A stretch of DNA of 64,000 nucleotides from Agromyces protaetiae (lineage in GTDB: Bacteria > Actinomycetota > Actinomycetes > Actinomycetales > Microbacteriaceae): NCBI RefSeq assembly GCF_004135405.1, contig NZ_CP035491.1, positions 1,798,001 through 1,862,000 on the forward strand, written 5' to 3'. The translations under genes and the position numbers were made by a program. The notes beneath the pieces were generated by a model. That model was given only the letters and a program-made list of their open reading frames with translations, ran no database searches and was not told the DNA's origin. Below are positions 1-64,000 of the stretch, piece by piece (position 1 is the first letter of the stretch; each line of letters begins with the position of its first letter).

Positions 1-4661
<4,661 letters not shown>

Positions 4662-4949
4662 GCGACTGCGGTCACCCGGCGTTGCCGTGGTCGGATGCCT
4701 CGGGGTGCGCGCCGAGCGACCGACGCCGCCCCCGGGCGTGTCAGGTGCGAATCGGCCGCTGACCTGGGCGTCCGCGTGCCGGCCGAGGCCGCGCGCGCCG
4801 CGCGACACGCCGAGGCTGCACGCTCGATTTGGCGAAGCGGGGGAGTGCTGCGTAAGTTATTCCATGTAGCCGCGGCGGGCCGGAAGAAAGCGAGAAGCTG
4901 AACCGGGCCGAACGGTGAAAGTCTTAGCCAAATAACCTCGAAGGCGCAT

Positions 4950-4978
4950 TTGCGACTCGGTGATTTCAAGCCTAAGAT
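4950..4978 (+). promoter_or_regulatory. Candidate rrn promoter P1
   Basis: TTGCGA, 17 bases, TAAGAT. Each hexamer matches the sigma70-type consensus at 4 of 6 positions with optimal spacing. It lies about 340 bases upstream of mature 16S, a usual distance for actinobacterial rrn promoters. Assigned by eye only. Confidence 0.45.
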
Positions 4979-5062
4979 GAATACCCCACCTCCTCCAGTC
5001 GAGAGTCGATGATTCGCTTCTCGGAATAACTGCGAGTCGGCTTTGAAGTCGGAACTTCGGTT

Positions 5063-5090
5063 CCCGACATCGGCCCTGAGGTGGTATGGT
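5063..5090 (+). promoter_or_regulatory. Candidate rrn promoter P2
   Basis: CCGACA, 16 bases, TATGGT, about 230 bases upstream of 16S and just before the leader processing sequence. Both hexamers match consensus at 4 of 6 positions. A transcript from here would include the leader half of the 16S processing stem. Confidence 0.4.
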
Positions 5091-5143
5091 AGACAGGTTG
5101 CCCTGGGGCAGGTCGAGAGATTGAAACCCCGGTGCGTCCGTTT

Positions 5144-5164
5144 CTTGAGAACTCAACAGCGTGC
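5144..5164 (+). other. rrn leader: antiterminator-like element and 5' arm of the 16S processing stem
   Basis: CTTGAGAACTCAACAGCGTGC resembles the conserved leader element found before actinobacterial 16S genes. It pairs with spacer bases 7018-7038: 17 Watson-Crick pairs, 2 G-U pairs and 2 mismatches over 21 positions, with 13 continuous pairs at the 3' end. This would bring both ends of pre-16S together for RNase III cleavage. Confidence 0.65.
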
Positions 5165-5319
5165 ACTATGTTCAATGCCAATTTTTTGAACCCCGACCCG
5201 GTTTTGCCGGGTGGGATTCCTTTGATTGATGGACAATTTTGATTCTTTGGAGTCAGTTGTTTTTTCTGTCAGAGATCAAACTCCTCGGCCGGCTTTTTTG
5301 GGTTGGTTGGGAATCTTTT

Positions 5320-10416
<5,097 letters not shown>

Positions 10417-10608
10417 TCACTACACCCACACAGTTTTCGTAAGGCGTGTGTAGGTGGCCAAGATTTCTCGCGTCCACTCTGTGGTTCCCTTCAGACGGAA
10501 ACACACATACAACTGCACAGCAGAAACCACACACCCCAAAACACAAGAACCGGGGGTGTGTGCACCGAGACCACCAACCCCCACCCTGTGGGACGTGTTG
10601 GTTCTAGA
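10417..10608 (+). other. 23S-5S spacer with 3' arm of the 23S processing stem
   Basis: Non-coding spacer of about 190 bases. CTCGCGTCCAC at 10467-10477 pairs perfectly with 7169-7179, and the stem extends to 15 positions with one mismatch. No tRNA gene is present. Confidence 0.7.
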
Positions 10609-10726
10609 GTTTCGGCGGCCATAGCGCGAGGGAAACGCCCGGACACATTCCGAACCCGGAAGCTAAGACTCGCAGCGCCGATGGTACTGCAGGGGCGACC
10701 CTGTGGGAGAGTAGGACACCGCCGGA
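10609..10726 (+). rRNA. rrf: 5S ribosomal RNA
   Basis: About 118 bases. GTTTCGGCGGCCATAGCG starts the RNA and pairs with its 3' end (CACCGCCGGAC), as expected for helix I. The internal CGAACCCGGAAGCTAAG and the GATGGTACTGCA segment are typical of actinobacterial 5S rRNA. It is the last gene of the operon. Confidence 0.96.
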
Positions 10727-10736
10727 CACACATTCC

Positions 10737-10769
10737 AGAAGAGCCGCCCAACCATTGGGCGGCTCTTCT
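10737..10769 (+). terminator. rRNA operon terminator
   Basis: A perfect 15-bp hairpin with a CCA loop: AGAAGAGCCGCCCAA, then TTGGGCGGCTCTTCT. It starts 10 bases after 5S and is followed by TGGTTTA, not a long U tract. Confidence 0.9.
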
Positions 10770-10786
10770 TGGTTTAACGCGTTCAC

Positions 10787-10792
10787 TAGGCT
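10787..10792 (+). promoter_or_regulatory. -10 box for leaderless yyaL-like gene
   Basis: TAGGCT seven bases before the ATG; no Shine-Dalgarno sequence is present. The TANNNT-N6/7-start pattern recurs at more than a dozen genes here and supports this start codon. Confidence 0.55.
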
Positions 10793-10799
10793 GGGGCGC

Positions 10800-12716
10800 A
10801 TGCCGAACCGGCTCGCAGATGCCATCAGCCCGTACCTCCGCGGACACGCGGACAACCCCGTCGCGTGGCATCCGTGGGGCGAAGCCGCGTTCGCCGAGGC
10901 ATCCGAGCGCGACGTGCCTGTCATCATCTCCATCGGATACGCGACGTGTCACTGGTGCCACGTCATGGCCCGTGAGAGCTTCAGCGATCCCGCAACCGCA
11001 CAGCTCATGAACGACGGATTCGTCTCGATCAAGGTCGATCGTGAGGAGCATCCCGACGTCGACGCGACCTACCTCGCGGCAGCGAGCGCATTCACCCGTC
11101 AGCTCGGCTGGCCGCTGACCGTGTTCGCCGACCCGAGCGGTCGGGCGTTCTACGCAGGCACGTACTTTCCGCCGGAGGCGGTGCCGGGAGTGCCGGCCTT
11201 CCGCGAGGTGCTCGCCGCCGTGTCGGAGGCATGGCACGAGCGGCGGCACGAGCTCGAGCAGACCGCAGCGGCTGTCGGTGAAGCACTTGCGGCGGCAGCC
11301 GCGGGGGCGGGCGGAGGGCGTCTGCCCGATCGTGCACAGCTCGACACCGCGGCCTCGGCATTGGCGGCGGAAGAGGACCAGGTCTACGGCGGATTCGGCG
11401 GCGCCCCGAAGTTCCCGGTCGCGCCCGTGCTCGCGTTCCTCGCCGAATCCGGTGCGGAGGGCCGTGGGCTCGCGCGCCGCACACTGCTTCGGATGGGGAA
11501 CTCCCCGCTGCGGGACAGCGTCGAAGGCGGATTCTTCCGGTACGCGACGCGGGCGAACTGGTCGGAGCCCCACTACGAACGGATGCTCTCGGACAACGCG
11601 CTCCTGCTCGACGTCGCCGCCGACCTGCTGCGCGACGGACGAGCGTCGAGTCCGACGGGTGAGTTCGACCTCACCGCGATCGCCGACGGGATCGTCAGGT
11701 TCCTGACGACGGTGATGCGGCAGCCGTCGGGCGGGTTCGCGAGCGCGCAGGACTCCGAGAGCGTCATCGAAGGCCGGCGCGATGAGGGCGGTTACTACCG
11801 GCGGGATGCCGCGGGGCGCGTCGCGCTCGCTCCTCCCGCGCTCGACGAGAAGATCCTCACGGGGTGGAACGGGCTCGCGATCGGCGCGCTTGCGCGGTAC
11901 GGCGCGCTCGTCGCGGGCAGCGCGGTCGGCGAGGTCGCGTTGAAGGCCGCGCGGAGCGCAGGGGCGTTCGTGCTCGACCACCACGTCAGGGCGGACGGCT
12001 CGCTCGTGCGGGCTTCGCTCGACGGGCGCATCTCGGAGGCACGTGCAACGCTCGAGGACACGGGCATGCTCGCGGAAGGACTGCTCGCGCTTGCGGTCGC
12101 GACGGGCGAGGTGCGCTGGGCGGCTTCCGCACGGGATCTCGTCGATGCCGCACTCACGGCGGGAGCAGAGGCAACGCCGGCATCGGTCTTCGCGGCGCCC
12201 GGCGGTTCCGATCCCGTGCTCGCGGCCCGCGGCCTGTCGCTCCCAGCCGACCCGGCCGAAGGCGCGACCCCCTCGGGGCTCACGGCGACCGCACGCGCGG
12301 CGTGGCTGCTCTTCGCGCTCGGTGCGGGCGACCGGTACCTCGAAGCTGCGACGACCGCACTCGAGGAAGTCGCACCGCTCGCGGTGCAGCGGCCCATCGC
12401 GTTCGGCGGCTCCCTCCGGCTCATGTCGGAGCTCGCGTCGCCACTCGTGCAGGTCGTGACAGTAGTACCCGACGGCGACGGCGACGATGAGCCGAGCCCC
12501 GAGCGGGAGCTCGTCGACGTGACGCGGCGGCACGAGGCATCCGTCGCCGTCGTCGTCACCGACGCGCAAGCGCGCGCCTTCGCCGAAGCCGGCTTCGAAC
12601 TCTTCGAAGGCCGCACCTCGCGCGACGGCGGTCCGCTCGCCTACCGGTGCGAAGCGTTCGTCTGCGCACTCCCCGTCGCCCGCCGCGCCGAACTCGAGGA
12701 ACTCGCCCGCGCATGA
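10800..12716 (+). CDS. Thioredoxin-domain protein of the YyaL/DUF255 (SPATA20-like) family
   Basis: A 638-residue protein. Residues 1-160 form the DUF255 thioredoxin-like domain with C50-HW-C53 (ATCHWCHVM), followed by the conserved DREEHPD segment and GGWP-like GWPLTVF. The remaining 470 residues form a glycan-epimerase-like (alpha/alpha)6 barrel, typical of YyaL. The cellular role of the family is poorly defined; a redox-related function is inferred only from the CxxC motif. The ATG is chosen because it lies seven bases behind a -10 box and homology begins at [12 protein letters not shown]. It overlaps the next gene by ATGA, implying translational coupling. Confidence 0.9.
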
Positions 12717-13393
12717 ACCCGCTCGAATGGCTCTTCAACGCGACGCTCGTGATCGGCGACCAGCAGATCCTGTGGCGCGAGATCATCGGCAACCTCTTCG
12801 GCCTCGCAAGCGCGCTCGGTGGCCTGCGGCGCAAGGTGTGGGCCTGGCCCGTCGGGATCATCGGCAACGCACTGCTCTTCACGGTGTTCCTCGGCGCCGT
12901 GTTCGGGACGCCGAACCCGGTCAACCTGCTCGGCCAGGCGGGCCGTCAACTTGTGTTCATCGCCGTCTCGATCTACGGCTGGGTGCAGTGGTCGCGCACG
13001 AAGAACGAGGAGCACGTCGCCGTGCAGCCCAAGTGGGCGAGCTGGAAGGCGCGCGTCGGCCTCGGGCTCGGCATGATCGGCGGCACGCTCATCCTCACTC
13101 CGATCTTCCGCGCGCTCGGATCGTTCGAACCCGTGTGGGCAGACGCCTGGATCTTCATGGGGTCGCTGCTCGCGACCTGGGGCATGGCGAAGGGCTGGAC
13201 CGAGTTCTGGCTCATCTGGATCGCCGTCGACCTCGTCGGAGTGCCGCTCCTCGTGAGCGCCGGATACTACGCGTCGGCGCTGCTCTACGCGTTCTACGGC
13301 GTCTTCACCTTCGTCGGCTTCTTGACCTGGATGCGCGTGCAACGCAGAGCACGCGAAGCGGAGCTCAGCGCAGGGACCTCACCGGGCGGGTAG
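12713..13393 (+). CDS. pnuC: PnuC-type nicotinamide mononucleotide/riboside transporter
   Basis: An integral membrane protein of 226 residues with about seven hydrophobic segments, the PnuC size and layout. Signature segments are visible: [14 protein letters not shown] in the N-terminal half and a second [13 protein letters not shown] segment near the C terminus. PnuC proteins facilitate uptake of a B3-vitamin precursor (nicotinamide riboside) without an energy source. It overlaps the upstream YyaL-like gene by four bases. A second, sequence-divergent PnuC is encoded at 31850 beside nadR; the substrate of this copy is therefore less certain, and related Pnu transporters move other vitamins. 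Confidence 0.85.
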
Positions 13394-13396
13394 CGC

Positions 13397-13729
13397 TCAC
13401 CAGGGCGAGACGACGCGGTCGAGCATCGACCAGACCGAATTCGAGAGCTCGGGGTGCGCGAGCGCGATGTCGCGCAGGATCTCGTACTCGAAGCGTTCGA
13501 GCTCGCCGGGGCGAGCCGTCGGGTGGTGCGCCCGCGCTCGCGCGACGCGCCACCGGTCTTCGTGAAGGCGCTCTTCGCGGAGGGTCGCGACGACCTGCTC
13601 GTCGACCGACGGCAAGTCGGGCAGGAACTCCCACGGGTCTTCGCCGAGCCGGCAGCGCAGCTCGATGAGCGCCGAAAGCTCGTCGCGGGCGTCTTGCCGC
13701 AGCCGTTCGAGCGTCGTCGCGTCTCGCAT
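13397..13729 (-). CDS. Hypothetical protein, 110 residues
   Basis: A small soluble, charged, probably helical protein (start MRDATTLERLRQDARDELSA). No domain was recognised. A G-rich stretch (GGGGGG) lies a few bases upstream of the ATG and can act as a ribosome binding site. It is convergent with pnuC and ends three bases from it. The coding bias fits the surrounding genes better on this strand than on the other. Confidence 0.65.
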   Translation of the reverse strand: MRDATTLERLRQDARDELSALIELRCRLGEDPWEFLPDLPSVDEQVVATLREERLHEDRWRVARARAHHPTARPGELERFEYEILRDIALAHPELSNSVWSMLDRVVSPW

Positions 13730-13846
13730 CGAGCCCCCCTCTCGCGTCAGTCGATGCTACCCAAGGTAAGCGCCTCGTGTGTCCAGCGGGTTACGCGCCG
13801 CGGCCCCCGGTGACGCTGAGATGACCAAACGTCGGTGGGGCGCGAC

Positions 13847-13882
13847 TGTGCGTGCCGGGTTGAATGTGCGCGCCTGGTTGAA
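13847..13882 (+). repeat. 18-bp tandem duplication upstream of methyltransferase gene
   Basis: TGTGCGTGCCGGGTTGAA is followed directly by TGTGCGCGCCTGGTTGAA, two mismatches in 18. It lies 20 bases before the ATG, so it could be an operator with two half sites or a chance duplication. Confidence 0.5.
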
Positions 13883-13903
13883 TGGGAGCCCGGAGGTGGT
13901 CGC

Positions 13904-15565
13904 ATGACCGAGACCCGGGATCCGCGCGAGCTGCTGCCGGCGAGGTGGCGCGAGGACGAACCGGATGCCTCGACGGCGACGCTCGTCGAGCGACTGCGCA
14001 CCGATCTCGCCGCGGCCGACTACACGGTCGAGGGTGTCGAAGCACTGTGGAATCGGCTGGCGGGCGAAGCCGGCTCGCACCCCGGTGCGGCGCTCCGCCG
14101 CGGGCATCGGGTGCCCGCGCTTCGCGCGCTCGACGCAGCTGCGGGCGAAGACTCTGCGCTCGCGACGCTCGTGCGGGCGTTCCTCCTCGGGGTGCCGCAG
14201 ACACGCGCCGCGCTCGACGCCGCGCTTCCCGCGCTCCGGGCGGGCGGGGCCGAAGAGCTCGGGCTCGTGGCATCCGACCCCGCATCGATGTCAGTGGCGC
14301 TCGCACCGATCGTCGACCTGCGACCGTACGCCTTCGCCGACGCCGCGGGCGAGGGGCACTGGTGGATCGCGTCCGACCCGGGCGAACTCGCGATGGGCGG
14401 GCCGCTCCCCGAGGACCACGTGCTCGGCGTCGGCGGGGCGTCCACGACGCTCAGCGGGCTGCTGCTCCAGCGGCCGTCGCGGCGCACGCTCGACCTCGGG
14501 ACGGGCAGCGGTATCCAGGCGCTGCACGCGTCGCGGTGGAGCGAGCGGGTCGTCGCGACGGACGTCTCGGCGCGAGCGCTCGCGTTCGCGCGGTTCACGG
14601 CGCGGCTCAACGGCATCGACACGATCGAGTTCCGGCTCGGGAGCCTGTACGAGCCGGTCGCAGGGGAGCGGTTCGACCGGATCGTGTCGAACCCGCCCTT
14701 CGTCATCACGCCGCGCGCCGACGGAGTGCCGAGCTACGAGTACCGCGACGGCGGGCAGGTCGGCGACGCGCTCGTCGAGGCCGTGCTGCGGGGCGCGGCC
14801 GAGCACCTCGAGCCGGGCGGCATCGCGCAGTTCCTCGGCAACTGGGAACTGCGGGATGTGCCGGCTGGAGGCCCGGGTGTCGACGCCGGGGATCAGACCG
14901 GCCTGGAACGCGTCGCGGGGTGGCTCGACGACGCCGGGCTCGAGTACTGGGTCGTCGAGCGCGAGACGCTCGACCCGAGCGAGTACGCGGAGACGTGGAT
15001 CCGCGACGGCGGCACGCGCCCCGGGACGCCCGCGTTCGAGGCGCTCCACGCGGCGTGGCTCGACGACTTCAGGGCGCGCGGCGTCGCGGGCGTCGGGTTC
15101 GGGTACGTGCTGCTGCGGAAGCCCGCGGACGGAGGCGGGGCGCCGCGCTTGCGGATCGCGGAACGCGTGCACGGCGCAGCCGGAGAGAACCCCGGCGGGC
15201 TCGGAGCGCACTTCGAGGCCGTGCTCGAGGCATCCGACCTCGTCGACGCGTTGAGCGACGACGACCTGCGGGCGCTGGAGCTCGAAACCGCACCGGATGT
15301 CACGGAGGAGCGCCACCACCTGCCCGGGGCCGAACAGCCGACCGCGATCCTCATCCGACAGGGCGGCGGGTTCGGGCGCGCGATCGACGCGGGCACGGCA
15401 CTCACGGCGCTCGTGGGTGCCTCGGACGGCACCATCGCCGTCGGCGTGCTGTCCGACGCGATCGCCGACCTCCTCGAGGTCGACGCCGCGGCGTTGTGGG
15501 CCGAACTCGCGCCGCAGATCCGCGGTCTCGTGCACGGCGGCCTGCTGCGGCCGATGTCCGGGTGA
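13904..15565 (+). CDS. Class I SAM-dependent methyltransferase with NPPF motif (HemK/RsmC-like)
   Basis: A 553-residue protein. Residues 1-165 form a partner domain, and the central Rossmann methyltransferase domain carries motif I LDLGTGSG (196-203) and NPPF (263-266). NPPF-type motifs are used for methylation of planar nitrogens (glutamine, adenine, guanine). The C-terminal 200 residues match no domain I recognise. The target is unknown: release factors, rRNA or another substrate are all possible. GGAGGT seven bases before the ATG decides the start. It appears monocistronic and its 3' end is part of a 56-bp duplication. Confidence 0.85.
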   Translation: MTETRDPRELLPARWREDEPDASTATLVERLRTDLAAADYTVEGVEALWNRLAGEAGSHPGAALRRGHRVPALRALDAAAGEDSALATLVRAFLLGVPQTRAALDAALPALRAGGAEELGLVASDPASMSVALAPIVDLRPYAFADAAGEGHWWIASDPGELAMGGPLPEDHVLGVGGASTTLSGLLLQRPSRRTLDLGTGSGIQALHASRWSERVVATDVSARALAFARFTARLNGIDTIEFRLGSLYEPVAGERFDRIVSNPPFVITPRADGVPSYEYRDGGQVGDALVEAVLRGAAEHLEPGGIAQFLGNWELRDVPAGGPGVDAGDQTGLERVAGWLDDAGLEYWVVERETLDPSEYAETWIRDGGTRPGTPAFEALHAAWLDDFRARGVAGVGFGYVLLRKPADGGGAPRLRIAERVHGAAGENPGGLGAHFEAVLEASDLVDALSDDDLRALELETAPDVTEERHHLPGAEQPTAILIRQGGGFGRAIDAGTALTALVGASDGTIAVGVLSDAIADLLEVDAAALWAELAPQIRGLVHGGLLRPMSG

Positions 15566-15660
15566 GCGCAAGGGTTCGCGTTCAGCGATGTCGGTGTCGT
15601 CGGCGGCCGATGTCCAGGTGAGCGCGAGTATTCTCGTTCAGCAGCGCCGGTGCCGCCGGC
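15549..15660 (+). repeat. 56-bp imperfect tandem duplication including a gene's stop codon
   Basis: Bases 15549-15604 and 15605-15660 are about 80% identical (11 differences in 56). Each begins GGCCGATGTCC and contains GGTGAGCGC. The first copy includes the last codons and stop of the methyltransferase gene; the second is wholly intergenic. Confidence 0.7.
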
Positions 15661-15681
15661 GGCAGGCCTGAAAGCGAGCCC

Positions 15682-16614
15682 ATGCCCGAATCTCCGCTCT
15701 CCGCGTCACCCTACGAGGTGCTCGGTGTCGCTTCCGATGCCGACGAACAGGCCTTGAAGGCGGCGTATCGGCGGGCACTTCGGCAGGCGCACCCCGACAC
15801 GGGCGGCGACGCCGCGGCGTTCGATGCCGTGCAGCGCGCGTGGCAGCTCGTCGGCACGCCCGACGCGCGCGCCGCGTTCGATCGCGGTCGCGGACTGGGC
15901 GGCGCTCCCGAGACGCGCGAGGCATGGGCGCCCTCGGCGCCGCGGCCTCGGCGCGACTCACGTCCGCTGGCGCGCTCCCACGGACATCCCGGCGGGTACT
16001 CGCGCGAGCAGTACCTCGGACTCATCCGCGAGTGGGTGGGGCGCGGCGTCCCGCTCGACGACCCCTACGATCCCGCCCTCGTGCGGAGCGCCCCGCGCGA
16101 CCTCAAGCACATCCTCGCCGATGCCCTCGCCGAAGAGGCGACCGCGCGGTCCCTCTCGACGCTCGGCATCGCGTACACGATCTGGCACGACCTTGCGACG
16201 GATGCCGCGGGGCCCGGCTCGGTGCCGAAGCTCGACCACCTCGTGCTCGGCCCGACGGGGCTGTTCGCGATCTCGTCGGAGGACTGGGGCGGCCCCGTCG
16301 CGCTCAAGCGCGGCGAACTCGTGGGCGAGGTGCTCGACGGGGAGCGGCCGATCAAGGCCCTCGCGGCACGTGCGAAGGCGATCGGGCGGGCCGCGAAGGT
16401 CAAGCCGACGGCGCTCCTGATCGTCGTGCCCGACGAGCACGCAGCGGAGCCGTTGCAGCTCGGCGGGAGCGTGCGCGGTGCGGTCGTCGCGCTCGTGCGC
16501 CGGTCGCGGCTCGCGAGCGCCATCCGCGACGGACTGCCTGGGTCGGCTCACCTCGGCGGGACCGAGGTCATGGAGGTGCGCTCGCGGTTGCAGGCGGTCG
16601 TGCGGTTCGCGTAG
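15682..16614 (+). CDS. J-domain protein fused to a NERD-like domain
   Basis: A 310-residue protein. Residues 9-70 are a J domain with the essential HPD tripeptide at 37-39, the element that stimulates Hsp70 ATPase. After a basic Pro/Arg linker (80-105), residues about 150-300 resemble a nuclease-related domain (NERD): the core DHLVLGPTGLFAI (185-197) matches the IDH-V-V-PxG-F-VIE pattern. The catalytic ExK found in active NERD proteins is replaced by SSEDW, so nuclease activity is doubtful. No zinc-finger or DnaJ C-terminal domain is present, so this is not the general chaperone DnaJ. The gene stands alone before the M18 peptidase. Confidence 0.8.
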   Translation: MPESPLSASPYEVLGVASDADEQALKAAYRRALRQAHPDTGGDAAAFDAVQRAWQLVGTPDARAAFDRGRGLGGAPETREAWAPSAPRPRRDSRPLARSHGHPGGYSREQYLGLIREWVGRGVPLDDPYDPALVRSAPRDLKHILADALAEEATARSLSTLGIAYTIWHDLATDAAGPGSVPKLDHLVLGPTGLFAISSEDWGGPVALKRGELVGEVLDGERPIKALAARAKAIGRAAKVKPTALLIVVPDEHAAEPLQLGGSVRGAVVALVRRSRLASAIRDGLPGSAHLGGTEVMEVRSRLQAVVRFA

Positions 16615-16663
16615 GGCTCGTCGGCGGAGTGGCGGAGTGGCGGATGCCTCGGGCGCGCGCCCG

Positions 16664-16669
16664 TAGGCT
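16664..16669 (+). promoter_or_regulatory. -10 box for leaderless M18 peptidase gene
   Basis: TAGGCT ends seven bases before the ATG. No Shine-Dalgarno sequence is present, so this box decides the start. Confidence 0.55.
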
Positions 16670-16676
16670 TGCTTGC

Positions 16677-17960
16677 ATGCCGCACGCCTCGACCGACGAC
16701 TACGTTTCCGACTTCGCCGACTTCCTGCGGGCTTCGCCCACCTCGTACCACGCGGCGGCGGAGGTCGCGCGGCGACTGGAGACGGCCGGGTTCGAGCGGC
16801 TCGACGAGCGCGACGCGTGGCCCGAGACGCCTGGCCGTCGTGTCGTGGTGCGCGACGGCGCCGTCATCGCGTGGATACAGCCCGAGGGTGCGACGCCGAC
16901 GACGCCGTTCAACATCCTCGGCGCGCACACCGACTCGCCCGCGTTCAAGCTCAAGCCCAACCCGTCGACGAGTGCGGCCGGTCTCGTGCAGGCGAACGTC
17001 GAGGTCTACGGCGGGCCGCTCCTGAACTCGTGGCTCGACCGCGAACTCGAGCTCGCGGGCCGTATCGCGACCTTCGACGGTACCGAGCACCTCGTCCGGA
17101 CGGGAGCGCTCCTGCGCATTCCGCAATTGGCCATCCACCTCGACCGCGACGCGAACTCGGGTCTCGCGCTCGACAAGCAGCGCCACGTGCAGCCGATCTG
17201 GGGCGCGGGCGCGGCGGGAGACATCCTGCGCGTGCTCGCCGACGACGCGGGCGTCGGCCGCGACGACATCGCGGGCTTCGACGTGCTCACGGCCACCGTG
17301 CAGCCGCCCGAGCGGTTCGGCCGCGACGACGTCTTGTTCGCGGCCGGGCGCCTCGACAACCTCTCCTCGGTGTTCGCGGGTCTCGTGGGGCTGCTCGATG
17401 CGGCTGCGGCGCCCGCGCCCGCTTCCGCGCACATCTCCGTGCTCGCGGCGTTCGATCACGAGGAACTCGGCTCCGAGTCGCGCTCGGGCGCGGCCGGCCC
17501 GTTCCTCGAGGACGTCCTCGCACGCGTGTCGTCGGGGCTCGGTGCGACGGCCGACGACCGTCGGCGGGCGTTCGCCGACTCGCTCCTCGTGTCGTCGGAC
17601 GCCGGCCACGCCGTGCACCCGAACTTCATCGAGAAGCACGACCCGGTGAACCGGCCCGTGCTCGGCGGCGGCGTGCTGTTGAAGCTCAACGCGAACCAGC
17701 GGTACGCGACCGACGCCGTCGGGCAGGCCGCGTGGCAGGCCGTCTGCAAGCGGGCCGGCGTCGACACGCAGGAGTTCGTGTCGAACAACACGGTGCCGTG
17801 CGGCACGACGATCGGGCCCATTTCGGCGACGCGGCTCGGCATCCGCACGGTCGACGTCGGCGTGCCGCTGCTTTCGATGCACTCGGCTCGCGAGCTCGCG
17901 CACGTCGACGACCTCGCGGCGCTCGGCCGCGCGGCGGCGGGGTTCCTGGCGGGGCGCTGA
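16677..17960 (+). CDS. apeB: M18 family aminopeptidase (aspartyl aminopeptidase-like)
   Basis: A cytosolic zinc aminopeptidase of 427 residues, a normal M18 length. Metal-binding and catalytic segments are all visible: GAHTDSP (H84, D86), GRLDNLSS near residue 225, FDHEELGS near 260, SSDAGHAVHPN near 304, and SMHSARELA near the C terminus. M18 enzymes form dodecamers and remove N-terminal acidic residues in peptide turnover. The start is placed behind the -10 box and fits the family N terminus. No signal peptide. Confidence 0.93.
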   Translation: MPHASTDDYVSDFADFLRASPTSYHAAAEVARRLETAGFERLDERDAWPETPGRRVVVRDGAVIAWIQPEGATPTTPFNILGAHTDSPAFKLKPNPSTSAAGLVQANVEVYGGPLLNSWLDRELELAGRIATFDGTEHLVRTGALLRIPQLAIHLDRDANSGLALDKQRHVQPIWGAGAAGDILRVLADDAGVGRDDIAGFDVLTATVQPPERFGRDDVLFAAGRLDNLSSVFAGLVGLLDAAAAPAPASAHISVLAAFDHEELGSESRSGAAGPFLEDVLARVSSGLGATADDRRRAFADSLLVSSDAGHAVHPNFIEKHDPVNRPVLGGGVLLKLNANQRYATDAVGQAAWQAVCKRAGVDTQEFVSNNTVPCGTTIGPISATRLGIRTVDVGVPLLSMHSARELAHVDDLAALGRAAAGFLAGR

Positions 17961-18046
17961 GACCCCCAGCGGGTTTGGCCGGATGTCGCGCAACGACGGC
18001 GCGATCCGAACGGCAGCCGCCGCGGGGCATCCGGCAGGCTCGTCGC

Positions 18047-18568
18047 ATGACGATCGCCGCCTCTGACGCAGTCCAGACATCCAGCCCGCTTTTCGCGACG
18101 GTCGCGACGAATGCCGACGCGATCGCGCACTTCCGCGCGCGACTCGCATTCGAGTCGGATGTCTCGGACGTGCACGCGGCCCTCGAGGCGGGTGACGCGG
18201 GCTTCGTGCTCGTCGACACTCGCAGTGACGCGTCGTGGGCGCAGGGGCGGGTGCCGGGCGCGGTGCACCTGCCGACCCGGCGGATCGCCGACGAGGCATC
18301 CGGGCTCATCGGGCCGGGGACGCCCGTCGTCGTGTACTGCTGGGGGCCGGGGTGCAACGGCGCGCAGCGCGCGGCGCTCGAGTTCGCCCTCCTCGGGCAC
18401 CCCGTGAAGGAGATGCTCGGCGGGTTCGAGTACTGGGTGCGCGAGGGATTCGCGGTCGAGTCCGACGAAGGCCGCACGCGGGCCCTGCCCGACCCGCTCA
18501 CGAACGTGTCGTCGCAGGCGTTGCCGTCGGGCGGCGAGGCAGCCGGGCCGATCAGCTGCGCGTGCTGA
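18047..18568 (+). CDS. Rhodanese-like sulfurtransferase, single domain
   Basis: A 173-residue protein with one rhodanese domain (about 45-150). The active loop is CWGPGCNG at 98-105; C98 is the expected persulfide-carrying cysteine and C103 lies in the same loop. The upstream CAGGCT hexamer is six bases from the ATG, a weak leaderless arrangement. It is convergent with the two-domain sulfurtransferase, and the two stops are only 12 bases apart. Substrate unknown. The protein ends in a CAC tail containing two further cysteines. Confidence 0.87.
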   Translation: MTIAASDAVQTSSPLFATVATNADAIAHFRARLAFESDVSDVHAALEAGDAGFVLVDTRSDASWAQGRVPGAVHLPTRRIADEASGLIGPGTPVVVYCWGPGCNGAQRAALEFALLGHPVKEMLGGFEYWVREGFAVESDEGRTRALPDPLTNVSSQALPSGGEAAGPISCAC

Positions 18569-18580
18569 GACCGGGGACGG

Positions 18581-19450
18581 TCAGGCGCTCAGGCTCACGA
18601 GCGGCGCGTCGGGGAGCGACGACCACTCGTCGAGCGAGCCGTCGTACACGGCGACGTCGCGGCGACCGGCTCGCCGAAGTGCGAACGCCGTCGCGGCCGC
18701 CGCGATGCCCCCGCCGCAATAGGCGATGACGCGCTCGTCGGGGCCTGCGGGAACGTCAGGGGCATCGGGCAGGAACGCGTTCGTCTCACGGTCGACGACG
18801 GCCGTGAGCGGCACGTGCACGCTGCCGGGGATGTGGCCGCGGCGGTCGCGGCGCCCGGTCTCGCCCGTGAAGTCGGTGCGCGACGCGGAGCACACGAGCG
18901 ACGCGGATGCCTCGCCGTCGACCACGCGGCGGACCTCGGCCCGGTCGGCCCACCACGAGGGGCGCTCGGCGAGCGTCACGCTCGCGGCAGGACGCGGCGC
19001 GACGAAGCCGGTCTCGAGGGGGCGGCCCTCGGCCTTCCACTTCGCGAGCCCGCCGTCGAGGATCGCGACGCGGTCGAGCCCGCCGGCGGCGAGGAGCCAC
19101 CAGAGCCGCGACGCCCACTGGCCGAGGCCCGAGTCGAAGACGACGACCGTGCGGGTGTCGTCGATGCCCGTCGAGCGCGCGGCCTCCGCGAGGCGGAAGA
19201 GGTCGGGGCGCGTGAACGCGTAGGGACCGTCGGAGTCGCTGAACTCCTCGAGCAGGTCGGCGAACACGGCACCGGGAATGTGCCCGTCGATGAGATACGC
19301 GTCGAGACCGGAGAGCCACCGGAATCCCGCCGCCGTCTCGGCGCCGACGACGCTCGCGTCGAGCACGACGAGTCGTTCGTCGTCGAGATGGCCGGCGAGC
19401 CAGTCGGTCGAGACGAGAGAATCGGGCAGCTCGAGGCGGGCGGTGCTCAT
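18581..19450 (-). CDS. sseA: Sulfurtransferase (thiosulfate/3-mercaptopyruvate type), two rhodanese domains
   Basis: A 289-residue protein with an inactive N-terminal rhodanese domain and an active C-terminal one. The catalytic loop is CGGGIA with C245; a CGxGxx loop is more common in 3-mercaptopyruvate sulfurtransferases, so that substrate is slightly favoured. HIPGAVF and HIPGSVHV are the conserved rhodanese box in each domain. TAGCGT lies six bases before the ATG, consistent with leaderless translation. It is convergent with the single-domain rhodanese gene. Confidence 0.9.
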   Translation of the reverse strand: MSTARLELPDSLVSTDWLAGHLDDERLVVLDASVVGAETAAGFRWLSGLDAYLIDGHIPGAVFADLLEEFSDSDGPYAFTRPDLFRLAEAARSTGIDDTRTVVVFDSGLGQWASRLWWLLAAGGLDRVAILDGGLAKWKAEGRPLETGFVAPRPAASVTLAERPSWWADRAEVRRVVDGEASASLVCSASRTDFTGETGRRDRRGHIPGSVHVPLTAVVDRETNAFLPDAPDVPAGPDERVIAYCGGGIAAAATAFALRRAGRRDVAVYDGSLDEWSSLPDAPLVSLSA

Positions 19451-19456
19451 GCAGGC

Positions 19457-19462
19457 ACGCTA
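19457..19462 (-). promoter_or_regulatory. -10 box for leaderless sulfurtransferase gene
   Basis: TAGCGT on the minus strand, six bases before the ATG at 19450; no Shine-Dalgarno sequence. Confidence 0.5.
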
Positions 19463-19538
19463 GTTCGCGCGCGCCGCGCGCGCCCGAATGTGACGCCACG
19501 GGGCGTAACCGGGCGGCCGGGACATCCGGAATGCCCGT

Positions 19539-20920
19539 TCAGCACTCGATGACGTTGACCGCGAGACCGCCTTCGCTCGTCTCCTTGTACTTCGTCATCA
19601 TGTCGAGGCCCGTCTGCCGCATGGTCTCGATGACGGTGTCGAGCGACACGAGGTGCGTGCCGTCGCCGTGGAGGGCGAGGCGCGCGGCCGACACGGCGGT
19701 CGACGCCGCGATGGCGTTGCGCTCGATGCACGGGACCTGCACGAGCCCTGCGACGGGGTCGCACGTGAGGCCGAGGTGGTGCTCCATGGCGATCTCGGCG
19801 GCGTTCTCGATCTGGCGCGGCGTGCCGCCGAGCACGGCGCACAGGGCACCCGCGGCCATCGCGCACGCCGAGCCGACCTCGGCCTGGCAGCCGCCCTCGG
19901 CGCCCGAGATCGACGCGTTCTTCTTCACGAGGCTCGCGATCGCCGACGCCGTGAGGAGGAACCGGCGGATGCCCGCGCGGTTCGCGCCCGGCACGAAGCG
20001 CAGATAGTAGTGGCCGACGGCGGGGATGATGCCCGCGGCGCCGTTCGTCGGCGCGGTCACGACGCGCCCGCCCGACGCGTTCTCCTCGTTGACGGCGAGC
20101 GCGAAGGCGTGCAGCCACTCGGTCGAGGTGTCGCGGAAGCCGGCGGTCTCGAGCCACTCCCGGTCGTAGCGTTCGAGCCTGCGGCGCACCTCGGGCGCGC
20201 GCCGCTTGACCTTGAGCCCGCCCGGCAGGGTGCCCTCGGTCGCGAGCCCGTGCGAGACGCACTCGGCCATCGCGTCCCAGATCGCGTCGAGTCCCGCGTC
20301 GATGCCGTCTTCGCCGTGCACGGCGACCTCGTTGTGGCGCGCGATGTCGCAGAACGAGACGCCGTGCCGGTCGCACAGGTCGAGCAGTTCGGCGGCGGTC
20401 GAGTACGGGAGCGGATGTCTCAGGGCCTCGGAGTCTTCGGGGGCGTCGCCGTCACGCCGGATGAATCCGCCGCCGACCGAGTAGTAGGTCTCTTCCGCGA
20501 GGGGAGCGGGTCGTCGCCCCACGCCTGCAGCGTGAGCGCGTTGGGATGGCCGGGGAGGCGCGTGCGGGGTTCGAGCGAGACATCCGTCTGCTTCATCGCG
20601 ATCGGATGCGTCCCGCCGAGCGCGACCGTCGCGCCCTCGTCGAGGCGGGTCCAGGCTTCGCGGACGTCGGCGGGGTCGCAGTCCTTCGGGTCGAGCCCCG
20701 CGAGTCCGGCGACGACGGCGTCGGGCGTGCCGTGGCCGAGGCCCGTCGCGCCGAGGGAGCCGTAGAGGGAGCATGTGACGCGCGTGACGCGGCCCAGCAC
20801 TCCGTCGCGCTCGAGCGTCTCGACGAACATGAGCGCCGCCCGCATGGGTCCGACGGTGTGCGAACTCGAAGGGCCGACGCCGATCGAGAAGAGGTCGAGG
20901 GCCGAGACGAACGCTGTCAC
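19539..20920 (-). CDS. sdaA: L-serine ammonia-lyase (iron-sulfur type), frameshifted in this sequence
   Basis: Converts L-serine to pyruvate and ammonia with a [4Fe-4S] cluster. The N-terminal part ([20 protein letters not shown]) and the C-terminal alpha domain with cluster cysteines (EGGCQAEVG, ..[11 protein letters not shown]) are in different frames. The shift lies at a run of four G at 20501-20504 (plus strand): one added base joins ..LQAWGDDPL to [12 protein letters not shown] and gives 461 codons, the usual length. The break looks like a missed base. The GTG start is six bases behind TACGCT, so the mRNA is probably leaderless. Confidence 0.85.
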
Positions 20921-20926
20921 CCCTCC

Positions 20927-20932
20927 AGCGTA
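20927..20932 (-). promoter_or_regulatory. -10 box for leaderless sdaA
   Basis: TACGCT on the minus strand, six bases before the GTG at 20920. A GGAGGG lies between them but is too close to the start to act as a normal ribosome binding site. Confidence 0.5.
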
Positions 20933-21105
20933 CGTCGAAGAACGCGCAGGATTTCCGCCGGAATCCGAAGAATCCCGCGCGAAAGCGTCGTGCAAGTGCG
21001 CACATCGCCGTGTCAGCGGCGTGCGAGCGCCGTGCAAGCGGCGACGAGCAGAGTGATGCACGAGCCATCCACCGATGGCGAACACCCCCACCGAAAGGAA
21101 CCGCC

Positions 21106-22104
21106 ATGAGCGCACTCTCCCGCGCCGGCGACTGGGCGGTCGAGGCCGACGGACTCGTCAAGACGTTCGGCACGAACCGTGCCGTCGACGGCGTCGACCT
21201 CCGCGTCGCGACCGGCACCGTCTACGGCGTGCTCGGCCCGAACGGCGCCGGCAAGACCACCACCATCAACATGCTCGCGACCCTCCTGCGGCCCGACGGC
21301 GGCACGGGCCGCATCTTCGGCCACGACGTCGTCAAGGAGCCGCAGATCGTCCGTCAGCTCATCGGCGTCACCGGCCAGTTCGCGTCGGTCGACGAGACGC
21401 TGTCGGCGACCGAGAACCTCGTGATCTTCGCGCGACTGCTCGGCCTCTCGCGCGCCGAGGCGAAGGCGAAGTCGGTCGACCTGCTCGAACGCTTCGGCCT
21501 CTCGGAAGCCGCCAAGCGGCCGCTCAAGAACTTCTCGGGCGGCATGCGCCGACGCCTCGACCTCGCCGCGTCGCTCATCGCCCAGCCGCCCCTCATCTTC
21601 CTCGACGAGCCCACCACGGGCCTCGACCCGCGCACGCGCGGCCAGATGTGGGACACCATCCGCGAGCTCGTCGCGAGCGGATCGACCGTGCTCCTCACGA
21701 CCCAGTACCTCGACGAGGCCGACCAGCTCGCCGACCGCATCGCCGTCATCGACCGCGGGCGCGTCGTGGCCGAGGGCACCTCGGACGAGCTCAAGGCGTC
21801 GGTCGGCACGTCGTCGCTGCAGTTGCGCGTCGAAGACCCCGCCGACACCGAGCTCGCGCTCCGCGCGGTCGAGCAGGTGCTCGGCGTGCGTGCGGCGCTC
21901 TCGCCCGAGGCATCCCGCATCACGGCCCCGATGGCCGACGCCGACCGCGTCACCGACCTGCTCGTGACGCTCCGCGAAGCGGGTATCCACCTCGCCGAGA
22001 TGAGCGTGCAGAAGCCGACGCTCGACGAGGTGTTCCTCACCATCACCGGCCACGACGCGGCCGGTCGGAACGACCAGGACCAGAAAGAAGGGGTGCACGC
22101 ATGA
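21106..22104 (+). CDS. ABC transporter ATP-binding protein, DrrA (daunorubicin-resistance) type
   Basis: A 332-residue ATPase subunit of an export ABC transporter. Walker A GPNGAGKT is at 44-51, the Q-loop at TGQFASVDE, the signature FSGGMRRR near 145, and Walker [15 protein letters not shown] near 166. The C-terminal 90 residues match the DUF4162-like tail of DrrA proteins (..[11 protein letters not shown]). AAAGGA precedes the ATG. It overlaps the permease gene by ATGA. Family members export antibiotics or lipids; the substrate here is unknown. Confidence 0.92.
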
Positions 22105-22930
22105 GCACCGTCGCCGAAGCCCCCGCCGGATCACTCCGGCGTCCGAGCGCAACCTCAAGAACCTCACGAGTTTCTCGCAGACGATGCGCAACACCTTCAC
22201 GATGGCCTACCGCGGCCTCGTGAAGATCCGCCGCACGCCCGAGCAGCTGTTCGACGTGACCCTGCAGCCGATCATCTTCACGCTCATGTTCACGTACATC
22301 TTCGGCGGAGCGATCTCGGGCGACGTCGCGTCGTACCTGCCGGTCATCATCCCCGGCATCCTCGTGCAGACGGTCATCACGACCTCGGTCGTGACCGGCA
22401 CGCAACTGCGCGAAGACATGGACAAGGGCGTGTTCGACCGGTTCCGGTCGCTGCCGATCGCCCGCATCGCGCCGCTTTCGGGCGCGCTCCTCGCCGACAC
22501 CGTGCGCTACGCGATCGCGACGACGCTCACGTTCACGATGGGCTACCTCATGGGCTTCCGTCCTGAGGGCGGACTCGGCGCGGTCGTCGTCGCGGCGCTC
22601 CTCGTGATCGCGTGCTCGTGGGCGATCAGCTGGATCTTCGCCTTCTTCGGCGTCATCGCGCGCACGGCCTCGAGCGTGCAGGGCATCTCGATGCTCGTGC
22701 TGTTCCCGCTCACGTTCCTCTCGAACGCGTTCGTGCCGGTCGACACCATGCCGAACTGGCTGCAGTGGTTCGTGAACGTCAACCCCGTCTCGCACCTGGT
22801 CACGGCGGTACGCGAGCTCGTCAACAACGGTGCGTTCACGTCGGACGCGTGGATCTCGCTCGCGGGCGCGGCCGTGATCGTCGCGATCTTCGCGCCGCTC
22901 ACCGTCAGGGCGTACATGCGCAAGGCGTGA
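22101..22930 (+). CDS. ABC transporter permease, DrrB type, frameshifted near the N terminus
   Basis: Membrane subunit of the exporter, ABC-2 family, six hydrophobic segments. The ATG overlaps the ATPase stop and encodes [10 protein letters not shown], but the family sequence ASERNLKNLTSFSQTMRNTF continues in another frame. One extra base between 22120 and 22135 (the region includes a run of five C) joins them and gives 277 codons. Without correction, translation would have to start at the internal ATG 22184 (MRNTFTMAYRGL). The RTPEQLFDVTLQPIIF segment and the C-terminal PVSHLVTAVREL are typical of DrrB-like permeases. Confidence 0.87.
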
Positions 22931-22974
22931 GGTTCGGGACATCCGGATGTCTCGTGCTTGCGGATGTCTCAGGG

Positions 22975-22998
22975 CTCGGCTCTCTTCGGAGGGCCGGG
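22975..22998 (+). terminator. Hairpin terminator between convergent exporter and regulator genes
   Basis: A 10-bp stem (CTCGGCTCTC with GAGGGCCGGG, two G-U pairs) closed by a stable UUCG tetraloop and followed by CCCTTTCT. It can serve the exporter operon and, less well, the facing regulator. Confidence 0.6.
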
Positions 22999-23044
22999 CC
23001 CTTTCTCGTCTCCGGCGCCGCCTGTCCGTCAGCGCCGGACCGGC

Positions 23045-26000
23045 TCACTCGAGCAGGCTGGCGAGCGCGCGGACATCGGGTTCGCGCTCCGACGACAGGT
23101 CGGGCTCCCCGAGGAGGGCGACGAGCCTGCGGTAGCCGGGGTCGGTCTCGTCGGCGCGGCCGCGGAGCCGCACGGCGTCGGCGAACACCTCGCGCGCCTC
23201 GTCGTCGCGTCCCGTGCGGGCGAGCCACGTCGCGATCGCGAGCACGACCTCGGACATGATCGGCTGATCGCCCGAGCGAGACGCGACCGGGAACGCCGAC
23301 CGGAGCGCCTCGAGCGCCTCGTCGGGTCGCGCGCACAGGAGCAGCGCCTGCGCACGCCGGGCCTCGCCGAGCGCGAGGACCTGCTCGGCCGGGCCGAACG
23401 TCATCTCGTCGACGGGGATCGCGTCGAGCTCGCGAAGCGCGCCCTCGCCGTCGTCGACCGCGAGCGCGACCGCGGCGGCCGTGAAGCGGCACTGCAGGAG
23501 CGAGCGCACCGACCCCTCTGCCTCGGCGAGCGCCCGAATGGCGTCGAGCCGTTCGCGCGCCTCGTCGATGCGCCCGAGACGGGTGAGCAGCCCGATCGCG
23601 AGCGACTTCTGCTGGATGAGGTCCCACACCGAGGTGAGGCCCTCGAGCCCCTCGCTCGACGCGTCGGCGACCTCGAGCGCCGCCTCGAGCCGGCCCTCGA
23701 GCATGAGCCATTCGGAGCGCATCTGACTCGCGAGTGCGATGCCCCACACGTCGCCGAGCTCCCGGAACATCGCGAGCGCGCGTTCGCCCTCGCGCCCGAG
23801 CGTCTCGACGTCGCCCGAGTTCTGGGCGAACGCGGTCTGCAGGATCGCGAGGAGCGCGCGCGTCCACTCGGGCGCGTCGGGGTCGTCGAACGGGCCGAGG
23901 TCGAGCGCCCAGTTGCGGCTCGACCGTGCCCGCGGTTCGGCGATCGCTCGCGTCGCGGCGCTCAGGAGCGGAGGGAGCACGAGCGCGAGCTCCGACGGGT
24001 GCGCCTTCGCGGCGGCGCTGATCCGCTCGGCATCGGTGGCGAATGACGCCACCTCGTCGGGCGAGAGCTCGTCGACGAGCTCGATCGCCGCCGTCAGCCC
24101 GACCCCGCGGATGACGAACGCGAGCCCGTTCACGACGACCGCTGGCTCGCTCGCGAGCGGGTCGTCGTCGGACGCGAACGACGAGACGCCCACCGCGAGC
24201 TCTTCGAAGCGCTCGCGCATCGCCCACGCCCACAGGCAGGCGCGCAGCAGCCGCACGCCCTCGTCGCGCAGCTCGGGCGTCTCGCGCGTCCACCGCGCCG
24301 CCGCGAGGATGCTCTCGTCGTTCGCGTCGAACCACGCGAGGGCTTCACGCACGCGCGGCCCGCGCAGGAGCGGGTCTCGGGCGGCCGCGAGGTCGGCGAG
24401 CGCGGCGGCGGCGTGCGCACGGGCGTCGAGTTCGCCGCCGGCGGCCCGCACCCGGTCGAGCCTGTACTCGCGCACGGTCTCGAGCATGCGGAAGCGCCCG
24501 TCGACCCGTCGCAGCAGCGAGCGGTCGACGAGGCGGTCGAATGCGGATGCCTCGGTCGAGAACTCGTTCGCGACGACGGCCGCGTCGGCGGCGCCGACGC
24601 CGTCGGGGAACACCGCGACCGCGAGGAGGGCCGTGCGCTCGGGGTCGGTGAGGGTCTCCCAGCTCCAGTCGATGAGGGCGCGCAGCGTCTGGTGACGGGG
24701 GTCGGCGGCGCGAGGCCCCGTCGCGAGGAGCGCGAACCGGTCGTCGAGGCCCGCGTCGATCTCGGCGAGGGTCAGGGTGCGGGTCTTCGCGGCGGCGAGC
24801 TCGAGCGCGAGCGGCAACCCGTCGAGCCGTCGCACGATGCGGTCGACCGATTCGGCGTCGCCGTCTTCGGGCGGCGTGCCGCGTGCGGCGCGGACGCGCC
24901 GGGCGAAGAGCTCGCGCGCGTCGGCGTGAGGCAGCGGCCCGAGATCGACGAACGCCTCGCCGGGGATCCCGAGTGGCTCGCGGCTCGTCGCGAGGATGCT
25001 GAGCCCCGACACGTTCCGCAGCAGGTCGAGCGCGACGCCCGCCGCCTCGGCGGAGACGTGCTCGCAATTGTCGAGGACGACGAGCACGCGACGCCCGGCG
25101 AGCGCTTCGATCGCCCGCTCGCGGGGCCCCGCGGCCGCGGAGAGCGCGGAGTCGGAGATGCGGATGGATCGGGCGACGGCGCCCGCGACCGCGTTCCACA
25201 CGTCGCCCGGCTCGGCCGGGGCGAGCTCGACGACGACGGCCGACACGTCGTGGGCGCGCGCCGACTCGAGCGCGAGGGTCGTCTTTCCGGCACCGCCCGG
25301 TCCGAGGATCGTCACGAGCCGCTCGTCGGCGAGCTGGTGCTCGATGAGGTCGAGTTCGCGGCGTCGGCCGACGAGCGCGCCGAGCGCGGCGGGAACCGGT
25401 GTCAGGGCGGCTGCCGGGACGGGCGGGAGAGCCGGCGCCGCGCTCGCGGCAGGGGTCGCCGACGAGACATCCGCCTGATCCTCGTCTTGCAGCAGTCGCG
25501 CGTTGCGCGCGACGAGCGCCGGGCCCGGCGCCGTGCCGAGCTCGTCGGCGAGGAGCTCGCGGAACGCCGCGAACGCCGCGAGCGCCTCGACGCGCCGGCC
25601 GAGCGCTGCGAGCGCGTCGAGCTGCGCGAGCCGGAGCGGCTCGTCCAGCGGACGTGCGGCGATGAGCGCGTCGAGGTCGGCGAGCGCCCGCACGTGCTCG
25701 CCCGCGGCGGACGCCGCGCGCGCGTGCGCCGAGAGGAGATCGCGGCGGAGCGACTCGGCCCGCTCGGCGAGGAGCTCGCCGACGGGGGCCTCGCCGAGGT
25801 CGGCGCCCGGGGCGCCCCGCCACAGGTCGAGGGCCGCGTCGAGTGTCGGAAGGTCGGTCGAGCCCGCCGCCGAACCCGCGATGGACAGGTCGATCCGACC
25901 AGCGTCGACGCCGAGCGCGTAGCCCGCTGCCGACGACCGTACGAGGTCGGGGGAGAGGCGCCGGAGGCGCGACACGAGCGTCTGCAGTGCGGCCTTGCCC

Positions 26001-26206
26001 GCCCGCGGCGGCTCGTCGCCCCACAACTCGTCGATGAGGGCCGCCGGGGGCACCGCTTCGCCCGGATGCCTCGGCAGCAGCACGAGCGCCGCGACGAGCG
26101 CCTTCACGAGCGCGCCCGACGGCTCGGTCAGCCGCTCCGACTCGTCGGCGACGAGAACCGGGCCGAGGAGCGCGATGCGCACGCTCGTCTCGGTCGGATC
26201 GGTCAC
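23045..26206 (-). CDS. SARP/AfsR-like transcriptional regulator (BTAD plus NTPase)
   Basis: A 1,053-residue regulator. Residues 1-95 form an OmpR-type winged helix (LIDELWGDEPPRAGKAALQT), 95-245 the bacterial transcriptional activation domain, about 275-560 an NB-ARC-like NTPase with Walker A GPGGAGKTT near 300 and LVVLDNCEHV, and the last 450 residues are TPR-like helices. Such proteins bind DNA direct repeats and often control export or secondary-metabolite genes. It faces the DrrAB-type exporter tail to tail and may control it. TAGGCT lies seven bases before the GTG, so translation is probably leaderless. Confidence 0.88.
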   Translation of the reverse strand: MTDPTETSVRIALLGPVLVADESERLTEPSGALVKALVAALVLLPRHPGEAVPPAALIDELWGDEPPRAGKAALQTLVSRLRRLSPDLVRSSAAGYALGVDAGRIDLSIAGSAAGSTDLPTLDAALDLWRGAPGADLGEAPVGELLAERAESLRRDLLSAHARAASAAGEHVRALADLDALIAARPLDEPLRLAQLDALAALGRRVEALAAFAAFRELLADELGTAPGPALVARNARLLQDEDQADVSSATPAASAAPALPPVPAAALTPVPAALGALVGRRRELDLIEHQLADERLVTILGPGGAGKTTLALESARAHDVSAVVVELAPAEPGDVWNAVAGAVARSIRISDSALSAAAGPRERAIEALAGRRVLVVLDNCEHVSAEAAGVALDLLRNVSGLSILATSREPLGIPGEAFVDLGPLPHADARELFARRVRAARGTPPEDGDAESVDRIVRRLDGLPLALELAAAKTRTLTLAEIDAGLDDRFALLATGPRAADPRHQTLRALIDWSWETLTDPERTALLAVAVFPDGVGAADAAVVANEFSTEASAFDRLVDRSLLRRVDGRFRMLETVREYRLDRVRAAGGELDARAHAAAALADLAAARDPLLRGPRVREALAWFDANDESILAAARWTRETPELRDEGVRLLRACLWAWAMRERFEELAVGVSSFASDDDPLASEPAVVVNGLAFVIRGVGLTAAIELVDELSPDEVASFATDAERISAAAKAHPSELALVLPPLLSAATRAIAEPRARSSRNWALDLGPFDDPDAPEWTRALLAILQTAFAQNSGDVETLGREGERALAMFRELGDVWGIALASQMRSEWLMLEGRLEAALEVADASSEGLEGLTSVWDLIQQKSLAIGLLTRLGRIDEARERLDAIRALAEAEGSVRSLLQCRFTAAAVALAVDDGEGALRELDAIPVDEMTFGPAEQVLALGEARRAQALLLCARPDEALEALRSAFPVASRSGDQPIMSEVVLAIATWLARTGRDDEAREVFADAVRLRGRADETDPGYRRLVALLGEPDLSSEREPDVRALASLLE

Positions 26207-26213
26207 ATGGGAA

Positions 26214-26219
26214 AGCCTA
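26214..26219 (-). promoter_or_regulatory. -10 box for leaderless SARP regulator gene
   Basis: TAGGCT on the minus strand, seven bases before the GTG at 26206. The upstream ATG in between is followed at once by a stop. Confidence 0.5.
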
Positions 26220-26263
26220 CGCGGGCGGGCGGGCTTCGCCCCGTCAGCGCACGGCGGCGTCGC

Positions 26264-26890
26264 TCACCTGGCGGTCTTGCGCGAGGTGATCTGGCCCGTG
26301 TCGAAGCCGAGCAGGTGCAGCCCGCCGTGGAAGCGCGCGTGCTCGACCTTGATGCAGCGGTCCATGACGACCGTGAGGCCCTGCTGCTCACCGTAGTAGG
26401 CGGCCTCTTCGTTCCAGATGCCGAGCTGCACCCAGATGGTCTTCGCGCCGATCGCGACGACGTCGTCGATGACCTGCGGGATGTCGGTGCCGCGGCGGAA
26501 CACGTCGACGATGTCGGGCACGACGGGCAGGTCGGCGAGCGACTTGTACACCTTCTGCCCGAGGATCTCGTCGGCGTTCGGGTTCACGAAGTAGAGGTCG
26601 TAGTCACTCGACTGGTCGAGGTAGGTCGCGACGAAGTACGACGAGCGTGCCGGGTTCGGCGACGCGCCGACGATCGCGACCGACTTCGCGTTCCGCAGGA
26701 TCGCCTGCCGCTCCTTCGCGTCGGGTCCCACCCACGTGCGCTGCGAACGCAGCAGTTTCGCGAGCGGCGAGTTCGCGGGCATCGAGCACGAGAGGCCGTT
26801 GACGAGGCGGACCGTCTCGAGGTCGGTCGCCTCCGGAGCATCCGTCGCCTGCTCGGCCGTGACGTCCGTCACCGGTGCAGTGCTGGTCAT
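26264..26890 (-). CDS. CoA-binding domain protein (YccU-like)
   Basis: A 208-residue protein; residues about 60-200 form a CoA-binding Rossmann fold of the YccU type, with the nucleotide loop AIVGASPNPARSSY and the conserved DRCIKVEHAR near the end. The N-terminal 40 residues are Ala/Thr-rich and probably disordered. The start overlaps the stop of metY by ATGA, so the two are translated together; this pairing is common in Actinobacteria, but the biochemical role of the CoA-binding protein is unknown. Confidence 0.87.
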   Translation of the reverse strand: MTSTAPVTDVTAEQATDAPEATDLETVRLVNGLSCSMPANSPLAKLLRSQRTWVGPDAKERQAILRNAKSVAIVGASPNPARSSYFVATYLDQSSDYDLYFVNPNADEILGQKVYKSLADLPVVPDIVDVFRRGTDIPQVIDDVVAIGAKTIWVQLGIWNEEAAYYGEQQGLTVVMDRCIKVEHARFHGGLHLLGFDTGQITSRKTAR

Positions 26891-28182
26891 CGCGTGCCTC
26901 CCGTCGCCGCCGTGAGCGCCTGGTCGAGATCGTAGATGATGTCGTCGGCATCCTCGATGCCGACGGAGAGCCGGATGACTCCCGGCAGGACGCCGGCGTC
27001 GATGAGCTGCTGCTCGGTGAGCTGCGCGTGCGTCGTCGAGGCGGGGTGGATGATGAGCGTCTTCGCGTCGCCGATGTTCGCGAGGTGGCTCGCGAGGTCG
27101 ACGTTCTCGATGAGCTTCTGGCCGACCGCGCGGCCGCCCTTGACCTCGAAGCTGAAGACCGATCCCGGGCCGAGCGGCAGGTACTTCTGCGCGCGCTCGT
27201 GGTGCGGGTGGTTCGGCAGACCGGCCCAGAACACGCGCTCGATGCGGGGGTCCGCTTCGAGCCACGTCGCGACCGCGCGCGCGTTGTCGACGTGCGCCTG
27301 GATGCGGTACGGGAGGGTCTCGACGCCCTGCGCGAGGAGGAACGCCGAGTGCGGCGCGAGCGCGGGGCCGATGTCGCGCAGCTGCTCGGCGCGGAGCCGC
27401 GTGAGGAACGCGTATTCGCCGAAGTTGCCGTTCCACTCGAGGCCGCCGTAGCTCGGCACGGGCTGGCTGAGGAGCGGGAAGCGGTCGTTGTGCCAGTTGA
27501 AACGGCCCGACTCGACCACGACGCCGCCGAGGGTCGTGCCGTGCCCGCCGAGGAACTTCGTCGCAGAGTGCGTGACGATGTCGGCGCCCCACTCGATCGG
27601 ACGGTTGAGGTAGGGGGTCGCGATCGTCGAGTCGACGATGAGGGGCACGCCCGCCGCGTGCGCGACGTCGGCGAGGGCCTCGAGGTCGGCGATCTCGCCC
27701 GACGGGTTCGCGATCGTCTCGACGAAGACCGCCTTGGTCTCGGGACGGATGGCGGCCGCGTAGTCGGAGGCGTCGGAGGAGCGGACGAACGTCGTGTCGA
27801 CGCCGAAGCGGCGGAGCGTGACATCCAACTGCGTGATCGAACCGCCGTAGAGGTTCGCCGACGCGACGAGGTGATCGCCCGAGCCCGCGAGCGACGCGAA
27901 CGTGATGTACTGCGCGGCGAGGCCCGACGCCGTCGCGACGGCGCCGAGGCCGCCCTCGAGGCTCGCGACGCGCTCCTCGAAGCTCGCGATCGTGGGGTTC
28001 GCGAGGCGCGAGTAGATGTTGCCGTACTTCTGCAGGGCGAAGCGGGCCGCGGCATCGGCGGTGTCGTCGAAGACGAACGCGCTCGACTGGTAGATCGGGA
28101 GCGCGCGGGCGCCCGTCACCTCGTCGGGGATGTTGCCTGCGTGGATCGCACGCGTCTTGAAGCCGTACTCGCGGTCTGCCAT
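26887..28182 (-). CDS. metY: O-acetylhomoserine sulfhydrylase (aminocarboxypropyltransferase)
   Basis: A PLP enzyme of the Cys/Met metabolism family, 431 residues. It makes homocysteine (from sulfide) or methionine (from methanethiol) with O-acetylhomoserine. The PLP lysine is in [21 protein letters not shown] and the phosphate-binding region (TASGLAAQY) are present. The insertion typical of MetY ([20 protein letters not shown]) separates it from MetB/MetZ. TACCGT is seven bases before the ATG, which selects this start over a longer reading frame. First gene of a two-gene operon. Confidence 0.92.
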
Positions 28183-28189
28183 GCCGTCC

Positions 28190-28195
28190 ACGGTA
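28190..28195 (-). promoter_or_regulatory. -10 box for leaderless metY
   Basis: TACCGT on the minus strand, seven bases before the ATG at 28182; no Shine-Dalgarno sequence. Confidence 0.5.
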
Positions 28196-28261
28196 GCCGC
28201 GCGCAGGGGCGGCGCCGGACATCGCGTAACGCAGGGCAACGGATGGCCCGCGGCCGCGGCC

Positions 28262-28267
28262 TAGACT
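28262..28267 (+). promoter_or_regulatory. -10 box for MFS gene leader transcript
   Basis: TAGACT, six bases before an ATG at 28274 that opens a ten-codon reading frame rather than the transporter. Confidence 0.45.
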
Positions 28268-28273
28268 CGACGG

Positions 28274-28306
28274 ATGCAGTACCGTACCGCCGCCCATGTC
28301 GACTGA
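28274..28306 (+). CDS. Possible leaderless leader peptide (10 codons)
   Basis: ATG at the expected leaderless position encodes MQYRTAAHVD and a stop. The stop lies 10 bases inside the MFS gene, which starts at 28296 in another frame. Ribosomes finishing the peptide could re-initiate on the transporter. It is too short to prove by sequence alone; a sequencing error cannot be excluded, although a one-base loss would not fuse the two frames. Confidence 0.3.
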   Translation: MQYRTAAHVD

Positions 28307-29675
28307 GGCCGAGCCCGAGGCATCCGCGGAGCCCTCGGAATCGCCCCGCCCCGCCCGCAAGTCGCACTTCGTCGACCTCTCGCCGCTCAAGATCTCGCCC
28401 GCGTTCGCGCGGCTCTGGATCGGCTCGGGCATCTCGGGCATCGGCGCGCAGCTCACGATCGTCGCCGTGGGCCTCCAGATCTACGACATGACCGAGTCGA
28501 CGCTCGCGGTCGCGCTCGTCGGCGGCATCGCCCTCCTGCCGATGATCGTCGCGGGACTTTGGGGCGGCATGCTCGCCGACGCGTTCGACCGGCGCAAGGT
28601 GCTCATCCTCTCGTCGCTCGTCGGGTGGGTGTCGACCCTCTCGCTCGTCGTGCTCTCGGCGGTCGACGCGGGGCTCGCCGCCGACGGCGTGCGCGCACCC
28701 GTGTGGCCCTTCTACATCGTCACGACCGTCAACTCGATCGCCTCGACGATCCGCGGCGCGACGCATATGTCGGTGTACCCGCGCATCCTGCCTGCGGCGT
28801 ACGTGTCGCGCGCGAGCGCGCTCGGCGGCATCTCGGGCGGCATCCAGCTCACCGCGGGCCCCGCGCTCGCCGGAGTGCTCGTCGCGCTCATCGGCCTGCC
28901 GCTCACGTTCGCGGTCGACGTCGTGCTCTTCACGTTCGGGTTCCTCGGCATCTTGGGGCTGCCCAAGATGCCGCCCCTCAGCCACACCGCGAGGCCCGGC
29001 CTCGAGTCGCTGCGCGACGGGTTCGCGTTCTTGAAGAACGCGCCCAACATCCGCGCGGGCTTCCTCATCGACGTCATCGCGATGAGCTTCGGCCGCCCCT
29101 TCGTGCTGCTGCCCGCCGTCGGCGCGGCCGTCATCGGCGGCGGGCCCGTCACGGTCGGCGTGCTCACCGCTGCCGCGGCCGTCGGCACCTTCCTCACCGG
29201 CCTCTTCTCGGGGCCGGTCGGTCGCATTCACCGCTACGGCGTCGCGATCGGGCGCTCGGTCATCGTGTACGGCGCGTGCGTCGCGGCCTTCGGCCTCGTG
29301 CTCCTCGTCATGCAGTCGGGCGCGTTCGGCCCCGTCGGGCCCTCGTGGGGCCAGGTGAACGTCGTCGCCCTCGTGCTTGCGGCGATCGCCCTCGCGGGAA
29401 CCGGCGCCTCCGACGAAGTGAGCGCGATCTTCCGCTCGACGATGCTCCTCACGGCCGCACCCGACGAGATGCGCGGGCGGCTACAGGGCGTCTTCATGGT
29501 CGTCGTCACGGGCGGCCCCCGCATCGGCGACCTCTACGCAGGCATCCTCGCGTCGATCGCGACGCTGTGGTTCCCGCCGCTCCTCGGCGGCCTCGTCATC
29601 ATGGTCGCGGTGGGCGTCATCCTGCGCGTGCTCACGTCGTTCCGCGAGTACGACGCGCGCGACCCGCGGCCGTAG
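28296..29675 (+). CDS. MFS transporter (EntS/MFS_3-like exporter)
   Basis: A 459-residue membrane protein with an acidic Ser/Pro-rich N-terminal tail and about 11-12 hydrophobic segments. The MFS loop 2-3 motif is recognisable as GMLADAFDRRKVL. Proteins of this branch export siderophores or drugs; the substrate is unknown here. No good Shine-Dalgarno precedes the ATG, but an upstream short reading frame overlaps it. No neighbouring siderophore or drug gene supports a more exact call. Confidence 0.85.
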   Translation: MSTEAEPEASAEPSESPRPARKSHFVDLSPLKISPAFARLWIGSGISGIGAQLTIVAVGLQIYDMTESTLAVALVGGIALLPMIVAGLWGGMLADAFDRRKVLILSSLVGWVSTLSLVVLSAVDAGLAADGVRAPVWPFYIVTTVNSIASTIRGATHMSVYPRILPAAYVSRASALGGISGGIQLTAGPALAGVLVALIGLPLTFAVDVVLFTFGFLGILGLPKMPPLSHTARPGLESLRDGFAFLKNAPNIRAGFLIDVIAMSFGRPFVLLPAVGAAVIGGGPVTVGVLTAAAAVGTFLTGLFSGPVGRIHRYGVAIGRSVIVYGACVAAFGLVLLVMQSGAFGPVGPSWGQVNVVALVLAAIALAGTGASDEVSAIFRSTMLLTAAPDEMRGRLQGVFMVVVTGGPRIGDLYAGILASIATLWFPPLLGGLVIMVAVGVILRVLTSFREYDARDPRP

Positions 29676-29792
29676 CACGCACCGGTAGAACCCTGCCGTC
29701 GGGCTCACCGAACGGCAGCGGCGGCGCGCCCACCGCACGATCCGGTACGCGATCGAGTTCGCCGGGTCGAGGGCGAGGGCGAGCAGGCGTTC

Positions 29793-31091
29793 CTACTCGG
29801 CGGCGACGGCTTCGAGCGGCAGCCGCCACGCCGTGACCTCGACCTCGCCGCCCGCGATGTCGGAGTCGATCGGGACGAGTTGCCGAACGGCGCCCGGGTA
29901 GGCGGCGATGTGCAGGAAGCCCGCGGGCTCGCGCTCGGTGCGCGGCTGCGCATCCCACGTGACATCCGCTTCGGCGAGGCCGCCCGGCGCGAGTTCGATC
30001 GAGACCGCGCCCGCGTCGGGTTCGCCGAGCATGCCCCAGCCGTGGAGCACGCGCACCTCGAACCCGTTCGTCGCGCGGTCGCTGAACGCCACGTCGGGGT
30101 AGCCGTCGACGATGCACGGCGCACTCGACACGTTGGTCGCCGTGACGCGCATCCCGCGGTGGCCGGTGGCGGCGTCGGGGTGCGAGGCGGTGAAGGAAAG
30201 CTGGTTCTCGGTGCACCATGTCGGATCGATCCGCCAGTCGCCCGGCGCGATCTCGGGGATCGGCACGGCGTCGGGCGGCGGCGTCGGCAGTGGCGGATCG
30301 TCGCTCAGCGCCGCCTCTTCTGCAGCTCGTGCGTCGGCCTCCATCTGCGCGGTGATCGCGTCGTGCCTGGCCGTCTCGGCGAACGGTCCGGTGACCGCGA
30401 AGGCGACGACGCCGGTCAGTGCGGCGACCGACGACCACGCCATCGCAGTCGTTCGGCTCGACGCGGCGGAGCGCGCCCGCGCGGAGGGATGGGTGCGGAT
30501 GGCGGTCGGGGTCGGGACGGTCGGCCAGGTCGGCCCCGTCGGGATGGGCGGCGGACCGCCGACGGATGACTCGGGGGCGCCACCCGTGCGTGCGACCTCG
30601 TGGTCCACGGGCTCCGCCTCCTGTTCATTTTCGTTTTCGGCGAGTTTCGCGAGCAGGAGCGCGGGGATCCACCCCCACACGAGACCCCAGTTCGCCCCGT
30701 CGGAGGCCGAATCGACGCTCGGAAGCGGCGATGGGACTCCGACGGCGGAGAGTACGAGCTCGGCGACCGTCGGCAACCCCGCGACCACCGTGCCCGCGAG
30801 AACCGCGGCGATCCACGCCGCCCCGAATCCCGCGACCCCGCGCCCGGCGCGGAGCAGCAGGGCACCGAGCGCGAAGAGCCCGCCGACCGCGAGCGCGCTC
30901 GCCACGATGACCACCGGACCCCACACGCCGGGCGCTTCGGCGCCGCGCGGCACGACGTCGGGCGCGACGAGCCGCGTGATCGCGAAGAACCGGGGCGAGC
31001 CCGAGGCCATACCCGCACCCGCGAGCGCGCCGCTCGCGAACCAGGCGGCGGCCGCGACAGCGGCGGGGACGACGAGTCGGGCGGGACGCAT
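29793..31091 (-). CDS. Membrane protein with C-terminal DUF4232-like domain
   Basis: A 432-residue protein. The N-terminal 150 residues carry four hydrophobic segments (first at about 7-28). A Pro/Thr/Ser-rich cytoplasmic linker follows, then a fifth hydrophobic segment near residue 220 and an extracellular domain. The domain (about 285-420) resembles DUF4232: two cysteines (TWCTENQLSF, APCIVDGYP) that may form a disulfide in an Ig-like beta fold. Function unknown. TACGCT seven bases before the ATG suggests a leaderless message. Convergent with the MFS gene. Confidence 0.75.
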   Translation of the reverse strand: MRPARLVVPAAVAAAAWFASGALAGAGMASGSPRFFAITRLVAPDVVPRGAEAPGVWGPVVIVASALAVGGLFALGALLLRAGRGVAGFGAAWIAAVLAGTVVAGLPTVAELVLSAVGVPSPLPSVDSASDGANWGLVWGWIPALLLAKLAENENEQEAEPVDHEVARTGGAPESSVGGPPPIPTGPTWPTVPTPTAIRTHPSARARSAASSRTTAMAWSSVAALTGVVAFAVTGPFAETARHDAITAQMEADARAAEEAALSDDPPLPTPPPDAVPIPEIAPGDWRIDPTWCTENQLSFTASHPDAATGHRGMRVTATNVSSAPCIVDGYPDVAFSDRATNGFEVRVLHGWGMLGEPDAGAVSIELAPGGLAEADVTWDAQPRTEREPAGFLHIAAYPGAVRQLVPIDSDIAGGEVEVTAWRLPLEAVAAE

Positions 31092-31098
31092 GTCCGCC

Positions 31099-31104
31099 AG
31101 CGTA
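31099..31104 (-). promoter_or_regulatory. -10 box for leaderless DUF4232-like gene
   Basis: TACGCT on the minus strand, seven bases before the ATG at 31091; no Shine-Dalgarno sequence. Confidence 0.5.
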
Positions 31105-31184
31105 CGGCGGGGGTGGCGAGCGGGCGTCCGCCGATGGGATGACCCTGCCGAACGGTCGGTGAGCGACCCTTCGGCGAGCGGGGT

Positions 31185-31745
31185 TCAGCCGTCGAGCACG
31201 TCCGCCGTCGTGACCACCTCGGCGAAGCCGCCGCCCGCGAGGTTCACGGCCGTCGCCGTCGCGAGGTCGGCGGCGGCCAACCGGAGCCCGCCGGGGCCTT
31301 CGAGGTCGAACGTGTGGGTCGCGTCGAGGGGCACGATCACCCGATAGCCGAGGTTACCGGCCATGCGGGCGGTGGTCTCGACGCACATGTTCGTCTGGAT
31401 GCCGCACACTACGAGCTCCGAGATGCCCTGCGAACGCAGCCACGCGTCGAGGTCGGGGTCGCCGTAGAACGCGGAGTTGACGTGCTTCGTGACGAACAGG
31501 TCGTGGGTGACGCCTGCGACGACGGGCTTCAGCGCGTTCCCAGGCCGGCCGGGAGCGAGCGGCGAGCCGGGCGTGCGCGAGTCGTGGCGGACGAGCACGA
31601 CGGGGCGCGAGGCATCCGCCCACGCCGCCGCGAGGCGGCCGATGTTCGCTTCGGCGTCGGGGTTGTCGCGCGGGCCCCACGCGGGATCGTCGAACCCCTG
31701 CTGCACGTCGATGACGATGAGGGCGGCGTTGTCGGCGAGTCGCAT
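31185..31745 (-). CDS. Cysteine hydrolase, isochorismatase family
   Basis: A 186-residue hydrolase. The triad is D13 (ALIVIDVQ), a lysine in FVTKHVNSAF and the nucleophile cysteine in GIQTNMCVET. The metal-binding DxHxxxH motif of nicotinamidase is absent (RHDSRTPGSPL instead), so nicotinamide deamidation is not supported although the gene is divergent from pnuC-nadR. The start is uncertain: homology begins here, but GGAGG is only one base away; an in-frame ATG at 31796 would add 17 residues. Confidence 0.85.
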   Translation of the reverse strand: MRLADNAALIVIDVQQGFDDPAWGPRDNPDAEANIGRLAAAWADASRPVVLVRHDSRTPGSPLAPGRPGNALKPVVAGVTHDLFVTKHVNSAFYGDPDLDAWLRSQGISELVVCGIQTNMCVETTARMAGNLGYRVIVPLDATHTFDLEGPGGLRLAAADLATATAVNLAGGGFAEVVTTADVLDG

Positions 31746-31837
31746 GCCTCCATCCTGCGACGGGACGAGGGCTGCGGATGTCTCGGGGCCGGTCATCGTC
31801 CGACGAGATGCTGCCGAGTCATCCGCAGCCGACTCTC

Positions 31838-31843
31838 TAGGCT
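31838..31843 (+). promoter_or_regulatory. -10 box for leaderless pnuC-nadR operon
   Basis: TAGGCT, six bases before the GTG start of pnuC. No Shine-Dalgarno sequence. Confidence 0.55.
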
Positions 31844-31849
31844 GTCGGG

Positions 31850-32497
31850 GTGGACGACGTCGCGAACTGGATGATGCAGCACTGGACCGAGGTGCTCGGC
31901 TTCGCGACGGGCGCCGCGTGCGTGCTGCTCGCGGCGCGCCGCAACGTGTGGACGTACCCCCTCGGCATCGCCAACAACCTCGTCTTCATCGCGCTCTTCT
32001 TCGGCACGGGCCTCTACGCGGCGGCGGGCCTGCAGATCGTCTACCTCGCGTTCGGCGTGCACGGCTGGTGGCGCTGGACGCGCGGGGAAGAGCACGACCG
32101 CCTGTTCGTCGCGCGCACGCCGCGCCGCGCGGTGCCATGGCTCGTGGGCGCGGGCGTCGCCGGCACGGCGCTGCTCTGGTGGGTGCTCGCGACGTTCACC
32201 GACTCGCAGGTCGCGCTCGCCGACGCCGCGACGACCTCGGCGAGCCTCGTCGCGCAGTACCTCTTGAACCGCAAGCGCATCGAGAACTGGCTCGTCTGGA
32301 TCGGCGTCGACATCGTCTTCGTCGGCCTCGCGCTCTGGACGGGCCTCTGGATCACGGCCGCGCTCTACGTGCTCTTCATCGGCCTGTGCGTCGGCGGCTG
32401 GCGCGGGTGGCGGAAGATCGAGCGAGAACAAGGCGTGTCGAGACATCCGGATGCCTCCGAGCCGACGCCGCACGAACCGGCGGGCCTCCGTGGCTGA
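31850..32497 (+). CDS. pnuC: Nicotinamide riboside/mononucleotide transporter PnuC
   Basis: A 215-residue membrane protein with about seven hydrophobic segments. PnuC features: RRNVWTYPLGIANN near the N terminus, GVHGWWRWT, and LVWIGVDIVFVGL. Transport is coupled to trapping by phosphorylation, and the next gene encodes the kinase/adenylyltransferase NadR, which makes the nicotinamide riboside assignment strong. It overlaps nadR by eight bases. The C-terminal tail after the last segment (EREQGVSRHPDASEP) is hydrophilic. Confidence 0.92.
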   Translation: MDDVANWMMQHWTEVLGFATGAACVLLAARRNVWTYPLGIANNLVFIALFFGTGLYAAAGLQIVYLAFGVHGWWRWTRGEEHDRLFVARTPRRAVPWLVGAGVAGTALLWWVLATFTDSQVALADAATTSASLVAQYLLNRKRIENWLVWIGVDIVFVGLALWTGLWITAALYVLFIGLCVGGWRGWRKIEREQGVSRHPDASEPTPHEPAGLRG

Positions 32498-33590
32498 GTT
32501 CGCCCACGGCCTTGTCATCGGCAAGTTCTACCCGCTGCACGCGGGGCACTCGCACCTCATCAGGAGCGCGCTCCGCGCGTGCGACCGCGTGACGGTCGAG
32601 GTGCTGGGTGCGAGCGTCGAGTCGATTCCGCTCGCGAGGCGCGAGGCGTGGCTGCGCGAGGAGCATCCGACCGCGTGCGTCGTCGCGGCGCTCGACGACG
32701 CACCCGTCGACTTCGAGTCCGAGACGGCGTGGGACGAGCACACGGCGCTCATCGCGTCGCTCCTCGACGCGCCCGTCGACGCCGTGTTCAGCTCCGACTC
32801 GTACGGCGAAGAGCTGGCCGCGCGGCTCGGCGCGACATGGGTGCAGGTCGACGCCGGCCGCACACGCAATCCCGTATCGGGCACCGCGATCCGCGCCGAC
32901 CTCGCGGGACACTGGCACGAGCTCGCACCCGCCGTGCGGGCCTCGCTCGCCGCGCGCGTCGTCGTGCTCGGCGCCGAGTCCACGGGGTCGACGACCCTCG
33001 CCGACGCGCTCGCCGAAGCGCTCGGCACCGTGTGGGTGCCCGAGTACGGGCGCGAATACTCAGGGGTGCGCGAGGGCGGACTCACTGCCGCGTGGCGGAG
33101 CGACGAGTTCGACCTCGTCGTCGATCGGCAGCTCGGGCTCGAAACATCCGCCCTGCGCACCGCGCCCAAGCCGGTCGTCGTGTGCGACACCGACGTGCTC
33201 GCGACGGCGATCTGGCACGAACGCTATCTCGGAGCGCCCGCGCCGCGCATCCTCGAGCGAGCCGCCGCACACCGGCCCGCACTCTACGTGCTCACGGGCG
33301 ACGAGATCCCGTTCGTGCAAGACGGCATGCGCGACGGCGAGCACCTCAGGCACGACATGCAGGATCGGTTCCGCGAGGTGCTCGCGGCGCAGCCCGTGCC
33401 GTGGCTCGAGGTGCGGGGGAGCGTCGCCGAACGCGTGGCGCAGGCGCTGCCCGCGATCGAGGCCGCGCTCGCCGAGGCGCACGCCTTCGCGGCGCCGCTC
33501 GAAGGGCGGCCCCATGCCGAGCAGGTCGCGCTGCAGGCCGCGGCGGCCCCTGTGCATGCATCTCCGCAGGCGACCCGGAGCGCGGGTTAG
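32490..33590 (+). CDS. nadR: NadR: NMN adenylyltransferase / nicotinamide riboside kinase
   Basis: A bifunctional enzyme of 366 residues that phosphorylates nicotinamide riboside and converts NMN to NAD. The N-terminal nucleotidyltransferase carries GKFYPLHAGHSHL (11-23) and the ..SGTAIRADL motif near 130. The C-terminal kinase has a P-loop GAESTGSTT near 160 where the usual lysine is replaced by serine; Walker B-like and lid segments follow (VCDTDVLAT, HLRHDMQDRF). No N-terminal repressor HTH is present, unlike enterobacterial NadR. The GTG start overlaps pnuC. Confidence 0.9.
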   Translation: MAEFAHGLVIGKFYPLHAGHSHLIRSALRACDRVTVEVLGASVESIPLARREAWLREEHPTACVVAALDDAPVDFESETAWDEHTALIASLLDAPVDAVFSSDSYGEELAARLGATWVQVDAGRTRNPVSGTAIRADLAGHWHELAPAVRASLAARVVVLGAESTGSTTLADALAEALGTVWVPEYGREYSGVREGGLTAAWRSDEFDLVVDRQLGLETSALRTAPKPVVVCDTDVLATAIWHERYLGAPAPRILERAAAHRPALYVLTGDEIPFVQDGMRDGEHLRHDMQDRFREVLAAQPVPWLEVRGSVAERVAQALPAIEAALAEAHAFAAPLEGRPHAEQVALQAAAAPVHASPQATRSAG

Positions 33591-33593
33591 GCT
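33588..33593 (+). promoter_or_regulatory. -10 box for the MoxR-vWA operon
   Basis: TAGGCT overlaps the last codon region of nadR and lies six bases before the moxR-type ATG, suggesting that the five-gene operon has its own leaderless promoter. Confidence 0.5.
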
Positions 33594-33599
33594 GGCGCG

Positions 33600-35177
33600 A
33601 TGTCGGATCGTTGGCACCGGGTCTCCGCTTCTCCCACCGCGCCCGGGGCGGGCGACGGCACGCACGCTTTGACCGCCGAAGACCTCTTCCGCGAGCCCGC
33701 GTCGCTCGAGCCCGCGAGCGTCACGCTCGACGAGAAGCTGCGCCAGGCGTACTACTGGATCGTCAACCGCGCCGTCATCTCGCCGTACTACGACCTCGAG
33801 TTCTCGCCGCGGGCGCCGATGTCGTTCGAGCTCGGCGACGCGGGCGCGCGGATCACGCTGCCGACCGAGGCATCCTTCTCGTCGAACGTCCTCCTGCCGC
33901 TCCTGACCTTCGCCGTCGGCGGCAAATGCCTCCTCATCGGCGGCCCGGGCCGCGGCAAGACGACCGTCGCGGTCATCATGGGCGTCCTCGCTGGGTCGAG
34001 CGCCGAAGACGTCCGCCGCGGGGTGCAGCAGGGGCAGCCGCAACTCACGGTGAGCGACCTCGTCGGCATCCCGCTGCCGCGCGACCTCGTGAACGCGACG
34101 CGTCTCGCCGACATCGGCATCGCGTGGCGCGACTGGCTCACGCGGCCGGTCAAAATCGTCGACGAGTACAACCGCATCCCGACGAAGACGCAGTCGGCGC
34201 TGCTCACGATGGTCGCCGAGGGGTACGTCGAGAGCCACGACCAGATGCGCAGGACGAACCCCGACGGCGCCGTCGAGAGCTGGTTCTTCACGGCCAACGA
34301 CGACGCGGGCGGCGGCACCTTCCCCGTCATCCAGGCGCTCAAAGACCGGATGGATGTCACGGTGCAGTCGGCCGGGTTCAACAGCCGCTTCTTCGACGAG
34401 CTCGTGACGCGCATCGAGGCGGGCGAGAAGCCCGAGGAGCACGTGCCGGGCGAACTCGTCTTCACGCCCGACGAGCAGGAGGCGATGCGCGCGGCGATCC
34501 GCGCCGTGCCGATCCCGCGGCCGCTGCGTCGGCGCCTCGAGTTCTTCTTCAGCCATTTCGAGTTCGTCCAGCACGGCGGCCGCCGCTTCGAGTACCGCAC
34601 GAAAGACATCGTCACGACCTCGGGCGGGCGCGTCGGCGAGGTCATCGGCCAGAACTCGGGCGCCGATCTCGAGGTCGACCTCGGCGCGCAGACCCTCAAC
34701 GGGCTCTCGGTGCGGGCGCTCCAGACCCTCATCGTGTACGCGAAGGCGATCGCGTGGTTCCGCGGACGCGACGAGGTGTCGCTCGAGGATGTCGCGGCGG
34801 TGCTGCCGTTCGCGCTCCGCGGCAAGCTCCTGCCGAACCTCTCCCACCCGCGGTTCGACATCGGCGTCGAGCGCGAGCTCGCGACCGACACGACGAGCTG
34901 GCTCGGCGAGCTCTTCGCCGAGTCGTGCCGTCAGTACGACGCCCTCGGGCGCGACGCCGCCGACCCCGTCGGCGACCTGCTCGCGGGCCTCGAGCGCGGC
35001 CTCGAGGGGCTCTCGAAGGCCGAGACGCTCTCGACGATCACGGCCATCGAGGCGCGTCTCCGCACGATCGCGGGCACGGGCAAGCTCTACGGCCGCGACT
35101 TCGACGACCTCGTCGCGCTCAAGTACCTGCACCAGCGGTACACGGCCTACTTGCGGTGGCTGGAGCAGCGCGCGTGA
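33600..35177 (+). CDS. MoxR-family AAA+ ATPase, first gene of a five-gene vWA operon
   Basis: A 525-residue AAA+ ATPase. Walker A GGPGRGKT (114-121), Walker B IVDEYNR (from 186), and sensor-1-like WFFTANDD near 226 are intact. The N-terminal 95 residues and the 200-residue C-terminal helical region extend beyond a minimal MoxR protein. MoxR ATPases usually act with vWA proteins as chaperones for maturation or metal/cofactor insertion, and such a partner is encoded two genes downstream. The stop overlaps the next start by GTGA. Confidence 0.9.
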   Translation: MSDRWHRVSASPTAPGAGDGTHALTAEDLFREPASLEPASVTLDEKLRQAYYWIVNRAVISPYYDLEFSPRAPMSFELGDAGARITLPTEASFSSNVLLPLLTFAVGGKCLLIGGPGRGKTTVAVIMGVLAGSSAEDVRRGVQQGQPQLTVSDLVGIPLPRDLVNATRLADIGIAWRDWLTRPVKIVDEYNRIPTKTQSALLTMVAEGYVESHDQMRRTNPDGAVESWFFTANDDAGGGTFPVIQALKDRMDVTVQSAGFNSRFFDELVTRIEAGEKPEEHVPGELVFTPDEQEAMRAAIRAVPIPRPLRRRLEFFFSHFEFVQHGGRRFEYRTKDIVTTSGGRVGEVIGQNSGADLEVDLGAQTLNGLSVRALQTLIVYAKAIAWFRGRDEVSLEDVAAVLPFALRGKLLPNLSHPRFDIGVERELATDTTSWLGELFAESCRQYDALGRDAADPVGDLLAGLERGLEGLSKAETLSTITAIEARLRTIAGTGKLYGRDFDDLVALKYLHQRYTAYLRWLEQRA

Positions 35178-35890
35178 TCCGCAGGCCGGGCCATCTCGCG
35201 AATGCGTGGCCGGTCGTCGCCGACGTCGCGGCCGCGCTCGCGCGCGTGCGCGCGCTTTCGACGGCTCCGGATGACTCGTCCGACGCATCCCTCGACCTCT
35301 CCCTCGCCGCCGCCAACGTGGGGCGCGCAGGCGGCGACGGCGGTCGCTTCGCGTCGGCGCTCGACGCGGGCGTGCAGGTCGCGACCGACACGTCGGGGCC
35401 GATCGACCGGGCCCGACTGCTCGACCTCGTCGCGCTCGCGGGGTGGCGGTCGGGTGTGCTGAGGCTCCGCGACGACGCGCTCGCGCGGCTCGACATGCTT
35501 CGCCGCAGCCCCGCGAGAGTCGGGGCTGCGGCAGTGCTCGGGCTCGAGGCATCCGACCTCGACGCCTTCGCCGACCGGCAGCGCACCGACCGCTTCTGGT
35601 GGCCCGGCCGCGCCCGCCAGCGCGGCTATGTCGCTTCGTTCGGCGGGTTCCTCGGGCTCGACGGCCCGTGGCAGGCGCCGCCCGACGAGTGGCGGGCGCT
35701 CGACGTGCCGGGCGCGTTCGCGGTGCATGCCGGCGACGGCTGGTGGCGGCTCGACGCCGACGTGTGGGGGAGCGCGCTCGTGCGACTCGCGAGCGAGCCC
35801 GAGGCATCCGGTGCGCTCGACCCGAACGTGCAGATCGTCTGCCGTCCCGACTCCTACCTCGCGTGGATCCACGTTCGGGACGCGATGTGA
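35174..35890 (+). CDS. Unknown protein in MoxR-vWA operon (238 residues)
   Basis: No domain recognised. The protein is soluble, with a helical N-terminal half (ANAWPVVADVAAALARVRAL) and a Trp-rich C-terminal half (RFWWPGRARQRGY, GDGWWRLDADVW). It has no signal peptide. GTG overlaps the stop of the ATPase gene, and its own stop overlaps the GTG of the vWA gene, so it is almost certainly part of the same complex or pathway. Confidence 0.8.
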   Translation: MIRRPGHLANAWPVVADVAAALARVRALSTAPDDSSDASLDLSLAAANVGRAGGDGGRFASALDAGVQVATDTSGPIDRARLLDLVALAGWRSGVLRLRDDALARLDMLRRSPARVGAAAVLGLEASDLDAFADRQRTDRFWWPGRARQRGYVASFGGFLGLDGPWQAPPDEWRALDVPGAFAVHAGDGWWRLDADVWGSALVRLASEPEASGALDPNVQIVCRPDSYLAWIHVRDAM

Positions 35891-37889
35891 GCGTCGGTCG
35901 CGATCGTCGAATGCGCGAGGACTCCGCGTTCCCCGCTGTGCCGCTCGACGGCGAGCAGCGCGCCGCGTGGGAACGGGCCCAGGCGCTCTGGGGGTGCACA
36001 TGCACGACCCCGAACTCCGCCCGGGTGCCGGCCGCGAGAAGAAGGCGGCGGCGTGGTTCACGTTCCCGCCGTCGATCGTCGTCGACATCGCGATGGTCGA
36101 CGCCGACGGCGAGCACGCCGAGCTCGAGAGCCTCTTCGCCCACGAACTCGGCCATCACGTGCTCGCACCGAGCACGCGCATCGACTCGCTCAAGATCCTG
36201 CACCAGCTCGGCCGCGCGCTCGTCGCGTCGGGGCTCGCAGTCGATGCCGAGAAGGCCTCGTACCTCTCGAATCTCTGGTGCGATCTTCTCGTGAACGCCC
36301 GGGTCGGGGTGCTGCAGCGGGCGCGAGCCGCGGAAGCGACCGAAGCGTCCGACGCGGGCGAGCCTGTGACCGGCGAGGTGCGTGGGATCGTTCGCCGGAC
36401 GAAGCTCAGGTTCCGCATCGGCTTCGATGCCCCCGACCGGTTGTGGTGGGTGTATCGGCGCGCGTACGAACTGCTCTGGAGCCTGCCGCCCGGCACGCTG
36501 TGCCCCGTCGCGCCGCCGCCGCTGTCGCTCTCCCCGTCGGCGTCCGTACCGGGAAGCGCCGCCCTGTCGCCCGAGCGCCCGCTCGACGAGATCCCCGAGC
36601 GGTTCCGCGAGAAGGAGCAGAAGCTCCGCGCCGCACGCGAGGAAGCGCGACGGGTCGCCGCGCAGCTCGCCGAAGCGGCGCGCACGAGACCCGAGTTCGA
36701 CGCCGACCTCATCGCGGGGTTCGTGCGGACCTTCGCCGACGATCCGGTCGCGGGGGCCCTGCGCTTCGGTGTCGTGACGGCGCCCTACCTGCTCGAGTCG
36801 GCGGCGCAGGCGGGCGAAGACGGGTCGGGTCGCGGGAAGAGTTCAAGCCGTGGGAACGGTCCCGGGAGCGGGTCGGTTCGCGGCGACGGAGACGGTTTCG
36901 GCGGGTGCGCCGCCGACGACGCCCCGCCGACCGGTGACGAACTGAGTCGGGTGCTCGCCGACCGCAGGCTTCACGGAGAGATGCCCGACCGATCGGGTCG
37001 GATGCCCTCCGAGGGCGGCGAAGCTCCTCCGACGGATGCCGCGGGCCTGACCGGTGGTCAGGGGTTCGGCCTCGCCGACACCCTCGCGCTCTTCCCGACC
37101 GCCGACGCCGACGCCGTGTACGCCGCGTGGTACCGGGCGGCGGCCGCGCCGTGGGTGAAGCCCATCACCGAGCGTCGGCCGGCGAAGCCCGCTGCCGAGT
37201 TGCCGGGTCCGATCGAACTGTGGGATGCGGGCGACGAGCTCGCCGACCTCGACTGGGCGTCGACGATGCAGGCGGGCGCGACGATCATCCCGGGGGTCAC
37301 GACTCGGAAGCGCTCGTATCTCGACGACGAACCCGAACTCGACGAAGCGAGTGTCGACCTCGACCTGTACATCGACTCGTCGGGCTCGATGCCGAGCCCC
37401 GCCCAGGGTTCGCCCGCCGTGCTCGCAGGGACTATCCTCGCGCTCTCGGTGCTGCGCGGCGGCGGCCGCGTGCGCGTCACGAGCTTCTCAGGCCCCGGCC
37501 AGGTCGCGGGCTCCTCCCGGTTCACGCGCGGCCATGCCGAGGTCGTCGCGGGGCTCGCGCTCTTCTACGGCGGGGGGACGTCGTTCCCGCTCGACCTCTA
37601 CGGCGAGCGATACGCGAAACTCGCCCCGCCCCGCGAAGGCGAACGGCGCCACGTCGTCGTGCTCTCCGACGACGGGCTCTCGTCGATGTTCGGCGTCGGC
37701 AACGAACCCTATGCGGACGTCGCGCGCGACGTCCGCGCGAAGCTCACGACCGCGACCCTCGTGCTGCTCGGCAGGTGGGCGGGCGTGAACGCGCTCGCCG
37801 TCGAAGCCGGGTACGACGTGCGTTCGGTCGCGTCGATGAACGACGCTCCGCGCGTGTGCGCGGAACTTGCGGAGGTGCTGCATGGCTGA
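35887..37889 (+). CDS. Zincin-like metallopeptidase domain plus vWA domain protein, frameshifted
   Basis: About 667 residues after correction. The N-terminal domain has HELGHH (86-91), a zincin metal site, followed about 45 residues later by NLWCDLLVN, which resembles the third-ligand segment in COG3864/DUF2201-type proteins. A charged coiled-coil (REKEQKLRAAREEARRVA) and a low-complexity Gly/Ser linker follow. The C-terminal vWA domain has the complete MIDAS DSSGS near 497, GGGTSFPLD and VLSDDG. A run of five G at 35990-35994 breaks the frame: one added G joins ..RAQALWG to VHMHDPELRPG. Confidence 0.87.
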
Positions 37890-38571
37890 TTCGACCGTCG
37901 GTGCCGGTGCCGGTGCCGGTGCCGGTGCCGGTGCAGTGACCGTCGACGAATTGCTCGCCGCGTGGGCGGCACTGGCCGGCGACGAGGACGTGCAATGGGC
38001 GACCGCGCACCCCGGGCCCTCGGTCGCGTCGGTCGCCGCCCGGCTCGCGGCAGTGCCGCGGCCGTTCCTCGACGACGGGGTATCGGTTCCCGCACTCGCG
38101 GGGGATGTGCTCGGCGGGTCGGCCGCCGCGCTCGTCGCGCAGCGTCACTCGGGCGTACCCGCCGTGCGTCTCGGAGCGTCGATCGGCCTCTGGCTCGTCG
38201 CGAGCGAAGAGCAGCTCGGCGCGTTCGATCCGCCGCTCGCCTACGGCGCATCGGCGACGGGCGCAGGCTCGGCCGCGCTCGCCGTCGACGCGCTCGCGCT
38301 TCGCGTCGCCCCCGTCGCCGACCCCCTCGACTGGATCGCCGACGACGACCGGCGCGAAGAGGCGGTGCGCACCTTCCTGCTGTGGAGCGGGTTCCTTCCG
38401 GCCGGAGAAGACGTCGAGGCGGCACGTGCCGCGCTCGCGGCGCGCGACTCGCTCGCGCGCAACCGCGTCCTCGCCGAAGGCTACGCCGAACACCGCCACC
38501 GGGCCGAGATCGCCCGCCGCCTCGCCGACGCGCGGGCGAGGGAAGCCGCGGCGCGGTACAGCACGGAGTAG
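37882..38571 (+). CDS. Unknown protein in MoxR-vWA operon (229 residues, GA-repeat N terminus)
   Basis: No domain recognised. After MADSTV comes an Ala-Gly tract encoded by tandem GGTGCC units, then an Ala/Leu-rich, probably helical protein ending in a basic/acidic helix (EIARRLADARAREAAARY). The ATG lies eight bases before the vWA stop, and GGAGGTG precedes it inside the vWA gene. Tight coupling ties it to the same system. Confidence 0.8.
   Translation: MADSTVGAGAGAGAGAGAVTVDELLAAWAALAGDEDVQWATAHPGPSVASVAARLAAVPRPFLDDGVSVPALAGDVLGGSAAALVAQRHSGVPAVRLGASIGLWLVASEEQLGAFDPPLAYGASATGAGSAALAVDALALRVAPVADPLDWIADDDRREEAVRTFLLWSGFLPAGEDVEAARAALAARDSLARNRVLAEGYAEHRHRAEIARRLADARAREAAARYSTE
37900..37935 (+). 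repeat. Hexanucleotide tandem repeat (GGTGCC)5 plus GGTGCA
   Basis: Five perfect GGTGCC units and one variant inside the coding sequence, giving alternating Gly-Ala residues. Unit gain or loss keeps the frame and would only change linker length. Confidence 0.9.
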
Positions 38572-38574
38572 GCC

Positions 38575-39990
38575 GTGAGCGAGAGCCCGAATCCCGACAC
38601 CCGCGATGCGCTCGCGCTCGCCGAGTACCGCCCCGGAGCATCCGCTGTGCTCTCCGACGCCGAACGCTGGCCGACGCTGTCGACCGAGGGCGCCGCGCGA
38701 CTCGACCGCTGGCGGACGCATCCCCACGCGCCCGCGTGGGTGCACGCGACGGGCGACCGGCTGCGCGCCGATCAGGTCGAGCGGGCGTCGCGGCCGCTGC
38801 CGACCGAAGGTTGGCTCGACGACCATCTCGCGACCGCGCGTCGGCTCATCCGCTACCGGCGGCTCGCCGCCGAGGGGCGGCTCGCGCGGCTCGAGGATTT
38901 CCCGGTCGTCTCGCGTGCCGACCTCGTGGCGGATGTCGCGGCGTTCGTGCCGCAGGACGCCGACCTGTCCCGTCTCGTGCACGGGTCGAGTTCGGGGTCG
39001 ACGGGCGCCGCGCTGCAGATCCCCGACGATGTCGAGGAGGTCGCGCGCGGCTTCCACCTGCTCGTCGACCTCGTGCGTGCCGAGGGTGTCGACTGGCGGC
39101 CCGACGGCGAGCGGATGGCGCTCGCCCACCTCGTGCACCAGCGGCAGGCGTTCACGTACGTCTCGATCGTGAGCGGGTTCGGGCAGCGTGCGATGGTGCG
39201 GCTCAACCTGCACGAGAGTGCGTGGCAGGGTTCAGGACAGGCACCGGATGCCTCCCGCCGAGCATTCCTCGAAGCGGCCGACCCGCAGGTCGTCACCGGC
39301 AACCCCACGAGCCTCGCCGAACTCCTCGCGCCCGACCTCGCGGGTGCGGTGCGCCCGCTCGCGATCTTCTCGGGGGCGATGGCGCTGTCGGCGCCGCTCC
39401 GCGCCGAGCTCGAGCAGCGGTTCGCGTGCCCGGTGTTCGACGTGTACGGCCTCCACGAGACACGGCCGATCGCGGTGCGCACCGACGACGGGCCGTTCCG
39501 GGTGCTCGATCGGCGGGTGCACGTCGAGGTGCTCGACGGCGCCGGGGCGCCGGTGCCCGTACACGATGACGGCGACGGCGAGGTCGGCGAGCTCGTCGTG
39601 ACGGCGGGGGAGAACCCGCTGCTGCCCCTCGTGCGGTACCGCACGGGCGACTTCGGGCGGCTCGTGCGACTCCACGACGGCGCCCTCGCGATCGCCGACC
39701 TCGAAGGCCGCGAGCACACCCGGTTCGTCGCGGGCGACGGCCGGCTCGTGCCGTGCGTCGACCTCACCCAGCAGTTGCAGGCGCACGGCGCGCTCGGCTG
39801 GAGCGTCGCCCAGGCCGCGTCGGGCGAGGTCTCGGCGCACATCGCGGGCGGCGACGCCGGTGCCGTTCGGGCCGCGCTCACGGCGATCCTCTCGCAGCCC
39901 GTCGTCGTCGACCGGGTCGAACGCGTGTCGGACCTCGGCGAGGGCAAGCCCCGCCGCTACCGCAGCGATGCGGGCGAGGCATCCGCCTGA
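38575..39990 (+). CDS. PaaK-like adenylate-forming enzyme in MoxR-vWA operon
   Basis: A 471-residue member of the phenylacetate-CoA ligase/CapK branch of the ANL superfamily. The phosphate loop is HGSSSGSTG near residue 140, A5-like VYGLHETRPI near 290, A7 YRTGDFGRL near 355, and a C-terminal GEGKPRRYR segment. It should activate a carboxylate as an acyl-adenylate; CoA ligation, ligation to a protein, or another acceptor cannot be distinguished. The GTG is four bases behind the previous stop. No paa catabolic gene is nearby, so a phenylacetate role is unlikely. Confidence 0.82.
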   Translation: MSESPNPDTRDALALAEYRPGASAVLSDAERWPTLSTEGAARLDRWRTHPHAPAWVHATGDRLRADQVERASRPLPTEGWLDDHLATARRLIRYRRLAAEGRLARLEDFPVVSRADLVADVAAFVPQDADLSRLVHGSSSGSTGAALQIPDDVEEVARGFHLLVDLVRAEGVDWRPDGERMALAHLVHQRQAFTYVSIVSGFGQRAMVRLNLHESAWQGSGQAPDASRRAFLEAADPQVVTGNPTSLAELLAPDLAGAVRPLAIFSGAMALSAPLRAELEQRFACPVFDVYGLHETRPIAVRTDDGPFRVLDRRVHVEVLDGAGAPVPVHDDGDGEVGELVVTAGENPLLPLVRYRTGDFGRLVRLHDGALAIADLEGREHTRFVAGDGRLVPCVDLTQQLQAHGALGWSVAQAASGEVSAHIAGGDAGAVRAALTAILSQPVVVDRVERVSDLGEGKPRRYRSDAGEASA

Positions 39991-40075
39991 TCGCCCGCCC
40001 AACCGCTTGCCGAACGGTGCACAGCGCCTGATCAGCCGCCGCCGCTAACCTGGCGTGAGGCCGCCCAATGCGGCC

Positions 40076-40120
40076 CCGGACGAGGGCACCCAGTACCCGG
40101 AACGCGACAAGACTGGCACA
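40076..40120 (+). promoter_or_regulatory. Guanidine-III (ykkC-III) riboswitch
   Basis: The RNA matches the class consensus in order: CCGGACGAGG, GC, CCAGU, ACCCGG, then GACAAGAC and UGG. CCGG and CCGG form P1, and CCAGU pairs with ACUGG to form the pseudoknot. The following GGAG (40123-40126) and ATG (40136) of an SMR guanidinium exporter lie just behind it, so ligand binding probably frees or reshapes the ribosome binding site. Identified by eye from the known class. Confidence 0.88.
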
Positions 40121-40135
40121 TCGGAGCGGTGTCGT

Positions 40136-40462
40136 ATGTCGTGGGTCGTGCTCATCCTGTCGGGCGTGCTCGAGGCGGTCTGGGCGACCGCGCTCGGCAA
40201 GAGCGAGGGCTTCACGAAGCTGTGGCCGTCGGTCGTGTTCGGTGTCGCGATCGTCGCGAGCATGGGCGGCCTCGCATTCGCGATGCGGGGCATCGAGATC
40301 GGCACGGCCTACGCCGTCTGGGTCGGCATCGGCGCGGCGCTCACGATCGCGTGGGCGATGGCGACGGGAGGAACGGATGTCTCGTGGGCGAAGATCCTGC
40401 TGTTGGTCGGCCTCGTCGGATGCGTCGTGGGACTCAAGCTCGTCGACGGCGCATCCCACTGA
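40136..40462 (+). CDS. gdx: SMR-family guanidinium exporter Gdx (SugE type)
   Basis: A 108-residue protein with four hydrophobic helices, the standard small multidrug resistance size. The substrate-binding glutamate is E13 in SGVLEAVWA, and the Gdx-like pattern GIEIGTAYAVWVGIGA is present. Gdx proteins exchange guanidinium for protons as dual-topology dimers. A guanidine-III riboswitch directly upstream supports a guanidinium role over general drug efflux. Only one SMR gene is present, as expected for a homodimer. Confidence 0.92.
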   Translation: MSWVVLILSGVLEAVWATALGKSEGFTKLWPSVVFGVAIVASMGGLAFAMRGIEIGTAYAVWVGIGAALTIAWAMATGGTDVSWAKILLLVGLVGCVVGLKLVDGASH

Positions 40463-40499
40463 CATCCGGTGCTGTAAATAATTCTTGACATCATGTTCG

Positions 40500-40530
40500 G
40501 AATCCTTGACACTTAGGGTGTCAAGGATTC
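40500..40530 (+). promoter_or_regulatory. Palindromic operator before the membrane protein/XRE operon
   Basis: A perfect inverted repeat with 13-base arms: GAATCCTTGACAC, TTAGG, GTGTCAAGGATTC. Two further TTCTTGACA copies flank it at 40482-40490 and 40529-40536. The TTGACA cores can also be -35 boxes. The likely ligand is the XRE regulator encoded second in the operon, as autorepressor. No convincing -10 was found. Confidence 0.65.
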
Positions 40531-40558
40531 TTGACACCTTGAGATCGAGGAGCATCGG

Positions 40559-41050
40559 ATGTCCCGCGAACCAGACCTGCCCGACGACGCACTCGGCGCC
40601 GACCGCGCCGGCTCGACGGTCTCGTACGAGGAGAAGGGCACCTGGTCGTTCCTCGCCGTCGCGATCGCCGGGTACGCCGTCTACCTCTCGCTCGTCTTGC
40701 CGGCGGCGCTCACGACACCGGTTGCGGAGATCGAGTGGGTCTGGCCCATGGTGTGGACGATCGTCGGCGCCATCGGTGCGGGCATCGTCGCTCGCATCCT
40801 CGTCGAGATGTTCTGGCCGAGCGACGGGTACGCGGCCGACGAACGCGACAAGGAGATCGACCGCACGGGTGAACGCGTCGGCAACTCGTTCATCGTGATC
40901 GGCGCGCTCGCGGCGCTCGTGCTCTGCTGGTTCCGCGTCGACTGGTTCTGGATCGCGAACGCGATCTACGTGTGCTTCGTGCTCGCGGCGCTGCTGTCGT
41001 CGGCGACGAAGCTCGTCGCCTATCGTCGGGGCGGGTTCCAGACGTGGTGA
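40559..41050 (+). CDS. Four-helix membrane protein paired with an XRE regulator
   Basis: A 163-residue protein with hydrophobic segments at about 30-50, 62-84, 107-127 and 129-150 and a short acidic N terminus. No catalytic motif was recognised. Pairs of a small membrane protein with a very short HTH regulator are widespread in bacteria and archaea (some carry DUF2178), but function is unknown. GAGGAG six bases before the ATG gives a firm start. It overlaps the regulator by GTGA. Confidence 0.75.
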
Positions 41051-41262
41051 AGCCGACTCGGGTCGTCAACGACATCCGCGCGTTGCGGTTCCGCGCGGAC
41101 GAGATGACCCAGGCCGAGCTCGCGAAGCGGCTCGGCGTCACACGCCAGACCGTCATTGCGATCGAGCAGGGCAAGTACTCGCCCACCCTCGAACTCGCCT
41201 TCCAGATCGCACGGGTGTTCGGCGTGCCGCTCGATGCGGTGTTCCGGTACCCCGACGACTGA
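41047..41262 (+). CDS. XRE-family HTH transcriptional regulator, minimal
   Basis: A 71-residue protein that is nearly all helix-turn-helix ([20 protein letters not shown], then ..[15 protein letters not shown]). Proteins of this size (YozG/YgzD-like) bind palindromic operators as dimers. The long inverted repeat before the operon is the obvious candidate site. The GTG start is coupled to the upstream gene; a second GTG three bases earlier is equally possible. Confidence 0.9.
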
Positions 41263-41305
41263 CGCGTCGCCTTCCGCATCATCCGGTGATCAGAGAGGGG
41301 CGATC

Positions 41306-42349
41306 ATGCTCGCCGCAGTCTTCGACCGCTACGGTCCGCCCGAGGTCGTGCACCTCGCCGAGCGACCCCTTCCCGAGCCCGGCCCGGGCGAGCTCCGCGT
41401 GCGCGTCGCGGCGACCGTCGTCGGGCGCGCCGACGTCGCGGGCCGCGCGGGTTCGCCGTTCGCCGCCAGGCTCTTCTTCGGGCTCCGCCGGCCCAAGCGC
41501 GAGACACTCGGCACCGACTTCGCCGGGGTGGTCGACGCGATCGGGCCACTGGCGCCGGGCGAGGAGCGGCGGTTCTCGGTCGGCGATCGCGTGCACGGCT
41601 TCACGGGCCCGCACGGCGGCGCGAATGCCGAGTTCGCCGTCGTGTCAGGCGACGCGCCCGTCGTCGCGACCCCCGACCGGATCGACGACGTCACGGCGGC
41701 GGCGCTCGTCGAGGGCTACCTCACGGCGCTCCCGTTCGTTCGCGACGTCGGGCGGGTGGCGTCGGGCGACCGCGTGCTCGTGATCGGCGCCGCGGGCAGC
41801 GTCGGCTCGGCCGCGGTGCAGCTCGCGAAGCATGCGGGTGCGACCGTCACGGGTGTCGCGAGCACTCCGAAGCTCGCCCTCGTGCGCGGACTCGGCGCCG
41901 ACTCGGTCGTCGACTACACGATCGAGCGGTACGACGACGTGCCCGGTGCCTATCACTTCGTCTTCGACGCGGTCGGCGTCTCGTCGTTCGGCCGAATGCG
42001 ACGCGCCCTCGCGCCCGGGGGCGTCTATGCGACGACGGCACCCGCACTGTCGGTGCTCGCCGTGCTCGGGCCGATCACGAGGCTCTTGCGCGGCAAGCGC
42101 GCCGCCGTGCACTTCACGGGTCTGCTTCCCGCCGCCGCGAAACTCACCGATCTGCGTGCCGTCACGGCTCTCGTCGCCGACGGGACGTTCGTTCCGCTCG
42201 TCGACCGCGTCGTGCCGTTCGCCGACATCGTCGAGGCGCATCGCCGCGTCGACACCGGGCGGAAGCGCGGCGCAGTCGTCGTCGCGGTCGACCGGCGGCT
42301 CGCCACGACGACTGAGGCTCAGCACCGCGAAGCGGGCGGTGCGCGATGA
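41306..42349 (+). CDS. MDR-family NADP-dependent oxidoreductase (quinone reductase-like)
   Basis: A 347-residue protein of the zinc-free medium-chain dehydrogenase/reductase family. Residues 1-125 form the GroES-like domain (LGTDFAGVVDAIG, VGDRVHGF) and 130-290 the Rossmann domain with VLVIGAAGSVGSAAVQLAK. Structural-zinc cysteines are absent. AGAGAGGGG precedes the ATG. It overlaps a second MDR gene by ATGA; the two proteins probably arose by an old duplication. Substrate unknown. Confidence 0.87.
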   Translation: MLAAVFDRYGPPEVVHLAERPLPEPGPGELRVRVAATVVGRADVAGRAGSPFAARLFFGLRRPKRETLGTDFAGVVDAIGPLAPGEERRFSVGDRVHGFTGPHGGANAEFAVVSGDAPVVATPDRIDDVTAAALVEGYLTALPFVRDVGRVASGDRVLVIGAAGSVGSAAVQLAKHAGATVTGVASTPKLALVRGLGADSVVDYTIERYDDVPGAYHFVFDAVGVSSFGRMRRALAPGGVYATTAPALSVLAVLGPITRLLRGKRAAVHFTGLLPAAAKLTDLRAVTALVADGTFVPLVDRVVPFADIVEAHRRVDTGRKRGAVVVAVDRRLATTTEAQHREAGGAR

Positions 42350-43380
42350 GAGCGCTCGTCCGCCGCGAGTACGGCGGCCCCGAGCGACTCGAGGTCGCGG
42401 AGCTGCCGGTGCCCGAGCCTCGCCGCGGCGAGGTGCTCGTGCGAGTGGCGGCGAGCGCGATCAACGCCGCCGACGCGTACCTGCTACGGGGTGAACCGCG
42501 GATCGTACGGCTCTCGACCGGGCTTCGCCGTCCGCGTCGCGTCATTCTCGGTCGAGACGTCGCGGGCGTGGTCGAGCGGGTCGGGCCGGATGTCTCGGGC
42601 TTCGCCCCGGGCGACCGGGTTCTCGGCGAGGCCGACGGAGCGTGGGCCGAATTCGCGGTGATCCCGGCGGCGGCGCTCGCCCACGTCCCTCGAGGGGCGT
42701 CGGGTGCGACGGCGTTCTCGTTCGAGGTGGCCGCGACGCTGCCGCTGCCCGGTACGACAGCCTGGCAGGCACTCGCCATCGCGAGGCCCGCGATCGGGCC
42801 TGGTGCGCGCGTCCTCGTGACGGGTGCCTCGGGCAACGTCGGACTGTTCGTCGTGCAGCTCGCACGCGCCGCAGACGCCGAGGTCACAGGGCTCGCGAGC
42901 CCCTCCCGGCTCGACCTCGTGCGGAGCGCGGGCGCCGCGCGCGTCGTCGACCGCACCGATCCCGCCGCCGACCCGGGGCGCGAGTACGACCTGGTCGTCG
43001 ATCTCACGGCCGACCGATCCCTCGGCGACCTCGTCGCGCGGCTCGCGCCGCGCGGAACCTACGTGTCGTCGTCGGGCAGGGGCGGGCGGGTCCTCGGACC
43101 GTTGCCGCGCATCGCCGCGACGACCGTGCGCGGGCTCTTCACCCGCCGACGCCTGCGGGTGCTCGCGGCCCGACGCAACGGAGTCGATCTCGCGAGGATC
43201 GTCGAACTCGCCGCACGCGGAGACATCCGCCCGATCGTCGACGGCGTGATCGGGCTCGATCGTGTGGCCGACGCCGTCGCGCGCCTCGAGCGCGGCGAAC
43301 CGCTGGGCCGTGTCGTGGTCCGCGTCGCGGAGCCCGCGCGGCCTACCCCCAGCTCGGCAGCCAGAAGTGGAGCTGCCTGA
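42346..43380 (+). CDS. MDR-family NAD(P)-dependent oxidoreductase, second of tandem pair
   Basis: A 344-residue protein with the GroES-like domain (ILGRDVAGVVERVG, GDRVLGE) and a Rossmann domain carrying VLVTGASGNVGLFVVQLAR. No zinc-binding cysteines were seen. Its last 38 bases overlap the 3' end of the convergent mannosyltransferase gene on the other strand, and the final residues (RPTPSSAARSGAA) are low complexity. Substrate unknown. Confidence 0.85.
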   Translation: MRALVRREYGGPERLEVAELPVPEPRRGEVLVRVAASAINAADAYLLRGEPRIVRLSTGLRRPRRVILGRDVAGVVERVGPDVSGFAPGDRVLGEADGAWAEFAVIPAAALAHVPRGASGATAFSFEVAATLPLPGTTAWQALAIARPAIGPGARVLVTGASGNVGLFVVQLARAADAEVTGLASPSRLDLVRSAGAARVVDRTDPAADPGREYDLVVDLTADRSLGDLVARLAPRGTYVSSSGRGGRVLGPLPRIAATTVRGLFTRRRLRVLAARRNGVDLARIVELAARGDIRPIVDGVIGLDRVADAVARLERGEPLGRVVVRVAEPARPTPSSAARSGAA

Positions 43381-45094
43381 GGGTGGCTGGGATGGGCAGC
43401 GCGGCGACGATCGAGTAGAAGAAGATCGACACGGCGACGACCGCGACGGTGTAGACCGCGAGCATGGCGATGCCGCGTTGTCGTCGCCAGGTGGGGTCGG
43501 TCGGTTTGCCGAGGATGAGCGCGGCGACGAGCGCGAGGATGAGGATCAGGTACGGCTCGAACGCGATCGAGTAGAACTGGAAGACCGTGCGGTTCCTGTA
43601 GGCGAGCCACGGCAGGTAGCCCGCCGCGAGACCGGTGAGCACGAGGCCGATCTGCCACTCGCGGTAGCGTGCGAGCCGGTACACGAGGTAGAGGCCGGCC
43701 GCCGAGGCCGCCCACCAGACGAGCGGGTTGCCGATGCCGATGATCGACTCGGTGCACACGCCATCGCAGCCGGGCACCTCGTGGTAGTACATGTTCGTCG
43801 GGCGGATCATGAGCAACCACGTGAGGGGGTTCGCCTGCCACGGGTGCGGGCTCGCGACTCCCAGGTGGAACTGGTAGGCGGCCTGGTGGTACGCGAGCAG
43901 GCTCTGGAACCACGTCGGCACCCACGCGAACGGCCCCGTCCACGCCATGCCCTCGCCGTCGGCGTAGTGGCGGTCGTAGCCGCCGTCGGTGAAGATCCAA
44001 CCGCTCCACGCCGCGAGATAGACGACGAAGGCCGTCGGCACGAGCTGGACGAACGTCACGGGGGCCTGCTTCAGGATCGCGCCCGTCGCCCAGAACTTGA
44101 CGCCCTCGCGACGGCGCGACAGCAGGTCGACGAGCACGAGGTAGATCCCGAACGCGGCGACGAAGTAGATGCCCGACCATTTGACGGCGGCGGTCGCCCC
44201 GAACGCGGCTCCGGCCGCGTACACCCACGGCCGCTGCCAGATCGCAGGCCCGTACATGGGTTCGACGCCCTTCGCGCGGGCCGCTTCGAGGAGCTCGCGC
44301 AGGATACGCGCCGTGCGGTCGCGATCGAGCAGGATGAACCAGAACCCGAGCAGGGCGAAGAACATGACGTGATTGTCGAGGAGCGCGATGCGGCTCATCG
44401 CGATCGCGTTGCCGTCGACGGCGAAGAGGAGGCCCGCGAACACGCCGATGACGGTCGAGTGCGTGAGGCGCCGCGCGATGACCGCGACGAGGAACACCGC
44501 GATCGTGCCGACGAGCGCCGTCGTCGCACGCCACCAGAACGGGTCGAGGGTGCCGAACACCGCCATGCCGAGGCCGATGACCCACTTGCCGAGCGGCGGG
44601 TGCACGACGTAGCTCGGGTCGGGCAGGAAGCCCATCGGGTCGCCCGCGTTCCAGGTGCCGTCGTAGTCGTCGGGCCACCGGGTCTCGTAGCCGTGGATCC
44701 AGAGGGTCCACGCGTCTTTCACGTAGTAGGTCTCGTCGAAGATGAGCGTGTTCGCGTGCCCGAGGTTCCAGAATCGCAGCACGGCCGCGATGAGGGTCAC
44801 GAGGAGCGGGCCGCCCCAATACCAGAGGGCGCGCCGGCGCGGTGTCGAGAGGAGCCCCGCCCACCACGAGTCGAGCCGCGTGCCGCGCGGCTCGTCGGCG
44901 GCTTCGGATGCCTCGAGGCCGTCCGATGACTCAGCGCTGTCGGATGACTCAGCGCTGTCGGATGACTCAGCGCTGTCGGATGCCTCGAGCACGGGCGCGT
45001 CGTCGGGGGCCTCGGCGGATGCTTCGGCAGCGGGTTCCTCGTCGGACTCCGGCTGTTCCGGCGCGCGCTCGTCCACGGCCGGATCTGCACTCAT
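43343..45094 (-). CDS. pmt: Protein O-mannosyltransferase (PMT family, GT39)
   Basis: A polytopic membrane enzyme of 583 residues that moves mannose from polyprenyl-phosphate-mannose to exported proteins. The acidic pair is in IFDETYYVKDAW; HPPLGKWVIGLG and the extracytoplasmic MIR-less loop region with RPTNMYYHEV are typical. An acidic Ser/Asp/Glu-rich N-terminal tail of about 75 residues contains a tandem repeat. TATGGT seven bases before the ATG chooses this start among three closely spaced ATGs. It is divergent from rsmI, as in mycobacteria (Rv1002c-Rv1003). Confidence 0.92.
   Translation of the reverse strand: MSADPAVDERAPEQPESDEEPAAEASAEAPDDAPVLEASDSAESSDSAESSDSAESSDGLEASEAADEPRGTRLDSWWAGLLSTPRRRALWYWGGPLLVTLIAAVLRFWNLGHANTLIFDETYYVKDAWTLWIHGYETRWPDDYDGTWNAGDPMGFLPDPSYVVHPPLGKWVIGLGMAVFGTLDPFWWRATTALVGTIAVFLVAVIARRLTHSTVIGVFAGLLFAVDGNAIAMSRIALLDNHVMFFALLGFWFILLDRDRTARILRELLEAARAKGVEPMYGPAIWQRPWVYAAGAAFGATAAVKWSGIYFVAAFGIYLVLVDLLSRRREGVKFWATGAILKQAPVTFVQLVPTAFVVYLAAWSGWIFTDGGYDRHYADGEGMAWTGPFAWVPTWFQSLLAYHQAAYQFHLGVASPHPWQANPLTWLLMIRPTNMYYHEVPGCDGVCTESIIGIGNPLVWWAASAAGLYLVYRLARYREWQIGLVLTGLAAGYLPWLAYRNRTVFQFYSIAFEPYLILILALVAALILGKPTDPTWRRQRGIAMLAVYTVAVVAVSIFFYSIVAALPIPATLRQLHFWLPSWG
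44925..44978 (+). repeat. 18-bp tandem repeat, three copies, in pmt N-terminal region
   Basis: GATGACTCAGCGCTGTCG three times without mismatch, followed by a degenerate fourth. It encodes the hexapeptide DSAESS on the minus strand. Copy changes would keep the frame. Confidence 0.9.
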
Positions 45095-45101
45095 GCGCAT
45101 C

Positions 45102-45107
45102 ACCATA
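45102..45107 (-). promoter_or_regulatory. -10 box for leaderless pmt
   Basis: TATGGT on the minus strand, seven bases before the ATG at 45094. Confidence 0.5.
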
Positions 45108-45142
45108 CGACAACCGGACGGGGGTACGCGAGACTGATCCAC

Positions 45143-45960
45143 ATGATCATCCTCGGCGCGACCCCCATCGGCAATCTCGGCGATGCGTCGGGCAGGCTTC
45201 GCGAGGCACTCGAACAGGCCCGCGTCGTGGCATCCGAGGACACGCGCGTGACGCAGCGCCTGCTCGCCGGACTCGGCATCGAGAACCGGCCGAAGCTCAT
45301 CGCGCTGCACGAGCACAACGAGCGGCAGAAGGCCGCTGAGCTCGTCGCGCTCGCGCGCGACGAGGACGTGCTCGTGCTGACCGACGCGGGCATGCCGACG
45401 GTGTCCGACCCGGGATTCCCGCTCGTGCAGACGGCGATCGCCGAGGGCGTGGGCGTGACGGCGCTGCCCGGCCCCTCGGCGGTCGTCACGGCGCTCGCCG
45501 TCTCGGGGTTGCCGACCGATCGGTTCGCATTCGAGGGGTTCCTGCCGCGCAAGTCGGGCGAGCGGAGTCGCCGGCTCGCAGAGCTCGCGGGCGACCGCCG
45601 CACGCTCGTGTTCTTCGAGGCGCCGAGCCGACTCGCCGACGGGCTCGACGCGCTCGCCGAGGCGTTCGGCGCCGAGCGCCCGGCTGCCGTGTGCCGCGAG
45701 CTCACGAAGCTCCACGAAGAGGTGAAGCGCGGCCCGCTCGGCGAACTCGCGGAGTGGGCGCGCGCCGGGGTGCGGGGCGAGATCTGCATCGTCGTCGGAG
45801 GAGCGTCGGCCGAGGCATCCGACCCCGCTTCGGCGCTCGACCGCGTGCTCGCGCTCGCCGGGGTGGAACCCGGCTGAAGGACGCGGCGGCGCTCGTCGCC
45901 GCCGAGACCGGCCTTTCGCGCCGCGATCTGTACGAAGCGGCGCTCGCGGCGCGCAATTAA
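45143..45960 (+). CDS. rsmI: 16S rRNA C1402 2'-O-methyltransferase RsmI, C-terminal frameshift
   Basis: SAM-dependent methyltransferase of the tetrapyrrole-methylase fold. ATPIGNLGDAS (6-16), ASEDTRVTQRLL, DAGMPTVSDPG, and GPSAVVTALA are all typical. The uninterrupted frame ends at 45877 after AGVEPG (244 residues), but the usual C-terminal segment (LKDAAALVAAETGLSRRDLY, then EAALAARN) continues in the next frame to 45960. One added base near 45868-45874 gives 272 residues, the family length. The break is probably a missed base. Confidence 0.9.
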
Positions 45961-46028
45961 TGCTTCCCGCCGTCCCCCATCAGGGGGACAATGGAACTCG
46001 CGCGACCGACCGGGGAGGGGTGGTGCGA

Positions 46029-47126
46029 GTGGCGAAGGCGGTGCGGTTCTCGAGGTTCGGCGGCCCCGAGGTGCTCGAGGTCGTCGAGGTGCCGACGCCC
46101 GAACCGGGTGACGGGGAACTCCTCGTCGAGGTTGCGGCCGCGGGGCTGACTCCGGTCGACAGCGCGATCCGCGAGGATCGCGATCCCACGGGTCGCGCGG
46201 CGCCGCTGCCGTCGGGCGTCGGGCGCGAGTTCGCGGGCGTCGTGGTCGCGGCAGGCCCCGGTGCATCGCAGTTCGACCGCGGCGACGAGGTCATGGGGTT
46301 CGTCGACGGGGGAGCGCTCGCGACGCACCTCGTCGCGCCCGAGGCGAATGTCGTGCGCCGGCCTCCGGGGCTCTCGTGGGAGGTCGCGGGGTCGCTCTAC
46401 ACGTCGGGCACGACGGCGTGGGCGGCCGTCGAGCGGCTCGCGCTCACGGCGAACGACACCGTCGTCGTCACCGCCGCCGCAGGCGGGGTCGGATGCCTCG
46501 CGGTGCAGTTCGCCCGATTGAAGGGCGCGCACGTCCTCGGCACGTCGGCCGACCAGCGCTTCGACTTCCTCCGACAGTTCGGCGTCGTGCCGATCGGCTA
46601 CGGGCCGAGGCTCGCCGAACGCGTGGGCGCGGCGGCCGACGGGCTGCCGATCACGGCATTCCTCGATTTCCTCGGCGGCGAGGCGGAGGTCGCGACGGCA
46701 CTCGGCGTGCCGCCGGGGCGCATCCTGACGACCCTCGATCCCGACGCCGTCGACCTGCACGGCGCCGTCCGGGTCGAACCCGGCGACGCCGTCGCGTTCG
46801 CGCGCGTCGCGCAGCTCGTCGCGGCCCGGCGCGTGCGGCTGCCGATCGCCGACGTCTTCCCGCTCGAGCGCGTGGCCGACGCGTATCGCGCGCTCGACCG
46901 GCGGGATGCCCCGGGCAAGATCGTGCTCGGATTCCACGTCGTCGCCTACCCCGGCCAGGTCGTGGAGGAACCCGACCTCAAGGAGCAGGACGTCACGCTC
47001 GGCGTGCCGACGCCGCACGCGCGGGTCGCGGTCGAGGAGCAGGTGCCCGCGGCGATCGGCGACGGGAGCGTCCGGCGACGGCACCGTGCCGCGCATGCGG
47101 CGCCGGGGGCGCCCGACGACCGATGA
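46029..47126 (+). CDS. MDR-family NADP-dependent oxidoreductase
   Basis: A 365-residue, zinc-free MDR protein. It has a GroES-like domain (GREFAGVVVAAGP, FDRGDEVMGF) and a Rossmann domain with VVVTAAAGGVGCLAVQFAR. GGGGAGGGG about eight bases before the GTG selects this start over two upstream GTGs. The C-terminal 45 residues after GKIVLGF are an unusual basic, Pro/Ala-rich tail. It lies between rsmI and metG, which are normally closer, so it may be an insertion into the conserved cluster. Confidence 0.85.
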   Translation: MAKAVRFSRFGGPEVLEVVEVPTPEPGDGELLVEVAAAGLTPVDSAIREDRDPTGRAAPLPSGVGREFAGVVVAAGPGASQFDRGDEVMGFVDGGALATHLVAPEANVVRRPPGLSWEVAGSLYTSGTTAWAAVERLALTANDTVVVTAAAGGVGCLAVQFARLKGAHVLGTSADQRFDFLRQFGVVPIGYGPRLAERVGAAADGLPITAFLDFLGGEAEVATALGVPPGRILTTLDPDAVDLHGAVRVEPGDAVAFARVAQLVAARRVRLPIADVFPLERVADAYRALDRRDAPGKIVLGFHVVAYPGQVVEEPDLKEQDVTLGVPTPHARVAVEEQVPAAIGDGSVRRRHRAAHAAPGAPDDR

Positions 47127-47164
47127 GCGCCGGTCACACAGCAGTCGGTCATCCGCCGCGCCCA

Positions 47165-47170
47165 TAGGAT
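47165..47170 (+). promoter_or_regulatory. -10 box for leaderless metG
   Basis: TAGGAT, seven bases before the metG ATG. GAAGG lies between them but is too close for a normal ribosome binding site. Confidence 0.5.
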
Positions 47171-47177
47171 TGAAGGC

Positions 47178-48742
47178 ATGGCCGACGGCTCTTCGTTCTA
47201 CATCACCACGCCCATCTTCTACGTCAACGACGTGCCCCACATCGGGCACGCGTACACCGAGGTCGCTGCCGACGTGCTCGCACGCTGGCACCGCCAGGCC
47301 GGCGACGACACGTGGATGCTCACGGGCACCGACGAGCACGGCCAGAAGATCCTCCGCACCGCGACGGCCAACGGCGTGACGCCCAAGGAATGGGCCGACA
47401 AGCTCGTCCACGACGCGTGGAAGCCGCTCCTCGAGACGATCGACATCGCGAACGACGACTTCATCCGCACGACCGACGAGCGGCACGAGCAGAACGTGCA
47501 GAAGTTCTTGCAGAAGCTCCACGACGACGGTCACATCTACACGGGCGAGTACGAAGGCTACTACTGCGTCGGCTGTGAAGAGTACAAGCAGCAGTCCGAG
47601 CTCGTCGACGGCACGGGCGAGTACGAGGGCCAGCTCGTGTGCGCCATCCACTCGAAGCCCGTCGAGCTCCTCCACGAGAAGAACTACTTCTTCCGCATGT
47701 CGGCGTTCGCCGAGAAGCTCCTTGCGCTCTACGAGGAGCGCCCCGATTTCGTGCAGCCCGAGTCGGCGCGCAACGAGGTGCTCTCGTTCGTGCGTTCGGG
47801 GCTCGATGACCTGTCGATCTCGCGCTCGACGTTCGACTGGGGGTCAAGGTCCCGTGGGACGAGACGCACGTCGTCTACGTCTGGTTCGACGCGCTCCTGA
47901 ACTACATCACGGCGGTCGGCTACGGGCAGAACGATGAGGAGTTCGCACGGCGCTGGCCGGCCCAGCACATCGTCGGCAAAGACATCCTGCGCTTCCACGC
48001 CGTCATCTGGCCGGCCATGCTCATGGCGGCCGGGCTCGAGGTGCCGCGCGGCGTCTTCGGGCACGGGTGGCTGCTCGTCGGCGGCGAGAAGATGTCGAAG
48101 TCGAAGCTCACGGGCATCGCCCCCGAGCAGATCACCGACGTGTTCGGCTCCGACGCGTTCCGGTTCTACTTCCTCTCGGCCATCTCGTTCGGTCAAGACG
48201 GCTCGTTCTCGTGGGAAGACCTGGCGGCGCGCTACCAGGCCGAGCTCGCGAACGGCTTCGGCAACCTCGCCTCGCGCGTCGTCGCGATGCTCTCGCGCTA
48301 CACCGAGGGCGCAGTGCCCGCAGCGCACGAGGCGAGCGTGACCGACGCGGATCTCGCGATCCGCGAGGTCGAGCAGCGGGCGACGGATGCCTCGTGGTCG
48401 GCCGCCGGCCGCCTCGCGATCCACGAGGCGATCGCCGCCGTGTGGGAGCTCGTCGACGCGTTGAACCTCTACATCACGAACGAAGAGCCGTGGACGCTCG
48501 CGAAGGACCCCGCGAAGCGCGAGCGTCTCGACACGGTGCTCGCGACGGCGTACCACGGGCTCGGCACGCTCGCGGTGCTGCTCTCGCCCGTGCTGCCCAA
48601 GGCGACGGCGAAGCTCTGGAGCGCGCTCGGCGGCGCGGGCAACGTGCGCGAGCAGCGCATCGACCGGGCGAACGAGTGGGCGGTCGGCGAGCGGGTGACG
48701 CCGCTCGAGGCGCTCTTCCCGCGCGTCGAGGTCACCGAGTGA
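47178..48742 (+). CDS. metG: Methionyl-tRNA synthetase, frameshifted in this sequence
   Basis: Class I aminoacyl-tRNA synthetase charging tRNA-Met. HIGH is at 21-24 (PHIGHAY), a zinc-knuckle-like YYCVGCEEY near residue 130, and KMSKSKLTG lies in the C-terminal half. The frame breaks at five G at 47837-47841: one added G joins ..RSTFDWG to VKVPWDETHVVYVWF and gives 521 residues, close to mycobacterial MetS. The enzyme is essential, so the break is very likely a base-calling error unless another metG exists outside the window. Confidence 0.93.
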
Positions 48743-49665
48743 CGGCAGCCGGCGAGCACGTGCGCGCGCGGGGCCGGGCGGACTCCGCGCCCGAGTACCC
48801 GCCCGTGCCCGAGTCGCCGCTGCCGGTGCCCGTCTACGACAACCACACGCACCTCGAAATCGCCGACGGCGCTCTGCCGTTGAGCGTGGCTGAGCACCTC
48901 GACCGCGCGCAGGCGGCGGGCGTCGCGGGCGCTGTGCAGGTCGGCACCGACGTCGCGACGAGCCGCTGGTCGGCCGACGCCGCCGAGCGCGACGCGCGCC
49001 TGCTGGCGGCGGTCGCGCTGCATCCGAACGACGCGCCCGAGCTCGAGGCATCCGGTGCCCTCGATGACGCGCTCGCCGTGATCGACGAACTCGCCGCGCG
49101 CCCGCGCGTGCGCGCGATCGGCGAGACGGGGCTCGACTTCTTCCGCACCGACGACGACGGCCGCCCGGCGCAGTTCCGCTCGTTCGAGGCGCACATCGAC
49201 ATCGCCAAGCGCCACGGACTCGCCCTGCAGATCCACGACCGCGACGCGCATGACGACGTCGTCGCGACCCTGCGGCGCGTGGGGGCTCCTGAACGCACGG
49301 TGTTCCACTGCTTCTCCGGCGGCGAAGAGCTCGCACGGCTCGCGGCATCCGAGGGCTGGTATCTCTCGTTCGCCGGCAACGTGACGTTCAAGAACGCAGA
49401 GAACCTGCGAGAGGCGCTGCGCGTCGCGCCCCGCGACCGCATCCTCGTCGAGACCGACGCGCCGTACCTCACCCCCGCGCCGCTCCGCGGCCGGCCCAAC
49501 GCACCGTATCTCGTGCCCTACACCGTGCGATTCATGGCCGAGGTGCTCGATATCGAACTGGCCGAGCTCTGCGCAACCCTCGCGTCGAATACCGTGCGCG
49601 TGTACGGCTCATGGCAGGATGACCCCGTGACCAACGGGGGTTCGGCCCAGTCAGGCGGCGCGTGA
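48739..49665 (+). CDS. tatD: TatD family metal-dependent deoxyribonuclease
   Basis: A TIM-barrel hydrolase of 308 residues. All metal ligands are visible: HTH in YDNHTHLE, the glutamate in GETGLDFF, histidines in IHDRDAHDD and FHCFSGG, and the aspartate in VETDAPYL. TatD enzymes are 3'-5' nucleases. The GTG start overlaps the metG stop and gives a 35-residue Pro-rich N-terminal extension; an internal start is possible. The stop overlaps the rsmA start. Confidence 0.92.
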   Translation: MTAAGEHVRARGRADSAPEYPPVPESPLPVPVYDNHTHLEIADGALPLSVAEHLDRAQAAGVAGAVQVGTDVATSRWSADAAERDARLLAAVALHPNDAPELEASGALDDALAVIDELAARPRVRAIGETGLDFFRTDDDGRPAQFRSFEAHIDIAKRHGLALQIHDRDAHDDVVATLRRVGAPERTVFHCFSGGEELARLAASEGWYLSFAGNVTFKNAENLREALRVAPRDRILVETDAPYLTPAPLRGRPNAPYLVPYTVRFMAEVLDIELAELCATLASNTVRVYGSWQDDPVTNGGSAQSGGA

Positions 49666-50549
49666 TGCATCGGCACGAGGCCGAGAGCCCGCCCGCGCGC
49701 CCGAGACTGCTCGGCCCCGCCGAGATCCGCGACCTCGCCGAACTCCTCGGCGTGACCCCGACGAAGAAGCTCGGCCAGAACTTCGTGCACGACGCCAACA
49801 CGGTGCGGCGCATCGTGCAGACCGCGGGCGTCGAGGCCGGCGAGACCGTGCTCGAAATCGGGCCGGGACTCGGGTCGCTCACGCTCGGCCTCCTCGAGGC
49901 GGGCGCGAAGGTCGTCGCCGTCGAGATCGACGCGCGCCTCGCGGCGCAACTGCAGCACACCGTGAAGCTCATGCAGCCCGGCACCGAACTCGAGGTCGTC
50001 CACGAAGACGCGCTCAAGGTGACGTCGCTGCCTGCAGACCCGGTTCGTCTCGTCGCGAACCTGCCGTACAACATCTCGGTGCCGGTGCTGCTGCACATGC
50101 TCGAACGGTTCCCGTCGATCGCGAGCGGCATCGTCATGGTGCAGGCGGAGGTCGGGTACCGGCTCGCCGCCGAGCCCGGCTCGAAGGTCTACGGCGCGCC
50201 GAGCGTCAAGGCGGCCTGGTACGGCGACTGGCGCATCGCGGGCCAGGTGTCGCGCATGGTGTTCTGGCCGGTGCCGAACGTCGACTCGGTGCTCGTGGGC
50301 TTCGACCGCGGCGACGCGCCCGGCACGCCGCCCGGCACCGAGGAGGAGCGCGCCGCGACGTTCGCGATCGTCGACGCGGCGTTCCAGCAGCGTCGCAAGA
50401 TGCTGCGGCAGGCGCTGTCGGGCGTGCTCGGCGGTTCGGCGGCGGAGGCCTCAGCCGTGCTCGAGCGTGCGGGCGTCGACCCGCAGGCGCGCGGCGAGCA
50501 GCTCGGCGTCGAAGACTTCTTGCGCATCGCCCGCGCGTTGCACGGATAA
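49662..50549 (+). CDS. rsmA: 16S rRNA dimethyladenosine transferase RsmA/KsgA
   Basis: Dimethylates the two adjacent adenines near the 16S 3' end. The 295-residue protein shows KKLGQNFVHD (35-44), motif I LEIGPGLGSLT, and the target-binding NLPYNIS. The C-terminal domain starts about residue 205. GTG at 49662 or ATG at 49665 can start it. Mycobacteria carry rpfB between tatD and ksgA; it is missing here. Confidence 0.95.
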   Translation: MMHRHEAESPPARPRLLGPAEIRDLAELLGVTPTKKLGQNFVHDANTVRRIVQTAGVEAGETVLEIGPGLGSLTLGLLEAGAKVVAVEIDARLAAQLQHTVKLMQPGTELEVVHEDALKVTSLPADPVRLVANLPYNISVPVLLHMLERFPSIASGIVMVQAEVGYRLAAEPGSKVYGAPSVKAAWYGDWRIAGQVSRMVFWPVPNVDSVLVGFDRGDAPGTPPGTEEERAATFAIVDAAFQQRRKMLRQALSGVLGGSAAEASAVLERAGVDPQARGEQLGVEDFLRIARALHG

Positions 50550-50557
50550 TCGTGCCC

Positions 50558-51103
50558 ATGGGGGATGAACAGAACGACGCGACGGACGACTCGCTCGACG
50601 AGGTCGTCGAAGGCGATCTCGACGACGCGATCGAGGGCGATCTTGCCGAGGCCGAGGCGGTCGACGATGCGGCCGTCGAGAGCGGCGGGGTTCCCGTGAG
50701 CGACGTGCCCGACGAGGCCGGCGAGAACGCGCTCCTCGAAGAGCAGGGCGAGGGTGAGGGCGAGGGAGCAGCCGAGCCCGAGACATCCGACAGCCCCGAG
50801 CCATCCGCGACCGCCGTGAGCGTCTCGCGAACCGTCGACCTCAAGGCCGCCGTCGCACTGCGCAAACTCGCGGCGGTCGTCGAGGGCGCGCTCGAGCAGC
50901 CGCCGACGGCGGTCGACCCGGGGGCGGTGCCGCCGACCGCACGGTTCGTGCTCGACGACGGCGAGTTCGTGCTCGCGTCGGCGAGCGCCCGAGCCGACGG
51001 GCGTGCGACGATCTCGCTCGTGCGCGGTCGCATGCCCGACGGGGCGAAGGCTGCGGCGGTGAAGGCCGAACTCGAAGCGTGGCTCGACCGGGTCGACGCG
51101 TGA
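50558..51103 (+). CDS. Acidic hypothetical protein between rsmA and ispE
   Basis: A 181-residue protein. The first 85 residues are extremely acidic and low complexity ([20 protein letters not shown]), probably disordered. The last 95 (from [20 protein letters not shown]) look like a small alpha/beta domain with no family I recognise. An in-frame GTG six bases earlier is an alternative start. It sits in the rsmA-ispE operon. Confidence 0.7.
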
Positions 51104-51127
51104 GCGTGTCGTCGACGGCTTCTCGGA

Positions 51128-51133
51128 TAGCGT
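51128..51133 (+). promoter_or_regulatory. -10 box for leaderless ispE
   Basis: TAGCGT, seven bases before the ispE ATG. Confidence 0.45.
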
Positions 51134-51140
51134 TGACGGC

Positions 51141-52085
51141 ATGACCATCGCGGCGGCCGACGAGGCGGTGCACGTCCGGGCGCCGGGCAAGATCAACCTG
51201 TTCATGCGCGTCGGCGAGGCGGGCGGCGACGGCTACCACGATGTCGCGACGGCGTACCAGGCGGTGTCGCTGTACGAAGACGTTCGGGCGTGGCCCGATG
51301 AGCGCGTGTCGGTGTCGTTCACGGGGTCGATCGACGTGTCGGGGCTGCCGACGGATGGCTCGAACCTCGCCGTGAAGGCTGCGAAGCTCTTGGCGCGCAC
51401 GGCCGGTGTGCCGGCCGGCGTGCGCCTCGAGATCGAGAAGCACGTTCCGATCGCGGGCGGCATGGGCGGAGGATCGGCGGATGCCGCGGCCACCCTCGTC
51501 GCGTGCGACGCGCTGTGGGGCACCGGGCTCCCGAAGGACGAACTGCACCGGCTCGCCGCACGCCTCGGCGCCGATGTGCCGTTCGCGCTCACGGGCGGCA
51601 CGGCGATCGGCACCGGACGCGGCGACCGGCTGAGTCCAGCGCTCGCGACGGGCTCGTTCCACTGGGTGCTCGTCGTCGCCGAGTTCGGGCTCTCGACGCC
51701 CGCGGTGTATCGCGAGCTCGACCTGCTGCGCATCGAGGAGGCCGGGCGGATCGGCCCCGCGACGGCGCCCATCGGGTCGCCCGTCGTCGCCGCTGCCGTC
51801 CTGCAGGCGCTCCGAGCGGGCGACGCCCGCCTGCTCGCCGAAGCGCTCCACAACGATCTGCAGTTCGCCGCGTTCCGGCTCGAGCCGGCGCTCCGCGAAC
51901 TCATCGACCTCGGCGAGAGCGCGGGCGCGCTCGCGGGCATCGTGTCGGGGTCGGGGCCGACGGTCGCGTTCCTCGCGGCCGACGCCGAATCGGCGATCGA
52001 ACTGCAGGTCGCGCTCTCGGCGGCGCGCCTCACCGCGCTGCACGTGCACGGACCGGTGCACGGAGCCAGGGTCATCCACCTTTGA
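51141..52085 (+). CDS. ispE: 4-diphosphocytidyl-2-C-methyl-D-erythritol kinase
   Basis: GHMP kinase of the non-mevalonate isoprenoid pathway, 314 residues. The substrate-binding N terminus [11 protein letters not shown], the ATP loop [15 protein letters not shown] near 108-122, and the C-terminal GSGPTVAFL motif are intact. It is in the usual place downstream of rsmA. Confidence 0.95.
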
Positions 52086-52111
52086 GAGCCCCAGGCTAGG
52101 CTCGACAGGTC

Positions 52112-53962
52112 ATGGCACACCTTCTCGGCGCGGAGCGCTTGCACCTCGAATTCCCCACCCGCACGGTGTTCGGCGAGGTGACCCTCGGCCTCGACGAGGG
52201 CTCGCGCATCGGCGTCGTCGGCCGCAACGGCGACGGCAAGTCGACCCTGTTGAAGCTCCTCGCGGGCCGGATCGAGCCCGATTCGGGCCGGGTCACGGCG
52301 CGCCGGGGCATCCGGATCGGCATGCTCGATCAGGCGGACGCGGTCGATCCCGAGCTGACGGTCGCCGAGGCCGTCGTGGGCGGCGTCGACGAGCACGTGT
52401 GGGCGGGCGACCAGAAGGTGCGAGACATCCTGTCGGGGCTCCTTTCGGATGTCCCGTGGCACGGTCGCGTGGGCGACCTCTCGGGCGGCCAGCGTCGCCG
52501 CGTGGGCCTTGCGGCGCTCCTCGTGGGCGATTGGGACGTGCTGTTCCTCGACGAGCCGACGAACCACCTCGACGTCGAGGGCATCGCGTGGCTCGCGGGG
52601 CATCTGAAGTCGCGCTGGGGGAAGAACGACGGCGCGCTCGTCGTCGTGACCCACGACCGGTGGTTCCTCGACGAGGTCTCGACCGACACGTGGGAGGTGC
52701 ACGACGGCATCGTCGAGCCCTTCGAGGGCGGGTACGCGGCGTACATCCTGCAGCGCGTCGAGCGCGACCGCATGGCGGCGGCGTCCGATGCGAAGCGGCA
52801 GAACCTGCTGCGCAAAGAGTTGGCGTGGCTGCGCCGCGGGGCGCCCGCGCGCACGTCGAAGCCGAAGTTCCGCATCGACGCGGCGAATCAGCTCATCGAG
52901 AACGAGCCGCCCGTGCGCGACAAGGTCGAGCTCAACCGGCTCGCGGTGTCGCGGCTGGGCAAGGATGTGGTCGACATTCTGGATGCCTCGGTCGTGTACC
53001 CGGTCGCGCCGACGGCGGACGTCTCGCCCGAGGCGCCGACCGAACGCACGATCCTGCACGATGTCGAGTGGCGCATCGCGCCGGGCGAGCGCACGGGCAT
53101 CCTCGGCGTCAACGGCGCCGGCAAGTCGACGCTCCTCGGGCTCGTGACCGGTGCCGTGAAGCCGACGTCGGGCAAGGTCAAGCGCGGCACGACCGTGCGC
53201 ATCGCGACGCTCAGCCAGGAGCTCGACGAGCTCGCCGAGTGGGCCGACGAGCGCGTGAGCGCGGTCATCGCCGAGCAGAAGCGCAGCTACACGATCGGGT
53301 CGGGGTCGAAGGCGGTCGAGCTCTCGCCCGGGCAACTGCTCGAACGGCTCGGGTTCTCGAATGCGCAGCTCTCGACGCCCGTCAAGCAGCTTTCGGGCGG
53401 CCAGAAGCGGCGCCTGCAGCTCCTGCTCATCCTGCTGCAGGAGCCCAACGTGCTCATCCTCGACGAGCCCACGAACGACCTCGACACCGACATGCTCGCC
53501 GCGATCGAGGATCTCCTCGACTCGTGGCCCGGCACGCTCCTCGTCGTCTCCCACGACCGATACCTCATCGAGCGCGTGACCGATCGCCAGCTTGCGATCC
53601 TCGACGGGCACGTGCGCGACCTCCCGGGCGGAGTCGAGCAGTATCTCGAGCTGCGCAAGGCGGGGGTCGCGAAGAAGGCGGATGCCTCGGCAGTTCAGTC
53701 TCGGACCCCTGCTCAACCCTCGACAGCGACGGCACTCTCGGGCGCCGAGCGCCGGGCCGCCGAGAAGGAGCTCGCGTCGGTCGACCGGCGGCTCGAGAAG
53801 CTCGCGGGCGAGGTCTCGGCTCAGCACGAGAAGCTCGCGTTGCACGACCAGAGCGACTACGCCGGCCTCGGGGTGCTCGGCGACGAGCTCGCGGCGCTCG
53901 AGGCGTCCATCGCCGAACTCGAGCTGCGCTGGTTGGAAGTGTCGGAGCAGCTCGAGGGCTGA
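52112..53962 (+). CDS. ABC-F family ATPase (Uup-like)
   Basis: A cytosolic protein of 616 residues with two ABC domains and no membrane segment. The first has GRNGDGKST near 38-46 and LSGGQRRRV, the second GVNGAGKST and LSGGQKRRL. The DEPTNHLD and DEPTNDLD Walker B motifs are in place. A charged linker (AWLRRGAPARTSKPKFR) separates the domains, and the C terminus ends in a helical coiled-coil, typical of Uup. ABC-F proteins act on ribosomes or recombination intermediates. TAGGCT is nine bases before the ATG. Confidence 0.92.
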   Translation: MAHLLGAERLHLEFPTRTVFGEVTLGLDEGSRIGVVGRNGDGKSTLLKLLAGRIEPDSGRVTARRGIRIGMLDQADAVDPELTVAEAVVGGVDEHVWAGDQKVRDILSGLLSDVPWHGRVGDLSGGQRRRVGLAALLVGDWDVLFLDEPTNHLDVEGIAWLAGHLKSRWGKNDGALVVVTHDRWFLDEVSTDTWEVHDGIVEPFEGGYAAYILQRVERDRMAAASDAKRQNLLRKELAWLRRGAPARTSKPKFRIDAANQLIENEPPVRDKVELNRLAVSRLGKDVVDILDASVVYPVAPTADVSPEAPTERTILHDVEWRIAPGERTGILGVNGAGKSTLLGLVTGAVKPTSGKVKRGTTVRIATLSQELDELAEWADERVSAVIAEQKRSYTIGSGSKAVELSPGQLLERLGFSNAQLSTPVKQLSGGQKRRLQLLLILLQEPNVLILDEPTNDLDTDMLAAIEDLLDSWPGTLLVVSHDRYLIERVTDRQLAILDGHVRDLPGGVEQYLELRKAGVAKKADASAVQSRTPAQPSTATALSGAERRAAEKELASVDRRLEKLAGEVSAQHEKLALHDQSDYAGLGVLGDELAALEASIAELELRWLEVSEQLEG

Positions 53963-54001
53963 CGCCCTGCCGCTCGTGCGCATGCCCGCGTGCGCGGCGC
54001 G

Positions 54002-54673
54002 TCAGCGTCGGCGCAGCAGCACGACCCCGTCGTCGAGCGTCGCGGGCTCGCCGTCGGGGCCGACGGCCTCGCGCGTGCGGGTTTCGGCGGCGACGGTCTC
54101 CCACTGCTCAGGGTCGAGCGCGAGCTCGGCGATCTCCTCGTCGGGAGTGAGGAACGGATGCTGCGCGGCGTGCGCGCGGTGCTCGGCGCCCGCCCATGGC
54201 GGTGCGGCGGCGTGCGACGTGATGAGGAGGTGTCCGCCCGGCGCGACGAGCGCTGCGGCACGGCGGAGGATGTCGGTGCGGGGGAGCTCGACGGTCGAGT
54301 GGAGGAAGCTCGCGGTCACGAGGTCGTAGGCGTCGTGCGGGAGGGTCGCCGGCAGCGGGTCGCTCAGGTCGGCGGCGACGAAGCGCACGCGCGACACATC
54401 CAGGCCCGATGCGCGGGCGGCCTCGGTCGCGCGGCGCACGGCCGTTGCGGAGAGGTCGACGCCCGTGACATCCCACCCGATCGTGGCGAGCCAGATCGCG
54501 TCGGCGCCCTCGCCGCAGCCGAGGTCGAGGGCGCGGCCGGGCGCTCGGCCGGCCGTCAGGCTGTCGGCGATGTCGGCGAGCACGCGGTTGACGCGGCCCG
54601 ACCAGACGCGCTCGCTCGTGGCGTAGCGGTCTTCCCAGTAGTCGGCGGGGGAGAGCGGCGATTCGGCGACCAT
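54002..54673 (-). CDS. SAM-dependent methyltransferase (class I, small-molecule type)
   Basis: A 223-residue protein with motif I LDLGCGEGADA near 54-64, an acidic ribose-binding aspartate in TGVDLSATAVRR, and motif-III-like VAPGGHLLIT. The N-terminal YWEDRYATSERVWSG and the whole length fit the thiopurine/tellurite-resistance TehB-like group. TTGGAGC precedes the ATG. Convergent with the ABC-F gene. Substrate unknown. Confidence 0.87.
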   Translation of the reverse strand: MVAESPLSPADYWEDRYATSERVWSGRVNRVLADIADSLTAGRAPGRALDLGCGEGADAIWLATIGWDVTGVDLSATAVRRATEAARASGLDVSRVRFVAADLSDPLPATLPHDAYDLVTASFLHSTVELPRTDILRRAAALVAPGGHLLITSHAAAPPWAGAEHRAHAAQHPFLTPDEEIAELALDPEQWETVAAETRTREAVGPDGEPATLDDGVVLLRRR

Positions 54674-55005
54674 GCTCCAAGGATCCGCGGCGCCCTCGCG
54701 CGAGGCAACTCCGTTTGCCGATCCGGCAATTCGCCGTCGTGCGGCGTGCTGACGAGACATCCGCGAAGAATCTCTCCGTTTCAAGAGTGAATGTCGCAGA
54801 TTCTGTGACGCATTGTGACCGGATGACCAATTGCACGCAGAGCCTTCACGTACGGTGGTACAGCACCCGCGATCGCGGCGACGGCAATCCGACTGACATC
54901 CACAGCGTCGACACTCGTCGGCGGCGGAGCCGCGCCTGTTCCACGCACACCAGCACCGTGCCCACCAGCACAGACGATCGCGCGTGCCGACCGAGAGGAA
55001 CCACC
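54674..55005 (+). other. Upstream region of the metQNI operon
   Basis: A 332-base gap without a supported gene. AT content is higher than in the neighbouring genes between 54760 and 54840. I compared it by eye with SAM-binding riboswitches and found no match to SAM-I or SAM-IV. GAGAGGAA directly precedes the metQ ATG. One GAGACATCC motif lies at about 54756. No confident promoter was found. Confidence 0.4.
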
Positions 55006-55911
55006 ATGTCACGCCGCACTTCGTCCATTCTCGCCGCGCTCGCCGTGGTGCCCCTCGTCGCCGCGCTCGCCGCGTGCGCGACCCCCGCAGCAGACGGCGG
55101 CGACGCCGGCGCCTCGGGCGACTCGATCCGCATCGGCGTCGTCGGCAAGGGCGACCCGCAGTGGGCCGCTTTCGAAGCCGCCGCCGAAGAAGAGGGCATC
55201 GACATCGAGATCGTCGACTTCTCCGACTACGCGCAGCCGAACCCGGCGACGACCGAGGGCGAACTCGACCTCAACCAGTTCCAGCACATCGTCTACCTCG
55301 CCGACTACAACGTCTCGGCCGGCGAAGACCTCACGCCCATCGGCTCGACCGCGATCTACCCGCTCGGCCTGTACTCGACGAAGTACGACTCCGTGAAGGA
55401 CATCCCCGCCGGCGAAACCGTCGCCGTGCCGAACGACGCCTCCAACCAGGCGCGCGGCCTCCTCGTGCTCCAGTCGGCCGGCCTCATCACGCTGAAGAGC
55501 GGCGGCACGATCTTCTCCGACCTCGCCGACATCGACGAGGCGAAGTCGAAGGTCAAGGTCACCGCGCTCGAGGCGTCGCTCACGCCGACCTCGCTGCCCG
55601 ACCTCGCCGCCGCGATCATCAACAACGACTTCGTGCAAGACGCGGGCCTGACGTTCGAAGACGCGATCGCGCAGGACGACCCGACCGACCCCAACGCGCT
55701 GCCGTACGTCAACATCTTCGCGACGCGCGCCGAAGACGCGAACAACGAGACCTACAAGAAGCTCGTCGAGATCTTCCAGACGAACCCCGACGTGCAGGCC
55801 GGCCTCATCGAGGCGTCCGGCGGCACGGGCGTCCCCGTGCAGATCCCCGCGAAGGAGCTCCAGTCCTCGCTCGCGAAGGTCGAAGCCGACACGAAGGCGC
55901 ACAAGGGCTGA
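55006..55911 (+). CDS. metQ: Methionine ABC transporter substrate-binding lipoprotein (NlpA/MetQ)
   Basis: A 301-residue lipoprotein with a signal peptide and a lipobox LAAC ending at C24. The mature part is a periplasmic-binding-protein type 2 fold of the NlpA/MetQ family (GDPQWAAFEAAAEEEGIDIE, PNDASNQARGLLVLQ, ALPYVNIFATR). It delivers D/L-methionine to the MetNI transporter encoded downstream. GAGAGGAA gives a good ribosome binding site. Confidence 0.93.
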   Translation: MSRRTSSILAALAVVPLVAALAACATPAADGGDAGASGDSIRIGVVGKGDPQWAAFEAAAEEEGIDIEIVDFSDYAQPNPATTEGELDLNQFQHIVYLADYNVSAGEDLTPIGSTAIYPLGLYSTKYDSVKDIPAGETVAVPNDASNQARGLLVLQSAGLITLKSGGTIFSDLADIDEAKSKVKVTALEASLTPTSLPDLAAAIINNDFVQDAGLTFEDAIAQDDPTDPNALPYVNIFATRAEDANNETYKKLVEIFQTNPDVQAGLIEASGGTGVPVQIPAKELQSSLAKVEADTKAHKG

Positions 55912-55929
55912 GGCCAGGTCGCCCCGCGG

Positions 55930-55958
55930 AATCGGATGTCTCGTCGAGGCATCCGATT
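55930..55958 (+). terminator. Hairpin between metQ and metN
   Basis: AATCGGATGTCTCG, a single T, then CGAGGCATCCGATT: 14-base complementary arms with one G-U pair. It is built from two GGATGYCTC motifs in opposite orientation. It can act as partial terminator or mRNA stabiliser that sets a higher level for metQ than metNI. No U tract follows. Confidence 0.5.
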
Positions 55959-55979
55959 TCGCGCGTCCTGAACCTGGGG

Positions 55980-56043
55980 CACTCTTGACCCCGCGCACTC
56001 TTGGCGCCGTGCACTCTTGGCGCCGTGCACTCTTGAAGGAGCA
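55980..56043 (+). repeat. 16-bp tandem repeat, four copies, before metN
   Basis: Units begin GCACTCTTG; the two central copies are identical (GCACTCTTGGCGCCGT). The last copy ends in GAAGGAGC and so supplies the ribosome binding site of metN. Confidence 0.85.
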
Positions 56044-56046
56044 TCC

Positions 56047-57075
56047 ATGGCTCTCGTGAGCCTCAGAAACGTCACGAAGGCGTACCCGCCCGCCGAACGC
56101 GGCGGCGCACCCGTCGTCGCGGTCGACGACGTCTCGCTCGAGATCGAACCGGGCGACGTCTACGGCATCATCGGCTACTCGGGCGCCGGCAAGTCGACGC
56201 TCGTGCGACTCGTCAACGCGCTCGAACCCGCCACCGGCGGCACGATCACGGTCGACGGCCGCGAGATCACGGCGTTGCCCGAGCGTGACCTGCGCGCCGT
56301 GCGGCTCGAGATCGGCATGATCTTCCAGCAGTTCAACCTCTTCAACTCGAAGACGGTCGAGGGCAACATCGCCTACCCGCTGCTGGTCGCCGGCTGGCCC
56401 AAGCCGAAGATCGCCGCGCGCGTCGCCGAGCTCCTCGCCTTCGTCGGCCTCGCCGACAAGGCGAAGAACTACCCCGATCAGCTCTCGGGCGGGCAGAAGC
56501 AGCGAGTCGGCATCGCACGGGCGCTCGCGACCTCGCCCAAGCTCCTCCTCGCCGACGAGGCGACGAGCGCACTCGACCCCGAGACGACGGGCGAGGTGCT
56601 CGCGCTCCTGAAGCGCGTCAATCGCGAGTTCGGCGTCACGATCATCGTCATCACGCACGAGATGGACGTCATCCAGTCGATCGCGACGAAGGTCGCCGTC
56701 ATGGACGGCGGGCGGGTCGTCGAGTCGGGCGACGTGTTCGACGTCTTCAGCGCGCCCAAGCAGGCGTCGTCGGCGAGGTTCGTGTCGACGGTCGTCAAGG
56801 GCGTGCCCTCGCCCGCCGAGGTCGCGGTGCTGCGCGAGCGGCACGAGGGCCGGCTCGTCACGCTCTCGTTCCGAGACGGGGATGCCTCGCAGGCATCCGT
56901 GTTCCTCGAACTCGCCCGCGCGGGCGTCGAGTTCGAACTCGTCTACGGCGGCATCAACGACATCCAGGGTCGCGCGTTCGGTCACCTGACGCTCGCGCTG
57001 CGCGGGCCGGATGCCTCGGTGCAGGCCGCACTCGCGGCTGTCGCCGACCGCATCGACGTGACGGAGGTGGCGTGA
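56047..57075 (+). CDS. metN: Methionine import ATP-binding protein MetN
   Basis: A 342-residue ABC ATPase. Walker A GYSGAGKST near 47-55, signature LSGGQKQRV, and Walker B LLLADEATSALD are intact. The last 80 residues form the NIL domain (VTLSFRDGDASQASVF), which binds methionine and feeds back on transport. AAGGAG precedes the ATG. It couples to metI with the stop touching the start. Confidence 0.95.
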   Translation: MALVSLRNVTKAYPPAERGGAPVVAVDDVSLEIEPGDVYGIIGYSGAGKSTLVRLVNALEPATGGTITVDGREITALPERDLRAVRLEIGMIFQQFNLFNSKTVEGNIAYPLLVAGWPKPKIAARVAELLAFVGLADKAKNYPDQLSGGQKQRVGIARALATSPKLLLADEATSALDPETTGEVLALLKRVNREFGVTIIVITHEMDVIQSIATKVAVMDGGRVVESGDVFDVFSAPKQASSARFVSTVVKGVPSPAEVAVLRERHEGRLVTLSFRDGDASQASVFLELARAGVEFELVYGGINDIQGRAFGHLTLALRGPDASVQAALAAVADRIDVTEVA

Positions 57076-57734
57076 TGGATCGCCTGCTCGAACTCGGCCC
57101 CGAGTTCTGGGTCGCCGCCGTCGAAACCCTCTACATGGTGGCGCTCACGCTGCTGTTCGGCGGCGTCGTCGGGCTCGTGCTCGGCGTCGTGCTCTACACG
57201 ACCCGCCCCGGCGGGCTGTGGGCGAACCGCGTCGTCTCGGGCGTCGTCAACGTCGTCATCAACTTCTTCCGGCCGATCCCGTTCATCATCTTCATCGCCG
57301 CCGTGCAGCCGCTGTCGCGGGCCATCATCGGCACGGGAATCGGCAACGACGCGCTCATCTTCGCCCTCTCGCTCGCCGCTTCGTTCGCGATCGCGCGCAT
57401 CGTCGAGCAGAACCTGCTCACGGTCTCGCCCGGCGTCATCGAGGCGGCACGGGCGATGGGAGCTGCGCCGTTCCGCATCCTCCGCACGGTCGTGCTGCCC
57501 GAGGCGCTCGGGCCCCTCATCCTCGGCTACACGTTCGTGCTCGTCGCGATCGTCGACATGACCGCGGTCGCGGGCCTCATCGGCGGCGGCGGTCTCGGCA
57601 ACTTCGCGCTCGTGTACGGCTACCGGCAGTACCAGCCGCTCATCACGTGGGCTGCGGTGCTCCTCATCATCGCGTTCGTCCAGGTCGTGCAGTTCCTCGG
57701 CAACTGGCTCGCGCGGAAGGTGCTCAGGCGGTAG
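57075..57734 (+). CDS. metI: Methionine ABC transporter permease MetI
   Basis: A 219-residue membrane protein with five hydrophobic helices. The EAA loop is EAARAMGAAPFRILRTVVLP, which docks with MetN. GGAGG seven bases before the ATG favours this start over the GTG three bases earlier. Last gene of metQNI. Confidence 0.95.
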   Translation: MDRLLELGPEFWVAAVETLYMVALTLLFGGVVGLVLGVVLYTTRPGGLWANRVVSGVVNVVINFFRPIPFIIFIAAVQPLSRAIIGTGIGNDALIFALSLAASFAIARIVEQNLLTVSPGVIEAARAMGAAPFRILRTVVLPEALGPLILGYTFVLVAIVDMTAVAGLIGGGGLGNFALVYGYRQYQPLITWAAVLLIIAFVQVVQFLGNWLARKVLRR

Positions 57735-57781
57735 TCGGAGTCTGCGCTGCTGCGCTGCTGCGCTGCGACCGATCCTCCACA

Positions 57782-57830
57782 GACGGCCGGGCGCCCGGAT
57801 ACTCCTCGCATCCGGGTGAACCCGGCCGTC
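57782..57830 (+). terminator. Long hairpin downstream of metI
   Basis: Outer stem GACGGCCGGG with CCCGGCCGTC (10 bp, perfect), a two-base bulge, inner stem CGCCCGGAT with ATCCGGGTG (9 bp, one G-U) and a nine-base loop. It ends 30 bases before the next ATG, so it may terminate metQNI or attenuate the following gene. No U tract. Confidence 0.55.
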
Positions 57831-57860
57831 GGCCGTTCTCGGCAGGCGAGCATCGTCGGT

Positions 57861-58303
57861 ATGACTCCCTACGAAGACCATGCCCACTTTCCCCTGACCA
57901 CCGATGAAGACATCCGTACGCGGGTCGAAGACCTGCTCGAGTCCGCGGCCCGGCGTCAGTGGTGGACGCTCTTCCTCGATGTCGAGCGCCGACAACTGCC
58001 CGTCATCATGCCCATGGCGGAGTACCCGCGCGATCCCGACGAATGGGCCCCTCTCGGCGCCGGGCTCGGCGGCACCGCGGCCGAACTCCTCGCCGACAGG
58101 CTCACGGGGATCGCCGAGGAGATCGGCGCCGCGAGCCTCGTCTTCGCGTGGGAACGACCCGGTGCTGGAGAGCCGACCGCCGAGGACCGCGTCTGGGCGA
58201 GAGGGCTCGACGCGGCGTGCGCAGCGGTCGGACTCACTGTGCGGGGCAGCTCATCGTGCACGACGAGGGTGCCAGCTGGTTCGCCGAGGAGGAGTACGTC
58301 TGA
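57861..58303 (+). CDS. Hypothetical protein, frameshifted near C terminus
   Basis: A 147-residue protein after correction: MTPYEDHAHFPLTTDEDIRT at the start and a Trp-rich, acidic core (ARRQWWTLFLDVERRQLPV). No family recognised. The uncorrected frame runs on into the RidA-like gene, giving a false fusion. One added G in GGGG at 58243-58246 switches to the frame ending QLIVHDEGASWFAEEEYV and a stop before RidA, which is a far more natural end. Confidence 0.65.
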
Positions 58304-58331
58304 CACCGGTGATGTCTGCCAAGATCGCTCC

Positions 58332-58739
58332 ATGCCGTCTGCCGTGCTGCTCATCCGAGCATCCGAGCTCTCGTCCGTCGCCGAGTACGCCTACGCGGCG
58401 ACCGCACCGAAAGACGCTCGGCTGATCTTCCTGGCCGGAGCGTGCCCGCTGAATCCCGACGGCTCGACTGCGGCGCTCGGCGACTACGTCGGCCAGGCGG
58501 CGGTCTGCATCGAGACGATGCAGGGCGCACTCGCGGCGGCCGGTGCGACGATCGAAGATGTCATCAGCACGCGCGTGCTCGTCGCCTCGTCGGATCGCGG
58601 TGATCTCGGCGCGGTCTGGCGCGTCGTCGCCGACGCGTTCGGCGACCACGACGTGCCGAGCACGCTCCTCGGCGTGACGGTGCTCGGGTATGAGGGCCAA
58701 CTCGTCGAGATCGAGGCCGTGGCGGCGGTCGTCGACTGA
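58332..58739 (+). CDS. RidA-family protein lacking the catalytic arginine
   Basis: A 135-residue chorismate-mutase-like fold of the YjgF/YER057c/UK114 family (FLAGACPLNPDG, AAGATIEDVISTRVLV, LVEIEAVAAV). In imine deaminase RidA the C-terminal strand carries P-A-R-S; here it reads PSTLLGV, without the arginine. It probably belongs to one of the Rid subgroups without 2-imine deaminase activity. No Shine-Dalgarno; CAAGAT is six bases before the ATG. Confidence 0.82.
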   Translation: MPSAVLLIRASELSSVAEYAYAATAPKDARLIFLAGACPLNPDGSTAALGDYVGQAAVCIETMQGALAAAGATIEDVISTRVLVASSDRGDLGAVWRVVADAFGDHDVPSTLLGVTVLGYEGQLVEIEAVAAVVD

Positions 58740-58765
58740 GGCGGCGCCCTCGGCGATCGTCGGGC

Positions 58766-58805
58766 GGGCGTGCGGGCGTGCGGGCGTGCGGGCGTGCGGG
58801 CGTGC
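58766..58805 (+). repeat. 8-bp tandem repeat GGGCGTGC, five copies
   Basis: Five perfect copies just behind the RidA-like gene. Non-coding as far as can be seen. Confidence 0.9.
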
Positions 58806-58890
58806 GGACGGGCGCGTCGCGGCGGCTGCGGGCGTGCGGAAGACCGTCGAAGGCGGGGGCACTCGACCGTCGCGCTCGTCGACTACGCCG

Positions 58891-59050
58891 GTCAGGCGGG
58901 GTCGGGGTCAGGCGGGGTCGTGGTCAGGCGGGGTGGGGGTCAAGCGAGGTCGGGGTCAGGCGGGGTCGGGGTCAAGCGAGGTCGGGGTCAAGCGAGCTCG
59001 GCGTCAAGCGAGGTCTTGGTCAGGCGAAGTCGCGGTCACGCGACGTCGGA
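58891..59050 (+). repeat. 16-bp minisatellite, ten copies, abutting the HNH gene stop
   Basis: Ten head-to-tail units with consensus GTCARGCGRGGTCGGG, more degenerate toward the HNH gene. The array ends exactly one base before the HNH stop codon at 59051-59053. The region between the RidA-like gene and the HNH gene (about 310 bases) holds only this array and the 8-bp repeat. Confidence 0.9.
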
Positions 59051-60523
59051 TCAGAACGGCGGCGCGTCGGGGAGGCGGCCGAGTGCGTCGGCCGCAAGTG
59101 CGGGGTGACCCGGCGGACCTGGCGGACCGGGCGGACCGGGCGGGTCGGGCGGGTCGGCAGGTGAAAGCCGCTCGAGCACCCATCGAGCCGGTGGTTCGAG
59201 CGTCGTCTGACGTCGTGTCGGTCGCGGGGCCCGAATCGCGGCTGCTGGTTCGGTGAGGTGCGGCCTGCCGGTCGGCGACTGCCACTCGAGCACTCCACCT
59301 CGGAGGTGCTTCACGGACCACGAACTCTCGTGCTTCAGATGGTGGTGGTGCGCGCACAAGTGCGCGAGGTTGTCGAACGCCGTGCGCCCGCCGCTCGCGA
59401 AGTCGTCGGTGTGGTCGAGGTCGCACCGGGCCGCACGCCGATTGCAGCCGGGGAACCGGCAGGTCTCGTCGCGCACTCGAAGCCACTTCGCGAGGTCGGC
59501 GGGCGGACGGTAGACCGTGCGGTCGAGATCGAGCACGACGCCGTCGACCGGGTGCGTGAGCAGCCGCGTGAACGAGGGGGCGTGCGCTGCGAGGCGTCGA
59601 GCGACATCGGGTGCGATCGGACCGTAGCCGCCGAGTTCGGCGGGCTCGCCGCTCGGGTCGTCGCCGCCGAGCAGCATGAGCACGGGAACGGTCACGTGCA
59701 CGGTCGGGCGAACGGTCGCGGCGGCGACATGGAATGCTTCGCCGACCGGCGGCACGCCTTCGAGCAAGAGGTCGCGCGCGACATCCGCCTGCAACTGCGC
59801 CGGGGTGCGCGGGTCGGAGGCGACCTGATCGGCCGCGACCCGCGAGAGGCGATCGCAGATGAGCATCGCGTCGGACGCCTCGAGGTGGAGGTGCAGCCAC
59901 GCCATGCCGTCTGCGGCGGGCTCGAACTCGACCCGGCGCTCGGCGAATGCGCGAGTATGCCGCTCGGCGAGCGTCTCGGTCCGGACCGCTTCGCGTAGTC
60001 GGCGGGCGACGCGGCGAAGCGTCGCTGCGGTGATGTCGACAGCTCGCATCGAGAGTTCGGCGTCGAGCCGGGCGCGCACGTCGCGGTCGTCGTCGCCGAG
60101 GTCGTTCGTCGCGTCGACGATCACGCGCGCGTGCGCGTAGTCGATCGTGCCTTGCTGCAGGGCGGCGTAGGTCGCCGGCAGCCGCGTGCAGAGGCTCGAC
60201 GCCTCGTCGACGAGACGCGCCATCGTCTGCTCAGGCGTGCGCAGCGCCGTTGCGAGTTCGGCCGTGACCGCACGGCGGGCCAGCTCGCGCCGACGGTCGG
60301 GCGAGAGTCGCGGCGACGTGAACGCGTCGGCGTTGCGAACCGCGAACTCGACGGCTTCGTGGATGACGCCTACGCGGACCGAGTGCTGCATCGCTTCGAT
60401 CTTGCGCGATCGCAACGCGACGTCGACGAGCGCATCGAGCCGCGCTTGAGCGCGGACCAGCGGTGAGCGCGCGTCGAGGGCGGCAGCCGGTGTTGGCTGG
60501 GCCTCGGCGAGTGCGATCGACAT
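59051..60523 (-). CDS. DUF222 / HNH endonuclease-domain protein (13E12-type)
   Basis: A 490-residue protein. The N-terminal 300 residues are DUF222 and the HNH domain lies at about 370-420: CRFPGCNRRAARCDLDHTDD, then LCAHHHHLKH with two zinc-knuckle-type cysteines. The C terminus is Pro/Gly rich with PPG triplets (PPDPPGPPGPPGPPGHP). Such genes are numerous in actinobacteria, and several mycobacterial 13E12 genes are LexA-regulated. The ATG at 60523 is six bases behind TACGAT; ATG 60529 would also be possible, while 60550 lies inside the LexA box. Confidence 0.88.
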   Translation of the reverse strand: MSIALAEAQPTPAAALDARSPLVRAQARLDALVDVALRSRKIEAMQHSVRVGVIHEAVEFAVRNADAFTSPRLSPDRRRELARRAVTAELATALRTPEQTMARLVDEASSLCTRLPATYAALQQGTIDYAHARVIVDATNDLGDDDRDVRARLDAELSMRAVDITAATLRRVARRLREAVRTETLAERHTRAFAERRVEFEPAADGMAWLHLHLEASDAMLICDRLSRVAADQVASDPRTPAQLQADVARDLLLEGVPPVGEAFHVAAATVRPTVHVTVPVLMLLGGDDPSGEPAELGGYGPIAPDVARRLAAHAPSFTRLLTHPVDGVVLDLDRTVYRPPADLAKWLRVRDETCRFPGCNRRAARCDLDHTDDFASGGRTAFDNLAHLCAHHHHLKHESSWSVKHLRGGVLEWQSPTGRPHLTEPAAAIRAPRPTRRQTTLEPPARWVLERLSPADPPDPPGPPGPPGPPGHPALAADALGRLPDAPPF

Positions 60524-60529
60524 GTCCAT

Positions 60530-60535
60530 ATCGTA
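60530..60535 (-). promoter_or_regulatory. -10 box for the HNH gene
   Basis: TACGAT on the minus strand, six bases before ATG 60523. A -35 position 17 bases upstream (TCGAAC) falls inside the LexA box. Confidence 0.45.
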
Positions 60536-60542
60536 TCGGCAT

Positions 60543-60558
60543 TCGAACATATGTTCGA
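60543..60558 (-). promoter_or_regulatory. LexA (SOS) box
   Basis: TCGAACATATGTTCGA is a perfect palindrome and matches the actinobacterial LexA consensus CGAAC-N4-GTTCG. It overlaps the expected -35 region of the HNH gene, so LexA should repress it until DNA damage. Confidence 0.85.
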
Positions 60559-60570
60559 TAGCCTTCGAGC

Positions 60571-60585
60571 AATCTGTGGAGAACT
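60571..60585 (+). repeat. Target-site duplication, left copy
   Basis: AATCTGTGGAGAACT, identical to the right copy, touches the left inverted repeat of the IS element. Confidence 0.85.
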
Positions 60586-62011
60586 TGTGATGTCTCAGGA
60601 GATCGGTGACGGTTCTGTATCAGGACATTGGTGACGGTTCTGGGGCTCTTGGTGGTGACGCTTCTGCGGCGAGTCTGCGGGGGTGGCTTCTCGTGAACCT
60701 ATTGACCCTCGTGTCCGTCTTGCGATCTTGCAATGGCCTGATGACGCGCCCAGAGGTGCGGTATCGACGTTCTGCGCGGAGCATGGCATCTCCCGGAAGT
60801 CGTTCTACGTGTTGCGTCAGCGGGCGAGGGATGACGGGCCGGCGGCGGTCCTCGAACCCAGATCCCGGCGCCCTCGCTCGAGCCCGACGAGGTGAAGGCG
60901 CAGGCAGTCCAGGTGCGCGCGTCGCTGGAGGCTTCCGGGCTGGATCACGGGCCGATCAGCGTGCACGAGAAGATGCGCGCGATGGGGTTGGGCCAAGTGC
61001 CCTCGGTCGCGTCGCTGGCCAGGGTCTTCCGGGACGCGGGCGTGGCCCGCGCGGAGCCGAAGAAGAAGCCCCGCTCGGCGTGGCGCCGGTTCGTGTACCC
61101 GGCACCGAACGCGTGCTGGCAGCTAGACGCGACGGAATACGTCCTGACCGGTGGCCGCAAGTGTGTGATCTTCCAACTCATCGACGATCACTCTCGGTAC
61201 GCGGTCGCCTCACACGTGGCGCAGGGCGAGACCGCTGCGGCTGCGATCGTCGTGTTCGAAAAAGCCGTGACCGTGCACGGGGTGCCGCAACGGCTGCTGA
61301 CCGACAACAGGATTGCGCTCAACCCCTCACGACGGGGCTCTCTGGGCCGACTCGTGGAGCACGTCACGAGCTTGGGCGTCGAGCCGATCACCGGCAAACC
61401 GTACAAGCCGACCACGCAGGGCAAGAACGAACGCTTCCACCAGACCCTGTTCCGCTACCTCGACAAACAGCCCCTCGCGCACAGCATGGAAGAACTCCAG
61501 GCCCAGGTCGACGCGTTCGACGAGATCTACAACACTGAACGCCCCCATCAAGGACTCCCCGGCCGGATCACGCCCCGAACCGCATGGGAAGCCACCCCGA
61601 AGACCGACCCGCCCCGCCCGAAACCCGAACCGCGATTGCTCGTGCAGACTCCACCACCGAAGCCGGTTCGGCCGGCACCGCCGTTGACGAACCTGCCCGA
61701 TGACACCCTGATCCGAACCCTCAGCAGCGCCGGCACGCTCCTCCTGAACCGCGTCACGTACAAAATCGACGGCCGCCGCGCCTACCAAGAAGTCCTCGTC
61801 ATCATCGACCGCAACCAGATCACGATCACCGACCTACACGGCGAGGTCCTCATCGAACACACCCGACCAGCACCCGGCATCACCTACGTCGGCAACGGCT
61901 TCCCACGAGGCCCACGTACCAAGAACCCCGGAACCGTCACCGATGTCCTGACACACGAAGTGTCACCGATGTCCTGATACAGAACCGTCACCGATCTCCT
62001 GAGACATCACA
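60586..62011 (+). mobile_element. IS481-family insertion sequence, complete
   Basis: A 1,426-bp element. Both ends begin TGTGATGTCTCAGGAGATCG and the inverted repeats agree over 50 bases with one mismatch. Inside them the transposase-binding unit CAGGANATNGGTGAC is iterated twice on the left and three times on the right. A perfect 15-bp target duplication flanks it, so insertion is recent. It carries one transposase gene and nothing else. Confidence 0.93.
60683..61977 (+). CDS. IS481-family transposase, in two overlapping frames
   Basis: A DDE transposase. The first frame (60683-60895, 70 residues) encodes the helix-turn-helix (FCAEHGISRKSFYVLRQRA); the second (from about 60892) encodes the integrase core with D in CWQLDATEY, D in LLTDNRIAL and E in QGKNERFHQ. 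The second frame is -1 relative to the first, and a GTGA overlap links them. One missing base at about 60868-60888 or a programmed -1 shift would make a 431-residue protein. The stop codon lies inside the right inverted repeat. Confidence 0.9.
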
Positions 62012-62026
62012 AATCTGTGGAGAACT
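62012..62026 (+). repeat. Target-site duplication, right copy
   Basis: AATCTGTGGAGAACT directly behind the right inverted repeat, identical to 60571-60585. Confidence 0.85.
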
Positions 62027-62144
62027 GAGCGACCGGAAAGGAGTCGTGTGGGCATCAAGGAAGGTGGTCGCGGATGCGGAGCCGGTGAGATGTCGGGGCG
62101 TGAGCGACGATCGCGTGCCACTCGAAGACCGATGCCATCGCGGG

Positions 62145-62659
62145 ATGCCGACGACGAATCCGTGGCTCGCGGGCCCCGCGCCCGAGCGTGCTGCGCCCCG
62201 AGACATCCTCGAAGATCGCATTCTGAACCTGTTCTCGACCCAGAACATGGCGGTCGTCGCGACCGTCGCGCGCGACGGTTCGCCCGCGGCGAGCCCCGTG
62301 AGATTCTTCAGCCTCGGGTTCGAGCTCATGTACTCGAGTTGGAACGCGTCGCCGAAGTCGCGCAACCTCCGGCGCGATCCACGGGTGTCGGTCGGCGTTT
62401 TCGCACCGCTCGTCGGCCAGGCCTCGAGCCGCGGCGCGCAGGTGTTCGGCACCGCACGCACCCTCGAGCGCGCCGACGCAGAGGCCGACCGGAACTGGGA
62501 GGCGTTCCGCTGGCAGTCCGACCATGTCGAGCGCGGCCGGTCGCTCGACGAGCCGCCGACCGACCCGCTCACGTCGTCACCCCCGAGCGGATCGTCTACA
62601 CCGAGCACTGGCTGCGCAAGAGCGGGTACGCGCCGCGGCAGGTCTGGCGGCGCGAATAG
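62145..62659 (+). CDS. Pyridoxamine 5'-phosphate oxidase-fold (flavin-binding) protein, frameshifted
   Basis: A split-barrel flavoprotein-like enzyme of about 171 residues after correction. The core ILNLFSTQNMAVVATVARDG and SPVRFFSLGFELMY is typical of PNPOx-like proteins. Past DEPPTDPL the family sequence VVTPERIVYTEHWLRKSGYA continues in the next frame; one added base at about 62564-62572 restores it. The start is uncertain: GTG 62046 behind AAAGGAG would add 33 residues of atypical composition. FMN or F420 use cannot be told apart by eye. Confidence 0.78.
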
Positions 62660-62671
62660 TCCGGCTGCGGC

Positions 62672-63451
62672 TCAGTCTGCGGTGCCGAGTCCGTCGAGCC
62701 CCCCGCCCGGCAGGCTCGGCTCGCGGTGGGCGAGTCCAGTGAGCACGGTCGCGACGTACTCGCGCAGCGACTGCCCGAAGTCGTGGGCATACCTCGCGAG
62801 ATCGGGGTACAGCACGTACGCGGCGGCCATGCCGGGGGAGGGTTGCGTCGACGCCCAGATCGCCCCCATGCCGAGGTTCACGGCGCTCACGAACGCGACG
62901 CCCGCCGCTTGCGAATACGGCCCGAGCCGATCCGATACGAGCGTGCCGAGCCTGACGGCGTTCGCGATCGCCGTGCGCTTGTAGGTCGCCGCGACCTCGC
63001 CCGACACGTTGTGCTCGAGCACGTTCGCGGTGTTCGCGGCGAGCTCGCACAGCATGGGCCGGACGGCGATCGTGTCGGCGATCGCGGTCGCGACGGCGTC
63101 GATGGATGTCTCGGACGGCGGCGCCGACCCCGGTGCGCCCGGCTCTCGCGCGAACCATGCGACCGGCGGCAGCGCCTCTTCGAGCGCGTCGAGCCACGCG
63201 CGATACTCGCGGTCGTAGATGTCGAGGAGCACGGCCTCGCGCGACTCGAAGTAGCGCAGCACGTTCGACTTCGCGAGGCCGACGTGCCGCGCGAGCTCAT
63301 TGAGGCTGAGGTCGGCGACGCGGCGCTCGCCGAGGAGCTCGACTGCCGCGGCGAGGATCGCCTCGCGCCGCTCGGCGCGCTGGTCGTCGGTGCGGGCGCG
63401 CTTGAACCCGGGCGATTCGGTCGCCCGGTCGGTCGCCTGCTCGGTCGTCAT
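62672..63451 (-). CDS. TetR-family transcriptional regulator
   Basis: A 259-residue repressor. The helix-turn-helix is LSLNELARHVGLAKSNVLRY at about 49-68; the C-terminal ligand domain (from residue 85) is specific and unrecognised. AAGGAG six bases before the ATG. It is divergent from an SDR gene, and two palindromes between the starts are its probable operators. Confidence 0.9.
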   Translation of the reverse strand: MTTEQATDRATESPGFKRARTDDQRAERREAILAAAVELLGERRVADLSLNELARHVGLAKSNVLRYFESREAVLLDIYDREYRAWLDALEEALPPVAWFAREPGAPGSAPPSETSIDAVATAIADTIAVRPMLCELAANTANVLEHNVSGEVAATYKRTAIANAVRLGTLVSDRLGPYSQAAGVAFVSAVNLGMGAIWASTQPSPGMAAAYVLYPDLARYAHDFGQSLREYVATVLTGLAHREPSLPGGGLDGLGTAD

Positions 63452-63545
63452 CTGGTCTCCTTCGCGGATGTCTCCAGTCTCCCGCCTGCGGCGCGCTCTC
63501 GCGTGCGCGGTCGGCTCGAGACATCCGAAATCCCTGTGCTTGATT

Positions 63546-63598
63546 ATAGACCGGCGGTCTGTTACCTTCGGAATAGAACAACAGACCAGCGGTCTGTT
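63546..63598 (+). promoter_or_regulatory. Two TetR-type operators in the divergent promoter region
   Basis: AGACCGGCGGTCT at 63548-63560 and AACAGACC-AGC-GGTCTGTT at 63580-63598, centres 35 bases apart. Both share the AGACC/GGTCT core. They lie about 90-150 bases from the regulator start and directly before the SDR start. Confidence 0.75.
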
Positions 63599-63618
63599 AT
63601 CGACGAAACGGAGCGCTC

Positions 63619-64000
63619 ATGTACCTCGTCCCCGACCAGACCGGTCGTCGCATCATCGTCACCGGTGCCAACAGCGGCACCGGCAAAGAGGCCGCCAAGC
63701 GCCTCGCGGGCGCGGGCGCGCACGTCGTGCTCGCCGTCCGCTCGCTCGAGCGCGGCGAGACCGCGCGCGCCGAGATCGCCGCCGCCGTGCCCGGCGCGAG
63801 CCTCGATGTGCGCCGCATCGACCTCGGCGATCTCGCCAGCGTGCGCGCGTTCGCCGACGGCATCCGAACCGACTCCGAGCCGCTGCACGCGCTCGTCAAC
63901 AACGCCGGCGTCATGCAGCCGCCCAAGCGCCTCGAGACCGCCGACGGGCACGAACTGCAGTTCGGTAGCAACTTCCTCGGGCCGTTCCTGCTCACGAACC
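63619..64000 (+). CDS. Short-chain dehydrogenase/reductase (partial, runs off window)
   Basis: The first 127 residues of an SDR enzyme. The cofactor loop is TGANSGTGK at 15-23, followed by the NNAG motif (HALVNNAGVMQPP) and the NFLGPFLL segment; the YxxxK active site lies beyond the window. GGAG precedes the ATG. The retinol-dehydrogenase-like/oxidoreductase subgroup is suggested by the DLGDLASVRAF segment. Probably repressed by the divergent TetR protein. Confidence 0.9.
   Translation, partial: MYLVPDQTGRRIIVTGANSGTGKEAAKRLAGAGAHVVLAVRSLERGETARAEIAAAVPGASLDVRRIDLGDLASVRAFADGIRTDSEPLHALVNNAGVMQPPKRLETADGHELQFGSNFLGPFLLTN

Follow-up and report, generated by a model that had tools for sequence, protein, structure and literature searches.

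Pairs of MoxR ATPases and vWA proteins are widespread and, to our knowledge, most of them have no known client. In the NorQ/NorD and CbbQ/CbbO systems, the gene for the MoxR ring adjoins one for a vWA protein whose MIDAS is complete, and engagement of the client via a carboxylate has been demonstrated for CbbO (PMC4660213). COG3864/DUF2201-type proteins carry an N-terminal metallopeptidase-like domain fused to vWA and are encoded next to MoxR, and jumbo phages likewise encode a metallopeptidase-vWA protein beside MoxR (PMC7824862). VMAP-type ternary systems combine MoxR and vWA with a third conserved protein (PMC7159879). Salvage of nicotinamide riboside (NR) pairs the transporter PnuC with NadR, a bifunctional NMN adenylyltransferase (NMNAT) and ribosylnicotinamide kinase. 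PaaK-like enzymes of the ANL adenylate-forming class are known to act on small acids. We found no paper that joins MoxR, zincin-vWA, ANL, and PnuC-NadR parts, and a first-pass annotation of the locus described here had also failed to match it to a described system.

The locus lies in a 64,000-nucleotide stretch of Agromyces protaetiae DNA (the window; contig NZ_CP035491.1, positions 1,798,001 to 1,862,000), with all of its genes on the forward strand. Five genes had been described: g1 (33600 to 35177), g2 (35174 to 35890), g3 (35887 to 37889), g4 (37882 to 38571), and g5 (38575 to 39990). The unit is larger than this, because pnuC (31850 to 32497), its first gene, and nadR (32451 to 33590, with a possible start at 32490) bring it to seven genes. 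This pair, overlooked by the first-pass annotation, gives the best hint of what the unit does. As longest-ORF calls, pnuC and nadR overlap by 47 bases, and nadR ends 9 bases before g1. The overlaps of 4 to 8 bases noted earlier were correct (4 at g1/g2, 4 at g2/g3, and 8 at g3/g4), but the supposed four-base gap between g4 and g5 is 3 bases. An inverted repeat with 17-nt arms 27 nt apart (31770 to 31830, no strand assigned) lies just 5′ of pnuC and is a possible operator. No NAD riboswitch 5′ of pnuC scored above the gathering score, and a lax threshold gave only chance matches; a promoter and terminator consensus scan gave no match and is uninformative at 72% G+C.

The order MoxR-g2-zincin/vWA-g4-ligase with overlaps of 4 to 8 bases recurs in ∼60 actinobacterial loci, beyond chance, and nearly all complete actinobacterial clusters have all five genes, including the PaaK-like gene and those for the two orphan proteins. 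The proposal that g1 to g5 form a conserved unit is thereby upheld. A search of genome contigs for g1 relatives returned 65 stretches representing 63 loci. The five-gene order extends to a distant actinobacterium (L109), to proteobacterial and delta-proteobacterial MAGs (L061 and L064), and to Planctomycetota (L125 and L128). Module A (g1 to g3) and module B (g4 and g5) are found together in three phyla, and the five-gene set travels across at least three phyla, mostly in the company of genes for NR import and use. The pnuC-nadR pair (module C) lies immediately 5′ of the five genes in ∼40 loci, while Planctomycetota show the order Y-ANL-pnuC-nadR (L100, L102, and L123) or ANL-pnuC (L128), where Y is the g4 product and ANL is g5. 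Both Actinomycetota and Planctomycetota therefore join PnuC-NadR to modules A and B, but in differing orders. Across 38 loci, pairwise identities of the seven proteins correlate at 0.76 to 0.94.

NadR co-occurs with the cluster at the genome level. It is present in 5/5 cluster genomes versus 5/95 relatives (Fisher P = 3e−6) and, among Planctomycetota, in 6/7 carriers versus 14/239 others (Fisher P = 9e−7); both values are uncorrected for phylogeny, which the counts ignore, and carriers are concentrated in a few clades. An unlinked NadR was found in all carriers tested from Agreia (5/5) and Mycolicibacterium (5/5), compared to 8/60 of the Mycobacterium-group background. Both cluster and NadR are present in G278, and a draft MAG (G714) has the ANL gene, with NadR not found. 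Carriage is patchy (5/100 relatives and 2/396 of a phylum sample), and carriers are mostly environmental bacteria. At four loci (L062, L063, L067, and L069), no Y-ANL pair adjoins module A, which suggests that module A may serve another client; in the genomes of the first two (G115 and G116), Y-ANL is encoded elsewhere.

The assignment of g1 (525 amino acids) as a MoxR AAA+ ATPase is secure. AAA_3 (PF07726, 28 bits; cut-off, 27) and AAA_lid_2 (PF17863, 37.8 bits; cut-off, 22.7) exceed their Pfam cut-offs, the motifs GPGRGKT, VDEYNR, and TAND are in the sequence, and the N terminus carries a conserved LDEKLRQAYYWIVN extension. The g3 product has HELGHH and a complete vWA MIDAS (DSSGSM...T...SD) as noted earlier, but g3 is not one open frame, a point that the first-pass annotation missed. 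From GTG 35887 it reads to ...QALWG, where a one-base frame break occurs in a run of G at about 35988 to 35993; the open part that follows (35994 to 37889) encodes ∼632 amino acids counted from GTG 35994. Relatives continue through the break site as LWGV/IxMHD, the L106 copy is intact at 667 amino acids, and the nearby metG is broken in the same way, so the break is probably an assembly error. Among 24 homologues, MIDAS residues D497, S499, S501, and D595 are invariant and T565 is conserved in ≥90%, while HExGHH and NxxxDxxxN of the zincin-like part are invariant, and the Asp of the latter motif would be the third metal ligand. None of the 24 matches a Pfam DUF2201 model at an E value of 0.01, and 3/24 match Peptidase_M48 weakly.

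Beside g1 lies a gene whose vWA product has a complete MIDAS, which places the unit with the MoxR-vWA remodelling systems. It differs from NorQ/NorD and CbbQ/CbbO in that its vWA domain is fused to a zincin-like domain, in that it also encodes two proteins of no known family, an ANL enzyme, and the NR salvage pair, and in the absence of adjoining NOR or rubisco genes. The fusion and the MoxR neighbor are shared with COG3864/DUF2201-type and jumbo-phage proteins, from which the unit is set apart by the lack of DUF2201 matches and by its other partners. Like VMAP systems, it has MoxR, vWA, and a third conserved protein, but PADLOC and family searches identified no VMAP, iSTAND, FtsH, or beta-propeller, and the unit lacks swappable effectors and includes ANL and PnuC-NadR.

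The two orphan proteins, X (g2, 238 amino acids) and Y (g4, 229 amino acids), gave no usable match in Pfam, NCBIfam, or PADLOC searches, in agreement with the first-pass annotation. Structure modelling, which it had proposed as a check, produced confident folds that match no solved fold or family. X is modelled with an alpha-helical N part and a beta C part (pLDDT 92) and has invariant residues W91, R92, R99, P144, and G157; Y is modelled as all alpha (pLDDT 91.5) with a confidently predicted C-terminal helix. Foldseek returned no match with an E value of <0.6 for either model. VIA-align found nothing for Y and, for X, a best Z of 4.7 to WD40 fragments, a weak beta-propeller resemblance of the C part that probably reflects just a common arrangement. 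The missing structural matches do not establish new folds.

Y has a conserved tail, (K/R)EAAARYSTE-COOH, and ends in Glu in 65/67 loci. The overlapping start of g5 was considered as the sole cause of this residue and rejected, because the Glu is also present at nine loci without such an overlap and in the window, while Y ends in Val at L107, where the overlap is retained. Overlap geometry does partly promote a terminal Glu codon at many loci. The genes for Y and ANL adjoin in nearly every locus found.

The g5 product (471 amino acids) is an AMP-binding ANL enzyme, as first annotated, with the core ANL motifs in place. It scores 31.9 bits against PF00501 (cut-off, 29.9), and a g5 profile matches phenylacetate-CoA ligase 4r1l with an E value of 3e−21. 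Fold and core motifs are those of PaaK-like ligases (phenylacetate-CoA ligases 4r1l and 2y4o, PaaK-like 6siw, and the DVU_1553 family), but all of its scores fall far below equivalog cut-offs, including that for phenylacetate-CoA ligase (TIGR02155, 34.6 versus 646 bits), and it has Y as a dedicated partner. PnuC is a clear family member (PF04973, E = 8e−52; TIGR01528, 78.9 bits; cut-off, 42.45). NadR matches TIGR01526 over its full length (E = 5e−54; 183.8 bits versus an equivalog cut-off of 341) and PF13521 (E = 2.5e−30), with intact NMNAT motifs GKFYPLHAGH and SGTAIR. The transporter and bifunctional enzyme are paired as in known NR salvage, but here in an operon with MoxR and ANL, and the Walker A of the kinase domain lacks its Lys (GAESTGSTTL). 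The same loss occurs across Actinobacteria, which makes the kinase activity of actinobacterial NadR uncertain. This change was rejected as a hallmark of the unit, since unlinked actinobacterial NadRs have it too.

On the observed parts and their coupling we build a tentative proposal, somewhat short of an even chance in our judgment, whose chemistry we infer: the three modules form one pathway. Module A would be a machine akin to NorQD and CbbQO that uses ATP for remodelling or insertion. Module B would pair an enzyme that activates acids with a helical protein dedicated to it, and module C would import NR and convert it to NMN and NAD. The carboxylate of the Y C-terminal Glu may bind the g3 MIDAS metal, for which docking of the rubisco Asp82/Glu75 carboxylate on the CbbO MIDAS is a precedent (PMC4660213). 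Y would then deliver the ANL enzyme, or its own complex with that enzyme, to the MoxR ring, and the ring could use ATP to remodel what is delivered, remove an inhibitor, or load a metal or cofactor; MoxR-vWA metal insertion has precedent (PMC13036017). The zincin domain may be a metal carrier or a processing peptidase. ANL would adenylate a carboxylic acid. By analogy with other PaaK-like enzymes, this is probably an aryl acid, and a pyridine nucleotide derived from imported NR may be a substrate, cofactor, or product of this reaction. A more specific and distinctly improbable version has NadR supply NMN or NAD for a prosthetic group that ANL, by activating a carboxylate, builds on or with Y, and that MoxR/zincin-vWA inserts into a client, with or without a metal, through docking of the Y Glu. 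A modification or maturation machine, the class first suggested, is still the best for five genes conserved across phyla.

The coupling of NadR and PnuC to the unit in two phyla and the fusion of the g3 vWA domain to a peptidase-like domain would also fit NAD homeostasis or quality control, in which MoxR/zincin-vWA remodels or degrades NadR, PnuC, or another NAD enzyme in response to demand and a small signal or modification produced by ANL marks the client. We consider this unlikely: NadR and PnuC can do without the machine, since pnuC-nadR pairs exist in genomes that lack it (e.g., L091, L092, L094, and L095), and in Planctomycetota the pair adjoins Y-ANL, not module A. The NadR linkage could instead stem from a common lifestyle rather than common chemistry, with NR salvage and an independent aryl-acid operon co-selected in plant, soil, and sediment bacteria and never in mechanistic contact. 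The environmental habit of most carriers and the separation of the parts in Agreia and Mycolicibacterium are consistent with such co-selection. We doubt it nonetheless, given the physical linkage in two phyla in differing orders, the presence of NadR even when unlinked, and the identity correlations among the seven proteins.

The near-invariant Glu and near-constant Y/ANL adjacency are also what would be expected if ANL adenylated the Y C terminus and joined Y to a target, or if the zincin clipped the Y tail, with MoxR-vWA handling the product; pairs of a zincin and a precursor with a conserved C terminus have been reported beside vWA-MoxR systems (PMC7159879). Such conjugation or processing seems quite unlikely for a Y modelled as a folded helical protein with a confident C-terminal helix rather than a small tag. 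The small-acid preference of PaaK-like enzymes also argues against it. We regard as very unlikely an anti-phage or inter-microbe conflict system akin to VMAP-type MoxR-vWA ternary systems, a role the first-pass annotation had raised as possible and which is not borne out here. Patchy distribution and the common use of NAD as a currency of phage conflict speak for it, but there is no variable effector, the parts evolve in step with smooth co-inheritance, PADLOC matched neither the five proteins nor the 24 g3 homologues, g1 homologues are absent from the phages, plasmids, and viral contigs searched, and the chromosomal site is constant in several Microbacterium-group species (L105, L106, and the window). 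A mobile island was rejected on the grounds of this shared site and the absence of a tRNA in the window.

The unit supplies its own candidate clients for its MoxR-vWA pair and offers two confidently modelled folds for which no match was found. Binding of the Y Glu to the MIDAS metal is a sharp hypothesis that is open to tests with purified proteins. The usual companionship of this gene set with genes for NR import and use suggests a NAD-linked pathway of which we found no description. Should the NR link prove mechanistic, NadR and PnuC would have a role beyond supply of the general NAD pool, and the unit could lead to a novel pyridine-nucleotide cofactor or modification common to distant phyla.

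All five genes placed by the first-pass annotation at 33600-39990 were borne out on the window sequence: a MoxR AAA+ ATPase (g1), an orphan protein X (g2), a zincin-like and vWA protein (g3), a second orphan Y (g4) and a PaaK-like adenylate-forming enzyme (g5, ANL). They are directly preceded, on the same forward strand, by pnuC (31850-32497), encoding a nicotinamide riboside (NR) transporter, and nadR (32451-33590), encoding a predicted NMN adenylyltransferase and ribosylnicotinamide kinase. The overlaps claimed within the operon stood (g1/g2 and g2/g3, 4 bases; g3/g4, 8 bases), but the gap between g4 and g5 is 3 bases, not four. We end the unit at 39990 because a guanidine-III riboswitch (40055-40120) stands downstream, immediately before the gene (40136-40462) for an SMR exporter of the SugE type, presumably a guanidinium exporter. 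An inverted repeat at 31770-31830 (17-nt arms, 94% complementary, 27 nt apart), between pnuC and a divergent isochorismatase-family gene, is a possible operator. The host genome is a single 3.68-Mb contig, and the nearest named relatives of the window, by protein, are Microbacterium and Agromyces. A low-G+C stretch at 5320-10727 is an rRNA operon (16S-23S-5S).

A scan with g1 over 84,980 species genomes gave 63 loci. When the window proteins were mapped on them, the g1-g5 order was kept in essentially every complete actinobacterial locus, with junctions typically of -4, -4, -8, and -8 bases. Carriers include Microbacterium, Agromyces, Agreia, Frigoribacterium, Cryobacterium, Nocardioides, and Mycolicibacterium. 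Among all fetched loci, 40 have all seven genes and 19 more have g1-g5; a few of these entries repeat a place already counted. Few genomes have the unit: it was present in 5 of 100 relatives and in 2 of 60 genomes sampled from the Mycobacterium group. Across 396 genomes of the phylum, one further case came to light, G278 (L109), with all five genes and a g1 identity of 54%. Two MAG loci, one proteobacterial (L061) and one delta-proteobacterial (L064), keep all five genes, as does planctomycete locus L128, with other genes inserted; another, L125, has X-g3-Y-ANL at the start of a contig. Mycolicibacterium houstonense (L040, 5998-14353) has a rearranged unit, with g3 upstream of MoxR and g4 as two partial copies. 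A more divergent version in Planctomycetota (L130, 3369-14574; L129, 266-4725) has two orphan genes between g3 and ANL; L130 also contains MoxR and, named by sequence appearance only, radical-SAM-like, asparagine-synthetase-like, and glycosyltransferase-like genes.

Pfam assigned g1 to MoxR AAA+ and g5 to AMP-binding, with no confident family for g2, g3, or g4. The ANL core motifs of g5 are conserved and its closest solved relatives are PaaK-like ligases; it scores far under every equivalog cut-off. In g3, the HExGHH motif, an NxxxDxxxN motif, and the MIDAS residues of the vWA metal site are invariant or nearly so (24 homologues, three phyla), and a third metal ligand is probably supplied by the Asp of the second motif. 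We take g3 to resemble DUF2201; DUF2201 models did not match g3 homologues.

The HELGHH and MIDAS motifs described for g3 are present, in the part of the gene at 35994-37889, but g3 is not a single open frame in the window. From a GTG start at 35887 it reads to ...WERAQALWG, where one base breaks the frame within a G run. Relatives read through this site as LWGV/I.MHD, and g3 of L106 is unbroken (667 aa, with 4-base and 8-base overlaps). The methionyl-tRNA synthetase gene (47178-48742) also has a one-base break. Disruption of an essential gene would be improbable, so both breaks probably stem from indels in the assembly, a genuine lesion in g3 being the less likely alternative.

Linkage to NR salvage extends beyond the window. 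Three planctomycete loci (L100, L102, and L123) have the order Y-ANL-pnuC-nadR, with MoxR-X-g3 elsewhere in two of these genomes (L062, L063), and L128 links ANL to pnuC. NadR was found in 5 of 5 cluster genomes versus 5 of 95 others among 100 relatives (raw counts, kinship ignored), and in 6 of 7 Planctomycetota with a strong ANL match versus 14 of 239 (Fisher test, kinship ignored). NadR co-occurs with the unit also where unlinked: it is present in every tested carrier from Agreia (five) and Mycolicibacterium (five), against a Mycobacterium-group background of 8 of 60 (kinship ignored), and pnuC lies beside unlinked nadR in 4 of 4 loci examined (L096-L099). In G278, NadR and PnuC are ∼3 kb apart. 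Delta-proteobacterial MAGs G118-G120, without NadR or PnuC, have no Y-ANL beside the MoxR locus. A counter-example is the draft genome G714, with an ANL gene and no NadR match.

Actinobacterial NadR, linked or not (window 32451-33590; L090-L099), has a Walker A motif without lysine, GAESTG(S/T)TTL, in the predicted kinase domain; planctomycete and proteobacterial NadR have GPESTGKTTL. A second PnuC-family transporter (12713-13393), 31% identical to the linked PnuC, adjoins a thioredoxin-domain protein gene and has relatives common in the genus. In delta-proteobacterial G117 (L101, 5190-10503), nadR belongs to what looks like a biosynthetic cluster, an operon-like run of genes that also includes those for a large AMP-binding protein, an asparagine-synthetase-like protein, and a GMC-type oxidoreductase.

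Structure models of the two orphans were confident (pLDDT 92 for g2, 91.5 for g4), and comparison of these models found no convincing solved relative. The C-terminal helix and tail of Y are conserved, with the approximate pattern (E/A)EAA(A/S)(R/K)xxxE-COOH; Glu is the last residue in 65 of 67 loci. In many loci a Glu codon is favored by the overlapping g5 start. Because nine loci without the overlap and the window still end in Glu, while L107 has the overlap and ends in Val, the residue appears to be under protein-level selection.

We propose that the unit operates much as CbbQO and NorQD do. MoxR-vWA pairs remodel clients bound to the MIDAS metal via a carboxylate, as CbbO does with rubisco Asp82/Glu75, and the CbbO authors predicted the same docking for similar systems (PMC4660213); the NorQD pair inserts metal (PMC13036017). 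A jumbo-phage MoxR partner has a zincin-vWA architecture like that of g3 (PMC7824862), membership in the VMAP family (PMC7159879) is not established, and among open-access papers none was found combining these parts. Given the carboxylate-MIDAS precedent, the placement of Y next to ANL in almost all loci, and the presence of Y and an intact MIDAS protein in the same genome in most cases examined, the near-invariant Glu of Y is best read, by analogy, as a docking carboxylate for the MIDAS metal. Y would then be an adaptor through which ANL reaches the MoxR/X/g3 machine. The zincin domain may carry metal or act as a processing peptidase. Most economically, the need for NR would be explained by an ANL reaction that uses or yields a pyridine nucleotide or by a client that depends on one.
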